Source: Daejeonella oryzae DSM 19973
Lineage (GTDB): Bacteria; Bacteroidota; Bacteroidia; Sphingobacteriales; Sphingobacteriaceae
Assembly: GCF_000422945.1 (NCBI RefSeq)
Contig: NZ_KE383964.1
Coordinates: 473,650-537,649, forward strand
DNA: 64,000 nucleotides
Direction: 5' to 3'
Shown: positions 1-64,000 of the stretch, piece after piece
How the letters are laid out: the number at the start of each line of letters is the position of its first letter
Numbering within the stretch: the stretch's first letter is position 1
Translations under genes and position numbers: made by a program
The notes under the pieces: generated by a model
The model's database searches: none
What the model saw: only the letters and a program-made list of their open reading frames with translations
What the model was told of the DNA's origin: nothing

Positions 1-108
1 CAGAAAGATGTTTCCTGATTTCCCTATATAGATTTTAAGATTTATTCCCAGATTTTCAAAGTTTAATTAAATCAGCATCTTAAAGAAATAGCAGATATGT
101 AAACCATT

Positions 109-127
109 TTACTAAAAATATTAGTAA
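109..127. promoter_or_regulatory. Candidate SOS (LexA-type) operator upstream of dinB
   Basis: A perfect inverted repeat with 7-base arms, TTACTAA and TTAGTAA, separated by 5 bases, lies 25 bases before the dinB start. It overlaps a weak Bacteroidota-like -7 element (TAATTTTA, close to TAnnTTTG). A dyad placed on the promoter of a translesion polymerase cassette suggests a LexA/S24-type repressor site. The symmetry is seen directly; the repressor is inferred, because no lexA-like gene is inside the window. The rest of bases 1-152 shows no coding signal that I recognise. Confidence 0.5.
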
Positions 128-152
128 TTTTACAGGCCAATAGGATTCCAAC

Positions 153-1322
153 ATGGCCACTCATTTAAATCGTCGTTTTATTTCTCACTTTGATCTGGAT
201 ACCTTTTTTGTAAGCGTAGAGCGGTTGAAAAACAGCAAGTTAAATGGTGTTCCTTTAATTGTTGGAGGCACCAGTGACAGGGGAGTTGTAGCTGCCTGCA
301 GCTATGAAACACGTGCTTTTGGTGTACATAGTGCCATGCCCATGAAACTGGCTTTAAGGCTTTGCCCTCAGGCGCAAGTTGTTAAAGGCGATCATGATAG
401 TTACAGCCATTATTCCCGGGCAGTAACTGATATAATTAAAGAGAATGTTCCGGTTTATGAAAAGGCCAGTATTGATGAATTCTATATGGATCTCACCGGC
501 ATGGACAAATTTTTTGGCTGCAGCAAATTCACCGCCGAGCTGAAGCAAAAAGTAATGAAGGAAACCGGACTTCCAATCTCCTATGCACTTGCCTCCAATA
601 AACTGATTTCTAAAATTGCAACCAATGAAGCCAAACCAAACGGACAGCTGGAAATTTATCTGGGTGAAGAAAAACCTTTTCTGGCACCTCTTGCCATTGA
701 AAAAATGCCGGGTATTGGCCAAAAGACATCGGGCCTGTTAAGGCAAATGGGGGTAGAAACCATTAAGGTTCTGAGTGAAATTCCGCCGAGGATGCTTGAA
801 AGCCGCTTTGGGAAAACCGGCATAGATCTTTCAAGGCGGGCCAACGGGATTGATATTACACCGGTTATTCCTTATTCAGAGCAGAAAAGTATTGGCAAGG
901 AAGATACATTTGAGAATGATACCATTGATGTACATTTTCTTTACAGCCAGTTGGTTCGCATGACCGAAAATGTTGCTTTTCAGTTACGCCAGCAAAAAAA
1001 ACTATGCGGATGCGTGACGGTAAAACTGCGCTATGCAAACTTTGATACCTACACCAAACAAGCAGTGATCAGCTATACTGCATCAGATAATACCATCCTG
1101 GCAACAGCAAAAGAATTATTTAAGAAATTATATGATAAGCGACTGTTGGTACGGCTTATTGGAGTGCGGCTAAGTCATTTAGTGCAGGGTCAGCACCAGA
1201 TTGATTTATTTACCGAAACCGAAGAAAGTATCCGCTTGTACCAGGCAATGGATCATATCCGGAGAAGGTTTGGGGAGGACGCTGTATTCAGAGCAGCAGC
1301 AAAAAACTTAAGCAGGGTATAA
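153..1322 (+). CDS. dinB: DNA polymerase IV (Y-family translesion polymerase)
   Basis: This is an error-prone Y-family polymerase that copies past damaged bases. The catalytic metal ligands are visible as D14 in the FDLDTFF motif and D108-E109 in SIDEFYMDL; F19 is the expected steric gate. A helix-hairpin-helix (around MPGIGQKTSGLL, 185-196) and a little-finger domain follow. QIDLF at 349-353 matches a sliding-clamp binding box, followed by an unusual tail of about 35 residues. The length of 389 residues is slightly longer than the E. coli protein. It is followed after a single base by a DnaE-type polymerase, so the two are almost certainly cotranscribed as a mutagenesis cassette. A palindrome at 109-127 may place it under SOS control. 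Confidence 0.93.
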   Translation: MATHLNRRFISHFDLDTFFVSVERLKNSKLNGVPLIVGGTSDRGVVAACSYETRAFGVHSAMPMKLALRLCPQAQVVKGDHDSYSHYSRAVTDIIKENVPVYEKASIDEFYMDLTGMDKFFGCSKFTAELKQKVMKETGLPISYALASNKLISKIATNEAKPNGQLEIYLGEEKPFLAPLAIEKMPGIGQKTSGLLRQMGVETIKVLSEIPPRMLESRFGKTGIDLSRRANGIDITPVIPYSEQKSIGKEDTFENDTIDVHFLYSQLVRMTENVAFQLRQQKKLCGCVTVKLRYANFDTYTKQAVISYTASDNTILATAKELFKKLYDKRLLVRLIGVRLSHLVQGQHQIDLFTETEESIRLYQAMDHIRRRFGEDAVFRAAAKNLSRV

Positions 1323-1323
1323 A

Positions 1324-4248
1324 ATGTATATCAACTGCAAAACCTATTTTAGTTATCGCTATGGCACTTATGGTACCGAGGAATTAGTGAATCAGGCCGC
1401 TGAATTGGGCTTACGCTCTTTGGCACTCACCAATATTAACGGTACCCCGGATGCCTGGGATTTTGTGGATTTTTGCCGCAAAAAAGAAATCAGACCAATC
1501 CTTGGTTCTGAAATCCGGAACGGAAATAATTTGTGCTATATACTTCTGGCTAAGAATAATACAGGGCTGATGCAGATTAATCGCTTTATTTCAGAGCAAA
1601 AAAGAAGTAAAACTGATTTTCCGGAAAGGCCCGAACCGGGAGAGAGCGTATATATTATTTACCCGCTTGGTAAACTGCCGCCCGAGAGCCTGACTGAAAA
1701 CGAATTGATTGCTGTAAAACCTTCCGAGATTAACAAACTGCTGAGATTACCTGTAAATAAATATCCTGATAAGTATGTAATAGGACAGCCGGTAACATTT
1801 CAAAATAAACGGTATTTTAATGTTCACCGACTATTGAGGGCCGTAGATCAGAACACGCTGATCAGCAAACTAACTCCGCAGGATATTGCTTCGCCGGATG
1901 AAGTTTTTAGACCTGAAGCCGAATTGATGGCCATTTTTACGACCTTTCCGGCGATGATCTCACGAACTATTCTGCTAACCCAGGAATGCGTTATAGAAAC
2001 ACCGCTGCGGACAGATAAAAATAAAAAAACATATACTGGCTCGCTGGATGGCGATTTGAGCCTTTTGAAAAAGCTGGCATTTGAAGGAGTGAAACAACGC
2101 TATGGCAAGGCAACTCCGGAAATTACAGACCGGATTACCAAAGAACTTAAAGTAATTAAGCAGCTGGGTTTTAATGCCTACTACCTTATCGTTTGGGATA
2201 TTATTAATTACGCCCGCAACCAGAATTTTTTTTACGTAGGACGTGGCAGCGGAGCCAATTCCATTGTGGCGTATCTTCTGCATATAACCGACGTGGAACC
2301 AATCAGTCTGGATTTATATTTTGAGCGTTTCCTCAATGAATTCCGTACTTCGCCCCCCGATTTTGATATTGATTTTAGCCATATAGACCGTGACGCAGTA
2401 ATTGATTATGTTTTTAAACGCTTTGGCTCCGAACATGTATCGTTATTAGGTATGTACAGCACCTTTCAGAGAAGGGCTATTATCAGGGAACTGGGAAAAG
2501 TGCTTGGAGTTCCAAAAGCAGAACTGGATCATCTGGTAGCCAATAATCAATCTACTTTCTCAGAAGACAGCATTCAGCGGAAGATTCAAAAATATGGTTC
2601 GCTGCTCGAAAGCTTTCCTAATCATCACTCCATTCATGCCGGGGGAATCCTGATTTCTGAAAGTCCCATATTTGCTTATTGCGCCCTGGAGATGCCGCCC
2701 AAAGGCTTTGCTACCTCGCAAATGGATATGTTTCTGGCCGAAAAAATCGGATTGTACAAACTCGATATTTTGAGTCAGCGGGGTTTGGGGCACATTAAGG
2801 AAACTATGCGTCTGGTTCAGGCAAATAAAGGAATTAGTATTGATATTGATAAAGTGCAGGATTTCATGAAAGATGAAAAGGTGGCCGACAAAATCAGAAG
2901 AGCAGATACCATTGGCTGTTTTTATATCGAAAGTCCAGCTATGCGGCAGTTGCTGCTAAAACTCAGATGCGATGATTACCTCACTCTGGTGGCTGCCAGT
3001 TCGATTATCCGGCCCGGGGTTTCCCAGTCGGGGATGATGAAACAGTATATTTATAATTACCATCATCCCAAAGAAGTAAAATATCTGCATCCCAAAATGG
3101 AGGAATTACTAAAGGAAACTTACGGGGTAATGGTTTATCAGGAAGATGTAATTAAGATAGCGCATCACTTTGCCGGATTGGATATGGCCGAAGCTGATAT
3201 TCTTCGCCGGGCCATGTCGGGAAAATACCGGGGTAAGGATGAAATGGAGCGTATCGAAAGAAAATTCTTTGTAAATTGTACAGAACGCGGTTACCCGGAT
3301 GATATCAGCCGGGAAGTATGGCGGCAGATTGCTAGTTTTGCCGGTTACTCATTTAGTAAAGCACATTCCGCCAGTTTTGCCGTTGAAAGTTATCAGAGCT
3401 TGTACCTGAAAACCTATTTCCCCATGGAGTTTATGGTAGGAGTGATCAATAATTTCGGAGGCTTTTACCGTACCCAATTTTATTTTCATGAACTAAAAAA
3501 ATCAGGGGCACGGGTCCATCAGCCTTGCGTCAATCGCAGTGAATTTTATACTTCTATCAGTGGGGAGGATGTATTTACCGGATTTGTACATATCGAGAAA
3601 CTCAATGCTTCATTGATCGAGAAAGTTCTGCGGGAGCGAACTGAAAACGGTATTTTTATTAGTTTACAGGATTTTATCGAACGGGTGCAGCCCGGCCTGG
3701 AACAGTTAAATATTCTCATTCGTATTTCTGCATTACGCTTTACCGGTATCAATAAAAAAGAATTATTGTGGAAAGCCAACTTCCTGCAAAAGCGAACAAA
3801 AAATCATCCGGTTACTGCATCGATGTTTGCCGAACCGGAAGTTGAATTTAATCTTCCCGAATTTAGTCAGTATCCTCTGGAGGATGCTTTTGATGAAATT
3901 GAAATTTTGGGCTTTGCTTTAGGCGATTCATTTGCCCTGGCTGATGATAATTTAGAAGGAATAACCTATGCAAAAGATCTGGCAGTTAATGCCGGCAAAG
4001 AGGTTACTGTAATTGGTCAGCTGGTAACCACCAAAGATTCGCGGACTAAAAAGAATGATTACGTGGCTTTTGGTACTTTTTTAGATCCTAAAGGCGACTG
4101 GCTGGACACAGTTCACTGGCCCAACGTGATCCGGCAATTTCCTTTTATGGGGAACGGATTTTATAAAATGCAGGGTAAGGTAATGCAGGAGTTTGGTGTA
4201 TATGCTGTGGAAGTAAGGGAAATGAAAAAGATCGGGTTTAAAAAATAA
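1324..4248 (+). CDS. DnaE-type DNA polymerase III alpha subunit, likely error-prone paralogue
   Basis: This C-family polymerase is 974 residues, clearly shorter than a replicative DnaE (about 1160 or more). The polymerase active site looks intact: GRGSGANS at 307-314, PDFDID at 345-350 supplying two catalytic aspartates, and the third aspartate at about 481 in YKLDIL. The N-terminal PHP domain is degenerate: where DnaE normally has the HxH metal-binding motif, this protein reads INCKTYFSYRYG, so PHP metal binding and proofreading activity are probably lost. A C-terminal OB-fold is recognisable in the last 80 residues. Its position directly after dinB suggests a DnaE2/ImuC-like role in damage-induced mutagenesis. 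I do not see imuA or imuB here. Confidence 0.85.
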   Translation: MYINCKTYFSYRYGTYGTEELVNQAAELGLRSLALTNINGTPDAWDFVDFCRKKEIRPILGSEIRNGNNLCYILLAKNNTGLMQINRFISEQKRSKTDFPERPEPGESVYIIYPLGKLPPESLTENELIAVKPSEINKLLRLPVNKYPDKYVIGQPVTFQNKRYFNVHRLLRAVDQNTLISKLTPQDIASPDEVFRPEAELMAIFTTFPAMISRTILLTQECVIETPLRTDKNKKTYTGSLDGDLSLLKKLAFEGVKQRYGKATPEITDRITKELKVIKQLGFNAYYLIVWDIINYARNQNFFYVGRGSGANSIVAYLLHITDVEPISLDLYFERFLNEFRTSPPDFDIDFSHIDRDAVIDYVFKRFGSEHVSLLGMYSTFQRRAIIRELGKVLGVPKAELDHLVANNQSTFSEDSIQRKIQKYGSLLESFPNHHSIHAGGILISESPIFAYCALEMPPKGFATSQMDMFLAEKIGLYKLDILSQRGLGHIKETMRLVQANKGISIDIDKVQDFMKDEKVADKIRRADTIGCFYIESPAMRQLLLKLRCDDYLTLVAASSIIRPGVSQSGMMKQYIYNYHHPKEVKYLHPKMEELLKETYGVMVYQEDVIKIAHHFAGLDMAEADILRRAMSGKYRGKDEMERIERKFFVNCTERGYPDDISREVWRQIASFAGYSFSKAHSASFAVESYQSLYLKTYFPMEFMVGVINNFGGFYRTQFYFHELKKSGARVHQPCVNRSEFYTSISGEDVFTGFVHIEKLNASLIEKVLRERTENGIFISLQDFIERVQPGLEQLNILIRISALRFTGINKKELLWKANFLQKRTKNHPVTASMFAEPEVEFNLPEFSQYPLEDAFDEIEILGFALGDSFALADDNLEGITYAKDLAVNAGKEVTVIGQLVTTKDSRTKKNDYVAFGTFLDPKGDWLDTVHWPNVIRQFPFMGNGFYKMQGKVMQEFGVYAVEVREMKKIGFKK

Positions 4249-4272
4249 AGCCTGCCTGAAATATTGACTGAT

Positions 4273-5058
4273 TTAAACCTGAATATTTTTCTGATAATCT
4301 GATAAAGATTCCCGCACAAATCCTGACCAGACAGAGGGATTTTTCATTATTTCCTGTTCGAAAAAAACAAGCAGGGTTTGCATATCGCCAGGTAAATCGG
4401 TATTTAATATGTTGGGATATAATGTTGGACCGCTATGAATACAAATATTTCCGTGTTGAAATACAGGTAAAATGGCCTGTAAAGGCACATTCGCAATTCT
4501 GGCAAGTCTTGCCGGGAGTAAAGAGATATTGCAATTAGTATTCAGAAACTGTAACGGGCATGTATCTAAATTATTAAAAACGTCGATCATTAAAATAAGT
4601 TTACCGCCTCCCTGTAAATGATTCACCAGATGCCGTAATTCAATAATGCCTTTGCCTTTTTTTTGAATTTGATAGGCCTGCTTATTTGATTTATTACCAC
4701 TGATAATAAGCGAATAATAATTCTCCAGGCAGTATTGAACAAGTAATCTGGCCCAGGGAGTATGACAGGTGACTATAACACAGCCCCCATCCGGCAAGGA
4801 TAATTGGAAATCTACCAACCTGAGAATATCCTTTTTAAGAGCCGTTCTGATTAATACAGAAATTAAAGGTCTGAAAAGCCTGATGATCCAAATGCTTTGA
4901 AGGTTTTTATACATTACTGCGGGAGAGGAACCAATGCATTTAGGAATAATTAAAAAACCTGCCTTGCCGCTATAATAATGTAGTGCTGCAATTATTTTTG
5001 AAAAATAACTGCAGGATGCTATGCCGGCCCTTAAAAACAATGGTTTTCTACTTAACAT
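4273..5058 (-). CDS. LpxL/HtrB-like lipid acyltransferase family protein, divergent
   Basis: This 261-residue protein resembles the lysophospholipid/lipid A acyltransferase superfamily: a GGCVIVTCH strand followed by a hydrophobic helix, then KLILMIDVFNN and LLPARLARIANVPLQAILPVF, which fit the later conserved blocks of LpxL-type enzymes. The expected catalytic HX4(D/E) motif is altered: the histidine at 99 is present (HTPWAR), but position +5 is arginine instead of an acid. This may be a non-canonical or inactive acyltransferase. It ends 24 bases after the convergent polymerase gene and stands apart from the next gene upstream. The family assignment is inferred from the overall pattern and is moderately uncertain. 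Confidence 0.45.
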   Translation of the reverse strand: MLSRKPLFLRAGIASCSYFSKIIAALHYYSGKAGFLIIPKCIGSSPAVMYKNLQSIWIIRLFRPLISVLIRTALKKDILRLVDFQLSLPDGGCVIVTCHTPWARLLVQYCLENYYSLIISGNKSNKQAYQIQKKGKGIIELRHLVNHLQGGGKLILMIDVFNNLDTCPLQFLNTNCNISLLPARLARIANVPLQAILPVFQHGNICIHSGPTLYPNILNTDLPGDMQTLLVFFEQEIMKNPSVWSGFVRESLSDYQKNIQV

Positions 5059-5141
5059 TCAAGCTCATCAAGTATTCATTGAAAGTTATCAAATGGTATG
5101 TTTAAAGTAATTTGTAGACTAAAGAAATTTATCCTTCTATT

Positions 5142-5816
5142 TTAATTTTTAAAATTGCTAATCAGCGGATCATGTCTTCTGAGGTTTTGACGATTTAGAA
5201 TATAGTAAACTATAACGCTGAGTATTGTTGCGAAAAAGCACCAGACGGAGGTGATATAAGCATTGTAAATAAGATACGTGAAAATATAAGATACAAGGAT
5301 AAAAACGCCCATCCACCACATTCTTTTCACACTCGAAATAAAAAAAGGAAGTATGGTTGAAAGGCCATATAAAATATTTGCAGGTAAACGTAAATATCCC
5401 TGATCTGCAATAATATACTGAACATGATGGCCGTCAATCCGGGTAATTATAGGATAAAGTAACATGCAGAAAATATGATAGATACCCAGTATGATTCCTG
5501 CTGCTAACAAAATATAAAGTATGCTTCTTTGCCTGCTTCTTTCTTCGAGCAATAACATACAGAGAGGAATCCAGATTGGCCAGATTATGTGCGAGAAGCT
5601 CAGAAAGAAATTTATCGGGATAGATTGCCAGCCGGCAAATGAAAGGCTAACGAATGAAAGCCATACAAAACCCTCAGCAATTTGCTGAAGAGCAAAAAAG
5701 AATGGAAAAACAGCGAGCATAAACTGCGGAGATGTTTCAGCCTTTCTCACTGTAGCAATTCCGATTATGGAAAGTACTGCACCTGCACCAAAACTTACAC
5801 TTGCAGAAAAACACAT
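5142..5816 (-). CDS. Multi-pass membrane protein, DUF6629-like
   Basis: This 224-residue protein is very hydrophobic, with about seven predicted membrane segments. The N-terminus MCFSASVSFGAGAVL and the FFALQQIAEGFVWLSF segment match my memory of the DUF6629 family, whose function is unknown. There are no catalytic motifs that I recognise. The ATG start is followed at once by the family's conserved first residues, which supports the chosen start. It lies between an acyltransferase-like gene and a helicase gene on the same strand, with gaps of 80-150 bases, so a shared operon is possible but not shown. Confidence 0.6.
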   Translation of the reverse strand: MCFSASVSFGAGAVLSIIGIATVRKAETSPQFMLAVFPFFFALQQIAEGFVWLSFVSLSFAGWQSIPINFFLSFSHIIWPIWIPLCMLLLEERSRQRSILYILLAAGIILGIYHIFCMLLYPIITRIDGHHVQYIIADQGYLRLPANILYGLSTILPFFISSVKRMWWMGVFILVSYIFTYLIYNAYITSVWCFFATILSVIVYYILNRQNLRRHDPLISNFKN

Positions 5817-5964
5817 ACAACCTGTTTAAGAAAATGATAAACTAATTAGGTGTAATACAGTTAATTGGCTGATAGCTGGTCAGGGTCAAACTCTCTTAAA
5901 GTTAATCTTATCTTTTCTTAAAATTAGAATGATGAGTACATTATTTTGCGACTGAAACAGAAAT

Positions 5965-7872
5965 TTACATAAACTCCCAGGCGCTTTTATATCCATTTAT
6001 CTGCTCTGCATATTCTATAAAATCGGCATAGAAAGCAAGGCGGGAGAGGGTTGCGCTGTCGCCGATCACAACCAGTTTTTTGCGGGCACGGGTCATGGCA
6101 ACGTTCATACGCCTTATGTCAGACAAAAATCCGATGGTTCCTTCTGAATTACTTCTTGTCATACTGATATACACAATATCCCGCTCCTGTCCCTGGAAAC
6201 TGTCAATGGTATTTACAGAAATTTTGTGCGTGTAAGGTTGCAGATCGGGCGACTGAAGCAAGAGCTCTTTAAGCACATGAATTTGCTCTTTATATGGAGA
6301 AATAATGGCTACAGAAGGTAATTTTTCCTTCGGGCATTTTATTATCAGTTCGGCCATCAATAAGCTCAAATGCTTTATAAGCAATGCCGCTTCCTCAGAA
6401 TTGCTCGTGCTGGTACTTTCAGATTTTTCTTCGAACCCGCATCCTGCTGTATCGATAAAATTAAGAGGCAAATCTCCCGGGAACAACAAGTGATTGGCGA
6501 CAGAAGAATGTGCCTTCAATCTATTTTCGTAAAATACTTTGGAAGAATATTCCATAATGAGGCTATTCATCCGGTATTGTTCTTCCAGTAAAACAACAGC
6601 TTCGGGATGCAATTGAATACATTTCTCCAGCAAAGTTTTGTTTAAACCCTTTCTGCCGGCTTCATCAGATTTGATGGTTGGCGAAAGCTGAAAAGGATCG
6701 CCGGCAAGGATCACTTTTTGCGCTTTCAAAATCGGAATCCAACAGGCAGGTTCTATCGCCTGACCGGCCTCATCAATTACCAGCGTATGATAGTTGATTT
6801 TTGAAACTGTATAATGATTCGATCCGACGAGGGTAGCAGTTATAACCTGGGCTTTGCTGAGCAAATCTTCCTGAATATATTGTTCAATATTTCCCGCTTC
6901 TTTTATGATCTTATAAGCTTCATCAAAAAGCGCTTTGCGTTGTTCGCGTTCTGAACGCCCAAAGTTGCGTTTATATTTATGAGCCATATTGCGGAATTCG
7001 GCAGCTTGCTTTTTCAGACCACGAATTTCTTTCATACTGCTGTGTGCAGCAGTTTTGTTATCAAGCGTAAGCGACATTAATTTTTCAGAAACCCTTGCCG
7101 GATTACCAACCCTGATTACGTCAAGTCCTTCATCTGCCAATTTTTCGGTTAGCAGATCTACCGCAGTATTGCTGGGAGCAACCACCAGTATTTGTTTTCC
7201 GTTCTGCTTAATCAGCGCTTTTATAGCCTGAACCAATGTAGTGGTTTTACCTGTCCCGGGCGGGCCGTGAACAATTGCCAGATGATTTGAGGAAAGAATT
7301 TTATTTAAGCTGTTCTGTTGCGAAGTATTTAATTTCGAAACCTGAACCGGGTTATTTGAGTTTTGAAAAACAGGTTTACTTAATCCGCTGAGGACTTTGA
7401 CAAGGTCGTTGTCTGAATTATTTTCAAGTATTTTGGATGCCGCTTTAAGAGCGGCCTGCATTTCGTCGTAACTTTTATCATCAAACAATAATTCTATTCC
7501 GAGTTTTCCATTATTAGCCCAATCAGGCAGTTCATCTTCCCGCAAAGAAATTTTAAGGCGGTTGCCGTTTTGAAAAGTGATCGTTCCTTCCAGCCGGTCA
7601 TTCTTCGCATCGTGATTTGAAAACAGGACTGCAGATGCGCCAAATCTCAGCTGATGATTGATATCCTGATGAGTGGTCCGTTCTGTTTCTACCGTTAAAT
7701 AATCGCCGCGGCTTATTTCTGTATTTCTGATAGCGATAGGATACCAGACTATTCCGGCAGCCCGGCGTTCTGCTACAGAGGTGGATTGATTTAATTGCTG
7801 GTAAGATCGGAGATCTTCTTCACGTTCGATCTTTAATAAATTCAGAAGATTTTGAAAATAGGATACAGACAA
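5965..7872 (-). CDS. Superfamily 1 DNA/RNA helicase, UPF1/IGHMBP2-like
   Basis: This 635-residue protein is a superfamily 1B helicase. An N-terminal beta-barrel-like region (about 40-135) precedes the motor. Walker A is GPPGTGKT at 203-210, Walker B is IDEAGQAIEP near 366, and the later motifs include EEQYRMNS, TIDSFQGQERDIVY and MNVAMTRARKKL. This layout is shared with IGHMBP2/SMUBP-2 and Dna2-like helicases; in Bacteroidota these are common single-gene units of unclear substrate. The only plausible start is TTG at 7872, because an in-frame stop lies a few codons upstream and the next methionine is deep in the protein. A TAATTTTG promoter box lies 22 bases before it. Confidence 0.85.
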   Translation of the reverse strand: MSVSYFQNLLNLLKIEREEDLRSYQQLNQSTSVAERRAAGIVWYPIAIRNTEISRGDYLTVETERTTHQDINHQLRFGASAVLFSNHDAKNDRLEGTITFQNGNRLKISLREDELPDWANNGKLGIELLFDDKSYDEMQAALKAASKILENNSDNDLVKVLSGLSKPVFQNSNNPVQVSKLNTSQQNSLNKILSSNHLAIVHGPPGTGKTTTLVQAIKALIKQNGKQILVVAPSNTAVDLLTEKLADEGLDVIRVGNPARVSEKLMSLTLDNKTAAHSSMKEIRGLKKQAAEFRNMAHKYKRNFGRSEREQRKALFDEAYKIIKEAGNIEQYIQEDLLSKAQVITATLVGSNHYTVSKINYHTLVIDEAGQAIEPACWIPILKAQKVILAGDPFQLSPTIKSDEAGRKGLNKTLLEKCIQLHPEAVVLLEEQYRMNSLIMEYSSKVFYENRLKAHSSVANHLLFPGDLPLNFIDTAGCGFEEKSESTSTSNSEEAALLIKHLSLLMAELIIKCPKEKLPSVAIISPYKEQIHVLKELLLQSPDLQPYTHKISVNTIDSFQGQERDIVYISMTRSNSEGTIGFLSDIRRMNVAMTRARKKLVVIGDSATLSRLAFYADFIEYAEQINGYKSAWEFM

Positions 7873-7894
7873 TATATGTTATTTGGAGAAGCAG

Positions 7895-7902
7895 CAAAAT
7901 TA
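7895..7902 (-). promoter_or_regulatory. Promoter -7 box of the helicase gene
   Basis: Read on the minus strand the sequence is TAATTTTG, an exact match to the Bacteroidota -7 consensus TAnnTTTG, ending 22 bases before the TTG start. No clear -33 TTTG was found at the usual spacing. Confidence 0.45.
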
Positions 7903-7952
7903 GGATTCTTAATCTATTTTATTTAAGAAAAGCGGTATTAAGATGAATATAT

Positions 7953-8561
7953 CTATAACCTTTTTTGCTCCTTCACAACCCAGTAAACACCCTTCACATT
8001 TTGCTTTGGCTCCTTTAGAAGATAAACAAGAATCATATCTTCCAGAAGTGAAATAATAAGAAGTGAAGCTGCAATAAGATAAAGCCCTGGAAATTTCTTT
8101 CCGTAGAAAAAAAGAATATAAAAAATCCCCATGGTGCTAAAAGCAATTTTTGCCGAATATGTATGAAAACTGGATGGCCTTTTATACTTGTAAACTGCCA
8201 TCAAAACTTGTACTGCATATAATATTATGATGACATTTAATGATATTTTATGATCCTTCAAAAATGCTTTTTTGAATCGGAACAAGCCCGCGGTCATCAT
8301 TTGCATGGTAGCCAGATCTCCAAGCGAATCTAATTTTGCACCCCTTGAAGTTTCCTGTTTAAGCAAGCGAGCCAGAAAGCCGTCGATGGAATCGGAGGCT
8401 AAGCTTATAATTGCCAGCATAATAAAAAGCTGTTGCTTCTTTTTGAAAATACTGTAAGCCAGAACAGGCGCAGCAAAAAGCCGGTACAAAGAAAAAAAAT
8501 CAGGTACGGTAAGCTTCACCATGCGTTTTATGATTTTAACTATGAAACTATTGTGTTCCAT
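7953..8561 (-). CDS. CDP-alcohol phosphatidyltransferase family membrane protein
   Basis: The full family signature D-x2-D-G-x2-A-R-x8-G-x3-D-x3-D is present from D57 to D82 (DSIDGFLAR, then G74, D78, D82). These residues bind the CDP group and two metal ions in enzymes such as PgsA and PssA, which transfer phosphatidyl groups to alcohols at the cytoplasmic membrane. The 202-residue length and about five to six hydrophobic segments fit the family. The acceptor alcohol cannot be told from sequence, so I give no gene symbol. An alternative start is M14 at 8522, which would remove a short charged N-terminus. It is transcribed alone, divergently from the small membrane protein gene that follows. 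Confidence 0.8.
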   Translation of the reverse strand: MEHNSFIVKIIKRMVKLTVPDFFSLYRLFAAPVLAYSIFKKKQQLFIMLAIISLASDSIDGFLARLLKQETSRGAKLDSLGDLATMQMMTAGLFRFKKAFLKDHKISLNVIIILYAVQVLMAVYKYKRPSSFHTYSAKIAFSTMGIFYILFFYGKKFPGLYLIAASLLIISLLEDMILVYLLKEPKQNVKGVYWVVKEQKRL

Positions 8562-8683
8562 TCAGATTGTCTCTGTGCTTTAGGATTCAAGAAGTTACGT
8601 TTTTCTATCAACCTTCTTACATCAATTTAATTCAATATTTCCAATATGTAACATAAGTCATTTCGCATGAATTTTGACCGCTG

Positions 8684-8691
8684 TATTTTTG
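8684..8691 (+). promoter_or_regulatory. Promoter -7 box before the small membrane protein gene
   Basis: TATTTTTG matches TAnnTTTG exactly and ends 18 bases before the ATG at 8710. A TTTC lies at about the expected -33 position. Confidence 0.45.
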
Positions 8692-8709
8692 TATATAAAA
8701 AATAAAAAG

Positions 8710-8919
8710 ATGAAAAAAAACATGGGTTCAGCTGATAAAATAATCAGATTGATTTTTGCAGTAATCATTGCCGTTTTGTACTTCACTCAAATTGTGTCAG
8801 GAACTTTAGGCATCATATTATTAATTTTTGCAGCAGTACTGGTCATAACAAGTTTTATAAGTTTTTGCCCGCTTTATTTACCTTTTAGAATCAGTACCCG
8901 CAATAACAAATTGAATTAA
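8710..8919 (+). CDS. Small two-helix membrane protein, DUF2892 (YgaP-type) family
   Basis: This 69-residue protein starts MKKNMGSADKIIRLIFAV and contains two hydrophobic helices, ending CPLYLPFRIST. This is the DUF2892 pattern, found alone or fused to rhodanese domains (YgaP); the N-terminal GSADKIIR block and the cysteine after the second helix are typical. A longer TTG-initiated reading frame from 8674 exists, but the family start fits the ATG at 8710. The OsmC gene begins 2 bases after the stop, so the two are cotranscribed. That pairing hints at a sulfur or peroxide link, which is inference only. Confidence 0.75.
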   Translation: MKKNMGSADKIIRLIFAVIIAVLYFTQIVSGTLGIILLIFAAVLVITSFISFCPLYLPFRISTRNNKLN

Positions 8920-8921
8920 TT

Positions 8922-9380
8922 ATGGCTCAACATGAAATTGATTCCCAGTGGATGGGTAAAATGCAATTTAATTCTTTCATTAACGGCCATACAATTGTTA
9001 TGGATGCACCAGAAAAGGTTGGAGGTGAAGACAGCGGACCTATTCCCAAACCTTTCCTGCTTACTGCTCTTTCTGGTTGTACCGGGATGGATATTGTATC
9101 TATTCTCAGAAAAGCACAAAAAGAAGTTAAAGATCTAAGCATTAAAGTAACCGGTGAACTAAGCAAACAACAGCCTATAGAATATCTCTCAATACATGTG
9201 ACCTACGATTTTTTAGGTGAAGAGATGAATAAAGAAGCTGCCATGGATGCAGTTAGCCTGTCTCAGGAAAAATATTGCGGAGTCAGTCATTTATTAAAGA
9301 AAGCTTTGCCTGTAACCTGGGAAGTAAATTATAATGAAATAGCTGTGTTTGATAATAGGATTTCTGAAGTTGAAGTCTGA
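8922..9380 (+). CDS. OsmC/Ohr family protein
   Basis: This 152-residue protein has the OsmC/Ohr fold signature, with conserved cysteines C53 in LSGCTGMDIV and C119 in EKYCGVSH. In studied family members this cysteine pair reduces organic hydroperoxides in the cytoplasm. The sequence resembles the broad YhfA-like OsmC subgroup more than classical Ohr, so the substrate is open. It is the second gene of a two-gene unit with the DUF2892 membrane protein, 2 bases upstream. The short reading frames in other frames of this region are overlaps of the OsmC gene. Confidence 0.85.
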   Translation: MAQHEIDSQWMGKMQFNSFINGHTIVMDAPEKVGGEDSGPIPKPFLLTALSGCTGMDIVSILRKAQKEVKDLSIKVTGELSKQQPIEYLSIHVTYDFLGEEMNKEAAMDAVSLSQEKYCGVSHLLKKALPVTWEVNYNEIAVFDNRISEVEV

Positions 9381-9584
9381 GAGGTAACCTTAACAACAGA
9401 TTTTTCAAAAAGGCTCATGGAATTTTTTCAGGCATAATTGAAGAATATTCAAAAATTCCTTTTGTACAATTGAATGTGCAGAACTGATTCTTGACTCATT
9501 TTCATATATTTAGAGAAGCTTTTAAACCTGGTTTTTGCAATAAGCAAATTCTAATTGTATAAATGCATCTATGCCCTCTAAATA

Positions 9585-12500
9585 ATGTCTTTAATTAAAA
9601 GTACTGTCAGATTTTTGCTGTTGATGGTTTTTGTAAGCTTTGCATTTACAACAAAAGCGCAAAATACTTCTAATAAAGGAAAAGATTTTTGGCTGGGCTA
9701 TGGAAACCATGTACGAGGTTACACCAATAATACGCAGCAAATGGCTGTGTATATTACTTCTGATGTAAGTACTACCGGGAGAGTAGAAATTCCAGGCATA
9801 AATTTTTCCCGGTCATTTAAAGTAACGGCCAATTCTATTACTGTAGTAGATATTCCGCAACAGGCATTTCTTGCCGGAGAAGGTCTGTATAATCTGGGAA
9901 TTCATGTTACGGCCGAAAAGCCGGTAGTAATGTATGCTCATATTTATGATCAGAATGTATCGGGTGCAACTCTTGTGCTTCCAACTACCACGCTGGGCAA
10001 AGAATATTATTCGATCAATTATAAACAGGTTTCCAATCAGGCCGACTCTTATTCCTATTTTTTTATAGTAGCAGTTGAAGACAGTACACAGGTGGAAATT
10101 GTTCCGGCTGCAGCTACACAAAGAAATGCGGCAGGCGTTCCTTTTATCGTAAATCTAAAAAAAGGACAGGTTTATCAGGTTTTGGGAAGATCCACAACCT
10201 CATCTTTCGGTGATTTTAAAGGAGTAGACCTAACAGGATCAACAATCCGATCCGTAACCAGTACGGCGGAGCCATGCAAACCCATAGCCGTTTTTTCCGG
10301 AAGCGGCAAAATAGCCATAGGCTGCGGACCTACCGAATCCGGCTCTTCTGATAATTTATATCAGCAAGTTTATCCAACCGCGGCCTGGGGGCGAAAATTT
10401 ATAACTGCACCACTTAAATCCCGGAATTACGATATTTTGCGGATTTTAAAAAGTAGTCCTTCTGCCGTTGTCAGGTTAAACGGCGCTATCATTAATAATT
10501 CTCAATTTATAAATAATCTTTACTATGATTTCCCTTCACAAAAAGTCAATGTGATAGAGTCAGATAAATCGATACAGGTAGTACAATATGCAGTAACACA
10601 AGGGAAAGAAATTAATTGCGGCTCATATGAAGAGTTTGCCGGTGATCCGGAAATGATCTTCTTAAATTCGGTTGAACAAAATATCGAGAATATTACGGTT
10701 TACTCCTCATCTGCATTTAATATTAGTTCCCATTTTATTAATGTTATTATAGAAACAAGTACTGCTCCCAGTTTCAGAATTGATGGTTTGCCTGCTAATT
10801 TTATTCCTGTTAGTGGAGATCCCCAATACTCTTATGCTCAGATTAGTGTTGGAGCCGGCGTTCATAACTTAAAAGCGGAAAAAGGATTTAATGCAATTGC
10901 TTATGGATTTGGGTTTGCAGAATCATATGGTTATTCTGCCGGAGCGAATGTAAATAATCTCGGCATCCAGATAGAAAGTTTAGTCACTGATACCCTAACA
11001 AGTACAGGCTGTGTATCAGAACCGCTCCGTTTCAAAGTAAACCTGAGTTATCAGCCAACCAAATTAACCTGGAATTTAAAAGATGGATCGGAGCCAAGGA
11101 TTATAAATAGTCCGCAAAGCGACAGTACTTTTATAAAAAACGGCAATACATTCTATGTATACGAACTGAAAGATACGATCAGGTATTCTGTTGCAGGAGA
11201 GTACAGTGTGGATGCAATTTCTGAAAAGCCGTCGCCCGATGGCTGCGGAAGTTCTGAGCAGCTAACTTTTGATTTTTCAATATATAACCCGCCGGTATCT
11301 GAATTTACTTCAGCAACAACAGTTTGTGTGAGTTCAGTTTTGCAATTTACTGATCAGAGTGATGGAAAAGGAAGAGAACTTAACAGCTGGTTATGGGATT
11401 TTGGAGATCCGGAATCCGGAACATTGAATTCTTCTTCAGAACAAAATCCAGTGAATGTATATACTAAACCGGGAACATATCCTGTGAAGCTAACCGTGAC
11501 AAATAATTCTAACTGCGACCCGGTTGTTTCCGAGATCCGGTTTGTAAATGTTTTCTTTAAGCCAGAATCTTTATTTTCCATAAGTCAGCCAGCCTGCGTC
11601 AATCAGTCCATTCAATTCACTAATAAATCAACTTCTGAAGGAACGGACATAACAAAATGGAACTGGGATTTTGGTGATGGTCAGACATCTACGGAACAGA
11701 ACCCTCAGCATACCTTTACTTCAGCAGGAAATTACATCGTTAAACTCTTTACAGAAAATAATGTAAGCTGCGTATCCGATACTTTTAGTTTGGCCCTAAC
11801 AATAAATCCTTCTCCAATTGTTGAGTTTGAAACTCCTGAAATCTGTCTGGCAGATGCAGTAGCCAGTTTTGTTAATAAATCAACAATTCCTTCCGGTAAT
11901 TCTTCCAACTCAACTTATTTATGGGATTTTGGAGATCCAAATGCCAATGCACAAAATCCGGTCACATCGACTAGTGAAAATCCCACCCATATTTATTCAT
12001 CGGCCGGTGTTTATACAGTGACACTTACTGTGACTACAGATAAAGGCTGCCCAATAACCATTTCTAAAGAGTTTACAGTAAATGGAAGTATTCCGGCAGC
12101 AGATTTTACTATTCTGAATGATGGCCGATTATGCAGTTCTGAGCCTGTTGTTTTTGTAGATTTAGCTCGTGTAGACTTTGGCGAATTAACCCGGATAGAA
12201 TGGTATTTTGATGCTGTAAATCAACCAGCAATAATGCTTACAGATGAATTTCCTAATTTGCGGTCTGACACCCCAAAACAATATTCTTTTCAATATCCTG
12301 TTTTTCATGCACCTTTAACAAAAACAATTACTGTCAGAATGAGGGCATTTTCGGGAAATGTATGTGTTGATGAAAAAATTAAAACATTTGTGCTGAATGC
12401 GATGCCTGAAGTTCTGTTCGATTCCATTCCTGATATATGTCTGGAAGCCCAGCCTGTTACTTTAACGCAGGCTCGTGAAATTCATAATTTCGCCGGATCT

Positions 12501-13145
12501 TCTCAATATTCAGGTAATGGGATTAATTCGCAGGGAGTCTTTAATCCGTCAATTGCCGGTGCCGGAACACATACTATTACCTATACTTTTACTGCTTCTA
12601 ATGGTTGTGTTGATTTTAAAACGCAAACCGTAAAGGTTTTTGAAACTCCGCAAATAGATGCCGGCCCGGATCAGATCATTCTGGAAGGAGGGGAGACACG
12701 GTTACCTGCCAGCGCAAACGGCGGGAATTTAATTTATAAATGGAGTCCTTCCACAGGATTAAGTAGGGATGATATATTAAATCCTGTTGCAAGTCCTTCA
12801 GAAGATATCACCTATACTCTTCAGGTCCGGTCCTCCGAAGGTTGCGAAGCTGTTGACCAGGTTTTTGTTCAGGTTTTAAAAACACCGGTAATTCCAAATA
12901 CTTTTACTCCAAACAATGATGGATTTAATGATTTTTGGAATATCAAATATTTAAGCAGCTATCCTGAGGCAATTGTTGAAATATTTAACCGTTACGGAGA
13001 AAAGGTTTTCAGTTCTAAAGGTTATCCCATTTCATGGGATGGCAAATTTCGTGAAAATGATCTCCCAACCGGAACTTATTATTATATTATCAGCCCAGGG
13101 AATGGAAGAAAAACAATGTCCGGATCGGTTACTATATTAAGATGA
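9585..13145 (+). CDS. Type IX-secreted PKD-repeat surface protein with gliding-type C-terminal domain
   Basis: The 1186-residue protein has a signal peptide (about 1-25, ending TKAQ) and an N-terminal region starting GKDFWLGYG that resembles the IgGFc-binding-like domain common in Bacteroidota surface proteins. At least three PKD domains follow, marked by WDFGD near 604, 693 and 783. After further Ig-like modules, the last 80 residues are a gliding-motility-associated C-terminal domain (FTPNNDGFNDFW, IFNRYGEKVF, LPTGTYYYII), a type B sorting signal for the type IX secretion system. The stop overlaps the start of a PorP/SprF gene, its expected secretion partner. It is probably an adhesin or a surface matrix protein; the ligand is unknown. 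Confidence 0.85.
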   Translation: MSLIKSTVRFLLLMVFVSFAFTTKAQNTSNKGKDFWLGYGNHVRGYTNNTQQMAVYITSDVSTTGRVEIPGINFSRSFKVTANSITVVDIPQQAFLAGEGLYNLGIHVTAEKPVVMYAHIYDQNVSGATLVLPTTTLGKEYYSINYKQVSNQADSYSYFFIVAVEDSTQVEIVPAAATQRNAAGVPFIVNLKKGQVYQVLGRSTTSSFGDFKGVDLTGSTIRSVTSTAEPCKPIAVFSGSGKIAIGCGPTESGSSDNLYQQVYPTAAWGRKFITAPLKSRNYDILRILKSSPSAVVRLNGAIINNSQFINNLYYDFPSQKVNVIESDKSIQVVQYAVTQGKEINCGSYEEFAGDPEMIFLNSVEQNIENITVYSSSAFNISSHFINVIIETSTAPSFRIDGLPANFIPVSGDPQYSYAQISVGAGVHNLKAEKGFNAIAYGFGFAESYGYSAGANVNNLGIQIESLVTDTLTSTGCVSEPLRFKVNLSYQPTKLTWNLKDGSEPRIINSPQSDSTFIKNGNTFYVYELKDTIRYSVAGEYSVDAISEKPSPDGCGSSEQLTFDFSIYNPPVSEFTSATTVCVSSVLQFTDQSDGKGRELNSWLWDFGDPESGTLNSSSEQNPVNVYTKPGTYPVKLTVTNNSNCDPVVSEIRFVNVFFKPESLFSISQPACVNQSIQFTNKSTSEGTDITKWNWDFGDGQTSTEQNPQHTFTSAGNYIVKLFTENNVSCVSDTFSLALTINPSPIVEFETPEICLADAVASFVNKSTIPSGNSSNSTYLWDFGDPNANAQNPVTSTSENPTHIYSSAGVYTVTLTVTTDKGCPITISKEFTVNGSIPAADFTILNDGRLCSSEPVVFVDLARVDFGELTRIEWYFDAVNQPAIMLTDEFPNLRSDTPKQYSFQYPVFHAPLTKTITVRMRAFSGNVCVDEKIKTFVLNAMPEVLFDSIPDICLEAQPVTLTQAREIHNFAGSSQYSGNGINSQGVFNPSIAGAGTHTITYTFTASNGCVDFKTQTVKVFETPQIDAGPDQIILEGGETRLPASANGGNLIYKWSPSTGLSRDDILNPVASPSEDITYTLQVRSSEGCEAVDQVFVQVLKTPVIPNTFTPNNDGFNDFWNIKYLSSYPEAIVEIFNRYGEKVFSSKGYPISWDGKFRENDLPTGTYYYIISPGNGRKTMSGSVTILR

Positions 13146-14170
13146 TCTTTTATTTTATGAAAAGAATTTGTTCAATTATTTTAGTCATTTTATGCAGTCA
13201 GATGCTATATGCACAGCAACGACCTCAATATACCCAATACATTTTCAATAATTATATATTGAATCCAGCCATTTCCGGAATCGAAAATTATATTGATGTT
13301 AAGGCCGGTTACCGTAATCAGTGGGAAGGTTTAACAGACGCTCCTGTAACGTCATATGTGTCTTTGCATGCACCGTTGGGTAAAAAATTTACCTATGGTT
13401 CTGCAACTTCTGTAGCCGAAGGTGGAGGGGATAACCCGATGAATCGTAGCTATTTACAAACTTACCGGGCTTCAGAACCCCACCATGGTGTAGGTTTTCA
13501 TATTGTATCAGACAAAACCGGACCTATTTCCAGAACAGACGTTAATTTGACGTATGCATATCATCTGGGAATTACTGAGAGTTTAAACTTAGCGGTAGGT
13601 GTGGCTGCGGGTGTGTCACGAATAAATTTAGATGTTTCCAAAATAACTTTAGAAGAAGAATTTGACCCGGCAATTATTTCGGGTGCTAACAGTAAAACAC
13701 AACCTGACCTTGGCGCAGGCGTTTGGTTGTATGGCCCAAGATACTTTGCAGGAGTATCTGCACAGCAATTATTGGGAAGACCCTTAAGCTTTTCGGATGA
13801 TGCTTCTTATGACCAGGGAAAACTTGTTCCGCACATGTTTTTTACTGCCGGTTATAAGTTTTATCTGGGTGATGATATTGCTGCTATTCCATCAACAATG
13901 ATAAAGTATGTTTCTCCTGCGCCGGCATCTATTGATGTAAATATGAAGGTTGCTTTCAGAGACAAGTTCTGGCTTGGAGGAAGCTATCGTAAAGATGATT
14001 CTTTCGCGGCATTAGCCGGATTTAACCTTGGGTCGTTTCTGAATCTAAGTTATTCGTATGATTTTACCACATCAAACCTACGCTCGGTAAGTAACGGAAC
14101 ACATGAAATAGTTCTTGGCATATTCTTAAATAACCGTTATAAAGTTAGTTGTCCGCAAAGAAACTGGTAG
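13142..14170 (+). CDS. PorP/SprF family type IX secretion membrane protein
   Basis: This 342-residue outer-membrane protein carries the PorP/SprF signature: after a signal peptide ending MLYAQ comes RPQYTQYIFNNYILNPAISG, then a repeated amphipathic beta pattern and the closing SYDFTTSNL block. Proteins of this family sit next to genes for type B C-terminal-domain proteins and help to export or anchor them, as SprF does for SprB. It overlaps the upstream surface-protein gene by four bases (ATGA), which suggests coupled translation. The second methionine, at 13157, gives a cleaner signal peptide (MKRICSIILVILCS) and may be the true start. Confidence 0.88.
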   Translation: MIFYFMKRICSIILVILCSQMLYAQQRPQYTQYIFNNYILNPAISGIENYIDVKAGYRNQWEGLTDAPVTSYVSLHAPLGKKFTYGSATSVAEGGGDNPMNRSYLQTYRASEPHHGVGFHIVSDKTGPISRTDVNLTYAYHLGITESLNLAVGVAAGVSRINLDVSKITLEEEFDPAIISGANSKTQPDLGAGVWLYGPRYFAGVSAQQLLGRPLSFSDDASYDQGKLVPHMFFTAGYKFYLGDDIAAIPSTMIKYVSPAPASIDVNMKVAFRDKFWLGGSYRKDDSFAALAGFNLGSFLNLSYSYDFTTSNLRSVSNGTHEIVLGIFLNNRYKVSCPQRNW

Positions 14171-14190
14171 ATATAATTTTACCTGACTGA

Positions 14191-14224
14191 TTAAAGTCAA
14201 TTAGTGTAGAACACTTGACTTTAA
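14191..14224. terminator. Hairpin between convergent porP/sprF-like and rpoN genes
   Basis: A 10-base perfect inverted repeat (TTAAAGTCAA and TTGACTTTAA) with an inner GTGT/ACAC extension separates the two convergent genes. The right arm contains the rpoN stop codon. The T-tract on either strand is weak, so termination is likely but not strongly shown. Confidence 0.5.
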
Positions 14225-15693
14225 AGTTCTTTTCTTAATCTGGCTACAGGTATATTCATTGCTTCGCGGTATTTGGCAACCGTTCTCCGGGCTATGTTAT
14301 AGCCTTTTTCTTTCAGGATTTCTGTTAGTTTTTCATCCGCTAATGGTCTGCGTTTATCTTCTTTGCCAATACATTCTTCCAGAATCTTTTTTACTTCTTT
14401 ATTAGAAACTTCTTCACCGCTGTCCATTTGTATAGCTTCAGAAAAGAATGATTTTAAAAGAAAAGTTCCGAATTCTGTTTGAACGTATTTTGAATTTGCT
14501 ACCCTAGATACTGTGGAAATATCCATCCCGATTCTATCGGCAATGTCTTTTAATATCATGGGTCTCAGATTTTTATCATCTCCCGTAAGGAAATAATCAT
14601 ACTGGTAATTCATGATGGCATTCATGGTTTTAAGCAATGTTTGCTGACGTTGTTTTATAGCGTCAATAAACCATTTTGCAGAATCAAGCTTTTGCTTTAC
14701 AAACTGTACTGCTTCTTTCAGTTTTTTATCTTTCTGGGCAGTTTTATCGTAATGCTCAAACATTTCCTGGTAAGACCGGCTTACGCGAAGTTCAGGTGCA
14801 TTTTTAGAATTCAGTGTCAGGAATAAAATCCCATCACTTTTACTAATATGAAAATCAGGAATAACCTGCAGCTGCTTGGTAGTAACTGCATTAGAGCCGC
14901 CCGGTTTCGGATTTAATTTTAAAATCTCATTGATAACCTCTTTCAGTTCTTCTGAATTCATATTCAGAGACCGTTCGAGTTTATCGTAATGTTTTTTCGT
15001 GAATTCTTCTAGATGATGCTCTACCACATTAATTGCTTTTTGAACCGTGGGCAGATGATCCCGTTTGCGTAATTGGATCAGCAAGCATTCCTGCAAATCG
15101 CGTGCACCAACGCCTGAAGGATCAAACGACTGAATCACTTTAAGCATTTCTTCGACATCTTCCTCTTCGGCCATAACGTTTTGAGAAAAAGCCAGATCAT
15201 CAATCAAAGAGGTGATTGGACGGCGCAGATATCCATCGTCGTCCAAACTTCCAATAATTTGCTGACCGATTATAAAGTCCTTGTCAGAAAGGGGAATAAG
15301 ATCCAGCTGCGCTTGCAGACTTTCAAAAAATGAACTTTGAATCGCTATTGGAATTTCTTTGCGTTCATCTTCATCGTCTCCGTTTTGTTCGTATTTAGAT
15401 CCGTAATCGTTTATGTTATCATCCTGCAAATAATCATCAACGTTAAATTCATCTAAACTGTCTTTAGAATCCTCGGTATTAAAAGAATCATCATCAGGGT
15501 CTTTATCAGGATATTCTTCAGTCGGTTCATTCATATTAGCCAGACTCAAATCTTCCAATGCAGGGTTTTCTTCAAGTTCTTCTTTAATTCGGGTATCCAG
15601 GGCTACGGTAGGAACTTGTAATAGCTTAATGAACTGAATTTGTTGAGGAGATAACTTTTGTAGAAGTTTTTGCTGGAGATTCTGTCTTAACAT
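14221..15693 (-). CDS. rpoN: RNA polymerase sigma-54 factor
   Basis: This is the alternative sigma factor of the RpoN family; it needs AAA+ activators to open promoters. The 490-residue protein has the glutamine- and leucine-rich activator-interacting N-terminus (LQQKLLQKLSPQQIQFIKLL), an acidic linker around 50-110, the core-binding region, and the C-terminal RpoN box ARRTVAKYRE close to the end. All landmarks are present and the length is usual. It is monocistronic and convergent with the surface-protein operon. On its strand a TAAATTTG box ends only five bases before the ATG, so the transcript may have almost no leader. Confidence 0.96.
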   Translation of the reverse strand: MLRQNLQQKLLQKLSPQQIQFIKLLQVPTVALDTRIKEELEENPALEDLSLANMNEPTEEYPDKDPDDDSFNTEDSKDSLDEFNVDDYLQDDNINDYGSKYEQNGDDEDERKEIPIAIQSSFFESLQAQLDLIPLSDKDFIIGQQIIGSLDDDGYLRRPITSLIDDLAFSQNVMAEEEDVEEMLKVIQSFDPSGVGARDLQECLLIQLRKRDHLPTVQKAINVVEHHLEEFTKKHYDKLERSLNMNSEELKEVINEILKLNPKPGGSNAVTTKQLQVIPDFHISKSDGILFLTLNSKNAPELRVSRSYQEMFEHYDKTAQKDKKLKEAVQFVKQKLDSAKWFIDAIKQRQQTLLKTMNAIMNYQYDYFLTGDDKNLRPMILKDIADRIGMDISTVSRVANSKYVQTEFGTFLLKSFFSEAIQMDSGEEVSNKEVKKILEECIGKEDKRRPLADEKLTEILKEKGYNIARRTVAKYREAMNIPVARLRKEL

Positions 15694-15698
15694 AGGGC

Positions 15699-15706
15699 CA
15701 AATTTA
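15699..15706 (-). promoter_or_regulatory. Promoter -7 box directly before rpoN
   Basis: Minus-strand TAAATTTG matches TAnnTTTG and ends 5 bases before the ATG of rpoN. If used, transcription would begin at or next to the start codon. No good -33 element was found at normal spacing, so confidence is limited. Confidence 0.4.
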
Positions 15707-15847
15707 CATATTTATGCGAAAGAAAGCAGGCCCAACAGCAAATATCCTGCCTCTTTATTTCAATTGGCTGGATAATACACTGTTTCATTATAGATAAATA
15801 ATTGTTAGTTTTAAGAAGCATTTATTTAACAGTTAAAATTTTAAATT

Positions 15848-16261
15848 ATGAGCATTGTAAAAGAATTCCGGGAATTTATTTCCAAGGGTAACGTTATTGA
15901 TCTGGCAGTGGGTGTAATAATAGGAGCTGCTTTCGGTAAAATAGTTTCATCACTTGTAGATGATATTATTATGCCTCCAATTGGATATGCTTTAGGCGGA
16001 GTAGATTTTGCAGAATTGAAATATGTACTTGTAGATGCTGATTTAGCGAATAAAGTAGAGGCAGTATCCATTAATTATGGAAATTTTATCAATACGGTAA
16101 TTCAGTTTTTAATCATTGCCTTATGTATTTTCGCTATCATAAAATCCATAAATTCATTAAAACGTAAGGAAGAAGCAGCCCCTGAAGCCCCGCATGTACC
16201 AACCAGAGAAGAGAGTTTATTGGCTGATATCAGAGATATATTAAAAAATCAGCCGAGGTAG
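15848..16261 (+). CDS. mscL: Large-conductance mechanosensitive channel
   Basis: MscL forms a pentameric inner-membrane pore that opens under membrane tension to release solutes during osmotic downshock. The 137-residue protein shows the amphipathic N-terminal helix ([20 protein letters not shown]), the first transmembrane helix with [20 protein letters not shown], the periplasmic loop and a second helix ([15 protein letters not shown]), then the cytoplasmic bundle ending [12 protein letters not shown]. All match the family and the length is typical. It is transcribed alone, divergently from rpoN. Confidence 0.96.
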
Positions 16262-16345
16262 TGTTTATTTAGTAGGCTGAAAATGAGGGTTTAGTTTTTC
16301 CGGTAATTAAATGTGGAAAACAAATCCTTAAAATCTCAGATAGAG

Positions 16346-16376
16346 TTTGATTTCTAATAAATCAACCTTATATTTG
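16346..16376 (+). promoter_or_regulatory. Promoter of rpmH
   Basis: TTTG at 16346-16349, a 19-base spacer and TATATTTG at 16369-16376 form an exact match to the Bacteroidota primary sigma promoter (TTTG, about 19 bases, TAnnTTTG). This is one of the clearest promoters in the window. Confidence 0.78.
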
Positions 16377-16377
16377 C

Positions 16378-16396
16378 GCTCTTGTTTTTTAAGAGC
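16378..16396 (+). promoter_or_regulatory. Hairpin in the rpmH leader
   Basis: GCTCTT (16378-16383) and AAGAGC (16391-16396) form a 6-base perfect stem with loop GTTTTTT, right after the promoter and 18 bases before the start codon. It would lie at the very 5' end of the transcript. It may stabilise the mRNA or act in L34 autoregulation; either role is inferred. Confidence 0.4.
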
Positions 16397-16414
16397 AACA
16401 TATAATAAAACGTC

Positions 16415-16573
16415 ATGAAAAGAACATTCCAGCCTTCTCAAAGAAAAAGAAGAAATAAGCACGGCTTCAGAGAACGCATGAGCTCTGCCAACGGAAGAAG
16501 AGTATTAGCATCAAGAAGAGCCAAAGGCAGAAAAAGAATTTCTGTTTCTGATGAGCGTCGTCATAAAGCATAA
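16415..16573 (+). CDS. rpmH: 50S ribosomal protein L34
   Basis: This is a 52-residue, very basic protein starting [18 protein letters not shown] and containing [19 protein letters not shown], the invariant L34 pattern. It is a component of the large ribosomal subunit. It precedes rnpA by 75 bases, the arrangement conserved in most bacteria, where L34 and the RNase P protein share a transcript. The clear promoter at 16346-16376 and a leader hairpin lie directly upstream. The small size means it is easily missed by length-filtered gene calling. Confidence 0.97.
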
Positions 16574-16648
16574 TTTTTGATCGCTTTTTTATTGCCCGTA
16601 TTCAGCTTACAGAAATTTTCTGCGTTGACCAAGGCTTAAGCAGTCAAA

Positions 16649-17044
16649 ATGTATACTTTTAACAAAGAAGAACGGTTATGCAGTAAAAAGCTTTTAGAAA
16701 AGCTTTTTCATAGCGGTTCTTCTTTTCTTTTATATCCTTACCGAATAGTTTGGCTTGCCGAAAAATTTGCAGCTGATGTACCTGCGCAGGTAGTAATCAG
16801 TGTTTCTAAGCGCAAGTTTAAAAAAGCGGTTGAACGCAATTTGATTAAAAGGAGAATACGTGAAATTTATCGTTTGAATAAATCTGAATTTCTGTACCCT
16901 TATTTATCCAAATCTGAATTGCAGATATTGCTGGCCATCAACTATATAGGTAAAGATATTTCAGATTATGCGTTGATGGAAAAGAAGCTCAAATTAGCCC
17001 TTGAGCAGCTTCGTAATTTATCTTCAAAATCTAATGAAGAATAA
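16649..17044 (+). CDS. rnpA: Ribonuclease P protein component
   Basis: RnpA is the protein subunit of RNase P, which removes 5' leaders from precursor tRNAs. The 131-residue basic protein contains the family signature [14 protein letters not shown] at 63-76 and the N-terminal [11 protein letters not shown] block. It follows rpmH and overlaps the yidD start by 11 bases, a compact and widely conserved gene order. The length is normal. The start ATG at 16649 has no strong Shine-Dalgarno sequence, which is common in this phylum. Confidence 0.93.
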
Positions 17045-17270
17045 TATAGTTCAGAATCTGATCAGCAAATTTTTTCTGCTCATTATTCGGGCCTATCAAA
17101 TTCTGCTCTCTCCAATATTGGGTGCTTCCTGTCGTTATACGCCTACCTGTTCTCAATACGGGATAGAAGCGATTCAAAAATACGGACCTTTTAAAGGCGG
17201 CTGGTTAACGTTAAAACGGATAGCAAGCTGCAATCCCTGGGGTGGACATGGTCATGATCCGGTTCCTTAA
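17034..17270 (+). CDS. yidD: Membrane protein insertion efficiency factor
   Basis: This 78-residue protein has the YidD pattern: a hydrophobic N-terminal helix, then [34 protein letters not shown] and [13 protein letters not shown], with the three conserved cysteines. YidD is thought to help insert membrane proteins near YidC at the inner membrane. The ATG at 17034, overlapping rnpA by 11 bases, fits the family start better than an upstream TTG at 17001. It closes the rpmH-rnpA-yidD unit; yidC is not adjacent here. Confidence 0.93.
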
Positions 17271-17309
17271 TTCTATCTTTTTATATCTTTAGGCTGAATT
17301 TATATACCA

Positions 17310-18014
17310 ATGCAAAGTAATTTAATTCTTCTTCTGGAAACAGCCACTTCATCATGTTCGGTTGCCCTTGCTGAAAATGGAAATGTTTTGGCTTGCAAAG
17401 AACTGAATGAACAAAATGTTCATGCGAGTCACATCACCTTGTTTATTGAAGAAGTAATGAATTCGGCAGGCAAAAGATATTCAGATCTTAATGCCATTGC
17501 AGTCAGTAAAGGTCCCGGATCTTATACAGGATTGCGGATTGGTGTTTCTACAGCTAAAGGACTTTGTTTTGCATTGGACATTCCATTAATTTCTGTAAAT
17601 ACATTAGAAGCAATGGCCGATGGAGCCAGGGCAATAATTAATAGCGGTAACTCCGAATTGTTATTCTCTCCTATGATAGATGCCCGGAGAATGGAAGTTT
17701 ATACGGCTTTATACTCGTCAGATCTGAAAGAAATAAATCCAGTTAAGGCCTTAATATTGGAAGAAAATTCTTTTTCTGAATTTCTGGATAACAAACAGAT
17801 TGTTTTTTTTGGTAACGGAGCCGAAAAATGTAAGCCATTATATTCATCGTATGAGCATGCAATTTTTCTGGATTATGAAAATTCAGCATCCGATTTAAAT
17901 CAACTGGCGCTTCAAAAATACAAATCGCAAATATTTGAAGATGTTGCATATTTCGAGCCTTTCTATCTCAAAGATTTTGTTGCAACACGTCCTGCTGAAA
18001 AAAGGAATTTGTAA
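17310..18014 (+). CDS. tsaB: tRNA threonylcarbamoyladenosine biosynthesis protein TsaB
   Basis: TsaB is the ASKHA-fold partner of TsaD in making t6A at position 37 of ANN-decoding tRNAs. The 234-residue protein has the N-terminal LLETATSSCSVAL and the diagnostic SKGPGSYTGLRIGVSTAKGL block (residues about 66-85). It lacks the metal-binding histidines of TsaD, as expected of TsaB. The length is usual. It lies 40 bases after yidD on the same strand and may belong to the same transcript. A stem-loop including its stop codon follows. Confidence 0.93.
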   Translation: MQSNLILLLETATSSCSVALAENGNVLACKELNEQNVHASHITLFIEEVMNSAGKRYSDLNAIAVSKGPGSYTGLRIGVSTAKGLCFALDIPLISVNTLEAMADGARAIINSGNSELLFSPMIDARRMEVYTALYSSDLKEINPVKALILEENSFSEFLDNKQIVFFGNGAEKCKPLYSSYEHAIFLDYENSASDLNQLALQKYKSQIFEDVAYFEPFYLKDFVATRPAEKRNL

Positions 18015-18030
18015 TTCCTGATTTTATTTT
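18003..18030 (+). terminator. Terminator-like hairpin at the end of tsaB
   Basis: AGGAATT (18003-18009) and AATTCCT (18013-18019) form a 7-base stem with a TGT loop, followed by GATTTTATTTT. The tsaB stop codon lies inside the loop and right arm. Confidence 0.5.
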
Positions 18031-19445
18031 CTTCGGAATTTGTTAAAAATCCTTTTAAAAATGCCATCTCCGGCAGTTCGCTTTTCTTCTAAACCGGGAA
18101 TTCTGTTTGCGTTTAAAGGATGCTCCATTGCCGGTCCGAATTTGACAGCAAACCCAAGGTAAGCAGATGCGCCGCTATATCCTTTTCCAATTTCAGGATC
18201 TTCTTTCCTGAGGGCTTTCGCGGCCTGTAAAGTTTTAAAAAGCTGGTCGCTGCCGATAAAAAGCTCAACATTTGGAGATTTGATCATAAACTGACCGCCT
18301 ATCTGCATATAATCAGCCTGGTTATAAGCTCCTGATGCCGTTAACACAAAGTTTTTAACATGGTAATTATTAATGAGCGCTATATTTCCGCCCGGATAAA
18401 ACAGGTTTTTGGAGATAATTAAATTAGGATGATAGGCTCCGAAATTTTTATTTAAAAGTATTTCTGCTTTGCCGTTAATTACAGATGTGTAACCGGTTTC
18501 TTCAGCAATATCATTAATCATCTTCCCAATTGCATCATTTAACCGTTCGTCGGCAGTTCCATTAGATGCATTTGCAATCGTAATGGTTTGATCAAAATTA
18601 TAATCATAAGAATCTTTACTCCATCTTATGAAACCTAAATCTTTTACATTCCCCAATAAAAACCAGCCTCCCCGAAACTTATAACTCGCTCCTGCACTAA
18701 AAGCCAAACCGGGATCATTGAATTTCGGATACAGGATATCTTCGTTAACTTCATTAGTTAGAAAACTTGATTTAAAATTTCCTTTTAGATCCACATCAAA
18801 GCGATCTGCGTTGCCGTTGGTACTGAGATTAGATTGCTCTACTTTTAATTTATTGTAAGATATGCCGCTTAATAAGCTTAATTTTACACCTAATGACAAC
18901 CTCCGGTTATAATCCTCGCGGTAGCTAAGGCTAAACTGATGATATGACTGGTTATATCCTTTGTCGTTAAAAATATCGTTGAACTGATTTTGCCCTGCAG
19001 AAAATAGTTTATAATTATCGAAAATAGCAAGCGATTCGTTAGATACTTTTAAGTTTCCATCATTTCTGATCTGCCAGGCTAGTCCAAATTCGCTATTAAA
19101 AGTTACGCTTCTGAAGATGCGGAACATGGCCAGATAAGTATTTGTATGGGCTTCAATTGTATTGGTTTTACGGTAACCCAATGAAATTCCCTGGCCATTA
19201 ATAACGCTGTTGTAAGCCAGATATTTAAATGCACTTTGTGCGGGTCCTGTAAATGCACCATTTACGGACACAGTTGGGATGAAAAAGTTAAACGCAAATT
19301 TTCTGCTGGTATCTGCCTTAAATGCTTTTTGCGAGGGGTTTTCAAAAGCATCATATAGCGTCTGACTGTTATATAAAGATAGCTGCTGCGCATTCAAATT
19401 AAAAAACAGGCAGCCTAAAAGTAAAGTCAAGCTAATTTTTTTCAT
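18024..19445 (-). CDS. Outer-membrane protein of unknown role, DUF5723-like
   Basis: The 473-residue protein has a clear signal peptide (MKKISLTLLLGCLFFNLNAQ) and a long series of alternating amphipathic strands (for example FNSEFGLAWQIRNDG, YHQFSLSYREDYNRR), typical of an outer-membrane beta-barrel. It resembles the DUF5723 family, which is found in Bacteroidota and often placed near PorV/FadL-like proteins; no function is established. The last residues are basic (FKRIFNKFRRK), an unusual end for a barrel. It is 35 bases downstream of a membrane-anchored periplasmic protein gene on the same strand, so the two probably work together. Confidence 0.65.
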   Translation of the reverse strand: MKKISLTLLLGCLFFNLNAQQLSLYNSQTLYDAFENPSQKAFKADTSRKFAFNFFIPTVSVNGAFTGPAQSAFKYLAYNSVINGQGISLGYRKTNTIEAHTNTYLAMFRIFRSVTFNSEFGLAWQIRNDGNLKVSNESLAIFDNYKLFSAGQNQFNDIFNDKGYNQSYHQFSLSYREDYNRRLSLGVKLSLLSGISYNKLKVEQSNLSTNGNADRFDVDLKGNFKSSFLTNEVNEDILYPKFNDPGLAFSAGASYKFRGGWFLLGNVKDLGFIRWSKDSYDYNFDQTITIANASNGTADERLNDAIGKMINDIAEETGYTSVINGKAEILLNKNFGAYHPNLIISKNLFYPGGNIALINNYHVKNFVLTASGAYNQADYMQIGGQFMIKSPNVELFIGSDQLFKTLQAAKALRKEDPEIGKGYSGASAYLGFAVKFGPAMEHPLNANRIPGLEEKRTAGDGIFKRIFNKFRRK

Positions 19446-19480
19446 GCAAAATAGTACTTACCCATTTCAATTATACGTAT

Positions 19481-21103
19481 TCAATTTGTTTGCAGGCTAT
19501 CGGTTTCTATATCTTTTAACTTAGGTTCTACCAATTGTTTGGTTGCGGCATAAAAATTTGTAAAAAAACGATTGCCATCACTGCTCCATTGATAAGACAC
19601 GCCGTAAAAATTTTTAAATCCGTGATCCTTGTCGTTAAGGGTTTTTGTATACGATCTTTTTAGCAGCGAGTTGAAATTATCTTTTGAATTTTGAGAATGA
19701 ATAAATAAGAGCATGTTACTTTTATCAGATACCAAACGGTTAAACTCTTGAAATTTAGATGTTTTGTACAATAGATTTTCTGAATTATAATTATTCAGAA
19801 AACGCTGAATGCTTCCGGGAGAGTTAGATACAATTAAATAGTTATCAATAATGCTGTAAAAAGGGGATTCAAACGATTTGAATGGCTCTCCGAAATAATT
19901 GTATAAAATCCCGGAATAGTTTAAACGCCATATATTTTCAGAATATTCTGAACTTAAGGACTGAAGAAAAAAATTCATCTGCCGGCCGTTGCTCAGTTTT
20001 ACGGCTCCCAGTTTTTCGCGGTTGGAAAGCTGAAAAAAGATAAATTCATTTCCCCAATATTTCTGAATATCGCGGTTTGGCTGAATTCCGGTTTCTTTTG
20101 TAATTAAACTAATTTGTTCATTCAGTTTAGAAAGCTGATTTTCTTTGCGGTGAAATTCCTTTAAATCTTTGGCAAACACACGATAATCAGATATTCCGAA
20201 AGCCAAAAAATAAGCTGTATTTTCCGGTACAATCCGTGTAATCGGATTGGATACCGGCTGCTGATGTAAAAAAAGATTCAGGTAAGATGATTTTAAAGTA
20301 TCCGTTACCGTGATGCCGTCAAACATCAGAGCATCACTTTTATAATTCATATTAAGAGTTGAAAAGCCACTTAAATTATTTAGCAGATTAAAATTTCCGT
20401 TCGTTTTTTTTTGTCTCAAAAAGGCCAGAAGAAACTCTTTTGAGCCTCCCAGATTCAAAAAAACGTTAGCCGGGGAATTTGAACTTTTTAAACTTCCGGA
20501 GTTTATCTCTTCAATAAAATCTGCTTCTATTTTAGGAACTTTATTATTTATAGTTTCTAAAAGTAGTTTTTGTGAAAAACTTCCGGTAGCCACTCCTTTA
20601 TTCATAAATAAATAGAAAGGCTTGTTGATGCTTAAGATATTAATTTCAGTAAATTGGATTCCGTTTAAATCAAACCATTTTGAACTTATTTTTTTGTTCT
20701 GATTCAAGGCCTGTATAAAATCTTCTCTGCTTACTTCCTTAAGCAGGGGCATTGTCCATAATGTGGCTATTGAATCTGACTTTTGAGGATGAAAAGAGAG
20801 GAAAAGGGTTTGACCGGAAGTTATTAAGCGAAGCGTGCGGGAATCCAATAATCCCTCTTTTAAAGCCGCAAACTCAACTTTGTTTTTTGTACCTGTAATT
20901 GCATCAAATAATTCATATTCTTTAAAGATCTCATAAAACGATTTATCATTTGTAAAGCTGAATATAAGGGCTGCACTCTGAGGGATTAGGGATAATGCTT
21001 TATCGTTGTTTTTACTTCCGATATTTAAATTTGAAAAATATAGGTAGGCGACAGAAAATACGGCAATGACTAATATGGATATGTAAATTATTATTTTATT
21101 CAT
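19481..21103 (-). CDS. Membrane-anchored periplasmic protein, DUF3352-like
   Basis: This 540-residue protein begins with one hydrophobic helix (IIIYISILVIAVFSVAYLYF) acting as a membrane anchor or uncleaved signal. The body carries features like those of the DUF3352 family: LIPQSAALIFSFTNDKSFYEIF near the start, then repeated modules of a strand followed by 'FFLQSLSS' and 'YFGEPFKSF' patterns. No catalytic motif is visible. It sits directly upstream of the DUF5723-like outer-membrane protein in the same direction, suggesting an envelope-spanning pair. The family assignment is moderately sure and the role is unknown. Confidence 0.55.
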   Translation of the reverse strand: MNKIIIYISILVIAVFSVAYLYFSNLNIGSKNNDKALSLIPQSAALIFSFTNDKSFYEIFKEYELFDAITGTKNKVEFAALKEGLLDSRTLRLITSGQTLFLSFHPQKSDSIATLWTMPLLKEVSREDFIQALNQNKKISSKWFDLNGIQFTEINILSINKPFYLFMNKGVATGSFSQKLLLETINNKVPKIEADFIEEINSGSLKSSNSPANVFLNLGGSKEFLLAFLRQKKTNGNFNLLNNLSGFSTLNMNYKSDALMFDGITVTDTLKSSYLNLFLHQQPVSNPITRIVPENTAYFLAFGISDYRVFAKDLKEFHRKENQLSKLNEQISLITKETGIQPNRDIQKYWGNEFIFFQLSNREKLGAVKLSNGRQMNFFLQSLSSEYSENIWRLNYSGILYNYFGEPFKSFESPFYSIIDNYLIVSNSPGSIQRFLNNYNSENLLYKTSKFQEFNRLVSDKSNMLLFIHSQNSKDNFNSLLKRSYTKTLNDKDHGFKNFYGVSYQWSSDGNRFFTNFYAATKQLVEPKLKDIETDSLQTN

Positions 21104-21190
21104 TCAAAGATCTTTCAGCAAAATTATATTTTTATTACTAGCAGAAGAAATTGTAGACAGGTTTATTAATTTAGCAGCTAAACCCATAAA

Positions 21191-21577
21191 ATGAACCAGC
21201 GAACTATTAGAACTGCAGCCATTTTCGGAATGTTAGCCGTGGTTTTCGGAGCATTTGCCGCACACGGATTGAAAGCTAAAATTTCGGCTTCCGAACTAAA
21301 TACCTGGAACACAGCAGTTGAATACCAATTCTATCATGTCTTTGCTTTACTTTCTTTGTCGCTGATTTCAAAAACCCCAAATAAATTTATTAATTGGGCT
21401 TATTGGAGTTTTACGGCGGGGATTATATTTTTCTGTGGCTCATTGTATTTACTAGCTACAAAAGAATTACTTCAAATTGATCAGATTTCCATTTTGGGGC
21501 CCGTAACTCCGGTTGGAGGTGTGTTTTTTATTATGGGATGGGTGAGTTTGTTAATTTCTACTTTTAAAAATAAATAA
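21191..21577 (+). CDS. DUF423 (YgdD) family inner-membrane protein
   Basis: This 128-residue protein has four hydrophobic segments and the DUF423 hallmarks: FGAFAAHGLKAKIS near the N-terminus, then WNTAVEYQFYHVFALL and the late TPVGGVFFIMGW. The family is widespread (YgdD in E. coli), with no settled function. Its stop codon overlaps the start of priA by one base (TAATG), so translation may be coupled. Whether this means a functional link to replication restart is unknown; it may just be compact gene packing. Confidence 0.88.
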   Translation: MNQRTIRTAAIFGMLAVVFGAFAAHGLKAKISASELNTWNTAVEYQFYHVFALLSLSLISKTPNKFINWAYWSFTAGIIFFCGSLYLLATKELLQIDQISILGPVTPVGGVFFIMGWVSLLISTFKNK

Positions 21578-24060
21578 TGCTCGAATTTAATGAGATCCAG
21601 GATGAAGAGCGTAAAACCCTTTTTGTAGAAGTAATTCTGCCTTTAGCTATTTCTAAAACGTACACTTATCGGGTACCTTTTGAAATGAACCAACAGGTTG
21701 GTATCGGCAAAAGAGTTGTAGTTCAATTTGGGAAGAGCAAAATTTATACAGCAATTATTTATACCATCAATACCGAACCTCCGGCATTGTATGAAGCAAA
21801 ATATCTGATCGATATTTTGGATGACGAGCCCGTTGTAAATTTAACCCAGTTGCGTTTATGGGAATGGATTTCTGAATATTATCTATGTTATATAGGTGAA
21901 GTAATGCAGGCAGCTTTACCGGCCGCCCTAAAATTAGCCAGCGAAACCCGCATCACGCTTTTAGCGGATAAAAATCTGGATAAATCTATACTTACAGATA
22001 AGGAGTTTCTGATTGTGGATGCCCTTGAATTACATTCAGAACTTCGGATTAGCGATATCAGTAAACTTCTGGGTCAGAAAACAGTCTTTCCATTATTAAA
22101 ATCACTGTTTGCAAAGGGCCTAATAAATATATCTGAAGAAATAACAGAGAAATTCAAGCCTCGCAAGAAAGCTTTTATAAAATTAAATCCTCTCTACGAT
22201 GAACCGGAAAGCCGCAAAGCATTATTTGAAGTTTTGGAACGGGCGCCTAATCAGCTAAATGCTTTATTAATCTATTTAAAACTTGAAAAGTTACAAGCGG
22301 AGATTAGTAAATCCGAGCTTCTTGAAGGAAGTGGCTGCGGCCCGGGCGCTTTAAAAGCTTTGCTGGATAAAGAGATATTTATTCAGGAAGATAAAGTCAT
22401 CAGTCGCTTAGGGATGGACGAAGAAGAACTGTTGCCCGATTTTAAATTGAATGATGCGCAGCAGCTTGCTTTACAGCAGATGGAAGATCAGTATATAGAG
22501 AAAGATGTACTGCTTTTACATGGAGAAACATCATCAGGTAAAACACAGTTGTATGTCCGTCAAATCGAAAAAATGATTTCTCTGGGCAGGCAAACCTTAT
22601 ACTTATTACCAGAAATTGCTCTCACAGCGCAGGTTATTGAGCGATTGAGGAAATACTTTGGCAACCAAATCGGAATTTATCATTCCCGTTTTAGTGATAA
22701 TGAACGGGCAGAGGTGTGGCAAAAAGTTTTAAAAAGTGAATATCAGATTGTTCTCGGAGCCCGTTCTGCGGTTTTTTTACCATTTCAGAATTTGGGATTA
22801 ATTGTAATAGATGAGGAACATGAGTCATCGTACAAACAATATGATCCGGCTCCACGGTATCATGCCCGGGATACCGCTATTTATTTATCTTATTTACACA
22901 GCGCAAAAGTTTTATTGGGTTCGGCTACGCCGAGTTTAGAAAGCTTTTATAATTCCAAGATTAAAAAATATGGTTTTGTCGAGCTCAAAGGAAGATACGG
23001 CGGAGTTCAGTCGCCGGAAATAGTGGTAGTAAGTATTGCCGATGAAACCAAGCGCAAAACAATGCAATCGCATTTTACCAGTGTGCTTATTAAAGAAATA
23101 GAGCATGCTTTAAGCAACAAAGAGCAGGTTATTTTATTTCAGAACCGACGCGGATATACTCCGTTTTTATTATGTGCCACTTGTGGCTATACTCCCAAAT
23201 GTATTAATTGTGATGTGAGTTTGACTCTGCATAAAAGCAGCGGGAAATTGCACTGTCATTATTGCGGATTTAAACAGGAGCTATTGAATGCTTGTCCGGC
23301 ATGCGGTTCTACTAAAATTGAACAAAAGGGTTTTGGTACTGAAAAGATTGAAGATGAGCTTCAGCTTATTTTCGAAAAAGCCCGTATTGCCCGTATGGAT
23401 CTGGATTCGACCCGTACAAAAAATAGTTTCCAGATTTTGCTTAATGATTTTGAAGACGGCCGGATAGATATTCTGGTTGGAACGCAAATGGTGGCAAAAG
23501 GTCTGGATTTTGGAAATGTAACAACCATTGGAATTATCAGCGCCGACAGCATGCTTAACTATCCTGATTTCAGGGCTTATGAGCGTAGTTTCCAAATGCT
23601 TTCCCAGGTATCAGGAAGAGCGGGAAGAAGAAACAAACGTGGTAAGGTAATTATTCAGGCCTATGATATCAATCACAGAATTGTGAGTCAGGTGATCAGA
23701 AATGAATATACGGAGATGTTCAATACAGAAATACTCGAGCGCAGAAATTTCAATTACCCGCCTTTATTCCGCCTGATAAATCTCGATATAAAGCATAAGG
23801 ATAATTTTAAACTCTCGCAGATTGCAGTCCGGCTTTCGAAGATATTAAAGCAGCAATTGGGTGATCGTATTTTAGGGCCCGAAGTGCCATTGATTGGCAG
23901 AATCAGGAATTATTATATTCAGGCTATTCTTATCAAAATAGAAAAAGATGGCGTTTCTGTTCAGAAGATAAAGCAGTTATTAAAAAATACACTTCAGGCA
24001 TTTGAGGCAGATCCTGCCAATAAAGGTGTATATATTCAAATTGATGTTGATCCCAACTAA
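21577..24060 (+). CDS. priA: Primosomal protein N' (replication restart helicase)
   Basis: PriA recognises stalled forks and reloads the replicative helicase. The 827-residue protein has the N-terminal 3'BD domain (VEVILPLAISKTYTYRVP), Walker A GETSSGKT, Walker B VIDEEHESSYKQ, and the zinc-binding cysteine cluster in CATCGYTPKCINC, CHYCGF and CPACGS. Helicase motifs continue with VGTQMVAKGLDF and VSGRAGRRNKRG, followed by the C-terminal domain. All features are intact and the length is normal for Bacteroidota. It overlaps the DUF423 gene by one base and ends 5 bases before a convergent gene. Confidence 0.96.
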   Translation: MLEFNEIQDEERKTLFVEVILPLAISKTYTYRVPFEMNQQVGIGKRVVVQFGKSKIYTAIIYTINTEPPALYEAKYLIDILDDEPVVNLTQLRLWEWISEYYLCYIGEVMQAALPAALKLASETRITLLADKNLDKSILTDKEFLIVDALELHSELRISDISKLLGQKTVFPLLKSLFAKGLINISEEITEKFKPRKKAFIKLNPLYDEPESRKALFEVLERAPNQLNALLIYLKLEKLQAEISKSELLEGSGCGPGALKALLDKEIFIQEDKVISRLGMDEEELLPDFKLNDAQQLALQQMEDQYIEKDVLLLHGETSSGKTQLYVRQIEKMISLGRQTLYLLPEIALTAQVIERLRKYFGNQIGIYHSRFSDNERAEVWQKVLKSEYQIVLGARSAVFLPFQNLGLIVIDEEHESSYKQYDPAPRYHARDTAIYLSYLHSAKVLLGSATPSLESFYNSKIKKYGFVELKGRYGGVQSPEIVVVSIADETKRKTMQSHFTSVLIKEIEHALSNKEQVILFQNRRGYTPFLLCATCGYTPKCINCDVSLTLHKSSGKLHCHYCGFKQELLNACPACGSTKIEQKGFGTEKIEDELQLIFEKARIARMDLDSTRTKNSFQILLNDFEDGRIDILVGTQMVAKGLDFGNVTTIGIISADSMLNYPDFRAYERSFQMLSQVSGRAGRRNKRGKVIIQAYDINHRIVSQVIRNEYTEMFNTEILERRNFNYPPLFRLINLDIKHKDNFKLSQIAVRLSKILKQQLGDRILGPEVPLIGRIRNYYIQAILIKIEKDGVSVQKIKQLLKNTLQAFEADPANKGVYIQIDVDPN

Positions 24061-24072
24061 TTGTCTTAGTTG
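24054..24072. terminator. Stop-codon hairpin between priA and a convergent gene
   Basis: CAACTAA (24054-24060), a TTGTC loop and TTAGTTG (24066-24072) make a symmetric 7-base stem. Each arm holds the stop codon (TAA) and part of the last codons of one of the two convergent genes. The T-tract is short, so termination strength is doubtful. Confidence 0.4.
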
Positions 24073-24818
24073 TTTAAACCGAAATTATACTGTAAAGATA
24101 AAAATGCAAGCGGACGGGTTAAAAATTCAAATTTATTGAATTTCTGAAAAGTCTGAGTTCTCGAAGCATCCTGTAAAGCTTTTGTCTGCCGCTCATAGCT
24201 ATACATAAAATCAATTCCGCTTTCTCCACTCAATGTTAAATGATTTACCAGGTTTATTTTCAATCCTGCAACAGGGCTTGCCACTACGCTGTTTTTTTCT
24301 GTATTTACATCATATGATGGCCTGTTGTTCACCAAGCCTGTATTTAAAGATTCCCCTTTAAACTTATTGTTTCTAAATCCAAAGTCGAATCCAAAATAAG
24401 GCTGTACTCTGGAACTGGTTATATTTTTCTCAAATCCAACTTTTATCTGCAGGTCATTAACGGTGCCTGTAGTTTGCTCACAATCTTTACACTCATTTTC
24501 AAAAGAAATATCTTTTTCGAAAAGGCTTCCGCTGATGCGATAGCTTATTTGATTATCATTAAATTTTATCATCAATCCATTTAGTTTGGATGAATAATAT
24601 TCTCCCGGGTCGGTAGCGTTTAAAATTTTTGGTAACTGTTCAATACTCAAAAATTTTAAGCCGACAGAATAATTATATTCTGCCTGAAAATTGGCAAAAG
24701 AAGAAGTTGATTTTTTATAGATAGATCTGGACTTTACGGTGTCTATTTTAACTATTTGAGCATTTGAATAAAAAGCAGAAAAAAGCAGGCTGCAAAGTAT
24801 CAGTGATATTTTTTTCAT
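24066..24818 (-). CDS. Outer-membrane beta-barrel-like protein of unknown role
   Basis: From the ATG at 24818 the protein is 250 residues with a clean signal peptide (MKKISLILCSLLFSAFYSNAQ). A longer upstream extension to 24938 is possible but would bury the signal sequence, so I reject it. The mature part has alternating amphipathic strands (VGLKFLSIEQ, QPYFGFDFGFRNNKF, LAFLSLQYNFGL) and ends in a phenylalanine-rich strand, the pattern of a small outer-membrane barrel. A CKDCEQ pair is present near residue 115. I do not recognise a family. It is transcribed alone. Confidence 0.55.
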   Translation of the reverse strand: MKKISLILCSLLFSAFYSNAQIVKIDTVKSRSIYKKSTSSFANFQAEYNYSVGLKFLSIEQLPKILNATDPGEYYSSKLNGLMIKFNDNQISYRISGSLFEKDISFENECKDCEQTTGTVNDLQIKVGFEKNITSSRVQPYFGFDFGFRNNKFKGESLNTGLVNNRPSYDVNTEKNSVVASPVAGLKINLVNHLTLSGESGIDFMYSYERQTKALQDASRTQTFQKFNKFEFLTRPLAFLSLQYNFGLNN

Positions 24819-25154
24819 TGATTGATTTTTTAATGCGATAAACCCAAATGACGGAAATGTTTGATATTTATCTTGATTATTAATCTCCGTATAAAGATTT
24901 GTGACGCAAAATACAAAAATATTTTGCCTCAGTTGCAAGTACTGCGAGATTAAGAAATGACTTTGCCTTATTCTGTAAATATTAAAAGTAATTAGGGTTT
25001 ATTGAAGAGCTTAGTTCGCAGCAAGATTTACAAACGGTCTTTTTACAAGACAAATATTTTATTGTAATGATAAATAAGAGTTTAGAAATTAAAAGCATTT
25101 TTAAACCTTAATAATCCTGAAAAAATGTTTTTTCTAAGCTATTTTTGAACTTCA
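24819..25154. other. Divergent intergenic region between the barrel gene and pcm
   Basis: This AT-rich region of about 335 bases separates two divergent genes. Apart from a promoter box right before pcm (25140-25147), I see no coding, repeat or RNA-gene signal. The upstream extension of the barrel gene into it lacks support. Confidence 0.4.
25140..25147 (+). promoter_or_regulatory. Promoter -7 box directly before pcm
   Basis: TATTTTTG matches TAnnTTTG and ends 7 bases before the ATG at 25155, which would leave almost no untranslated leader. The -33 region is a poor match. Confidence 0.4.
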
Positions 25155-25811
25155 ATGGCACATAAGTTTGTAGATAATTATCGGGAAAAGGGAGCCCGGA
25201 AGAAACTAGTTGAGAAACTAAAAGAACGGGGAATTCAGGATGAACGGGTTTTAGCTGCAATTGGTAAAGTTCCCCGTCATTATTTTTTTGATGAAACGTT
25301 CTGGCTGCAGGCATATAAAGATATTGCATTCCCGATAGGTGAGGGGCAAACAATTTCTCAGCCATATACGGTAGCTTATCAAACTGAATTACTTCATATT
25401 AAACCGGGCGATAAAGTGCTGGAAATCGGAACCGGTTCCGGATATCAAACCTGCGTTTTAGTTGAACTTGGCGCAAAGGTTTTTACCATCGAACGGCAGG
25501 AAAAATTGTTCGAAAGAACCAAGAAAGTAGTGCCCCACATGGGCTATCAGGCTGAATTCTTCTGCGGTGATGGTTCTAAAGGCATACCCGAATATGCTCC
25601 CTACGCTCAGATTATTGTGACCGCCGGTGCGCCCTTTGTGCCTGAAATATTGCTTAAGCAATTGAAAATCGGTGGAATTCTGGTAATTCCGGTAGGAGAT
25701 GAAAAATCCCAGAAAATGGTTACTGTTTTAAGAGTAAATGAAACTGAATATGAAAGGTTTGAATTGGATACTTTTCGTTTTGTTCCGCTTGTTGGCGACC
25801 AGGCCTGGTAA
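25155..25811 (+). CDS. pcm: Protein-L-isoaspartate O-methyltransferase
   Basis: This enzyme methylates isoaspartyl residues in damaged proteins using S-adenosylmethionine, starting their repair. The 218-residue protein has the PCMT-specific GEGQTISQPYTVAYQTELL segment (around 56-75) and the SAM-binding motif LEIGTGSGYQTCVLVELG, then VTAGAPFVPEILL. The length is normal. It is a single-gene unit, with smpB convergent 46 bases downstream. Confidence 0.93.
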   Translation: MAHKFVDNYREKGARKKLVEKLKERGIQDERVLAAIGKVPRHYFFDETFWLQAYKDIAFPIGEGQTISQPYTVAYQTELLHIKPGDKVLEIGTGSGYQTCVLVELGAKVFTIERQEKLFERTKKVVPHMGYQAEFFCGDGSKGIPEYAPYAQIIVTAGAPFVPEILLKQLKIGGILVIPVGDEKSQKMVTVLRVNETEYERFELDTFRFVPLVGDQAW

Positions 25812-25857
25812 TTTTAGAGACTAACAATTTCAGTTCATGGTTTTTCTTTGATATTAA

Positions 25858-26304
25858 TCATCTCTTCATCGCTCTGTCCATTTCCATTTTAGCATCGCGA
25901 TCCTTAAGTGTTTCCCGTTTATCAAAAACCTTTTTACCCTGCGCTAATCCTATTTCGAGCTTTGCAAAACCACGTTCGGTAGTGAATATCTTAAGCGGGA
26001 TGATTGTAAATCCTTTTTCTTCAATTTTAGTTTTCAGCTTACTCAATTCTTTTTTATTAAGCAGTAAAATACGGTCGCGTTTGGCTGCATGATTATAAAA
26101 TGATCCGTGAGAATACTCGGCAATCTGCATATTGCGTACATATAAACCATCATTCAGAAAGGTGCAGAATGCATCATTTATATCCGCCTTGCCTTCTCGG
26201 ATAGATTTAATCTCAGTGCCTAAAAGTTTAATTCCCGCGGTGTAGGTTTCAAGAATGTGGTATTCAAAATATGCTTTTTTGTTTTTAATATTTATTGCGC
26301 TCAT
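25858..26304 (-). CDS. smpB: SsrA-binding protein (trans-translation)
   Basis: SmpB binds tmRNA and delivers it to stalled ribosomes. The 148-residue basic protein has the N-terminal INIKNKKAYFEYHILETY, the core GTEIKSIREGKADI and the C-terminal KKVFDKRETLKDRDAK block, which inserts into the decoding centre. I chose the ATG at 26304 because the longer form would start at TTG. The tmRNA gene itself is not seen in this window. Confidence 0.95.
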   Translation of the reverse strand: MSAINIKNKKAYFEYHILETYTAGIKLLGTEIKSIREGKADINDAFCTFLNDGLYVRNMQIAEYSHGSFYNHAAKRDRILLLNKKELSKLKTKIEEKGFTIIPLKIFTTERGFAKLEIGLAQGKKVFDKRETLKDRDAKMEMDRAMKR

Positions 26305-26538
26305 ACTGTTATTCAAAATGCTAATATCCGAAAGAAAATGCTAATAACAGATTAATCCCGTATTTCAACTTATATCCTAAGCTGAATTTTCAACTAGTTT
26401 GGCTTTTTTAACCTAAAAATTTTTCAGTTTTTGATTTTCCTCAAAATCCAGATTTTTGAAATAATATGCTTCGTATAATACACAAATAGAATCACGGAGG
26501 AATAATTGATAGAAATTCTAAAGGAGTTAAAAATAATA

Positions 26539-26554
26539 TTTAGATTTGTCTAAA
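26539..26554. promoter_or_regulatory. Predicted MntR operator of the TonB receptor operon
   Basis: TTTAGATTTGTCTAAA is an inverted repeat with 6-base arms (TTTAGA and TCTAAA), 5 bases upstream of a TATTTTTG -7 box. It differs at a single central base from the palindrome before mntR at 31992-32007. The shared site predicts a common regulator, most simply the DtxR/MntR-type repressor encoded nearby. The sequence match is seen; the regulator is inferred. Confidence 0.65.
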
Positions 26555-26558
26555 ATTA

Positions 26559-26566
26559 TATTTTTG
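26559..26566 (+). promoter_or_regulatory. Promoter -7 box of the TonB receptor operon
   Basis: TATTTTTG is an exact match to TAnnTTTG, 15 bases before the ATG at 26582. The operator at 26539-26554 lies in the spacer just upstream, so bound repressor would block polymerase. Confidence 0.55.
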
Positions 26567-26581
26567 CAAATCTAATAATAT

Positions 26582-28861
26582 ATGAAGCAAACTTCCTTTA
26601 TTTTAATATTCCTGTTTATAAGTTTAGTAGCTTTTTCTCAAGACTCTCAGATTTCCGGACAGGTTACCGCTTCGGGTAAAGGACTTGCGTTTGCAAGTGT
26701 AAGTGTTCTAAAAACTACTGAAGGAGCTACCACAGATAGTTTGGGAATCTTTAACCTAAATGGATTGATGAAGGGAAATTATATTTTGAAGGCTTCGGCA
26801 ATAGGTTATATTTCTGTTAGCAAACCGATTAGTTTAACTGACAGCCAAACTGTTGTACTTGACTTTAATCTGATGCCGGATAAGAGTTCTTTGGATGAGG
26901 TTGTCATCACCGGGACTATGAAGGAAGTTAACCGGTTGGAAAGTCCTGTTCCGGTAGAAGTTTACAGTCCCGCATTTTTTAGAAAAAATCCCACGCCGTC
27001 AGTATTTGATGCTTTGCAAAATGTCAACGGAGTACGGCCGCAGTTAAACTGTAATGTTTGCAATACGGGAGATATTCATATCAACGGATTAGAAGGACCT
27101 TACACTATGATCTTAATTGATGGCATGCCTATCGTTGGAGGTTTATCATCTGTTTACGGGTTGTCCGGAATACCAAATGCATTAATTGAACGCGTTGAAA
27201 TTGTCAAAGGTCCGGCATCATCACTCTACGGATCTGAAGCGGTAGGCGGGCTCATAAATATCATCACCAGGAAACCTCAAAATGCTCCAATATTATCAGC
27301 TGATATATTTACTACATCCTGGCAGGAAGTGAATACCGATATAGGTTTTAAATTGAATGCAGGTAAAAAAGCCCTAGTGCTAACCGGAATAAATTATTTT
27401 AAATATGGCAACCGCATCGATAACAATGATGATAATTTTACCGATGTAACACTTCAGGATCGGATATCGATCTTCCAGAAATGGAATTTTGAAAGGAAGG
27501 AGAACCGGCTGTTTAGTGTTGCGGCACGTTATAATTACGAGGACAGGTGGGGTGGAGACGTAACCTGGAATAAGTCATTTAGGGGAGGTGATGAACGTTA
27601 CGGAGAAAGTATTTACACCAAAAGGTGGGAGTTGTTTGGTAATTACCAGCTTCCTGTAAAAGAAAAAATGATGCTGGCTTTTTCATTTAATGACCATGAC
27701 CAGAATTCTGTTTACGGCACCACTTCATTTCTTGCCCGTCAGAAAATTGCATTTTCACAGTTAAGCTGGGATAAAAAAATAAAGAAACACGATCTGCTGG
27801 CAGGTGCTGCTTTGCGTTACACATATTATGATGATAATACAACTGCTACAGCTGTTGGAAACGGAATAATTAATTCAGCTCAGAAAGTATGGCTGCCGGG
27901 TATTTTTATACAAGACGAAATAGCTCTGGCCACAAAGCATAAAATCCTGATGGGACTTCGTTATGATTATAACTCAGTTCATGGTAGTATTTTAACTCCA
28001 AGATTTGCCTATAAATGGATAATAAACGAAAAAGGCATTATCCGATTAAATGCCGGAACCGGATTTAGAGTGGTTAGTTTGTTTACTGAGGAGCATGCTG
28101 CTTTAACGGGAGCCCGGGATGTGATGGTTACTGAAGAATTAAAGCCCGAAAAAAGTTATAATGCCAATCTTAATTTCCTGAAAAAAATATATTTCGGTAA
28201 CGGCAATTTTATAGGGTTTGATGCTTCGGCATGGTACACTCGTTTTAATAACCAAATTATCCCGGATTATGAGTCGGATGTAACTAAAATAATTTACAGC
28301 AACCTGGATGGCTTTGCCGTTTCACGTGGGATTAGTGCCAATGTAGATTTTAATCTGATTAATGGACTTAAGATTCTTGCAGGCGGTACTCTGATGGATG
28401 TTTTTTCAAAAAATGAAATTAAAAGCCGACCAGTTTTAACAGAGAAATGGAGTGGAACATGGGCAATTTCTTATAAAATTCCTAAAATAAATATAGGGTT
28501 GGATTATACGGGAAATATTTATGGCCCCATGCGTTTGCCAAAACTAAGTTCAAGCGATCCGAGAAGTGAATCTTCGCCAGTTTGGAGTATTCAAAATATT
28601 CAATTGACTTTTTCGGGCGATAAACGCTATGAAATTTATGGCGGAATTAAAAACCTGTTGAACTGGACACCTGGTAAAAAAGATCCGTTTCTAATTGCCA
28701 GAAGCAGAGACCCTTTTGATAAAAATGTACAGTACGATACAGACGGAAAAGTGATTGCAACAGCCGATAATCCGTATGCATTAACATTTGATCCGAGTTT
28801 TGTATATGCACCAAATCAGGGGATGCGGGGATTTTTAGGAGTTAGGGTAAATTTCAGATAA
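26582..28861 (+). CDS. TonB-dependent outer-membrane receptor, predicted metal (manganese) uptake
   Basis: The 759-residue protein has a signal peptide (about 1-20), a carboxypeptidase-like regulatory domain (about 22-105), a TonB plug domain (ILIDGMPIVGG, IERVEIVKGPASSLYGSEAVG) and a long beta-barrel ending GFLGVRVNFR. The plug has an uncommon CxxC pair, C157 and C160, in NCNVCNTGD, which could bind metal or form a disulfide. General annotation would be a TonB receptor of unknown substrate. The context is more telling: an operator shared with mntR, a periplasmic thioredoxin-like gene 7 bases downstream, and convergent mntH-mntR. Together these suggest uptake of manganese or a related metal complex. 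Confidence 0.85.
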   Translation: MKQTSFILIFLFISLVAFSQDSQISGQVTASGKGLAFASVSVLKTTEGATTDSLGIFNLNGLMKGNYILKASAIGYISVSKPISLTDSQTVVLDFNLMPDKSSLDEVVITGTMKEVNRLESPVPVEVYSPAFFRKNPTPSVFDALQNVNGVRPQLNCNVCNTGDIHINGLEGPYTMILIDGMPIVGGLSSVYGLSGIPNALIERVEIVKGPASSLYGSEAVGGLINIITRKPQNAPILSADIFTTSWQEVNTDIGFKLNAGKKALVLTGINYFKYGNRIDNNDDNFTDVTLQDRISIFQKWNFERKENRLFSVAARYNYEDRWGGDVTWNKSFRGGDERYGESIYTKRWELFGNYQLPVKEKMMLAFSFNDHDQNSVYGTTSFLARQKIAFSQLSWDKKIKKHDLLAGAALRYTYYDDNTTATAVGNGIINSAQKVWLPGIFIQDEIALATKHKILMGLRYDYNSVHGSILTPRFAYKWIINEKGIIRLNAGTGFRVVSLFTEEHAALTGARDVMVTEELKPEKSYNANLNFLKKIYFGNGNFIGFDASAWYTRFNNQIIPDYESDVTKIIYSNLDGFAVSRGISANVDFNLINGLKILAGGTLMDVFSKNEIKSRPVLTEKWSGTWAISYKIPKINIGLDYTGNIYGPMRLPKLSSSDPRSESSPVWSIQNIQLTFSGDKRYEIYGGIKNLLNWTPGKKDPFLIARSRDPFDKNVQYDTDGKVIATADNPYALTFDPSFVYAPNQGMRGFLGVRVNFR

Positions 28862-28868
28862 AAGAATT

Positions 28869-29339
28869 ATGATTGTTTCTCGGCTGATAATCTTATTAGT
28901 TTCTATTTTCACATTCAGTTTTTCTGCCAAATGCCAAATTGTAGAATTTCATGAAATTGAACAATTGCAAAAGCTGGAGAAAAAACCGGTTATGGTTTTA
29001 ATTGGTACCAGCTGGTGCAACTATTGTCAGAGTATGAAACATCATCTGCTAAGAGATGATATTTCTTCTGATCTACTTAATAAATTTTATGTGATTTTTC
29101 TTGATGCCGAGCAAAAACAACCAATACGCTATGGCGGAAAAGTTTTTAAGTTTAAGCCTAACGGACAAAATACTGGAGTTCATGAACTGGCTCAGGAATT
29201 AGGCACCGTTAATAATCAATTATCGTATCCCACAATTTGCTTCCTAAACCAGCAAAATGAAATTATTTTCCAGCACGCCGGTTATCTAAGTCCAAAAGCT
29301 TTAAGCAAACTTTTTGAAACGATTTCTAAGCTGAATTAA
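28869..29339 (+). CDS. Periplasmic thioredoxin-like protein
   Basis: This 156-residue protein has an N-terminal signal peptide (about 1-22) and a thioredoxin fold with active-site-like SWCNYC at C50 and C53, followed by YPTICFLNQQNEIIFQHAGY, which holds the cis-proline equivalent (SYPT). This resembles thioredoxin-like DsbD-gamma or SoxW-type proteins acting in the periplasm. It starts 7 bases after the TonB receptor stop, so the two form an operon under the predicted MntR operator. A role in keeping the receptor's plug cysteines reduced, or in metal release, is plausible but only inferred. Confidence 0.78.
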   Translation: MIVSRLIILLVSIFTFSFSAKCQIVEFHEIEQLQKLEKKPVMVLIGTSWCNYCQSMKHHLLRDDISSDLLNKFYVIFLDAEQKQPIRYGGKVFKFKPNGQNTGVHELAQELGTVNNQLSYPTICFLNQQNEIIFQHAGYLSPKALSKLFETISKLN

Positions 29340-29372
29340 CAATACTTTCCTCTGCTGAACTAAAACAGTTTG

Positions 29373-29403
29373 GTTATTAAGAAATTCTTCATTTCTTAAT
29401 AAC
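29373..29403. terminator. Bidirectional hairpin between the thioredoxin-like gene and mntH
   Basis: A 13-base perfect inverted repeat (GTTATTAAGAAAT and ATTTCTTAATAAC) with a TCTTC loop lies between the convergent units. It is AU-rich and lacks a strong T-tract on either side, so it may be a terminator or an mRNA-end stabiliser. Confidence 0.5.
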
Positions 29404-29416
29404 AGAATTTCTATGG

Positions 29417-31303
29417 CTATTTTATAATCAGTATTGGGATGTTTACATGGTGTCGAACAGTGTTTACGGTTGTTCCAAAAATCAGGTCACTTAATCCTTT
29501 GTGGCCGTGAGCTCCCATCACTAATAATTGCACATCCTGATCTTTTACCAGATTATATATTGCTTTTGAAGCGGTGCCGTAGCCAATAGAAACCTCGGCT
29601 TTATAACCCATGTTTTCCAGGTTTAATTTGTATTTCTGAAGATTGGCCATATCACTTTGTGTTTCCAGATCCAGGACCTCTTCTCCATGAAAACGTGCTC
29701 CTGCAGTTTCTACTACATGAATTAAATAATAGGTCGCATTTTTACCTCCCTGAATCAGCGCATGACGTATTGTATTACGATCTTTCGATGAAAAATCAAC
29801 GGGAATGCCGATACGCTGATAGTGTATATTTTCTACGTTTCCAATTTCCAAAGCTCCGCCATGCGGAACAATTGAAATAATGCGTTCCGTTTTTTTGAGA
29901 AAGGGAACAATAAAAACATATAATAAGAGAAAAGTAACCAAGAGAAGCAATGGAAAAATAATTAAATAAATCCACCAGGTATTTCCCTCAGCTTCATTAA
30001 TCCAGCCTGAAATTTCCTGCCAAACCAATTTAACATTCAGACCAACGATTATAAAAGCACTAATCCACGCTAAAATTTTTACCCATGTTTTGATGGTGTA
30101 ATCTTTCATTTTTTTTCTGTCAGAATTAAAATGAATTAAGGGAATTATAGCAAATCCCAGCTGTAAGCTTAAAACCACCTGGCTTAAAACCAAAAGTTGT
30201 CCTAAAGCTCCTTCACCAAAATATAGAATTGTAAAAAATGCAGGCGTTATCGCTAATAATCTGGTAATTAACCTTCTGATCCAGGGTTGTATTCTCAAAT
30301 TTAAGTGTCCTTCCATCACAATCTGACCTGCCAATGTTCCGGTAATAGTGGAGCTTTGCCCCGCTGCTATTAATGCAATTGCAAAAAGAGTAGGAGCAAC
30401 AGAACCAAATATGTTTTCCAGGAGTTTATAAGCATCCTGAATCTCTGCGACTTCAAACATGCCATTTTTAAAAAAGGCGGTTGCAGCAAGTATTAAAATG
30501 GCAGCATTTACAAAGAATGCAAGGTTTAAGGCAATAGAAGTATCTATTAAATTATATTTCAGGGCATCTTTTATCCCTTTGGGGCTGCGTTCAATTTTCC
30601 TGGTTTGAACCAGAGATGAATGCAAATATAAATTGTGGGGCATTACCGTAGCTCCTATAATACCAATTGCGATATACAGCGCATTACCAGATAAAATAGA
30701 AGGCTTAAATCCGGAAAGCACCTCGCCGATCATAGGCTGAACTATAAACATTTCGGTCAGGAAGGAGATACCCACAATAAAAACCATGGATACTATAAAT
30801 ACCTCCATCATCCGCATACCCTTATTCATCAGGAATAAGAGTAAAAAAGTGTCTAACACAGTAATTGAAATTCCCCAGATTAATGGAAGTCCGAATAAAA
30901 GGTTAAGACCAATGGCCATTCCAATGATCTCTGCAAGATCGCAGGCTATAATGGCTATTTGAGCCAGGAGATATAACGGATAATTGACAAATTTTGGATA
31001 TGCTTTTCTTGATGCCTGTGCCAAATCCAGTCCCTGTACAATTCCCAAACGGGCACTTAAAGACTGCAATAAAAGGGCAATCAGGTTAGACATTAATAAA
31101 ACCCAAATCAAGCTGTAGCCAAACTGGCTTCCGCCGGCAATATCTGTTGCCCAATTTCCGGGGTCCATATAGCCAACGCTTACCAGATAGGCAGGCCCTA
31201 TAAAAGCAAAAACTTTTCTCCATCCGGTTTTACCAGCAGTATTCACTGTGCCGTGCACTTCGCTTAGCGACTCGCTTTGACTGATTTCAGGTTTATTATT
31301 CAT
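29417..31303 (-). CDS. mntH: Nramp-family manganese transporter fused to a UspA domain
   Basis: The first 470 or so residues are an Nramp proton-coupled divalent metal importer of the inner membrane: the metal-binding motif DPGNW at 47-51 in the first helix and MPHNLYLHSS in the sixth. After the last helix, the C-terminal 130 residues form a universal stress protein (UspA) domain with an intact ATP-binding motif GxxG-x9-G(S/T) (GAHG at 597-600, GTT at 610-612). Total length is 628 residues, against about 410-450 for plain MntH. The start overlaps the mntR stop by four bases (ATGA), so they share a transcript. The fusion suggests that nucleotide binding gates transport, an inference. Confidence 0.9.
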   Translation of the reverse strand: MNNKPEISQSESLSEVHGTVNTAGKTGWRKVFAFIGPAYLVSVGYMDPGNWATDIAGGSQFGYSLIWVLLMSNLIALLLQSLSARLGIVQGLDLAQASRKAYPKFVNYPLYLLAQIAIIACDLAEIIGMAIGLNLLFGLPLIWGISITVLDTFLLLFLMNKGMRMMEVFIVSMVFIVGISFLTEMFIVQPMIGEVLSGFKPSILSGNALYIAIGIIGATVMPHNLYLHSSLVQTRKIERSPKGIKDALKYNLIDTSIALNLAFFVNAAILILAATAFFKNGMFEVAEIQDAYKLLENIFGSVAPTLFAIALIAAGQSSTITGTLAGQIVMEGHLNLRIQPWIRRLITRLLAITPAFFTILYFGEGALGQLLVLSQVVLSLQLGFAIIPLIHFNSDRKKMKDYTIKTWVKILAWISAFIIVGLNVKLVWQEISGWINEAEGNTWWIYLIIFPLLLLVTFLLLYVFIVPFLKKTERIISIVPHGGALEIGNVENIHYQRIGIPVDFSSKDRNTIRHALIQGGKNATYYLIHVVETAGARFHGEEVLDLETQSDMANLQKYKLNLENMGYKAEVSIGYGTASKAIYNLVKDQDVQLLVMGAHGHKGLSDLIFGTTVNTVRHHVNIPILIIK

Positions 31304-31956
31304 ATAACCGCTAATAGATTTTTTGCCACTTCACGGCTGATGCTAATAGTTTTATCATTATTAATTTCCAGAGTGATGCTTCCGTCAAACTCCATGACAT
31401 CAATAATTTTAATTAAGGTTCCTAAAGTTAAACCGCTTTTTTCAAGGTATTGAAGGAAAATAGCTGAGTGCTCACTTACACCCGAAATTTTTCCCTGTTC
31501 GCCGGGTTTCATTTTATTAAGGTTGACAAAGGGTTTTTGAAGAATCTTTCCGTTGCTGTCGGGAATAGGATCTCCATGAGGATCAGATTTAGGGTAGCCC
31601 AGGAACTTGTCTAATCGTTCAATAAGTTCCGGAGAATTAATATGTTCAAGTTCTTCTGCAATATCATGCACTTCATCCCATTTAAAATCCAGCTTTTCTA
31701 CCAGGAAAACCTCCCAAAGACGATGCTTGCGAATAATTTCTGTAGCGGTTTGCTTTCCAGATTCAGTTAGTGTAGCTCCCTGATATTTTATATAATTAAT
31801 TAACTTCTTTTCTGCCAGCTTTTTAAGCATATCGGTTACCGAAGCGGCCCGGGTGTTCACTACCTCGGCAATTCCATTGGTAGTTACTACAGATCCATCT
31901 TCCTTACTTAGATGAAAAATAGTTTTAAGATAATTTTCTTCAGTAAAAGAATGCAT
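31300..31956 (-). CDS. mntR: DtxR/MntR family metal-dependent repressor
   Basis: The 218-residue protein has an N-terminal winged helix (about 1-60), a dimerisation domain, and a C-terminal SH3/FeoA-like domain (from about 150). By comparison with known homologues, the primary metal site has N8, E101, E104 and H105. MntR of Bacillus has D8, E99, E102 and H103, whereas DtxR uses Met and Cys, so the acidic/amide set favours manganese over iron. The ancillary-site ligands H78, E82 and H97 are kept. It overlaps mntH and lies behind a palindrome matching the one before the TonB receptor, consistent with autoregulation. The start at 31956 places the operator 36-51 bases upstream. Confidence 0.85.
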   Translation of the reverse strand: MHSFTEENYLKTIFHLSKEDGSVVTTNGIAEVVNTRAASVTDMLKKLAEKKLINYIKYQGATLTESGKQTATEIIRKHRLWEVFLVEKLDFKWDEVHDIAEELEHINSPELIERLDKFLGYPKSDPHGDPIPDSNGKILQKPFVNLNKMKPGEQGKISGVSEHSAIFLQYLEKSGLTLGTLIKIIDVMEFDGSITLEINNDKTISISREVAKNLLAVI

Positions 31957-31975
31957 GCATGAATATATTATTCAG

Positions 31976-31983
31976 CAAACCTA
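31976..31983 (-). promoter_or_regulatory. Promoter -7 box of mntR-mntH
   Basis: Minus-strand TAGGTTTG matches TAnnTTTG, about 20 bases before the mntR start. The predicted operator at 31992-32007 covers the region where the -33 element should be. Confidence 0.55.
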
Positions 31984-31991
31984 ATAATATA

Positions 31992-32007
31992 TTTAGATAT
32001 GTCTAAA
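31992..32007. promoter_or_regulatory. Predicted MntR operator upstream of mntR-mntH
   Basis: TTTAGATATGTCTAAA is an inverted repeat with TTTAGA and TCTAAA arms, almost identical to the site before the TonB receptor (26539-26554). Both sites are also preceded by an AATAATAT-type sequence. Its location over the -33 region fits repression by the adjacent gene product. Confidence 0.68.
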
Positions 32008-32059
32008 AAATTGTGTCAAAAAATTATTAAAAATATATCGAACATTTTTAAGAAGAATA

Positions 32060-32089
32060 TTTGGTATTTGTTTTTTAAACTTACTTTTG
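32060..32089 (+). promoter_or_regulatory. Promoter of the Lrp-family gene
   Basis: TTTG (32060-32063), an 18-base spacer and TACTTTTG (32082-32089) match the Bacteroidota promoter pattern. The box ends 7 bases before the ATG, so the mRNA may be leaderless or nearly so. Confidence 0.62.
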
Positions 32090-32096
32090 TGATAGT

Positions 32097-32567
32097 ATGG
32101 CATTTGAATTAGACAAAATAGATTTTCGCATCCTGAAAATTCTTCAGGAAAATGGTCGAATTACCAATCTGCAGCTTTCTTCTGAAGTTGGTTTATCACC
32201 TGCTCCAACATTAGAACGAGTGAGGAAATTAGAGAATGCAGGCTTCATTAAAAGTTACCATGCTCTTGTAGATGAAGATCTGCTGGGATTAGGAATTAAA
32301 ACTTTTATTCAGGTACAGCTGGACTTTCATAAAAATAATACCATACAGGTTTTTCTTGAGGAAGTTAAAGCAATCAAAGAAATTACCGAATGTCATCATG
32401 TTACCGGTCAGTGTGATTTTCTGCTTAAAGTGTATGTGAAAGACATTAAGGCTTATGAGCGATTGATTATGGACAAAATCAGTAAAATCGGGGTGGTAAA
32501 AACCTTTCAAACTATGATGATTATGTCTACCAACAAAAAGGAGCCGGCTATTCCTCTGGAATACTAA
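32097..32567 (+). CDS. Lrp/AsnC family transcriptional regulator
   Basis: The 156-residue protein has an N-terminal helix-turn-helix (LDKIDFRILKILQENGRITN, then LSSEVGLSPAPTLERVRKLE) and a C-terminal RAM/ligand-binding domain (VTGQCDFLLKVYVKDIKAYE), the standard two-domain Lrp/AsnC design. Such proteins respond to amino acids and form octameric or larger rings. The effector here is unknown. It is monocistronic, divergent from mntR and convergent with ung, and its stop overlaps the ung stop. Confidence 0.92.
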   Translation: MAFELDKIDFRILKILQENGRITNLQLSSEVGLSPAPTLERVRKLENAGFIKSYHALVDEDLLGLGIKTFIQVQLDFHKNNTIQVFLEEVKAIKEITECHHVTGQCDFLLKVYVKDIKAYERLIMDKISKIGVVKTFQTMMIMSTNKKEPAIPLEY

Positions 32568-33244
32568 TCAGGAAGCTGCCAGTTAATTTTTTCAATATTT
32601 TGTTTTTGAAGAAACTCGTTTGCCTTGATAAAATGATTGCACCCGAAGAAACCATTATAGGCTGAAAATGGCGACGGATGCGCCGCCGTGAGTATATAAT
32701 GTTTACTTTGATCAATCAGAACTGCTTTATCTTTAGCGTAATTTCCCCAAAGCATAAATACAATTCCGTTTTTTTTTTCGCTTAATAACGAAATAACGGA
32801 GTCCGTAAATAGTTCCCAGCCTCTTTTTTGATGCGAACCGGCTTTTGAAGCTTCAACCGTAAGCACAGAATTTAAAAGTAAAACACCCTGATCTGCCCAT
32901 GGAGTTAAATCGCCATTTTTTGGATCACGGTAATCCTGATATTCATTTTTTAGTTCCTTGAAAATATTTTTTAGAGATGGCGGAGGTGCAGTGCCATCCA
33001 TTACAGAAAACGATAAGCCATGAGCCTGATTTTTTCCATGATAAGGATCCTGACCCAGGATCACAACTTTTACTTTTGAAAACGGAGTATGATTAAAAGC
33101 ATTAAATATTTTTGCATTTGGCGGGTACGTTATAACACCATTTACTTGTTCATTTTTAAGAAATTTTCGCAATTGCTGCATGTTATCAGAATTCAATTGA
33201 TCTTCTAAAACATCTTTCCAGCTTTTATCAAGTTCGCCTGACAT
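32564..33244 (-). CDS. ung: Uracil-DNA glycosylase
   Basis: Ung removes uracil from DNA to start base excision repair. The 226-residue protein has the water-activating motif GQDPYHG (with the catalytic aspartate) and the minor-groove loop motif HPSPFSAYNGFFG near the C-terminus; both are the family-1 UDG signatures. Length and start are typical. It is a single-gene unit; its stop codon shares the tetranucleotide CTAA with the convergent Lrp gene. Confidence 0.97.
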   Translation of the reverse strand: MSGELDKSWKDVLEDQLNSDNMQQLRKFLKNEQVNGVITYPPNAKIFNAFNHTPFSKVKVVILGQDPYHGKNQAHGLSFSVMDGTAPPPSLKNIFKELKNEYQDYRDPKNGDLTPWADQGVLLLNSVLTVEASKAGSHQKRGWELFTDSVISLLSEKKNGIVFMLWGNYAKDKAVLIDQSKHYILTAAHPSPFSAYNGFFGCNHFIKANEFLQKQNIEKINWQLPD

Positions 33245-33325
33245 AATTCTTTGTTAAAATATTGGTTAAACCGTCAAATAAACGGATATTTGCAATCACA
33301 AATCTAACAGATTAAGAATAAAGCA

Positions 33326-33871
33326 ATGCCTAATTTTATAAGATTGATCATCGCATTTGCGATTTTAGGAGCGGCCATCGCATTAATGATTTTTGGCTTT
33401 TGGGGATGGGGTATTCCATTGGTATTAGTGGCCATTTTGGTTGCGGTTACCTATATGTTTAATGAAAATATGCTAATCGCCCAATATTTTCTGCGCAAAG
33501 AAAATATGGAAAAATCCAAACAATGGCTGGATAAAATCACCGATTATGAAAAACAATTGATCAGCACGCAGCAGGGATATTATCATTTACTTCTGGGCAT
33601 GATTGAATCGCGAAAAGCGCCTTTACAATCTGAAAAATATTTTAAGAAGGCACTTACGCTGGGAATGACCATGGATCACAATATCGCCCTGGCGAAATTG
33701 AGCCTTGCAGGAATTGCGATGGCTAAACGCAACAAACGCGAAGCCAGCATGTATTTACAGGAAGCGAAAAAAGCAGATAAAAATAAATTGCTGGCTGATC
33801 AGATTAAAATGATGAAAGATCAGATGGGCCAGCTTGATCGTACAGTACAGCAGACACGCTCATACAGGTAA
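33326..33871 (+). CDS. Membrane-anchored TPR-like protein, unknown role
   Basis: This 181-residue protein starts with two closely packed hydrophobic helices (IRLIIAFAILGAAIALMIFG and WGIPLVLVAILVAVTYMF), then a soluble helical region with TPR-like periodicity (SKQWLDKI, GYYHLLLGMIESRKA, SEKYFKKALTLG, AKLSLAGIAMAKRNKREA). The C-terminus is lysine- and glutamine-rich. Such small anchored TPR proteins are usual scaffolds in Bacteroidota, but I cannot name a partner. It lies alone between ung and a small conserved-looking reading frame. Confidence 0.7.
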   Translation: MPNFIRLIIAFAILGAAIALMIFGFWGWGIPLVLVAILVAVTYMFNENMLIAQYFLRKENMEKSKQWLDKITDYEKQLISTQQGYYHLLLGMIESRKAPLQSEKYFKKALTLGMTMDHNIALAKLSLAGIAMAKRNKREASMYLQEAKKADKNKLLADQIKMMKDQMGQLDRTVQQTRSYR

Positions 33872-33893
33872 AAAATTAAGCCTCTAAAAATTT

Positions 33894-34109
33894 CTATTTA
33901 TCACGCAGATTATCAAATCTGGAAGCTGATTGTGAATTAGAAATTCGGCTGATAATATCCTCCTCGGCATCTTCTGTAGTTTTGCTGAAAAATAATTGTT
34001 CTGCCTGAATCCGTTTTAAAAGCTGGTTAATAAATGGAAGTTCAAAATCATCCTTGGAAAGTTTAATCAAATATTCTTTCTCCGTAATTTCTAAGCTTGA
34101 GTATCTCAT
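33894..34109 (-). CDS. Small hypothetical protein, 71 residues
   Basis: The product begins MRYSSLEITEKEYLIKLSKD and is acidic and helical in the middle (LLKRIQAEQLFFSKTTEDAE), with no signal peptide, cysteine or membrane helix. It has an ATG start, does not overlap any other gene and sits just past the lysS terminator on the same strand. On the minus strand a TATTTTTG box is visible near 34129-34136. The shape (a DUF or antitoxin-like small protein) does not let me assign a function. Confidence 0.6.
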   Translation of the reverse strand: MRYSSLEITEKEYLIKLSKDDFELPFINQLLKRIQAEQLFFSKTTEDAEEDIISRISNSQSASRFDNLRDK

Positions 34110-34136
34110 TTCTTATATTTTTATAATCAAAAATAC

Positions 34137-34170
34137 AAAAGGCCGGTAAAGTAATCTTTACCTGCCTTTT
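34137..34170 (-). terminator. Terminator of lysS
   Basis: Fifteen-base arms with one mismatch (AAAAGGC-CGGTAAAG and CTTTACC-TGCCTTTT) enclose a TAAT loop, 20 bases after the lysS stop, with a T-rich run following on the minus strand. This is a strong intrinsic terminator candidate. Confidence 0.72.
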
Positions 34171-34190
34171 AAGCTTATATTATTCTTATG

Positions 34191-35912
34191 TTAATTAAAC
34201 CATGCCATTATAGTTTCCTTTACTGGCATATTAATATCCAATTTCATCTTTTTACGCATTCCGCCTAAATCATTAAACAATTTATTCGGGTTGGCAGCTT
34301 TAAGATCATCTGTAGTATGAAATCCCATTTTATTTAAAACAGGAACCCATTCTGCAGGTACTCCCATATTAACAAAATCTTCAACGGTAGAAATCCGGGC
34401 CTTCTTTTCAGGGCGCATTTGCGGAAAGAACAATACTTCCTGGATAGTGCTCTGATTTGTCATCAGCATAACTAGTCGGTCGATGCCTACACCAAGTCCT
34501 GAAGTTGGTGGCATTCCGTATTCTAAAGCCCTGAGAAAATCATCATCCATGGCCATTGCTTCTTCATCACCTCTTCCTGCAAGTAATAGCTGATCTTCCA
34601 GCCTTTCACGCTGATCAATCGGATCGTTTAATTCGGTATATGCATTGGCAATTTCTTTACCCATAATAAAAAGCTCAAAACGTTCTACCAGGCCTTCTTT
34701 ACTTCTGTGCTTTTTGGCAAGAGGAGTCATTTCTATCGGATAGTCAGTTATATAAGTTGGCTGAATAAGAAATTCTTCAACTTTCTCACTAAAAATCTCA
34801 TCAATAAGTTTTCCACGACCCATAGTTTCATCTATTTCAATATTCAGGTCTGCACAGGTTTTTCGCAAAGCGGATTCATCCATTTCAGAAACATCTATAC
34901 CTGTATGTTTTTGTATAGATTCATACATGGTAAGTTTTTCATACGGGCCGGCAAATTCAATTTCATGATCTCCAACCTTTACCGAGGTTTTTCCATGGAT
35001 AGCCACAGCAACTTTCTCCAGACATTCCTCCACCATTTTCATCATCCAGATATAATCTTTGTACGCAACATAGATTTCCATCGATGTAAATTCAGGGTTA
35101 TGCGTGCGATCCATGCCTTCATTTCTGAACATTTTACCGAACTCATATACGCCGTCAAATCCGGCAACGATCAATCTTTTTAAATACAACTCATTGGCGA
35201 TACGCAGAAATAAAGGCATATCTAAGGTATTGTGATGAGTTTTAAATGGTCGGGCAGCAGCTCCGCCATGCACCGGCTGCAAAATCGGAGTTTCAACTTC
35301 CATCCATCCCTGATTGTCAAAATAGCTTCTCATGGTATTAATCACTTTAGAGCGATTCATGAAAATTGTTTTGTACTCCGGGTTAACCGTTAAATCTACA
35401 TAACGCTGGCGGTAACGCATTTCCGGATCTGTAAATCCATCATGAATGTTCCCGTCTTCGTCGCGTTTTACAATTGGTAATGGTTTTAATGATTTAGAAA
35501 GAAGTGTCATCTCACTTACGTGAATAGAAATTTCTCCGGTTTTTGTGGTGAAAACATATCCTTTAACGCCTATGAAATCTCCAATATCCAATAGTTTTTT
35601 AAAAACCGTATTATATAAAGTTTTATCCTCTGTGCTGCAAATTTCGTCCCGGTTGATATAAGCCTGAATGCGACCCGTAGAATCCTGAAGTTCAACAAAT
35701 GAAGCACTTCCCATAATTCGGCGGCTCATGATTCTTCCGGCCAGACTGATGCTTTTATATGAGGTTTTATCCCGCTCGTAATTTTCTTTTATGTCATGCG
35801 CATTCACATTTATTTCGAATGCTTCTGCAGGGTAGGGATTGATCCCCAGTTTACGAAGTTCTGTCAATGCCTCACGGCGTAATATTTCCTGTTCAGATAA
35901 TCCCGTACTCAT
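34191..35912 (-). CDS. lysS: Lysyl-tRNA synthetase, class II
   Basis: LysS attaches lysine to tRNA-Lys. The 573-residue protein has the N-terminal OB-fold anticodon-binding domain (SLAGRIMSRRIMGSASFVEL), class II motif 2 in FRNEGMDRTHNPEF, and motif 3 in GLGVGIDRLVML. After motif 3 there is an extra C-terminal region of about 60 residues (VPAEWVPVLNKMGFHTTDDL and on), longer than the roughly 505-residue E. coli enzyme. I recall this helical extension from Bacteroidota LysS but do not know its role. A TATTTTTG box precedes it on the minus strand. Confidence 0.96.
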   Translation of the reverse strand: MSTGLSEQEILRREALTELRKLGINPYPAEAFEINVNAHDIKENYERDKTSYKSISLAGRIMSRRIMGSASFVELQDSTGRIQAYINRDEICSTEDKTLYNTVFKKLLDIGDFIGVKGYVFTTKTGEISIHVSEMTLLSKSLKPLPIVKRDEDGNIHDGFTDPEMRYRQRYVDLTVNPEYKTIFMNRSKVINTMRSYFDNQGWMEVETPILQPVHGGAAARPFKTHHNTLDMPLFLRIANELYLKRLIVAGFDGVYEFGKMFRNEGMDRTHNPEFTSMEIYVAYKDYIWMMKMVEECLEKVAVAIHGKTSVKVGDHEIEFAGPYEKLTMYESIQKHTGIDVSEMDESALRKTCADLNIEIDETMGRGKLIDEIFSEKVEEFLIQPTYITDYPIEMTPLAKKHRSKEGLVERFELFIMGKEIANAYTELNDPIDQRERLEDQLLLAGRGDEEAMAMDDDFLRALEYGMPPTSGLGVGIDRLVMLMTNQSTIQEVLFFPQMRPEKKARISTVEDFVNMGVPAEWVPVLNKMGFHTTDDLKAANPNKLFNDLGGMRKKMKLDINMPVKETIMAWFN

Positions 35913-35931
35913 TTGTGATTTTTAATTTTTG

Positions 35932-35939
35932 CAAAAATA
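35932..35939 (-). promoter_or_regulatory. Promoter -7 box of lysS
   Basis: Minus-strand TATTTTTG matches TAnnTTTG, 19 bases before the lysS ATG. Confidence 0.5.
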
Positions 35940-36070
35940 GTTTTTTGAGTTGAGAAATGAGCCTAAAAAACGCATTAACGTAGCGAGGAATCTTTTCAGC
36001 TGTTAAGCTAATTGCATTACTATAATCTGGTTATTTAAGGCTGCTTTTATGCCTGATTAATAATGGTATG

Positions 36071-36102
36071 AAACAAAAAAGGCATTCAAAGGATGAATGC
36101 CT
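36071..36102 (-). terminator. Terminator of the acyl-CoA ligase gene
   Basis: AGGCATTC and GAATGCCT form an 8-base stem with a 7-base loop (36080-36102), followed on the minus strand by a T-tract (TTTTTTGTTT) and located 21 bases after the stop codon. Confidence 0.72.
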
Positions 36103-36122
36103 GTTGTTTAATGTTTAACTGC

Positions 36123-38036
36123 TTAATTAGATTCTACAGTTTGCAGGTAAAGATCATTTATCTGCGATGCATATTTCTTTTCGATTACTTTTCGTTTGGC
36201 TTTTAGAGTCGGAGTGATTTCACCTTCCTCAATTGTAAACGGATTGCGTTTTACGAGGAAGCTTTTTATCCGTTCAAATTTTGCCAGTTCAGTTGATAAT
36301 CTTTTTAAATCCTGAGCTATCCAGTTCACTATTTCCGCATCGTCAATAAATTGCTCAGGCCTCTGAAAAAACTCTTCTTTCATTCCAAAAGTTTCCTGTA
36401 AAGATTCTTTTGAGGGAGTAATTATCGCCGTAATGTATTCGCGTTTATCGCCAATTAAAAATAATTGTTCAATTTTCGGACTTTTCAAATATGTGTTTTC
36501 AACCGGCGTGGGATATATATTTTTTCCGTAGGCGTTAACAAGCATGTTTTTAATTCGGTCGGTGATCTGAAGATTTCCCTTATAGAATCTGCCCACATCT
36601 CCGGTATGAAACCAGCCTTCTGAATCTATTACCTGTGCTGTTTCTTCAGGCTTGTTCCAGTAACCTTTCATCACACAATGTCCACGAACAATAACTTCTC
36701 CTTCACTGCATTCAAAGTTTTCATCAAATGTGTTATGGGTTTGTACGGAAATTATTTCCTTAGTTTCTACATCCTGAATACCCACTTCAATGCCGGGAAT
36801 GATGCGGCCAACTGTACCATAAACCTGGCGGTGATATTCTGTAACAGACATAACTGGTGAAGTTTCTGTTAAGCCAAATCCTTCTAATATTTTAATGCCC
36901 AGATTTCCGAAAAATTCACCTACATTCTTTGGTAATGCGGCTCCGCCGGAAAGCATAAATTTTAATCTTCCGCCTGTTTTCTCTTTAATTTTACTGAAAA
37001 CCAACTTTTCAGCAAGGCTGTGCTGCATGGATAATATAAAATTTGGTTTCTTGCCTGATTCTAAAACCTGGCGATTTTTCTTACCAATTTCTATCGCCCA
37101 TAAAAAAATCTTTGCTTTGGTACCTCCGGCAGAAGTTCCGTTTTTCATGGCTTTATCATGAATTCTTTCCAGTAACCGCGGAACGCAACTCATAACTGTC
37201 GGCCTAACTTCGCCCATGTTTTTGGCAAGTAATTCAAGACTTTGAGAAAAAGCAATTTTACATCCTTTGGTAATACATACATGGTAAGTTGCCGTACGTT
37301 CAAAAACATGCGAAAGAGGTAAAAATGATAAAAAGGTTTCATTTTCATCTATAACAGGAATTTGTTCCAGACAACAAAGTACATTCTGAACAAAATTAGA
37401 ATGCGTTAGCATTACTCCTTTGGGAATGCCCGTTGTTCCCGATGTATATATCAGAGACGAAAGATCTGAAGGAAGTATTTCTTCTCTGATGACATTCAGC
37501 TTAGCTTTAAAATTGGAAATATCTGAGTTACCTTCCTCAATTAGTTTTTTAAAGCTTAATACTCCGGCATTTAAATTTGTGTTGACCAGAGATTTCTCAT
37601 AATCATCAAATACCGGAATAACACGTTGAAGATTGGGGCAGTTATTAGCAATCTTTAAAATTTTGCGAAACAGATAAGGGTTACCGACTAAAATTGTGCG
37701 TGCTCCCGAATCAATTAGTATATATTCTACTTCATTTTCTGACAGGGTAGGATAGATAGAAACATTTACGGCTCCTATCTGCTGTAATCCCTGATCGTAA
37801 TAAATATAATCCGGCGAGTTTTCAATAATTAAGGCACAACGATCGCCTTTCTGAATGCCCATTTCAAGCAAATAGCAGGAAACTGCATCCGATTTATCAA
37901 GAACTTCCTTATAACTTATTTCTTCCCAGGAATCTTTGACTTTATGTATCAGAAAAGTGTTATCCTCAGAATGAACATGATTCACCACATTTCGTAATAA
38001 CCTTGGGATGGTTGTAGATTCGGTTATTAAATTCAT
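36123..38036 (-). CDS. Long-chain acyl-CoA synthetase (AMP-forming)
   Basis: This is an adenylate-forming enzyme activating long-chain fatty acids to acyl-CoA. The 637-residue protein has the P-loop-like motif IYTSGTTGIPKGVM, then GFGLTETSP and GWFHTGDVG, and the C-terminal lysine in VITPTLKAKR-type context (EGEITPTLKAKRKVI). It resembles the FadD15/ACSL-like group, including the long insertions. The chain length of the substrate cannot be read from sequence. It is monocistronic, flanked by two strong terminators. Confidence 0.92.
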   Translation of the reverse strand: MNLITESTTIPRLLRNVVNHVHSEDNTFLIHKVKDSWEEISYKEVLDKSDAVSCYLLEMGIQKGDRCALIIENSPDYIYYDQGLQQIGAVNVSIYPTLSENEVEYILIDSGARTILVGNPYLFRKILKIANNCPNLQRVIPVFDDYEKSLVNTNLNAGVLSFKKLIEEGNSDISNFKAKLNVIREEILPSDLSSLIYTSGTTGIPKGVMLTHSNFVQNVLCCLEQIPVIDENETFLSFLPLSHVFERTATYHVCITKGCKIAFSQSLELLAKNMGEVRPTVMSCVPRLLERIHDKAMKNGTSAGGTKAKIFLWAIEIGKKNRQVLESGKKPNFILSMQHSLAEKLVFSKIKEKTGGRLKFMLSGGAALPKNVGEFFGNLGIKILEGFGLTETSPVMSVTEYHRQVYGTVGRIIPGIEVGIQDVETKEIISVQTHNTFDENFECSEGEVIVRGHCVMKGYWNKPEETAQVIDSEGWFHTGDVGRFYKGNLQITDRIKNMLVNAYGKNIYPTPVENTYLKSPKIEQLFLIGDKREYITAIITPSKESLQETFGMKEEFFQRPEQFIDDAEIVNWIAQDLKRLSTELAKFERIKSFLVKRNPFTIEEGEITPTLKAKRKVIEKKYASQINDLYLQTVESN

Positions 38037-38093
38037 TTGGAAAGTTTGATTTGGTTTTTTTGAACTACAAGTATACAGATTTTACTAAACAAC

Positions 38094-38118
38094 AAAAGGG
38101 CTCATATTGAGCCCTTTT
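38094..38118 (-). terminator. Terminator of the isc operon
   Basis: An 11-base perfect inverted repeat (AAAAGGGCTCA and TGAGCCCTTTT) with a TAT loop lies downstream of iscA. On the minus strand the stem ends in TTTTGTTGTTT. The perfect arms make this a strong intrinsic terminator. Confidence 0.78.
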
Positions 38119-38156
38119 ATTTTAAGCCCTTATCTTGCTGATAAGGCTACATATAT

Positions 38157-38504
38157 CTATACAGAAAAACTTTCTCCGCAACCACAAGTTCTGGTGGCAT
38201 TTGGGTTATGGAAATTAAATCCCTTCCCATTTAATCCATCAGAAAAATCAAGTTCAGTTCCGGCCAGGTATAAAAATGATTTCATATCCAAAGCCATGCG
38301 TACGCCCTGATCTTCGAAAAATTGATCACCGGGTTTTTCTTCATTGTCAAAATCAAGTTTATAAGATAAACCAGAACAACCGCCTCCCTGAACAGATACA
38401 CGCAAAAAATGCGAACTATCTAATCCATTTTCTAATTTAAGCTGTTCTACTTTACTTTTAGCTTTATCTGTAACTGTAACCATTTTAGAAATATTTGATA
38501 TCAA
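38157..38504 (-). CDS. iscA: Iron-sulfur cluster assembly protein, IscA/ErpA (HesB) family
   Basis: A-type carriers receive clusters from IscU and pass them to apo-proteins. The 115-residue protein keeps the three conserved cysteines: one in GGGCSGLSY and two in TCGCGESF at the C-terminus. Length is normal. It is third in an iscS-iscU-iscA unit, 48 bases after iscU. IscA versus ErpA cannot be firmly distinguished from sequence alone, so the symbol rests on the genomic context. Confidence 0.88.
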   Translation of the reverse strand: MISNISKMVTVTDKAKSKVEQLKLENGLDSSHFLRVSVQGGGCSGLSYKLDFDNEEKPGDQFFEDQGVRMALDMKSFLYLAGTELDFSDGLNGKGFNFHNPNATRTCGCGESFSV

Positions 38505-38552
38505 ATTTGAGAGCAGAGATTAATCTCTCTATTCTTAAATCTAAAAATCTTA

Positions 38553-38966
38553 TTAGTGATGTGACTTAGCAATTTCTAATGCTTCCAAGCCATTTTTAAC
38601 GCGATAATCATTAATTGCAGCCTTAATCGCATCTTCCGCTAATACCGAACAGTGGATTTTAACAGGTGGCAAAGCAAGTTCTTCAACAATATCCATATTG
38701 TCTATTTTCATTGCCTCATCAATTGATTTTCCTTTTAACCATTCTGTTGCCAAAGATGATGATGCAATTGCAGATCCGCATCCAAAAGTTTTGAATTTAG
38801 CATCAGTAATCATATGATTTTCGTCAACCTGGATTTGTAAACGCATTACGTCACCGCATTCTGGAGCGCCAACTAAACCTGTTCCAACACTTGCATTACT
38901 TTTATCAAGTGTTCCTACGTTGCGTGGGTTAGTGTAATGATCAATTACTTTATCTGAATAAGCCAT
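38553..38966 (-). CDS. iscU: Iron-sulfur cluster scaffold IscU
   Basis: IscU is the scaffold on which 2Fe-2S clusters are built with sulfur from IscS. The 137-residue protein keeps the three cysteines (GAPECGDVM, KTFGCGSAIASSS and KIHCSVLAEDAI) and the LPPVK motif at 99-103, which is the docking site for the HscA chaperone. It ends with two histidines after an extra SK. The gene lies 33 bases after iscS. No hscA or hscB is seen nearby, so the chaperone partner must be elsewhere or absent. Confidence 0.95.
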   Translation of the reverse strand: MAYSDKVIDHYTNPRNVGTLDKSNASVGTGLVGAPECGDVMRLQIQVDENHMITDAKFKTFGCGSAIASSSLATEWLKGKSIDEAMKIDNMDIVEELALPPVKIHCSVLAEDAIKAAINDYRVKNGLEALEIAKSHH

Positions 38967-38999
38967 GGCTATTTATTTTTTATGAATTTTTAATACTTA

Positions 39000-40211
39000 T
39001 TAATGTTCTGCCCATTCAACAGAATCTAAATCTACACCTTCTTTAAACATTTCCCAAAGAGGAGAAAGTTCGCGAAGGTGGTTAACTGCTTTAAGAGATT
39101 GTGCAATTGCGAAATCTACTTCTTCTTCTGTTGTAAAACGACCAAGGCCGTAACGAATGGAAGAATGAGCCAGATCATCTGATAAACCAAGACTCTTTAA
39201 AACATATGATGGTTCTAAAGATGCAGAAGTACAGGCAGAGCCTGATGAAACGGCAAGATCTTTCATTGCCATCATTAATCCTTCTCCTTCAACATATTTA
39301 AAAGAAATATTGGCCACATGCGGCAAACGATGCTCTAAATTTCCATTTCTGTAACTTTCTTCAAGAACCAGCAGCGAATTTTCTAATTTATCGCGTAAAG
39401 CGGATAAGCGTAAACTCTCTTCAGCCATTTCTAAGCGGCAAATTTCAGCAGCCTTTCCAAGTCCAACAATACCGGGAACGTTTAATGTACCTGAACGCAT
39501 TCCACGCTCATGTCCGCCACCATCCATTTGAGCAGTAACTTTAACTCTTGGATTTTTACGGCGAACATATAATGCACCAATCCCTTTTGGTCCATACATT
39601 TTGTGTCCAGTAAAAGCCATCAGGTCAATTCCATCAGCAATTACATCAACCGGTATTTTTCCTACTGCCTGGGTTGCATCAGTCATGAATAAAGCGCCAT
39701 GTTTATGAGCTATGGCAGCAATTTCCTTTACTGGCTGAATAACTCCGATCTCATTATTTCCATACATGATAGAAACCAGAATGGTTCTCTCGGTCATGGC
39801 ATCTTCAAGTTGCTGAAGATCAACTAAGCCATCGGCTTTAACGGGCAAATAGGTTACTTCTGCTCCAAGTTTTTCCGCATGTTTACATGCATCAAGAATT
39901 GCTTTATGTTCTGTAACGCAGGTAATAATATGATTTCCTTTGTCTTTGTACATTTCAAAAACACCCTTGATAGCCAGGTTGTCTGATTCTGTAGCACCTG
40001 ATGTAAAGATGATTTCTTTTTCTGAAGCACCAATTAATTGGGCAACCTGCTCCCTTGCATAATCTACTGCTTCTTCTGCAGCCCATCCAAAGGCGTGGTT
40101 ACGACTTGCTGCATTACCAAATTTTGCACCAAAATATGGCAACATTGCTTCCAGAACGCGTGGATCCATTGGAGTGGTAGCATTATTATCTAAGTATATT
40201 GGAAGGTTCAT
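39000..40211 (-). CDS. iscS: Cysteine desulfurase IscS
   Basis: IscS is a PLP enzyme that removes sulfur from cysteine for Fe-S cluster and thionucleoside synthesis. The 403-residue form starting at 40211 matches the canonical length (E. coli IscS is 404). The N-terminal [18 protein letters not shown]-lysine region [13 protein letters not shown], and active-site loop [15 protein letters not shown] are intact, and the C-terminus ([20 protein letters not shown]) fits IscS and mitochondrial Nfs1. The longer upstream frame to 40241 is unlikely since the family start is MNLPIYLD. It leads an operon with iscU and iscA. Confidence 0.96.
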
Positions 40212-40240
40212 TAAATTTAGATTGAGTTTAAATAAGTGCA

Positions 40241-40248
40241 CAAATATA
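40241..40248 (-). promoter_or_regulatory. Promoter -7 box of the isc operon
   Basis: Minus-strand TATATTTG matches TAnnTTTG, 29 bases before the iscS ATG. I see no obvious IscR-type site, and no iscR gene is nearby. Confidence 0.5.
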
Positions 40249-40321
40249 CGAAATTTATTCTTCAGATAATATGCTTATGTATTATGGAAGTATGATAAAA
40301 ATGGTCATTTTTATGCCATAA

Positions 40322-40735
40322 ATGAATAATATGATTAAGATAGAGCATATAGGAATAGCTGTAAAAAACCTGGATGAAGCCAATAAAATTTATAAAAAAT
40401 TGTTGGGAACCGGGAGCTATAAAACCGAAGCTGTTGAAAGCGAAAATGTAATGACCAGCTTTTTTAAAGTGGGAGAAAACAAAATAGAATTGCTCGAAGC
40501 TACATCAGATCAAAGCGCCATTCATAAATTTATTGAAAAGCGGGGAGAAGGTATCCATCATATCGCATTTGATGTAAGTGATATTTATCTTGAAATGGAG
40601 AGGCTCAAAAATGAAGGATTTATATTGTTGAATGAGATTCCAAAAATAGGTGCCGATAATAAACTGGTATGCTTTGTTCATCCGAAAAATACAACCGGTG
40701 TATTAATAGAGCTTTGTCAAAGTAAAAATCAATGA
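40322..40735 (+). CDS. mce: Methylmalonyl-CoA epimerase
   Basis: This VOC-fold enzyme (137 residues) interconverts the two epimers of methylmalonyl-CoA in propionate metabolism. The signature KIEHIGIAVKNLDEA, the GEGIHHIAFDVSD block and the C-terminal TGVLIELCQ, holding the metal-ligand glutamate, are those of the family. Alternative start M4 at 40331 gives MIKIEHIG, which is closer to known homologues. The mutase genes are not in this window. Confidence 0.9.
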   Translation: MNNMIKIEHIGIAVKNLDEANKIYKKLLGTGSYKTEAVESENVMTSFFKVGENKIELLEATSDQSAIHKFIEKRGEGIHHIAFDVSDIYLEMERLKNEGFILLNEIPKIGADNKLVCFVHPKNTTGVLIELCQSKNQ

Positions 40736-40944
40736 TCTAATACAGCTTTTTATTGTTGTAACCTGCTTTTATCAAAGTGTTGAAATTCTATAGGCTCCAT
40801 AATTCAAATATTAATATGGTATTAGAATACTTTATGATTTCAAAATTGATGAGGTTAAATGTAATTTCCATTAAATTTCAATGAGGGAAATTCCGGCTTT
40901 TATTAAAATTTAAGTTTTTGTTTTCATCTCCTTATAATTTATTC

Positions 40945-40952
40945 TATATTTG
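40945..40952 (+). promoter_or_regulatory. Promoter -7 box of rpmE2
   Basis: TATATTTG matches TAnnTTTG and the following GC is the same as in the rpmH promoter. It lies 25 bases before the ATG. A weak -33 match (TTTC) lies about 19 bases upstream. Confidence 0.55.
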
Positions 40953-40977
40953 CACCTCTTAAAAAGTATTGAATACG

Positions 40978-41226
40978 ATGAAAGCTGAATTACATCCCAA
41001 AAATTATAGATTAGTTGTTTTTAAAGATATGTCTAACGAATATTCTTTTATAACTAAATCTTGCATCGACACTAAAGAATCCATTAAGTGGGAAGATGGT
41101 AATGAATATCCTTTAGTTAAATTGGAGATTTCTCATACATCCCATCCTTTTTACACTGGAAAAATGAAATTGGTTGATACGGCAGGTCGTATTGATAAAT
41201 TCCGTAGCCGTTACGAGAAGAAATAA
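40978..41226 (+). CDS. rpmE2: 50S ribosomal protein L31 type B
   Basis: The 82-residue protein starts [20 protein letters not shown] and ends in the [20 protein letters not shown] block that defines L31. It lacks the CxxC zinc ribbon of L31 type A, so it is the zinc-independent type B form; in other bacteria this form replaces L31A under zinc shortage. No upstream Zur-like palindrome is obvious. The ATG at 40978 was chosen over a TTG three codons upstream. A strong terminator follows. Confidence 0.96.
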
Positions 41227-41247
41227 TTTCCCTTAAAATATTTGCAT

Positions 41248-41285
41248 AAAGTCCCGTCTTTTATAAGTCGGGACTTTTTTTATTT
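41248..41285 (+). terminator. Terminator of rpmE2
   Basis: AAAGTCCCG and CGGGACTTT form a 9-base perfect stem with an inner CTT/AAG extension, followed by a run of T residues. It is a textbook intrinsic terminator. Confidence 0.82.
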
Positions 41286-41288
41286 TTG
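41281..41288 (+). promoter_or_regulatory. Promoter -7 box directly before the alternative glmU gene
   Basis: TATTTTTG matches TAnnTTTG, begins inside the rpmE2 terminator T-tract and ends 4 bases before the ATG at 41293, which suggests a leaderless transcript. Confidence 0.45.
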
Positions 41289-41292
41289 TTAC

Positions 41293-42477
41293 ATGAGGAT
41301 AATCTTATTTGATGATCAATGCCGCAATAGTTTATTGCCATTAACCTTTACCAGACCTGTTTCGGCACTTCGCATAGGAATATTAACCATCTTCCAAAAA
41401 TGGGAAAAATGGCTTAAGGCAGAGTCCTCGTTTCTGACGGCAGAATATCTTCAGGAGAAATTTCCCATAGTGGTGTCAGAAAACAATTATCTGATTAACG
41501 GATCCATTTGTCCTGATGAAGGATTATTAGAAGCAATTGATAAATTATCTGAGGGTGATGCATTATTTTCCAATGAAATTTTACTGGCGCTAAAGCTTAA
41601 CAAAGCAGGAGTTGCTGAATTTAAATTTGAAAATACATCGCCATATAATAAGATTAATTACTCTGGTTCTTTTGTCAGAATTGTTTATCCGGAGGATATT
41701 TTTAAAAACAACGATGTAGAAATCCGTAAAGATTTTAAGCTTATAACTCATAACAGGTCTTCTGCCGCTATAAGTTCTACAAATACAATTCTTGGAGACC
41801 ACATTTTTGCTGAAGAAGGAGCAGAAGCTGAATGTTCCTCGTTTAATACAAAATCCGGACCTGTTTATTTGGGTAAAAATTCTCAGGTATGGGAGGGAAG
41901 CCACATTCGCGGATCGTTTGCTTTATGTGAAAATTCACAAGTGAAAATGGGGGCAAAAATTTATGGTATGACTACAATTGGACCGCATTGCCGCGTTGCG
42001 GGTGAAATTACCAATTCTGTAATTATGGCATATTCCTCCAAAGGTCATGAGGGTTATCTGGGAAATTCTGTTTTAGGTGAATGGTGCAATATCGGCGCTG
42101 ACAGTAATAATTCTAACCTGAAAAATAACTATGCAGAGGTAAGGCTATGGGATTATAACAAAGAAAACTTTCGTAAAACCGGCTTACAGTTTTGCGGATT
42201 AATTATGGCAGATCATTCTAAATGTGCTATCAACACCATGTTTAATACCGGAACCGTTGTAGGTGTGAGCGCTAATATTTTTGGATCAGGATTTCCCCGA
42301 AATTTCATTCCCGATTTTTCTTGGGGAGGATCTCAGGGTTTAGAGGTATATACATTAAATAAAATGTTCGAAACTGCCGAAAAGGTTTATGAACGAAGAA
42401 ATCTTAAATTTGAAGAAACTGATAAAAAAATACTGGCATATGTATTTGATCAAACTATAAAACATCGTCGATTTTAA
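41293..42477 (+). CDS. Alternative GlmU-type sugar nucleotidyltransferase/acetyltransferase
   Basis: The 394-residue protein starts at M18 of a longer frame: MRIILFDDQCRNSLLPLTFT. The N-terminal half is a divergent nucleotidyltransferase-like domain (TRPVSALRIG), and the C-terminal half carries left-handed beta-helix hexapeptide repeats (for example VYLGKNSQVWEGSHIRGSFA, KIYGMTTIGPHCRVAG). This matches my memory of the Bacteroidota-type alternative GlmU (TIGR03991), which would make UDP-N-acetylglucosamine. It precedes tpiA by 26 bases on the same strand, so a joint transcript is likely. The activity is inferred. Confidence 0.75.
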   Translation: MRIILFDDQCRNSLLPLTFTRPVSALRIGILTIFQKWEKWLKAESSFLTAEYLQEKFPIVVSENNYLINGSICPDEGLLEAIDKLSEGDALFSNEILLALKLNKAGVAEFKFENTSPYNKINYSGSFVRIVYPEDIFKNNDVEIRKDFKLITHNRSSAAISSTNTILGDHIFAEEGAEAECSSFNTKSGPVYLGKNSQVWEGSHIRGSFALCENSQVKMGAKIYGMTTIGPHCRVAGEITNSVIMAYSSKGHEGYLGNSVLGEWCNIGADSNNSNLKNNYAEVRLWDYNKENFRKTGLQFCGLIMADHSKCAINTMFNTGTVVGVSANIFGSGFPRNFIPDFSWGGSQGLEVYTLNKMFETAEKVYERRNLKFEETDKKILAYVFDQTIKHRRF

Positions 42478-42503
42478 AAACTGCCAGATATAGATAAAAA
42501 GTT

Positions 42504-43274
42504 ATGAGAAAAAATATTATTGCCGGAAACTGGAAAATGAATATGGATTATACCACCGGTATAGGTCTGTTTTCAGAAATTGTTAATATGGTAAATGATG
42601 AAGTAATGGGAGATCAGCAAGTTATTGTTTGTCCTCCGTACATTCATTTAAACGGAATGGCTCAATTAGCTAAATCGCAGAACAATATATCTGTGGGTGC
42701 ACAAAACTGTCATCAGGCAGATAAAGGTGCTTATACCGGAGAAATTTCAGCCGAAATGATTCAATCAGTTGGAGTAAAATATGTTATTCTTGGTCACTCT
42801 GAACGCAGGCAATATTTTAATGAAAGTAATACCTTGTTAGCAGAAAAGGTAAATTCTGCTCTTAAGAATAATTTAAAACCAATATTTTGTATTGGCGAAA
42901 CGCTTGACCAACGTAATAGTAATTCTCATTTCGAAATCATTAAAAATCAGCTCCAGGAAGCATTATATCATCTTTTAGAAACAGAATTTCAAAATATTAT
43001 ACTGGCATATGAACCTGTATGGGCAATTGGAACTGGTTTAACAGCCACGCCCGATCAGGCTCAGGAAGTTCATGCTTTCATTCGTAAAGAAATAGAAGAA
43101 AAATTCGGGCAATCTGCTGCTGAAAATGTTTCAATCCTGTACGGGGGAAGCTGCAATCCCACAAATGCTTCTGAACTTTTTGCTAAAGCGGATATTGATG
43201 GAGGGTTAATTGGCGGCGCATCATTAAAATCTCGTGATTTTCTGGATATTATTAAAGCCTTCAATAGAGGATGA
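42504..43274 (+). CDS. tpiA: Triosephosphate isomerase
   Basis: TpiA interconverts dihydroxyacetone phosphate and glyceraldehyde 3-phosphate in glycolysis. The 256-residue TIM barrel keeps AGNWKMN with the catalytic lysine, GHSERR with the histidine, and YEPVWAIGTGLTATP with the catalytic glutamate, then the phosphate-gripping YGGSCNP and GLIGGASL. The length is normal. Its stop overlaps the prmA start by four bases (ATGA), so they are cotranslated. Confidence 0.97.
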   Translation: MRKNIIAGNWKMNMDYTTGIGLFSEIVNMVNDEVMGDQQVIVCPPYIHLNGMAQLAKSQNNISVGAQNCHQADKGAYTGEISAEMIQSVGVKYVILGHSERRQYFNESNTLLAEKVNSALKNNLKPIFCIGETLDQRNSNSHFEIIKNQLQEALYHLLETEFQNIILAYEPVWAIGTGLTATPDQAQEVHAFIRKEIEEKFGQSAAENVSILYGGSCNPTNASELFAKADIDGGLIGGASLKSRDFLDIIKAFNRG

Positions 43275-44110
43275 ACTATAAGGAATTAGATTTTACCCTG
43301 AATTCTTCTGAAGATTATCAACGGGATCTGCTAATAGATAGCCTGTCGGGAATAGGATTTGAAACTTTTGAAGAAACGGACAGAGGCTTTAAAGCATATA
43401 TCCAGGATTCTGAATTTAATCAGGAAAGTTTGGATGAAGTGATTGCTGAGTATCAAGAGATGTTTAGTTTGTCTTATGAAGCAAAGTTGATCCCGCACGA
43501 AAACTGGAATGAGGTGTGGGAAAGCAATTTTCAACCTTTAATTATTGCAGATCAATGCTACGTTAGGGCAACTTTCCATAAGCCACAACCTGAGTTTCCG
43601 ATTGAAATAATCATTGACCCGAAAATGGCATTCGGTACGGGTCATCATCAAACTACAAGTATGATGATGCAGCTGATGCTGGAAGAAGATTTTAAGGACA
43701 AAAAGGTACTTGATATGGGCTGTGGAACCGGAATTTTAGCTATTCTGGCTCAAAAGCGTGGTGCAAAAGAAATCTTGGCTATTGATTATGATGTACTTTG
43801 TTTTGATAGTACACTTGAAAACAGGAAGCTGAACGATACTTCAGAAATTAAAGTGCTTTGCGGTTCTAAAGAGGTAATTCCTGACGAAAAATTTGATATT
43901 GTTCTGGCTAATATTAATCGCAATATTTTGCTGGATCAGTTAGAAAGATACGCAGAAGTTTTATCCGAAAATGGATATTTATTTCTGAGCGGATTTTATG
44001 ATGGAATAGATCTGGAAATGATTCGTAAGAAAGCCGAAAGTTTGAATCTTAAGTATATCACCCATAAAAAGGATAAAGAATGGGTAGCAGCTAAATTTCA
44101 GTTTATATAA
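43271..44110 (+). CDS. prmA: Ribosomal protein L11 methyltransferase
   Basis: PrmA methylates ribosomal protein L11 using S-adenosylmethionine. The 279-residue protein has the N-terminal substrate-recognition domain, the PKMAFGTGHHQTTSMMM motif diagnostic for PrmA, SAM-binding VLDMGCGTGILAILA and the post-methyl motif VLANINRNIL. It overlaps tpiA by four bases. The only difference from many homologues is the shorter N-domain typical of Bacteroidota. Confidence 0.94.
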   Translation: MNYKELDFTLNSSEDYQRDLLIDSLSGIGFETFEETDRGFKAYIQDSEFNQESLDEVIAEYQEMFSLSYEAKLIPHENWNEVWESNFQPLIIADQCYVRATFHKPQPEFPIEIIIDPKMAFGTGHHQTTSMMMQLMLEEDFKDKKVLDMGCGTGILAILAQKRGAKEILAIDYDVLCFDSTLENRKLNDTSEIKVLCGSKEVIPDEKFDIVLANINRNILLDQLERYAEVLSENGYLFLSGFYDGIDLEMIRKKAESLNLKYITHKKDKEWVAAKFQFI

Positions 44111-44160
44111 GCTCCAATTCTTTATTACCATCAACAAATTCATACTATACATTTTAATAT

Positions 44161-45528
44161 ATGCGTGTACATTTTATAGCAATAGGCGGAAGCGCTATGC
44201 ATAATCTCGCTATTGCCCTTTCAAAAAAAGGATATTTTATTACCGGTTCTGACGATGTAATATTTGAACCTTCAAAAACTCGGTTGGCGAATTATGGTTT
44301 ACTTCCCCAATTTCAGGGATGGGATATAAATAACATTACACCTGATCTGGATGCTGTTATTTTAGGTATGCATGCCCGTCCTGATAATCCTGAATTATTA
44401 AAAGCTCAGGATCTTGGATTAAAAATTTATTCATATCCCGAGTATATTTATGAACAATCAAAAAATAAAAAACGTGTTGTAATTGGTGGAAGTCATGGGA
44501 AAACCACCATTACCTCCATGATTCTGCATGTATTGAATTTTTACAAAAAGGATTTTGATTATTTGGTTGGAGCCCAGTTAGAGGGATTTGAAACCATGGT
44601 TAAAATTACTGATGATGCACCGGTTATTGTTATAGAAGGAGATGAATACCTTGCTTCACCAATAGACAGAAGACCGAAATTTCATTTATATAAAGCGCAT
44701 ATCGCCGTTTTAAGCGGTATTGCATGGGATCATATTAACGTTTTTCCAACCTTTGATTCTTATCTGGAGCAATTCAGAATATTTTTGCAAACCATACAGC
44801 CCGGCGGATCACTGATTTATTCTCAAAGCGATGCTGTCCTTAATAATCTGGTGAATGATTTCAACGGAAGTATTTCAAAAATTCCGTACGGACTATTAGA
44901 ACACCGTTTAGAAAATGGAATTACAACTCTGCTAACGGAATCAGGAGAGATTCCGCTGGAAGTATTTGGAGATCATAATTTATTAAATCTCAATGCCGCC
45001 AGATTAGTGGCCAATGAATTAGATATTAATGATTCTCAATTTTATGAGGCGATTAGAAGCTTTAAAGGAGCAGCCCGCAGGCTGGAGCTTTTGGGCAAAA
45101 ACAAGGAAACATATATTTTTAAGGACTTTGCTCATTCTCCTTCCAAGCTGAAAGCAACTATCCAGGCAGTTAAAAAACAATTTCCGGAAAGGGAATTAAT
45201 TGCGGTGATTGAGTTGCATACGTTCAGCAGTTTAAATAAAAATTTTCTTGATGAATATGCCGGAACAATGGATAATGCTAATGAAGCAATAGTTTTTATA
45301 GATGAAACAATTTTTTTACAAAAAAGGTTAGAACTTTATGATGAAAAAGTTGTTAAGCTAGCGTTTGCTAACAACAAAGTAAAATTTTTCAACAATATCG
45401 AAATATTAGAGCGATTTTTGAGTTCTATTAATTATAAGAGTAAAAACTTGCTGTTAATGAGTTCTGGAAATTTTGCAAGTATGGATTTAATAAAACTTGC
45501 AAATAATGCTCTTAACAGTAAAAAATAA
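44161..45528 (+). CDS. mpl: Peptidoglycan-recycling Mur ligase Mpl
   Basis: Mpl joins a recovered peptide to UDP-MurNAc. The 455-residue protein begins MRVHFIAIGGSAMHNLAIAL, has the Mur-type P-loop GGSHGKTTITSMI (about 114-126) and the later FAHSPSKLKATIQAV block. GSAMHNLA at the start and EGDEY fit Mpl better than MurC, but a MurC-like specificity cannot be excluded. It follows prmA at a distance of 50 bases on the same strand. A small XRE regulator gene lies downstream. Confidence 0.86.
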   Translation: MRVHFIAIGGSAMHNLAIALSKKGYFITGSDDVIFEPSKTRLANYGLLPQFQGWDINNITPDLDAVILGMHARPDNPELLKAQDLGLKIYSYPEYIYEQSKNKKRVVIGGSHGKTTITSMILHVLNFYKKDFDYLVGAQLEGFETMVKITDDAPVIVIEGDEYLASPIDRRPKFHLYKAHIAVLSGIAWDHINVFPTFDSYLEQFRIFLQTIQPGGSLIYSQSDAVLNNLVNDFNGSISKIPYGLLEHRLENGITTLLTESGEIPLEVFGDHNLLNLNAARLVANELDINDSQFYEAIRSFKGAARRLELLGKNKETYIFKDFAHSPSKLKATIQAVKKQFPERELIAVIELHTFSSLNKNFLDEYAGTMDNANEAIVFIDETIFLQKRLELYDEKVVKLAFANNKVKFFNNIEILERFLSSINYKSKNLLLMSSGNFASMDLIKLANNALNSKK

Positions 45529-45565
45529 TACCATAATATTTACCTTCAATTAAACCACACATAAA

Positions 45566-45901
45566 ATGAAAACATTAGGTAAAAAAATCAGGCTTTTAAG
45601 ACATCAAAAAGGATGGAGTCAGGAAGATGTAGCCAAAAGGCTTGACATTTCAATACCCGCATTTTCTAAAATAGAAACTGGTATTACAGATGTAAATCTT
45701 TCAAGATTAGAGCAAATTTCTACTTTATTTGAAATGAGCGTAGTTCAGCTGCTTACTTTTAATGATACCGAGGAGCAGGAAAAGTACACATCTGAACTCG
45801 AAGTACTAACTAAAAAAGTTCAAGAACGAGAAATTGAAGTCATTGATCTTCAAAAGAAAGTAATTGAATTATATGAGGAACTGCGACGTAGTAAGAATTA
45901 A
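45566..45901 (+). CDS. XRE-type helix-turn-helix protein with coiled-coil tail
   Basis: The 111-residue protein has an N-terminal HTH_3 domain (KTLGKKIRLLRHQKGWSQEDVAKRL in part; AFSKIETGITDVNLSRLEQI) and a C-terminal predicted coiled coil of about 40 residues (ELEVLTKKVQEREIEVIDLQ), a likely dimerisation module. No ligand domain or toxin gene is present beside it. Its targets are unknown. It follows mpl by 37 bases, so it may be in the same transcript; an 11-base hairpin terminates it. Confidence 0.85.
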   Translation: MKTLGKKIRLLRHQKGWSQEDVAKRLDISIPAFSKIETGITDVNLSRLEQISTLFEMSVVQLLTFNDTEEQEKYTSELEVLTKKVQEREIEVIDLQKKVIELYEELRRSKN

Positions 45902-45928
45902 TTCCTTTCTGGTTTAGAAAGGAATTTT
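45900..45928. terminator. Bidirectional terminator after the XRE gene
   Basis: AATTCCTTTCT and AGAAAGGAATT form an 11-base perfect stem with a GGTTT loop and T residues on the plus strand. The hairpin occupies the gap between the two convergent stops; the first stop codon overlaps the left arm. Confidence 0.72.
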
Positions 45929-45929
45929 A

Positions 45930-47057
45930 TTAAAAAATTTTCCGCATTGTTAAATGTTTTTTACCAAAAGTGGCTCCGGTTGCCTGGTGAATAGAGAGCA
46001 TTTTGTCATTAAAATCTCCAACCCATGACAATTCTAGCTCTTTATATTGATTTAAAGGAAGAACATATTCTTTCAATTTAATAAATAAAGCCGATTCCAA
46101 TCCGTGTTTTTGATATGCTTGCTTAGTGCCCATTACAATAGCTCTCATTCGGGTAACTCCTTTCCAGCGATAATAAGCGAATTTTAATTTTTCTACAATT
46201 CCGAGTTTTCCTGAAAATGATTTAATCATTTGATTTGCATCGGGGAGTATGACGATGAACGAAGCCGGTTCGCCATTTATGTACGCAAACCAGATAAGTT
46301 TTTCGTCCATAATCACTTTCATTTTATTAAAGCTCTCAAGGATTGTATGCTTGTTAATGGGAACAAATTTTTCAAAATCTTTCCAGGCGTCATTATAAAT
46401 CTCTGCAAAATCTGATGCATACTTTTCAAAATTCTTAATCTGCAAGTATTCGAAAGTATAACCGGGTTTATTGGCAACCCATTCTGCAATTTTTGTAAAA
46501 CGTTCTGGAAAGGGCTTGTTTACTTCAAGATGATTTGTAATTTGTTCATATAGTTTTACGAAGCCGTAATTTTCAAATAAATCTTTATAATACGGGAGGT
46601 GATAATTCATTCCAAATGATGGTTGTGTGAATCCTTCAACCAATAATCCCCAGAAAATGTCATTCTCTCCAAAATTAATTGGCCCGTCCATCGCTGCCAT
46701 TCCAGAATCCTGCAGCCATTTTTTTGCTGTATCAAATAATAATTCAGATGCCTTGGTATCATTAATGCATTCAAAAAATCCTATTCCGCCGGTAGGCTGA
46801 TCATATTGATATGCCTTTTTCTCATTGATAAATGCAGCAATCCTGCCAATAAGTTCTCCTTTATCTGATTTTAAAATCCAGCGTGTACATTTTCCATGCT
46901 GATGGAAATTATTTTTTTCGGGATCAAAAATGGCTTCAACATCAGTATCTAATGGGCAAACCCAATTCTTATCATTTTTATAAATTACTCTTGCCACTTC
47001 TAAAAACTGCTTTTTTAGCAAGGGACTTTTAACTTCTTCTATAACCATTATTATCAT
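45930..47057 (-). CDS. GNAT-like N-acetyltransferase family protein
   Basis: The 375-residue protein begins VIEEVKSPLLKKQFLEVARV and shows features of a conserved Bacteroidota family with two GNAT-like halves: NWVCPLDTDVEAIFDPEKN and GGIGFFECINDTKASELLFD in the N-half, MDGPINFGENDIFWGLLV in the middle, and WVGDFNDKMLSIHQATGATF at the C-terminus. The last motif resembles the acetyl-CoA binding end of GNAT enzymes. I do not know the substrate. The start may be M1 (47057) or M4 (47048). It is separated from neighbours by hairpins. Confidence 0.65.
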   Translation of the reverse strand: MIIMVIEEVKSPLLKKQFLEVARVIYKNDKNWVCPLDTDVEAIFDPEKNNFHQHGKCTRWILKSDKGELIGRIAAFINEKKAYQYDQPTGGIGFFECINDTKASELLFDTAKKWLQDSGMAAMDGPINFGENDIFWGLLVEGFTQPSFGMNYHLPYYKDLFENYGFVKLYEQITNHLEVNKPFPERFTKIAEWVANKPGYTFEYLQIKNFEKYASDFAEIYNDAWKDFEKFVPINKHTILESFNKMKVIMDEKLIWFAYINGEPASFIVILPDANQMIKSFSGKLGIVEKLKFAYYRWKGVTRMRAIVMGTKQAYQKHGLESALFIKLKEYVLPLNQYKELELSWVGDFNDKMLSIHQATGATFGKKHLTMRKIF

Positions 47058-47080
47058 CTAAAATAGAGTTGGTGAATATA

Positions 47081-47108
47081 AAAAAAGCATCCAGAAAACT
47101 GAATGCTT
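47081..47108 (-). terminator. Terminator of the small acidic protein gene
   Basis: AAGCAT-C-CAG and CTG-A-ATGCTT form a stem with an AAAA loop and one mismatch. On the minus strand a run of T residues follows, and on the plus strand T residues follow as well (bidirectional). Confidence 0.65.
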
Positions 47109-47131
47109 AATTTTTTTTGAATTTGACGCGG

Positions 47132-47323
47132 TTAGAAGTCTTCCTCATCTATATCAATATCTTGAAAAGAACTTAATTCATCATCTGTAATTACGAATTC
47201 ATCTTCGTCATCAAATGGATCCATCACTCTGTTGGTTGGAGAAACTATAGAATTTGAATTAATTACGCCCTCAAAGCGGCCGTTTGCTGAAACTTTATCT
47301 GCTGTATTTGTTAACGATTTCAT
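47132..47323 (-). CDS. Small acidic protein of unknown function
   Basis: This 63-residue protein starts MKSLTNTADKVSANG (the longer frame would begin at TTG). It is basic at the start, then strongly acidic from residue 35 (DPFDDEDEFVITDDEL) to the end (DIDIDEEDF). The composition and the dedicated terminator right after it suggest a real gene. I recall no family name. It lies between scpB and the GNAT-like gene on the same strand. Confidence 0.6.
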   Translation of the reverse strand: MKSLTNTADKVSANGRFEGVINSNSIVSPTNRVMDPFDDEDEFVITDDELSSFQDIDIDEEDF

Positions 47324-47411
47324 TGCCTGGAATTTCAATACTTAATTTTTGTAAAAATAATTAAATTTTATTTTTTGAAAAGCTTATTTGAAAATTACGC
47401 CGGGGCATAAA

Positions 47412-47978
47412 TTATATTTCCGGACTGCCAATTTCATTATTTTCGTTTAAAATATCCTTTAATAAAGGAAGTTGGGAGGATGAATTAATGCCAAAATAAT
47501 CCATAAAAAGAGAACTCATTCCATATAAAATTGGCCGCCCCACAGCGGTTGACTTACCCTGAATCATTATCAATTCCTTATCTAATAGCTTTTGGATTGT
47601 ATAATCGCAATTAACGCCGCGTATTTGCTCAATTTCTAATTTTGTTATCGGTTGTTTGTAAGCAATAATGGCTAAAGTTTCAAGTGCTGCCTGACTTAAT
47701 TTTTTCTTTGAACGCTGAATATGCAGCTGGTTAATTACCGTAAAATATTCTTTACGGGTTAAGAATTGATAACCGGAATTAAAGAAAACCAGTTCTATAG
47801 CCAGGTTCATTTCATTATATAGCAAGCGTATGTTTTCGATAGCCTGCTCAATGCTTTCAATGGAAAAGCCTTTTTCTTCAGTTGCCGATAAAACACGAAA
47901 TATTTCTTCTCCACTGATTCCTTTATCAGAAGAAAATATTAATGCTTCAATAAGTTTTTCGAATTTATTTAAGCTCAT
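47412..47978 (-). CDS. scpB: Segregation and condensation protein B
   Basis: ScpB forms the Smc-ScpAB complex that compacts and segregates chromosomes. The 188-residue protein has two winged-helix domains: LIEALIFSSDKGISGEEI at the start and QAALETLAIIAYKQPITKLE in the middle, the latter being diagnostic for ScpB, followed by IRGVNCDYTIQKLLDK. The length is normal. The scpA gene is not adjacent. Confidence 0.92.
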   Translation of the reverse strand: MSLNKFEKLIEALIFSSDKGISGEEIFRVLSATEEKGFSIESIEQAIENIRLLYNEMNLAIELVFFNSGYQFLTRKEYFTVINQLHIQRSKKKLSQAALETLAIIAYKQPITKLEIEQIRGVNCDYTIQKLLDKELIMIQGKSTAVGRPILYGMSSLFMDYFGINSSSQLPLLKDILNENNEIGSPEI

Positions 47979-48149
47979 TGATTACCTGTTTAAATAAAAA
48001 TTAAGATCATGTTGCTGGTAAATATTGAAATTTTAATCCCGGTAGAAGAAAAAATTTATAATGATGAATAAATCAAAAACCGGATAAAGTTTATATCCGT
48101 AGTTAAAGCAATCAACAAATCTATTCTTTAACTTATAATATTTTTTATT

Positions 48150-48854
48150 ATGGCAAATTTAACAAAAACGGATGAGCAGGGTCTTCTGAAAGATCAGAAA
48201 GACTTCTTATCAGCCACATTACATCGTCGGTCTTTTCTGCAATATGCAGGAGCAGGGGCAGCGGGAATTGCACTGGTAGCAGCTGGATGTAAAAAAGACA
48301 GAATGATTGAAGGAGTTTACCTGGGAAGTGGTGATATTGGCATTTTAAATTATGCTTATGCATTAGAGCAACTTGAAGCTGCTTTCTATCTTCAGGTGGC
48401 TACTTCATTTTATTCAGGCGCTACTGATGCAGAAAAACTACTACTTTCTGACATACGTGATCATGAAGTTGCTCACCGCGAATTTTTTAAAAATGCATTG
48501 GGAACAATGGCGATTCCAGCATTAGAAGTTGATTTTTCAACCATCAATTTTGGAAGCCGGGATAGCGTTCTTGCAACTGCAAAAGCATTCGAAGATTTAG
48601 GTGTTTCTGCCTATAATGGCGCCGGAGCCTTAATTAAAGATGCAGGTTACTTAACTCTTGCAGGTAAAATTGTATCTGTTGAAGCCAGACATGCGGCATT
48701 AATACGCGACCTGATTAGCAATGGATCATTTGCCAATAGTGAAGTGATAGATAGTAACGGATTGGATAAATCACGTTTGCCTATGGAAGTTCTGGGTATT
48801 GCAGGAACTTACATAAAAACCAAAATTAACGCAAGTGATTTACCTACTTCTTAA
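48150..48854 (+). CDS. Exported ferritin-like domain lipoprotein (diiron), first of a pair
   Basis: The 234-residue protein has a twin-arginine-type signal (RRSFLQYAGAGAAG at 26-39) with a lipobox-like AAGC, giving lipidation at C47. The rest is a four-helix ferritin-like bundle (Ferritin_2/DUF4439-like) with all expected iron ligands: E73 or E76, E106 with H109 (DHEVAH), E148, and E178 with H181 (EARH). This set predicts a diiron site outside the cytoplasm. It precedes a homologous gene by 11 bases, so they form an operon. The reaction is unknown. Confidence 0.85.
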   Translation: MANLTKTDEQGLLKDQKDFLSATLHRRSFLQYAGAGAAGIALVAAGCKKDRMIEGVYLGSGDIGILNYAYALEQLEAAFYLQVATSFYSGATDAEKLLLSDIRDHEVAHREFFKNALGTMAIPALEVDFSTINFGSRDSVLATAKAFEDLGVSAYNGAGALIKDAGYLTLAGKIVSVEARHAALIRDLISNGSFANSEVIDSNGLDKSRLPMEVLGIAGTYIKTKINASDLPTS

Positions 48855-48865
48855 ACAAAAACGAC

Positions 48866-49699
48866 ATGAACATTTTAAATATATTACAAGAAATTGAAAA
48901 AGTAGATGGTGAAGTTTACGAAAGGTTAAGTCCGCGTAGAAAGGCAATGAACGAGTTTTTTGGCTTTGGTAAAAAAGTTGCAATTGCATCTTTACCATTC
49001 GCTTTGGGATCGATGTTTAAAAAGGCCTATTCACAAAGTTCTGCTGATATAGAAGGTGTATTGCAATTTGCTTTAACATTAGAATATCTGGAAGCAGAAT
49101 TTTATACTAGAGCAGTTGGTACCTCAGGTTTAATTCCTGCCGGCGCAGCAACTGGTGCCATCACTACAATCCGTGATCACGAAAATCAGCACGTTGCATT
49201 TCTGAAAACTACAATCCAGTCACTTGGAAAAACGCCGGTAAGCAAGCCAACTTTTGATTTTTCTGCAGGAAATGGTTCAATGGCCGGACCTTTTGCAGAT
49301 GTTTTTCGTAATTATGATACATTTTTAGCTGTAGCTCAAACTTTTGAAGATACTGGAGTAAGAGCTTACAAAGGTCAGGCTCCTGCCTTATTAGGTACGG
49401 GCGGAGTATTAACTGCGGCATTAAATATTCACTCGGTTGAGGCCCGCCATGCTTCTCATATTCGCCAGATGCGTAAAGCACGTGGTGCAAATGTAAAGCC
49501 CTGGATTACCGGAAAAGAAACCGGTATTGGAGCAGCAGTGCAAGCTTCTTATGATGGAGAAGAACTGGAAACACAAGCCGGAATTAAAATAACCAACATT
49601 AATGGTCAGAATATTTCTGTAGCTGCCGCTACCGAATCATTTGATGAGCCTTTAACAAAAGCGCAGATCCTGGCTATTGTAGATCCATTTATTGTTTAA
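48866..49699 (+). CDS. Exported ferritin-like domain protein (diiron), second of a pair
   Basis: The 277-residue protein is a paralogue of the previous gene, with the same helix pattern and complete ligand set: E73, E76 or E78 in LEYLEAEFY, E106 with H109 (HENQH), E161 and E192 with H195 (EARH). The N-terminus (about 1-56) contains a twin-arginine-like pair at R24-R25 and a hydrophobic core (KKVAIASLPFALGSMF), and AYSQ suggests a cleavage site, so export is likely. The C-terminus has about 80 extra residues. An 11-base gap from the first gene and a strong terminator after it define a two-gene unit. Confidence 0.82.
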   Translation: MNILNILQEIEKVDGEVYERLSPRRKAMNEFFGFGKKVAIASLPFALGSMFKKAYSQSSADIEGVLQFALTLEYLEAEFYTRAVGTSGLIPAGAATGAITTIRDHENQHVAFLKTTIQSLGKTPVSKPTFDFSAGNGSMAGPFADVFRNYDTFLAVAQTFEDTGVRAYKGQAPALLGTGGVLTAALNIHSVEARHASHIRQMRKARGANVKPWITGKETGIGAAVQASYDGEELETQAGIKITNINGQNISVAAATESFDEPLTKAQILAIVDPFIV

Positions 49700-49722
49700 T
49701 ACCTATTTATTTTTTAATTTTT

Positions 49723-49752
49723 AATGGAAGCAGAAATGCTTCCATTTTTTTT
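49723..49752 (+). terminator. Terminator of the ferritin-like operon
   Basis: AATGGAAGCA, a GAAA loop and TGCTTCCATT form a 10-base perfect stem followed by a T-run. This is a strong intrinsic terminator. Confidence 0.82.
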
Positions 49753-49920
49753 GCTTAAAAAATCAATCTATTCCTGTAGTCACCTGCTACTAATTAGTAA
49801 TCTATCAGACTTGAATAAAGATGAAGATTGGTTTATTGAAAATATTTTTTGTACAAATATTTAGTTTTCCATTAAGCTAAGAAGTTAAGATGCCAGCTGT
49901 TGAATTTATATTAAAACAAA

Positions 49921-49958
49921 AAAAAGCGGAGAAACAGGGGAGTGCTTCAACCGCTTTT
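49921..49958 (-). terminator. Possible terminator of the sensor kinase operon
   Basis: AAAAAGCGG and CCGCTTTT form a stem with a 21-base loop, followed by T residues on the minus strand. It is 210 bases beyond the kinase stop codon, and the long loop makes this a weak call. Confidence 0.3.
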
Positions 49959-50169
49959 ACACATAAAAAATCAAAACTTAATCTTAGGTAGATTTTTAGG
50001 TTTTAATGCATTTAACAAACAAAAAAGCTATAAAGCCAGTTGCCAGTTTAATGTAATTTTTAAGTGAGATCATTAATTTTAAATGCTTTGCTTGGAACAA
50101 TTCTACGAGTTTCAAACTTTAAAATTTAAAAAAAAGGGTGAACGGTAGGTATTTTTGAGGGAACGGTAA

Positions 50170-53121
50170 TTAAGCAGGTATTTTTACTAGAACTTCTGTT
50201 CCGAAACTGCCGGTTTGCCTGGTTTGAATTGAAATCTGACCTTTATTTTGTTGATTCAATAAATTAACCCGATCCTGAGTAATTTGCATACCTCGACTCA
50301 CATGATTTGAGTTTTTGATCTTTTTAGAATTTTCGATTCCCATGCCATTGTCTTTAATATATATGTTTAGCATGGAGTCTAAACACTGAATCTCGATATT
50401 AATAATGCCGCCTTCGTTTTTTGGCATCACACCATGCCAGATCGCATTCTCAACAAAAGGCTGTAAAAGCATTGTCGGAATCATGGTTTCTTCTGTATCA
50501 ATATCTTCTTTAATACGAATCTCATAACTCATCTTATCACCAAACCGAAGTTTTTCAAGTGATAGATAAAGTTTCAGATAATCAATTTCTTCTTCCAGGG
50601 AGATAGAACTTTTGGTACAGATTTCCAGATTTTTACGTATTAATCTGGCAAATTCTGTTAGAACCTGGTTGGCGGCATGAGAATCATTTGAATTAATAAA
50701 GTATTGAATTGAATTCATGATATTGAATACAAAATGAGGATTCATCATGGCTTGTAATGCTCTTTGCTCTAATGCTATGATTTTGGTTTGGACAGATAAT
50801 TTTTCCTGTTCTTTTGAACGTTGCTTTTTAAAATACTGATAAATTAAAGTGATTACAATGATGGAGATAATGGAATAGATTGCCGCCTGAAACCACCATC
50901 TTTGCCAGTATGCCGGTTTTATTTTGAATTTTATATTTGCTGGTTTACTCCAGGGACTATCTTGAATTTTAGCCCGGATAGAAAGATTATAATTGCCCGG
51001 TTCAAGAGATCCGAATTCAATTGCCTCGCTGGTGGTTGCAATCCAGGGCGAGTTTTCCTTAAGCCGGTACTGATAATATTCGTTTGATTGTGTAAAATTA
51101 ATGGCAGTATATTTTACCGAAATACTATTCTGATCAAATTTTAATATCGGAACCGAGTTTATATCATATAACTTCCCGTTAATAGACAACTGGGTAATAT
51201 AAAAGGGGGGTGAATTGAATTTAGTGGAAGGTGCGTTTCTGGGTAATATGGTTAGGCCTCCATTTGTACCTAAATAGACTTTGTCGTGATTTATATAAAT
51301 ATCTAAAACTTCGTTAGAAGTTAATCCATTTTTAATTTTATAAGTACTGATTGTTTTGTTTGATGAATTGTATTCAAATTTATCTACACCGCTAAAAGTT
51401 GTGAGCCAGATGTATTTGCCATCAAATGCCAGTTTACGGCAAATGTTACTGGTTAATCCATCTTTGGTTCCCATCCGTGTAACCTTATTGGTAGAATCAA
51501 GAATTATTATTCCTTCTCCATATGTTCCAATCATTGTTTTGCCGTCCGGTAATTCAACGATATCTGTAACCCGGTTCAGTAAAACCTTTGAATATTTTGA
51601 TAATGTATCTACTTTATTATCATAATATCTGAATAAGCCATTTACATTTGAAAACCATAAGCGCTCTTTTGAGTCATAAAAAATCTTAAAAGACCGATCC
51701 GGAAAGAAAACTTGGTTGGGTAAATTAACTTCAGTTTCGAAAACAAGCGGCTTGTTTTTATCCTCCAAAATATAGACACCCGAAGCCAATGAAAAGGCAA
51801 ATTTTCCTTTTTTACTAATGCTGAAGGATTTTACAGCAAATTTGAGATTATTTTTTTCTTTTAAATAGCGCTTTTTACCCTCAGGATTTTTTAAGTCGAT
51901 TTCACCTATGGCGTTGCTGGATGCAAACCAGACACTATTTCGCTCTTTATCATACTCTAATTTTTTGATTGGATCAAAAGGATTTCCGGTAGTGTTTAAG
52001 TTGAGATTGCGAATTTTTCCCTTATCAATGAAAGTTAAAATGCCTGATTTAGAACCTAACCAGGTTTTGCCATTATCTTCTTTAAAAATACTGTAAATTG
52101 AGTTTTCTGGTAAGCCTGACGATTTTGTATACTGAACAATATTACCGGTATGTTCCGGCAAAATGATGAGGCCATCACCCAGCGTTGACACCCAGATATT
52201 TTTATTCCTGTCAAGCATGATGGCTGAAATCAACGTTTCGGGCAAATAATGGTTCAGATTTTCTTTGCCGGCTTTTAAAATGTACAAACCACTATTTATA
52301 GATGAGATCCACAAATCATTTTTATTGATAAAAAATGATCCCATTTTACTTTTAATAATTTGTTCGGGAATTGATCTGACAATTTTAAATTCATCATTTT
52401 TAAATTCAATCAATCCCTTTTCTGATAAGAAAAGAAGATTGCGTGACTTATTATCGAACCGTTGAGATTTATATGAAACAGGTAAATATGGAGCCGCATA
52501 AGGGCTTATGATATTTTCTTTTAAGCTATAAAATCCTTTTGTGTTGGCAGCTACAATCCGATTTTTAGTATCCTCAAAAATAAAGTTGTTAGAAATATCC
52601 AATTCTTTTTTACGCTGAAAATGAACTCTGACTTCCTTATTATCAATTTCGATAATTTGCTGTTGATTTGTAGAAAACCAAAGGCGATGTTTTGAATCTT
52701 CAAAACACCCGATAATACTTGCTTTAATTACTGCTCTTTTTAGTAATTTGCTGTTATTCTGATTGTAAAACTTGCCATTTGAATAGTATCCCAGCTTGCC
52801 GTTAAAGTTTAAAAACCATATCCGACCTTTAGAATCCTCGTAAATACTTAAAACCTCGTTGTCCGCCAGTCCATTATCTGTAGTAAAATTCTCGAAATTT
52901 TTACCATCAAAACGGTTAACACCACTGGAGGTTCCAATCCATAAAAAGCCTTTAGAATCTTGAAGAGTATGATATACTGTTGAATTGGCCAATCCATCCA
53001 ATACAGTATAATTCTTGAAATTTATTGTTTGAGAAAAAACCTGGTTTATGAATAAGAATAAAAGGATCAGCAAAAAAAATGGCCGCTTTATTCTAAAAGC
53101 CTGAAATTGAAAATGGATCAC
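50170..53121 (-). CDS. Two-component sensor histidine kinase with periplasmic propeller domain
   Basis: The 983-residue protein has a signal or anchor at the N-terminus (about 12-30), then many two-component-propeller repeats (for example SKGFLWIGTSSGVNRFDG) up to about 660, a Y_Y_Y domain, one transmembrane helix near 765-785 and a LytS-type kinase core. The kinase signature has the phosphoacceptor histidine in MNPHFVFNIMNSIQ near 800 and an ATPase domain with LLQPFVENAIWHG and DNGMGIE. It is not a hybrid with a receiver domain. The start is GTG, as no in-frame ATG fits the signal peptide. It is 15 bases downstream of its LytTR regulator. Confidence 0.88.
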   Translation of the reverse strand: MIHFQFQAFRIKRPFFLLILLFLFINQVFSQTINFKNYTVLDGLANSTVYHTLQDSKGFLWIGTSSGVNRFDGKNFENFTTDNGLADNEVLSIYEDSKGRIWFLNFNGKLGYYSNGKFYNQNNSKLLKRAVIKASIIGCFEDSKHRLWFSTNQQQIIEIDNKEVRVHFQRKKELDISNNFIFEDTKNRIVAANTKGFYSLKENIISPYAAPYLPVSYKSQRFDNKSRNLLFLSEKGLIEFKNDEFKIVRSIPEQIIKSKMGSFFINKNDLWISSINSGLYILKAGKENLNHYLPETLISAIMLDRNKNIWVSTLGDGLIILPEHTGNIVQYTKSSGLPENSIYSIFKEDNGKTWLGSKSGILTFIDKGKIRNLNLNTTGNPFDPIKKLEYDKERNSVWFASSNAIGEIDLKNPEGKKRYLKEKNNLKFAVKSFSISKKGKFAFSLASGVYILEDKNKPLVFETEVNLPNQVFFPDRSFKIFYDSKERLWFSNVNGLFRYYDNKVDTLSKYSKVLLNRVTDIVELPDGKTMIGTYGEGIIILDSTNKVTRMGTKDGLTSNICRKLAFDGKYIWLTTFSGVDKFEYNSSNKTISTYKIKNGLTSNEVLDIYINHDKVYLGTNGGLTILPRNAPSTKFNSPPFYITQLSINGKLYDINSVPILKFDQNSISVKYTAINFTQSNEYYQYRLKENSPWIATTSEAIEFGSLEPGNYNLSIRAKIQDSPWSKPANIKFKIKPAYWQRWWFQAAIYSIISIIVITLIYQYFKKQRSKEQEKLSVQTKIIALEQRALQAMMNPHFVFNIMNSIQYFINSNDSHAANQVLTEFARLIRKNLEICTKSSISLEEEIDYLKLYLSLEKLRFGDKMSYEIRIKEDIDTEETMIPTMLLQPFVENAIWHGVMPKNEGGIINIEIQCLDSMLNIYIKDNGMGIENSKKIKNSNHVSRGMQITQDRVNLLNQQNKGQISIQTRQTGSFGTEVLVKIPA

Positions 53122-53136
53122 AAAGCTAAAATAGTA

Positions 53137-53919
53137 TTATTTGTGTAAGAAAGCTTTAACGCGTTCAATAAATTCGGTTGATCTTCTGCGAGAAACAGTC
53201 AACTCTATATCGTTGTGCATTTTTACTACAAATCCGTTTTTGTTGGAGTAGTTTTTTAAATATTGCAGGTTAATAATATTGGATTTATGAATCCGGACAA
53301 AATGTGCCGGATTTAAAACCTCTTCAAATTCTTTCATCGCTTTTGCAACAAGCATTTTTTCAGAGTTTATGAAATGAAATTGAGTGTAATTATTATCAGC
53401 TTCTATGTACAGAATATCGCCGATATCTTTCACTTTAAATCCCTCAGAATGAGGCAAGGATATTTTACGTATTTCCTCAGAACTGTTGATGTTTTCAGAT
53501 AAGCTTTTTAATGAAGCGGTATATGTTTGATTTCCTAAATTCTGATTCAGTTTTAAAGCTTTCCAGGCTAAAACTTTCTCTACAGATTCCTGCAGTTCAT
53601 GTATGTTAACAGGTTTCAGCAAATAATCAATCGCACTTGCTTTAATAGCTTTGATTGCATATTGGTCAAATGCAGTTGTAAAAATTACCGAAGTTTCATT
53701 TCTCTCCAAATCGGGCAGAAGCTCAAAACCATTCTCGCCGGGCATGGCAATATCTAAATATATAATATCTACTTGCCGGGTTTTTAATAGTAATCGGGCT
53801 TCGCTAACGGAGGAGGCCATGTCTATTATTTTTACTTTCGGACAGTTGACCTCAATCAGATAGGATAGAGATTTCCTGCTGTATTCCTCGTCATCAACTA
53901 TAATAGCATTTAGTACCAT
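53137..53919 (-). CDS. LytTR family response regulator
   Basis: The 260-residue protein is a receiver domain (phosphoacceptor D56 in IIYLDIAMPGENG; acidic D9-D10-E11; the lysine in IDYLLKP) joined to a C-terminal LytTR DNA-binding domain (LYIEADNNYTQFHF, FVRIHKSNIINLQYLK). LytTR domains bind direct repeats in promoters. It lies directly upstream of the sensor kinase gene in the same operon, which makes the two a cognate pair. Target genes are unknown; the location next to the ferritin-like pair is suggestive but not proof. Confidence 0.93.
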   Translation of the reverse strand: MVLNAIIVDDEEYSRKSLSYLIEVNCPKVKIIDMASSVSEARLLLKTRQVDIIYLDIAMPGENGFELLPDLERNETSVIFTTAFDQYAIKAIKASAIDYLLKPVNIHELQESVEKVLAWKALKLNQNLGNQTYTASLKSLSENINSSEEIRKISLPHSEGFKVKDIGDILYIEADNNYTQFHFINSEKMLVAKAMKEFEEVLNPAHFVRIHKSNIINLQYLKNYSNKNGFVVKMHNDIELTVSRRRSTEFIERVKAFLHK

Positions 53920-53993
53920 AAATTGTACTAAAAGTAATATTAGTTAACAATAAATAAAAAAAAGTTGAAAACTAAATTTTCATAAGTTGTAAG

Positions 53994-55118
53994 TTAATAA
54001 TTAATAACCTGTTGTTCAATATGCTCTGGCAGATCTCTGAATTCATATTGCTGGGTTCTAAGTTGTGGTTCAAATCCTACTTCTTTAATAGCATCCTGAA
54101 TTCCTTTTGAAGTAAAACGGTGGGGTGCACCGGCTACTGAAACAACATTTTCTTCGATCATGATTGATCCGAAATCATTGGCTCCGGCCTGTAAGCAAAT
54201 TTGTGCAACCTGCTTGCCTACAGTAAGCCATGATGCCTGAATGTTTTTTATGTTAGGCAACATAATGCGGCTTAATGCAATCATTCGAATATACTCATCG
54301 CCTGTTACCTGATTGGTAATTCCTCTTACTTTTTTAAGTAAAGTTCCGTCATCCTGAAAAGGCCAAGGGATAAAGGCAAGAAACCCTTTTGCATCTTCAG
54401 GCTTTTCTGACTGAACCTGTCGGAGCCAAACTAAATGCTCGAAACGTTCCTCAATAGTTTCTATATGACCAAACATCATGGTGGCCGAAGTAGTTAAATG
54501 TAGCTGATGGGCTGCACGCATAACATCGAGCCATTCCTGCCCGCCACATTTGCCTTTTGAAATTAATCTTCTAACGCGATCATTTAATATCTCTGCTCCA
54601 GCTCCGGGAAGCGAATCCAAACCCGAAGCTATCAGCGATTTTAATACTTCGGTATGGCTTATTCCTTCAAGTTTTGCAATGTGAGCAATTTCCGGCGGAC
54701 CTAATGAATGAAGTTTTAGATTGGGATATAGTTCTTTCAACTGCTTAAACAGATCTGAATAAAATTGTAGTCCCAGGTCAGGATGATGTCCGCCCTGTAA
54801 TAATAACTGTTCTCCGCCCAGCCGAAAAGTTTCTTCAATTTTAACTTTATATGTTTCTATATCAGTAATATAACTTTCGTCATGACCGGGCCGGCGGAAA
54901 AAATTGCAAAATTTACAATTGGCAATGCAAACATTGGTAGTATTTACATTACGATCTATAATCCAGGTAACTTTGCCATGCGGAACCTGTTTCTTTCGTA
55001 ATTCGTTCGCAACAAACATCAACTCGGCTGTTGACGCCTCTTTGTATAAAAAAACGCCTTCTTCCTGTGTCAGAAATTCAAAATTCAAGGCTTTTTGTAA
55101 AAGTTCCGGAGTATTCAT
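53994..55118 (-). CDS. mqnC: Cyclic dehypoxanthine futalosine synthase (menaquinone pathway)
   Basis: This radical SAM enzyme cyclises dehypoxanthine futalosine in the futalosine route to menaquinone. The 374-residue form starts at the ATG 55118 (an upstream in-frame GTG is less likely). The cluster cysteines C64, C68 and C71 form CIANCKFC. The QGGHHPD, GAGAEILNDRVR, AFIPWPFQDD and ANDFGSIMIEENVVSVAG motifs favour MqnC over the related aminofutalosine synthase MqnE. It is not beside other mqn genes in this window. Confidence 0.86.
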   Translation of the reverse strand: MNTPELLQKALNFEFLTQEEGVFLYKEASTAELMFVANELRKKQVPHGKVTWIIDRNVNTTNVCIANCKFCNFFRRPGHDESYITDIETYKVKIEETFRLGGEQLLLQGGHHPDLGLQFYSDLFKQLKELYPNLKLHSLGPPEIAHIAKLEGISHTEVLKSLIASGLDSLPGAGAEILNDRVRRLISKGKCGGQEWLDVMRAAHQLHLTTSATMMFGHIETIEERFEHLVWLRQVQSEKPEDAKGFLAFIPWPFQDDGTLLKKVRGITNQVTGDEYIRMIALSRIMLPNIKNIQASWLTVGKQVAQICLQAGANDFGSIMIEENVVSVAGAPHRFTSKGIQDAIKEVGFEPQLRTQQYEFRDLPEHIEQQVINY

Positions 55119-55274
55119 CAGGGCAAATATAAACACTGCAAATGGTAAAATGCGCTCATGGAGAATTCTGACGCAGGACTGATACTATCCGCATATTAAT
55201 CCTCAATACATTATTAATAGCTTTATAAAATTCCTAAATTCGGCTTTATTTTTTTTAACTAATAACCTCAGTAT

Positions 55275-56510
55275 ATGGTTTCGTTCGAGCGTTTTGTTTT
55301 ACCCAATGGTCTTAAAGTGTTGGTTCATGAAGATCCAACTACTCCAATGGCTGTTGTGAATGTTTTATACGATGTTGGTGCACGTGATGAGGATCCTGAT
55401 AAAACTGGCTTTGCACATTTATTTGAGCATTTAATGTTTGGAGGATCGGTAAACATTCCTTCATATGACGAACCCTTGCAAAGAGTGGGAGGAGAGAATA
55501 ACGCATTTACAAGCAATGATATAACTAATTATTATATTACTTTACCTTCTGTGAATCTGGAAACGGCATTCTGGCTGGAAAGTGACCGTATGCTAAGCCT
55601 CGCTTTTTCTGAAAAAAGTCTCGAAGTGCAGCGTAGCGTGGTTTGCGAAGAATTTAAACAGCGTTACTTAAATCAGCCTTACGGCGATGTGTGGTTAAAA
55701 CTTCGTCCCATGGCTTACAAAACACATCCATACCAATGGGCAACCATTGGTAAAGTTTTGCAGCATATAGAAGAGGCCACAATTGAGGATGTAAAAGATT
55801 TTTTTAAAAAGCATTATAATCCGGCTAACGCGATTCTGGTAGTGGGCGGATCTGTAAAGACAGAACAGGTAAAATTACTTGCTGAGAAATGGTTCGGTAG
55901 TATTCCGGGTTACAGCAAGGTTAAAAGAAATCTTCCGGCCGAGCCTCAGCAAACTGAAGAACGCAGGGAAACAGTGCATGCAAATGTGCCATTAAATGCA
56001 TTATATACTGTTTTTCATATGCCATCCAGAAATGATGAAGGATATTATTCATCTGATCTTATTTCTGATATTTTATCCAGAGGAAATTCTTCCCGCTTAT
56101 TCAGAAATCTTTTAAAAGATCAAAAATTATTCAGCGAAATAAACGCTTATTTAACCGGAAGTCTTGATGCAGGTTTGTTTGTTCTCGAAGGCAAACCTTT
56201 GCCTGGAATTTCTATGGAAGTTGCAGAAGCTGCAATTTGGACTGAACTCGAGAAACTGAAGACAGAATATGTAAATCCGGAGGAATTAACCAAAGTGAAG
56301 AATAAAATTGAATCGACCATGGTTTTTTCGGAAATGAATTTGCTCGATAAAGCTATGAACCTGGCGTTTTTTGAATTATTGGGAGATGCAAATCTCTTAA
56401 ATACAGAAACTACTAACTATCTTGAAGTTACTGCAGAGCAGATCCGCAATCAGGCCCAAAATATCTTCCGTAAAGAGAATTCATCCACTTTATATTACCT
56501 AGCTAATTAA
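55275..56510 (+). CDS. M16 family zinc peptidase, catalytic subunit
   Basis: The 411-residue protein has the inverted zinc motif HLFEH at 48-52 in GFAHLFEHLMFGG, with the third ligand glutamate downstream in VQRSVVCEEFKQR (E125 or E126). It thus looks catalytically competent. This is the beta-type subunit of a heterodimeric M16B peptidase, followed after one base by a homologue without the zinc motif. The signal sequence is absent, so it is probably cytoplasmic. Homologues are related to mitochondrial processing peptidase and PqqF. Confidence 0.9.
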   Translation: MVSFERFVLPNGLKVLVHEDPTTPMAVVNVLYDVGARDEDPDKTGFAHLFEHLMFGGSVNIPSYDEPLQRVGGENNAFTSNDITNYYITLPSVNLETAFWLESDRMLSLAFSEKSLEVQRSVVCEEFKQRYLNQPYGDVWLKLRPMAYKTHPYQWATIGKVLQHIEEATIEDVKDFFKKHYNPANAILVVGGSVKTEQVKLLAEKWFGSIPGYSKVKRNLPAEPQQTEERRETVHANVPLNALYTVFHMPSRNDEGYYSSDLISDILSRGNSSRLFRNLLKDQKLFSEINAYLTGSLDAGLFVLEGKPLPGISMEVAEAAIWTELEKLKTEYVNPEELTKVKNKIESTMVFSEMNLLDKAMNLAFFELLGDANLLNTETTNYLEVTAEQIRNQAQNIFRKENSSTLYYLAN

Positions 56511-56511
56511 T

Positions 56512-57786
56512 ATGTTAAACAGAGCGCTTGCACCGGAATTTGGACAGATTGAAAATATAAAATTAATCGAAGCCAATCCATTCGTTTTAGATAATGGACT
56601 TAAAACATTCATTATTAATGGCGGGGAACAGGATCTGATCAGGATTGAATTTGTTTTTTCAAATATTAACTGGGATGCAGGATCTCCATTGCAGTCATTT
56701 GCAACAAACACGCTTCTAAATGACGGAACTTCTGAATTTTCGGCAGCTCAGATTGCCGACCGGATTGATTTTTACGGAGCTTTTCTGCAAACAGAATACA
56801 ATTACGATCAGGCTTCAGTTACGTTATATACGCTGAACAAACATTTGTCAGTTACGCTACCTATTGTTAAGGCAATTATTACTGACTCCATTTTTCCACA
56901 GGTTGAAATAGACACATTTATTCTGAATCAAAAACAGAAACTTAGCGTAAATCTCGAAAAGAATGATTTCATTGGGCGTAAGGTTTTTAATGAAACTTTA
57001 TTTGGAAATACCCTTTACGGATATGATATTTCAGCCAAAGATTATGATCAGCTAAACCGGGAGCAATTGACGCAATATTATAAAAGTGCGTATCAACCCG
57101 CAAATTGTACAATTATCTTATCCGGCAAAGTAAGTGATAAGGCTTTGAATGAAATCAATTCGCATTTTGGAAAGGATTGGAAAAGCGCTGATTCTTTTAA
57201 GGAAAATAATTTTGATTTTACTGGCAAGCCGGGGGCAGAAATTTATATTGAAAAGCCCGATGCGCTGCAATCAGCAATTCGGATTGGGCAGCTTGCAATC
57301 AACCGTAACCATACTGATTTTCCGGGTTTTCAGGTTCTGAATACAATTTTAGGGGGATATTTTGGATCCAGATTAATGGCCAATATTCGCGAAGATAAAG
57401 GTTATACGTACGGAATCGGATCCGCGGTAGTATCTCTTAAAAATGCCGGATACTTTTTTATTGCATCAGAGGTGGGTGCTGATGTTACAGCATCGGCCAT
57501 GGAAGAAATCCGAAAGGAAATTAACATCCTTCAAAATAATCTGGTTTCTGATGAAGAATTAAGTCTGGTAAGAAATTATATGCTGGGATCTATGCTCGGC
57601 AGTTTAGAAAATGCATTGTCGCATGCAGATAAATTTAAAAACATCTACTTTTCTAATCTGGGTTATGATTATTACGATCGTTATATTCAAGTAGTAAGAA
57701 ATATTACCGCTAAAGATGTGCTGGAATTAGCCAATAAATATTTAAACTGGGATGATTTTCAAAAGGTAGTTGTAGGGAAAAAATAG
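56512..57786 (+). CDS. M16 family peptidase, non-catalytic partner subunit
   Basis: The 424-residue protein is homologous in fold to the preceding gene but has no HxxEH: the matching position reads FATNTLLNDGTSEF. It retains the arginine and tyrosine pair in REDKGYTYGIGS near 287-298, which in M16B partners helps bind the substrate. It starts one base after the catalytic subunit's stop, so the two are cotranslated and surely form the heterodimer. The stop codon lies inside a 14-base terminator stem shared with the next, convergent gene. Confidence 0.9.
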   Translation: MLNRALAPEFGQIENIKLIEANPFVLDNGLKTFIINGGEQDLIRIEFVFSNINWDAGSPLQSFATNTLLNDGTSEFSAAQIADRIDFYGAFLQTEYNYDQASVTLYTLNKHLSVTLPIVKAIITDSIFPQVEIDTFILNQKQKLSVNLEKNDFIGRKVFNETLFGNTLYGYDISAKDYDQLNREQLTQYYKSAYQPANCTIILSGKVSDKALNEINSHFGKDWKSADSFKENNFDFTGKPGAEIYIEKPDALQSAIRIGQLAINRNHTDFPGFQVLNTILGGYFGSRLMANIREDKGYTYGIGSAVVSLKNAGYFFIASEVGADVTASAMEEIRKEINILQNNLVSDEELSLVRNYMLGSMLGSLENALSHADKFKNIYFSNLGYDYYDRYIQVVRNITAKDVLELANKYLNWDDFQKVVVGKK

Positions 57787-57811
57787 CTGTTCAGTTTCTG
57801 AACAGCTATTT
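57781..57811. terminator. Bidirectional terminator with both stop codons in the stem
   Basis: A 14-base perfect stem (AAATAGCTGTTCAG and CTGAACAGCTATTT) with a TTT loop separates two convergent genes. The left arm contains the TAG stop of the M16 gene, and the right arm holds, on the minus strand, the TAG stop of the PepSY gene. T-tracts follow on both strands. Confidence 0.88.
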
Positions 57812-58870
57812 TTTGCTCTTTTTCCCCTTCCATTTCCAGAGCAGAAATCCTGTTATTGATAATAGTGGAACACTTAATCCTGCAAGGCAGAAAATCAGTT
57901 TAATAAAAATATTCTCAAACTCTACAAAATGTATGGCTTTGCTGATGCTGGCTATCTGATCTTTGGAAGTTGCATTTCGTATGATTTTTATTTCCCTGAT
58001 CTCGCTGGTATTTGGGTCAACACTTATAGAATTACTTGTTTTGCTGTAGTAAAAGGGTTGATTTTTTAGCGATCCCAATATTGATAACGCTGCACCTTCT
58101 GCTTTCGGGAACCTTATATAATTAGCATTAAAATCAGGATAATCTTTTTGCAGGATTTCCAGCGTTTTTTGAAGTGATATGTTGATTTTCGGACTTTTCG
58201 GATTTGAAACTGTTTGGTTTGAATATCCATAAATCATTACATCATAACTAATTAAAAGTCCTGTTATAACAATTATGAGATTTAACAATACGGCCCAAAC
58301 TCCAACATACCTGTGAAGAGAGGATGAAAATGCTTTCTTATTTTTTTGCTTAAACTTTATTCTGAACAGCAGTATATCTGTAAGCGCTTTGCGGTAAACA
58401 ATTAGGCCTGTAATCAGCGAAAGCAGAAAAAGTAATCCAACAATAAATACAATGGTTTTTCCGGCTGTTCCTGCATGCAAAGAGTAATGAAGCTTCAGAA
58501 TCCATTTAACCACTGCTTTTTCAGTGTCCGCCTGCTTTAATATGTTACCGTTTGCCGGATGAATAAAAACTGTTAATCGCTCTGCGGGTCTTCTTAAACC
58601 AAAAACCAGGGTTTCTTTCGGATCATTTGAAAAATGCTCAAGCCGTATTTCCCAATTTTTATAAGAGGTATGAATTGTTTCATAGGCTTTGTCGATATCA
58701 ACCGGCAAATTATTGTCCGTTACTAAATAATCCGTATCAACAGATTTTTCGATTTCTTTGTGGAAAACAAGTACAGATCCGGAAATTCCCAAAATGAAAA
58801 TAAACAGACCGGCTATCAGACCGGTCCATTTATGTAATTTATAAATACTTTTTCCGAAAGTTTTGCTCAT
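57806..58870 (-). CDS. PepSY-TM iron-regulated membrane protein (siderophore reductase-like)
   Basis: The 354-residue protein has the PepSY-associated transmembrane architecture: an N-terminal segment starting KLHKWTGLIAGLFIFILG, two PepSY-like soluble regions facing the periplasm, and further helices (IVGLLFLLSLITGLIVYR, FIKLIFCLAGLSVPLL). Conserved histidines in LHKWTG, LKLHYSLHAG and LHRYVGVWA could bind heme. Family members such as PiuB or FhuF-like reductases are iron-repressed and reduce ferric siderophores. It lies 37 bases after the TonB receptor in the same operon, in line with this role. Confidence 0.82.
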   Translation of the reverse strand: MSKTFGKSIYKLHKWTGLIAGLFIFILGISGSVLVFHKEIEKSVDTDYLVTDNNLPVDIDKAYETIHTSYKNWEIRLEHFSNDPKETLVFGLRRPAERLTVFIHPANGNILKQADTEKAVVKWILKLHYSLHAGTAGKTIVFIVGLLFLLSLITGLIVYRKALTDILLFRIKFKQKNKKAFSSSLHRYVGVWAVLLNLIIVITGLLISYDVMIYGYSNQTVSNPKSPKINISLQKTLEILQKDYPDFNANYIRFPKAEGAALSILGSLKNQPFYYSKTSNSISVDPNTSEIREIKIIRNATSKDQIASISKAIHFVEFENIFIKLIFCLAGLSVPLLSITGFLLWKWKGKKSKK

Positions 58871-58907
58871 AACCCAAGCCTGTACTTTTCAGTACAGGCT
58901 ATATAAA

Positions 58908-61241
58908 TTACAGTGAATAAGTTAAACCAATATTATATCTGATACCGTTTCCCCGGGTGTAATCTGCATCGCGACCATAAAACTGGGCAACCGGAGTGTA
59001 ATATTTCTTGTTAAAAATATTTTCGATTCCCAAATTCAGTTTAGCAGCAGAATTTACTTTGTACGATGAACTGAAGTTAAACAGGTGGAAGTTATTAACC
59101 GGACCTTCGCCAAACAGATACGCTCCGGTAGTTGCATTGGCCTGGAAACGTTTACGCTCGCCAGAAAAAATATAATCCATCCGGATTTCCCATGAAGAAC
59201 TTGGATTTACATTTAAAAATGCCGTTGCCTTTGGTGCTGAGATACGTGTGCTGTTCAAATACTTGTCTGCATCATCGGCAAAATCCTTATCGTTATTGCC
59301 ATCAATTTTACCTTCTACATATGCATAACTGGCACCCACGCTTAGCTTATTTACCGGAGTAAAAGTAGCAAGCACTTCATATCCCCAAACACGTTCAGGA
59401 GCACGCTGTGGTACAAAAATATCTCCCTGCTGTACCAGATTTGATCCTAATTTTGAATTACTGATATAGTATACACCCTCAAAACTGAATTTATTGAAAT
59501 CAGAATCAAATCCGGCTTCGTAATTATTAACAATTACAGGTTTGGTGTTAAGAGCTGCAATGGTATTTTCACTTGCTGTACGAAGAACTCGTCCAAGGTC
59601 AAATATGGAGAATCCCTGAGAATAACTTACATAAGGTTTGAAGAAATTGTAGTTTGTGTACCGTAATCCGGCATTGAAAGTTAATGCGTTATAATCCAGT
59701 TTTCCGCCGGTAACCGCTACAGATCCCTGATTAGCCGGGCCGGTAGCCAGAGTTTGGTAATCATCAATATTTATTGCTATATTTTCGTAACGCAGTCCGG
59801 TTTTAAATATAAAGTGGTCGAAAATTTCTGAGTTAAGCTGGGCGTAAGGCGCCATATTCCGCATATCTACTTCGGGTACCCACACACGGCCATCAACTAA
59901 ACTTTGTGCTGTTACATCATTCAACACATCCAATCCATAAGTAAGATCTCCTTTTACATCAGAAGATATATGAAATGGTGTAATCAGGTTTGCCCGAATT
60001 CCTTTTTTGGAAGAGGTAATCTGGGATTGCCCACCACCATAGAAAAATCCATCGAAACCATAAACGGTTTTATAATCCTGGAAATAGACACTGGTCTCCA
60101 GATCAGTTTCACCAATTAAATCTTTTGAACTATAATTTAAATTCGCATTATGGTTAAAGCGTGTCCCTTCATTAATTCCCCCCCGATCACCTTTCACGCC
60201 AATTGTTGGACTGATACCGTATTTGCCCGCCTCTACTATATAGTCAGAGTTTTGAGCCGAACTAAAATAATTATACATCAGTTCAATTCGGTTGTCCGGA
60301 TTAATTGAATACCCAAATTTACCGAAGGCATTATAGGCTTTAGTTTCTCCGAGACCATAATTTGGAGAAATAACCTCACCTGCGGCATCTTTAAAAACAC
60401 CTGTAAAGTCATATAAGCCCGATACGATATAATCAAATTTATTTACAGATCCGGAGAATTGCTGAGAGAACCTTCCGCCTGCAGAATTTTTGAAAGCAAC
60501 CAGGTTACCTGAATTACCAATACTGGTTATTGATCCAAATTTCTTTTCCGGATTGCTTTTTTTAGTAATATAGTTTATCAGTCCGCCGTCGGCACCGTTT
60601 CCGTATATGGATGTAGCGCCTTTAATAACTTCTATTCTTTCAAGTGCTGCAGGATCGATACTGCGTATATCCCGGCTTCCGGCTCTCAGGGGCGTACTCT
60701 GAGGAATTCCATCTATCAAAATCAGTACATTTCTTCCTCTTAATGTTTGTCCCACATTAGATGTAGTATTATTGGTATAACCTAAACCCGGTACAGACCA
60801 GCTTAAAATATTGCTGATGTTGGGATTTATGGATGCCTGTGTTTCTATATCCTTTGCATTGAGAATAGTAACCGAAACCGGCGTTTCTCCTAAGGTTTCC
60901 TTACTTCTGGTGGTCGAAATAGTCACTTCTTTGAGTTGATTAACAGAAGGTTTTAATATCAGCGTAAGCGGGGAGTATTCTGCAGATGATTGTGCTTTTA
61001 AAGTCAGGTTTTCAAAACCAACTCCTTTAACAGACAGTGTGTAATTTCCGGTATTCAGATTACTAAACAAGAAGCTTCCATTTCTATCTGTAACAGTTGA
61101 TTTGGAAATTTCTTTTAGTGAGACAGTTACACCCTGTAATAGATTTCCCTGAGAATCAGAAACGTTTCCGCTTATCTGATGGTTTTGTGCTATGACTGCA
61201 CTCAGGCTCAACGACAATATAAAAGTAAAAAATAATCGCAT
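58908..61241 (-). CDS. TonB-dependent receptor, siderophore-type
   Basis: The 777-residue outer-membrane protein has a signal peptide (MRLFFTFILSLSLSAVIAQ), a carboxypeptidase-like regulatory domain (about 20-105), a plug domain with ILIDGIPQSTPLR and IERIEVIKGATSIYGNGADG, and a beta-barrel ending GIRYNIGLTYSL. It resembles FhuE/FepA-like siderophore receptors. The operon partner is a PepSY reductase, and a Fur-like palindrome sits over the start of transcription. This makes ferric siderophore uptake the most likely role; the siderophore is unknown. Confidence 0.86.
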   Translation of the reverse strand: MRLFFTFILSLSLSAVIAQNHQISGNVSDSQGNLLQGVTVSLKEISKSTVTDRNGSFLFSNLNTGNYTLSVKGVGFENLTLKAQSSAEYSPLTLILKPSVNQLKEVTISTTRSKETLGETPVSVTILNAKDIETQASINPNISNILSWSVPGLGYTNNTTSNVGQTLRGRNVLILIDGIPQSTPLRAGSRDIRSIDPAALERIEVIKGATSIYGNGADGGLINYITKKSNPEKKFGSITSIGNSGNLVAFKNSAGGRFSQQFSGSVNKFDYIVSGLYDFTGVFKDAAGEVISPNYGLGETKAYNAFGKFGYSINPDNRIELMYNYFSSAQNSDYIVEAGKYGISPTIGVKGDRGGINEGTRFNHNANLNYSSKDLIGETDLETSVYFQDYKTVYGFDGFFYGGGQSQITSSKKGIRANLITPFHISSDVKGDLTYGLDVLNDVTAQSLVDGRVWVPEVDMRNMAPYAQLNSEIFDHFIFKTGLRYENIAINIDDYQTLATGPANQGSVAVTGGKLDYNALTFNAGLRYTNYNFFKPYVSYSQGFSIFDLGRVLRTASENTIAALNTKPVIVNNYEAGFDSDFNKFSFEGVYYISNSKLGSNLVQQGDIFVPQRAPERVWGYEVLATFTPVNKLSVGASYAYVEGKIDGNNDKDFADDADKYLNSTRISAPKATAFLNVNPSSSWEIRMDYIFSGERKRFQANATTGAYLFGEGPVNNFHLFNFSSSYKVNSAAKLNLGIENIFNKKYYTPVAQFYGRDADYTRGNGIRYNIGLTYSL

Positions 61242-61268
61242 GCTTATTTAGACTAATTATGAATAAGC
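61242..61268 (-). promoter_or_regulatory. Fur-like operator of the siderophore receptor operon
   Basis: GCTTATT (61242-61248) and AATAAGC (61262-61268) are perfect 7-base arms around a 13-base centre; 10 of 13 symmetric base pairs match overall. It lies just downstream of the -7 box, abutting the start codon. The arrangement fits an iron-responsive repressor such as Fur; the protein itself is not in the window. Confidence 0.55.
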
Positions 61269-61270
61269 TG

Positions 61271-61301
61271 CAAATGTAAGCGATCAGATTAAAATCACAA
61301 G
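61271..61301 (-). promoter_or_regulatory. Promoter of the siderophore receptor operon
   Basis: On the minus strand, CTTG at 61301-61298, a 19-base spacer and TACATTTG at 61278-61271 match the Bacteroidota promoter. The Fur-like operator starts 3 bases downstream. Confidence 0.6.
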
Positions 61302-61331
61302 TGATTTTTAATTTTTTTTATGAAAACTCAT

Positions 61332-62860
<1,529 letters not shown>

Positions 62861-62916
62861 GTTCTGAATTTATATCTTAAAAATGACTTTTATCATCACC
62901 ACGTTCCAGAAATAAG

Positions 62917-63501
62917 ATGAAATCAATTTGTGTTTTTTGCGGAGCTAATTTTAATGGAGATCCGGTTTTATTAAGTGCTGTGAACAAACTGGCGGATGTC
63001 CTGGTTGCGAACGATATCAAGCTAGTATTTGGCGGTGGCAAGGTAGGAGTGATGGGTCTTATGGCTGATGCAGTTTTACAGCGGGGCGGATATGCAATTG
63101 GTGTAATTCCACAGTTTTTGATGGATAAGGAAGTTGCCCATACAGGTTTAACCGAGCTGATTGTCACCGAAAATATGCATCAGCGCAAGCAAACTATGGC
63201 CGATCTTTCTGACGGAGTTATCACTCTGCCGGGAGGCTTTGGTACGCTGGAAGAATTTTTCGAAGTGCTCACCTGGCTACAGTTAGGCTTGCACCAAAAT
63301 CCAATCGGACTTTTAAATGTAGATGGTTTCTATGATCATCTGCTTTTACAAATGGATCTGATGGTTTCCCGAAAATTTTTAAAACCTGTTAACCGAAGCC
63401 TGGTTTTGGCTGATCATGATCCTGAAACACTTGTTAATCTGATGTCTTCCTTTAAAGCTGATCCGGATGAGGTTTGGTTCAGAGACCGCAATTTAACCTG
63501 A
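62917..63501 (+). CDS. LOG family protein (TIGR00730 Rossmann fold)
   Basis: The 194-residue protein has the LOG family signature GGGKVGVMGLMADAVL near 40-55 and PGGFGTLEEFFEVLTWLQLG around 108-127. Plant LOG enzymes release cytokinin bases from their 5'-monophosphates, and bacterial relatives may be nucleotide 5'-monophosphate phosphoribohydrolases. The actual substrate here is unknown. It lies behind guaB on the same strand. Confidence 0.87.
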   Translation: MKSICVFCGANFNGDPVLLSAVNKLADVLVANDIKLVFGGGKVGVMGLMADAVLQRGGYAIGVIPQFLMDKEVAHTGLTELIVTENMHQRKQTMADLSDGVITLPGGFGTLEEFFEVLTWLQLGLHQNPIGLLNVDGFYDHLLLQMDLMVSRKFLKPVNRSLVLADHDPETLVNLMSSFKADPDEVWFRDRNLT

Positions 63502-63681
63502 TTTAAAATTAGCTCCGGAAATCAGCCTCATTAATATTTACAATTATATTTTATTTAACTGATACTGAGGTCCTCAAATGGAATGATTTTTGTAGATATT
63601 TTTATAGTAATTTTTTTTCAAATCTTTTCAATTTTTCTTCAACTTTTTTCTTAATTAATCGTTGTGCAGTTAATATTCTGT

Positions 63682-63689
63682 TAACTTTG
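63682..63689 (+). promoter_or_regulatory. Promoter -7 box of the primary sigma factor gene
   Basis: TAACTTTG matches TAnnTTTG and ends 31 bases before the ATG. GTTG at 63661-63664 gives a weak -33 with a 17-base spacer. Confidence 0.5.
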
Positions 63690-63720
63690 CAGACTTTTAG
63701 AAAGGGTTTTAAATTCATAA

Positions 63721-64000
63721 ATGAGACAACTCAAAATAACTCAATCCATTACTAACCGTGAATCTCAGTCATTAGACAAGTATTTGCACGAGATTGGTAA
63801 AGTAGATTTAATTACAGCCGAGGAAGAAGTAATTCTTGCTCAAAAGATTCGCGAAGGTGACCAGGCAGCCTTAGAACGTTTAACCAAAACAAACCTGCGT
63901 TTCGTAGTTTCTGTTGCTAAACAATATCAGAACCAGGGTTTAACTCTCGGAGATTTGATTAATGAAGGAAATCTTGGATTAATTAAAGCTGCCAAACGCT
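63721..64000 (+). CDS. rpoD: Primary RNA polymerase sigma factor, truncated by the window edge
   Basis: The first 93 codons encode [20 protein letters not shown], then a region 1.2 ([20 protein letters not shown]) and the start of region 2 ([36 protein letters not shown]). This is the short primary sigma factor of Bacteroidota, which lacks the long N-terminal region 1.1 of E. coli RpoD. The frame is open to the end of the window. The gene continues beyond it; the rest was not seen. Confidence 0.95.

Follow-up and report, generated by a model that had tools for sequence, protein, structure and literature searches.

The window, the whole 64,000-nucleotide stretch of Daejeonella oryzae DSM 19973 DNA analysed here, encodes on its forward strand a TonB-dependent receptor of 759 residues (26582–28861) in which a domain search found CarboxypepD_reg-like, Plug and barrel domains; the Pfam matches to Plug (1.1e-21) and TonB_dep_Rec_b-barrel (7.8e-26) place it among TonB-dependent receptors. 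Only 7 bp downstream lies the gene for a 156-residue thioredoxin-fold protein (28869–29339, + strand; Thioredoxin_2 and Thioredoxin_7 in the domain search), which by eye carries a signal-like N-terminal stretch. The same search identified two genes on the opposite strand: a 628-residue MntH (Nramp) that carries a UspA domain as a C-terminal fusion (29417–31303, − strand), which scores 580 bits against the curated MntH model PRK00701 (cut-off 430), and a 218-residue MntR (31300–31956, − strand), a DtxR-type repressor with a C-terminal FeoA domain.

Two 16-base palindromes, identical at 15 of 16 bases and both assigned here as predicted MntR operators without strand, flank this group of genes. 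Operator 1, TTTAGATTTGTCTAAA (26539–26554), lies in the receptor promoter and is conserved upstream of receptor orthologs, and operator 2, TTTAGATATGTCTAAA (31992–32007), lies in the mntR-mntH promoter; both are intergenic, 28 and 36 bp ahead of a start codon, respectively. An exact search for TTTAGATWTGTCTAAA in the 3.45-Mb genome returned these two sites only, with 0.03 exact occurrences of TTTAGATNTGTCTAAA expected from a first-order Markov estimate based on the window, confirming the near-identical pair reported in the first-pass annotation. The annotation had also placed both palindromes in the spacer or −33 region of TAnnTTTG promoters. This consensus corresponds to the −7 type element, with a further element expected at −33, and copies occur at 26559–26566 (+ strand) for the receptor operon and at 31976–31983 (− strand; TAGGTTTG) for mntR-mntH, so that each palindrome spans the area between the expected −33 and −7 elements or overlaps them. 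A further TAnnTTTG is present at 26541, within the palindrome of operator 1 itself.

Loosening the palindrome to TTAGAn4TCTAA gives 11 sites in the genome, with 7.9 expected from the Markov estimate or 9 from the reversed pattern. The loose palindrome alone is therefore not special, and its genome count, 11 versus about 8–9 expected, was rejected as proof of a regulon. One loose site, TTTAGAAATTTCTAAA, shares bases with the end of the gene upstream of it and lies 61 bp ahead of a deoxynucleoside kinase gene, and another, ATTAGAAATATCTAAA, lies just ahead of the second in-frame ATG in a gene for a DUF5916 protein (both Pfam names). A third is 438 bp ahead of the next start and the remaining six fall within open reading frames. 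The two sites near gene starts may be further targets of the regulator, which makes the exclusivity of the operator incomplete; we know of no link of either gene to manganese.

The box is conserved at orthologous loci. TTAGn6CTAA was found upstream of the receptor in 21/24, 17/20 and 14/20 loci of three less biased ortholog sets and in 74/78 of a named set, compared with 16/198, 3/155, 5/159 and 23/732 control genes in the same order (52/64 less biased and 74/78 named loci versus 47/1,244 control genes, two genomes occurring in two sets). The box is absent at 16 of the 142 receptors examined. It is kept in 29 of 38 loci that have no mntR or metal importer in the examined stretch (one further locus was too short), and eight of 12 genomes in which receptor and mntR are unlinked also carry it ahead of mntR or mntH; two genomes (G052 and G039) have the receptor box and no MntH match. 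The outer bases of the box follow residue 39 in the recognition helix of MntR, taken from the same stretch or the same genome: with Ser they are T..A in 78 of 81 boxes and with Thr in none of 28, and all 12 genomes with an unlinked mntR are consistent with this code. The presence of the box upstream of orthologs, together with the tracking of box type by residue 39, supports the predicted operator and the earlier proposal that the receptor shares the MntR regulon.

Neighbouring genes extend this picture. Across the 80 named loci, mntR is found near the receptor in 74, MntH in 28, a ZIP transporter in 27 and an ABC substrate-binding protein in seven, and an importer (MntH, ZIP or MntC-like ABC) is nearby in 61. 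In the less biased sets mntR is nearby in 10/25, 10/20 and 10/20 loci and an importer in eight, five and none. The tie between the receptor and an inner-membrane importer, originally drawn for MntH, holds in most named loci and reaches beyond MntH to ZIP and ABC systems. The receptor family is present in 86 of 395 sampled Bacteroidota genomes; Nramp proteins, counted by hand, occur in 73 of these 86 and in 196 of the 309 others, and a genome-level link between the two was rejected as weak and confounded by taxonomy. Distant relatives on plasmids (23 records, 23–40% identity) were examined in context in two cases, Paracoccus and Haliscomenobacter, and neither context contains mntR, mntH or a thioredoxin gene.

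A Cys-x-x-Cys motif in the plug is present in all 65 aligned receptor orthologs (window included) and in all 80 named receptors. It reads C157-N-V-C160 in the window (codons 27050–27061, + strand) and CNVC, CNIC, CGVC, CAVC, CSVC or CQVC among relatives, CQNC being absent from both the 65 aligned and the 80 named receptors. Cys157, Cys160, Glu503 and His505 are invariant in the receptor alignments. In the AlphaFold model the barrel is usable, but plug residues 125–230 fall below a pLDDT of 50, and no metal-site geometry is therefore claimed. Since Mn2+ is seldom bound by thiolate and two cysteines would be unusual manganese ligands, the invariant pair poses a chemical puzzle. The thioredoxin-fold protein has its own motif, C50-N-Y-C53 (codons 29016–29027, + strand); WCxxC is found in 38 of 38 named homologs, mainly as CKYC (15) or CQFC (10), and CAPC occurs neither among these nor in the window protein. 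Of 14 genomes picked for having no adjacent thioredoxin gene, seven have no detectable homolog at all, and their receptors keep the CxxC; the idea that the plug motif depends on a neighbouring thioredoxin was therefore dropped.

The receptor shares its DNA switch with the genes of the manganese regulator and importer and is on that account a strong candidate for the route by which manganese crosses the outer membrane, and its most probable function is that of an MntR-repressed, TonB-driven manganese importer, with manganese as cargo inferred from the regulator and neighbours. When manganese is plentiful, Mn2+-bound MntR would occupy both palindromes and repress both the receptor-thioredoxin operon and the mntR-mntH operon that encodes it; when manganese is scarce, both operons would open. 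The receptor would then take Mn2+, free or complexed, across the outer membrane and MntH would carry it across the inner membrane, a ZIP or MntC-like ABC importer beside mntR presumably taking the place of MntH in relatives. We hypothesize that the metal or ligand is probably held between the Cys157/Cys160 plug loop and conserved acidic and histidine residues of the barrel (Glu503, His505 and others), and that the thioredoxin-fold accessory probably keeps the paired cysteines of the plug in a reduced or properly formed state during biogenesis.

The metal specificity of the regulator bears directly on this assignment. Window MntR has Asn8 and Lys11 at positions that we take to be the metal ligands Asp8 and Glu11 of Bacillus subtilis MntR, so the Asp8/Glu11 pair of the Mn-specific type is absent; among 94 aligned rows (93 cluster members, including second DtxR-type copies, plus the window) residue 8 is Asn in 65 and Asp in 14, and Lys11 is found in 78. 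Together with the DtxR-family scaffold and its FeoA domain, and the ability of Nramp and ZIP transporters to carry iron, these substitutions would suit an iron or mixed Fe/Mn sensor, with the receptor importing Fe2+, complexed iron or haem and the Nramp, ZIP or ABC partner carrying iron. This is judged unlikely: window MntR has Glu101, Glu104, His105 and His78, with neither Met nor Cys at the positions presumed to hold these residues in DtxR, its best-scoring solved relatives include the manganese sensors ScaR and SloR (but also iron-named entries), and MntH exceeds the cut-off of a manganese-type model. Still less probable is import of zinc, copper or another soft metal, in which MntR control would reflect metal cross-talk and the CxxC would be a soft-metal site. 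Two cysteines are unusual ligands for manganese, a Fur-like cluster (one member scanned) lies near 18 of the 80 named loci and CobW-like genes (by eye) near eight, and zinc or iron is a possible cargo of ZIP and ZnuA-type proteins; those scanned fall below the NCBIfam cut-offs for named functions, including a ZupT-like ZIP protein. However, the operator code links the receptor to MntR, and elsewhere MntH or MntC/EfaA-like ABC genes occupy the place of ZIP.

A somewhat more plausible variant, though still a minority possibility, keeps the regulation as proposed and replaces the ion with an organic manganese carrier, either a metallophore or a foreign siderophore; being a branch of the manganese-importer reading, it shares part of its likelihood. 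Complexes are the usual cargo of TonB receptors, and the N-terminal CarboxypepD_reg-like domain, usual in Bacteroidota receptors, is present here. On the other hand, no synthesis or carrier-processing genes were recognized by eye among the 40 largest neighbour clusters, and ZnuD exemplifies a TonB receptor able to take a free divalent ion (PMC4557270). About as tentatively, the manganese-importer reading may be widened to a Bacteroidota-wide, redox-gated TonB receptor family for manganese or a thiol-sensitive metal, in which an obligatory plug cysteine pair would form part of the metal site, its redox state would be controlled, in genomes that have one, by a periplasmic thioredoxin-fold partner dedicated to it, and the receptor would open for manganese when the cell is oxidatively stressed or starved of metal, passing the ion to the MntH, ZIP or ABC importer of the lineage.

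TonB-driven manganese import has been documented in few bacteria. Porins are usually considered enough for manganese, and a review describes them so for high manganese (PMC8602904). If the proposed function is correct, members of this receptor family serve specifically to bring manganese across the outer membrane, and MntR regulons across Bacteroidota could be predicted directly from the operator code. The literature searched, which omits most subscription papers, yielded no report of an MntR-controlled Bacteroidota receptor, nor is one described in the available portions of PMC9478572, PMC11960050 and PMC12574912. It likewise offered no precedent for the predicted receptor family in Bacteroidota, for the operator code or for the interchange of inner-membrane importers, whereas the idea of a TonB-driven, MntR-controlled manganese receptor is not categorically new. 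The first-pass annotation, which had described outer-membrane manganese import as known in a few bacteria and had no well-described TonB-dependent system of this kind to name in Bacteroidota, overlooked MnoT, a Stenotrophomonas module and the plug Cys-x-x-Cys.

Among regulators, ScaR, SloR and DtxR/IdeR resemble window MntR in sequence across the DNA- and metal-binding domains and presumably in a TTAG...CTAA-type operator; window MntR differs in its residues 8 and 11 and in its predicted control of an outer-membrane receptor. MnoT of Burkholderia thailandensis is a TonB-dependent outer-membrane transporter, reportedly Mn2+-specific and induced by low Mn2+, with the T6SS-secreted manganese-binding protein TseM as partner, and CxxC and thioredoxin go unmentioned in the available text (PMC8602904). 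The zinc receptor ZnuD of Neisseria meningitidis holds the free ion through plug-apical-loop and barrel-loop residues (Asp-99, His-100, Glu-340 and His-499), the word 'cysteine' being absent from the main text (PMC4557270). The closest parallel is the MntR-controlled TBDR-pTFP module orf2357-orf2358 of Stenotrophomonas maltophilia, published in 2026 in a paper that includes expression data for an mntR mutant; its described synteny covers Lysobacterales, Sphingomonadales and Opitutales, with no word starting 'bacteroid' in the main text (PMC13217887). Like the window, it combines a plug Cys-x-x-Cys TonB receptor and a thioredoxin-fold gene directly downstream with MntR boxes at the receptor and mntH promoters and with mntR and mntH next door. 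The systems are likened by these features, and they differ in detail: S. maltophilia has CQNC and CAPC motifs, a 25-bp box and the MntP exporter as a third target (PMC13217887), whereas the window has CNVC and CNYC, a 16-bp box, a FeoA-domain MntR and an MntH-UspA fusion, and its relatives use ZIP or ABC partners as alternatives and treat the thioredoxin as optional.

In the window, whose contig (C3) belongs to a 3.45-Mb genome, the gene map and domain searches place the TonB receptor gene at 26582-28861 on the forward strand, 7 bp ahead of a thioredoxin-fold gene (28869-29339, forward strand). Convergent to this pair on the reverse strand are mntH-uspA (29417-31303) and mntR (31300-31956), which overlap by 4 bp, and an Lrp-type gene starting at 32097 is divergent from mntR. 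The first-pass annotation had reported near-identical palindromes in TAnnTTTG promoters of the two operons, and both elements were recovered: the palindromes at 26539-26554 and 31992-32007 differ by one base and lie 28 bp (receptor) and 36 bp (mntR) from the start codons, with a TAnnTTTG box after each. MntR is read as manganese-responsive, a reading short of proof that derives from its sharing an operon with MntH in the window. Its best-scoring solved relatives are 5zr4, ScaR, SloR and 8pvt; most aligned rows (80 to 86 of 94) retain His78, Glu101, Glu104 and His105, with Asn predominating at position 8 and Lys at position 11. MntH carries a UspA domain at its C-terminus, and since many of the best Nramp matches across the phylum are open frames of approximately 620-650 residues, this fusion may be common.

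The proposed regulon presupposes that the palindrome is uncommon at unrelated genes. This held for the exact pattern, which occurs twice in the genome against 0.03 expected, but not for the relaxed form TTAGAn4TCTAA, whose 11 sites are about the number expected. Two of these are the operon palindromes, six lie within open reading frames, one is 438 bp from the next start and two are near a start. Of the latter, one (contig C2, 677244; L233) runs into the end of the upstream gene and stands 61 bp ahead of a gene for a deoxynucleoside kinase. The other (contig C1, 908622; L227) immediately precedes an alternative start codon in the gene for a DUF5916/CBM9 protein; they are possibly extra targets or chance occurrences. 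Given these two sites and the frequency of the relaxed pattern, the genome by itself suggests, short of proof, a regulon of these two operons.

Among 61 family genomes searched for the receptor at E 1e-60, 27 had matches. Besides the window itself, these were 24 orthologs of complete or almost complete length (at least 49% identity), a fragment (G032) and a 28% paralog (G024). In a phylum sample 86 of 395 genomes matched at E 1e-90, falling into group A (at least 49%) and group B (about 37-42%), and 20 loci of each were picked for spread from the 86. A named set, the best 80 of 570, over-represents close relatives and consists largely of Flavobacteriaceae, with Daejeonella lutea the highest match (72% identity). 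Two genomes occur in two sets (L054 = L147, L131 = L185). The box TTAGn6CTAA was sought from -150 to +20 of each start, with the other open reading frames of the same stretches, mntR and mntH included, as controls. It was found at 21/24 family receptors (controls 16/198), 17/20 of group A (3/155), 14/20 of group B (5/159) and 74/78 of the best 80 of 570 named receptors (23/732), two loci being too short. For the stricter TTAGAn4TCTAA with one mismatch, the last set gave 72/78 against 8/691 controls, from which mntR, mntH, ZIP and ABC genes were excluded. Many group B receptors (L107-L120) have another dialect, TTAG[CT]CnnG[GA]CTAA (13/20 loci), with a more distantly related MntR close by.

The outer bases of the box, either T..A or mostly G..C, track residue 39 of the MntR from the same stretch or genome, a residue that should lie in the recognition helix. 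Boxes were of the T..A type in 78/81 rows with Ser39 (exceptions L066, L107 and L114) and in 0/28 with Thr39, of which 27 had G or C outside and one was other; the nine rows lacking a site were left out, and preference for T..A where a locus had several sites (as at L119) favours agreement in the Ser rows. The rows are phylogenetically linked and two genomes enter the tally twice; the Fisher value therefore does not measure how likely the agreement is to arise by chance. All 12 genomes with an unlinked mntR agree with this code.

The box also persists away from the other genes. No mntR, MntH, ZIP or ABC gene was found in the stretch at 39 loci, and 29 of 38 such receptors have the box (12/15 in the family, 7/9, 6/10 and 4/4 in the other sets), one further locus being too short. 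Elsewhere in the 15 family genomes, MntR was matched in 14 (E 1e-15) and MntH in 10 (E 1e-60). Eight of the 12 with a receptor box also have one before mntR or mntH and four have none there; G052 and G039 have the receptor box and no MntH match at E 1e-60. The other three genomes lack the receptor box: G053 matched neither protein, and no MntH match was obtained in G057 and G003. Taken with the ortholog and residue 39 results, the shared regulon proposed in the first-pass annotation is well supported for a case built from sequence.

Gene co-occurrence, suggested there as a check, was borne out in part. In stretches reaching from 7 kb ahead of the receptor to 5 kb beyond it, the best 80 of 570 named loci contain mntR in 74, the thioredoxin gene in 38, MntH in 28 (tblastn) or 27 (clustering), ZIP in 27, a ZnuA/MntC-like substrate-binding protein in seven and any inner-membrane importer in 61. 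The less biased sets gave fewer: mntR in 10/25 (family, window included), 10/20 (A) and 10/20 (B), and an importer in 8/25, 5/20 and 0/20. By hand count, 13 of the 86 receptor genomes lack an Nramp match; the surroundings of the receptor were read in seven of them. ZIP adjoins it in two and an ABC protein in one (L129, L133, L132), and no importer was found beside it in L140, L115, L124 and L125. In several Flavobacterium loci (L168, L173, L176, L211, L212, L217) the mntH-receptor interval holds a Fur-like gene and three others named by eye (small membrane protein, CobW-like, TrxB-like oxidoreductase), possibly a zinc-sparing block. Close to the receptor locus in L182, L184 and L225, an additional DtxR-type gene has FeoB-like neighbours (by eye). 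In L058, again by eye, the receptor-thioredoxin pair precedes a DUF4198-like protein and, at a greater distance, a membrane protein resembling HupE/UreJ.

The thioredoxin-fold protein is an accessory, since seven of 14 receptor genomes chosen for lacking an adjacent copy had no match at E 0.001. One had a homolog elsewhere at 49%, four at 26-30% and two only short weak matches in larger frames; the same search recovered all four control genomes with an adjacent copy. WCxxC is present in 38/38 homologs from the best 80 of 570 named loci.

In the receptor, Cys157 and Cys160 are conserved in the window and 64/64 orthologs of the family, A and B sets (fragment L048 left out), and C-x-x-C in all of the best 80 of 570 named receptors. 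The pair is absent from both 28% paralogs in the alignment and from the aligned place in 17 other proteins of the genome matched at E 0.001, one of which (L252) may not be a receptor. At L078 (G004:C34) and L077, a 28% paralog without the plug CxxC precedes a protein of about 200 residues with CxxC; L078 also has an adjoining second gene of the MntR type, with the perfect box TTTAGATACGTCTAAA. Profile alignments to CirA and FepA place the pair in the plug just before the conserved 'I.I.G' strand, which we take to be a substrate-facing loop. Glu503 and His505, invariant in both receptor alignments, align with a CirA region presumably between barrel strands in the fold. The plug is not resolved in the AlphaFold model.

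Manganese is the likely cargo of the receptor. In ZnuD, zinc is bound by plug-apical and barrel-loop residues (PMC4557270). The literature search recognised no Bacteroidota report of an MntR-controlled receptor. The present system resembles both MnoT, reported as a TonB-dependent Mn2+ transporter (review PMC8602904), and a Stenotrophomonas maltophilia module in which an MntR-controlled receptor (plug CQNC) and a thioredoxin-fold protein (CAPC) lie beside mntR-mntH, with expression raised in an mntR mutant and function undetermined there (PMC13217887, 2026). The exact CQNC and CAPC motifs do not occur in the window proteins and the comparison is by motif rather than by sequence; the system is accordingly not assigned to the CQNC family.
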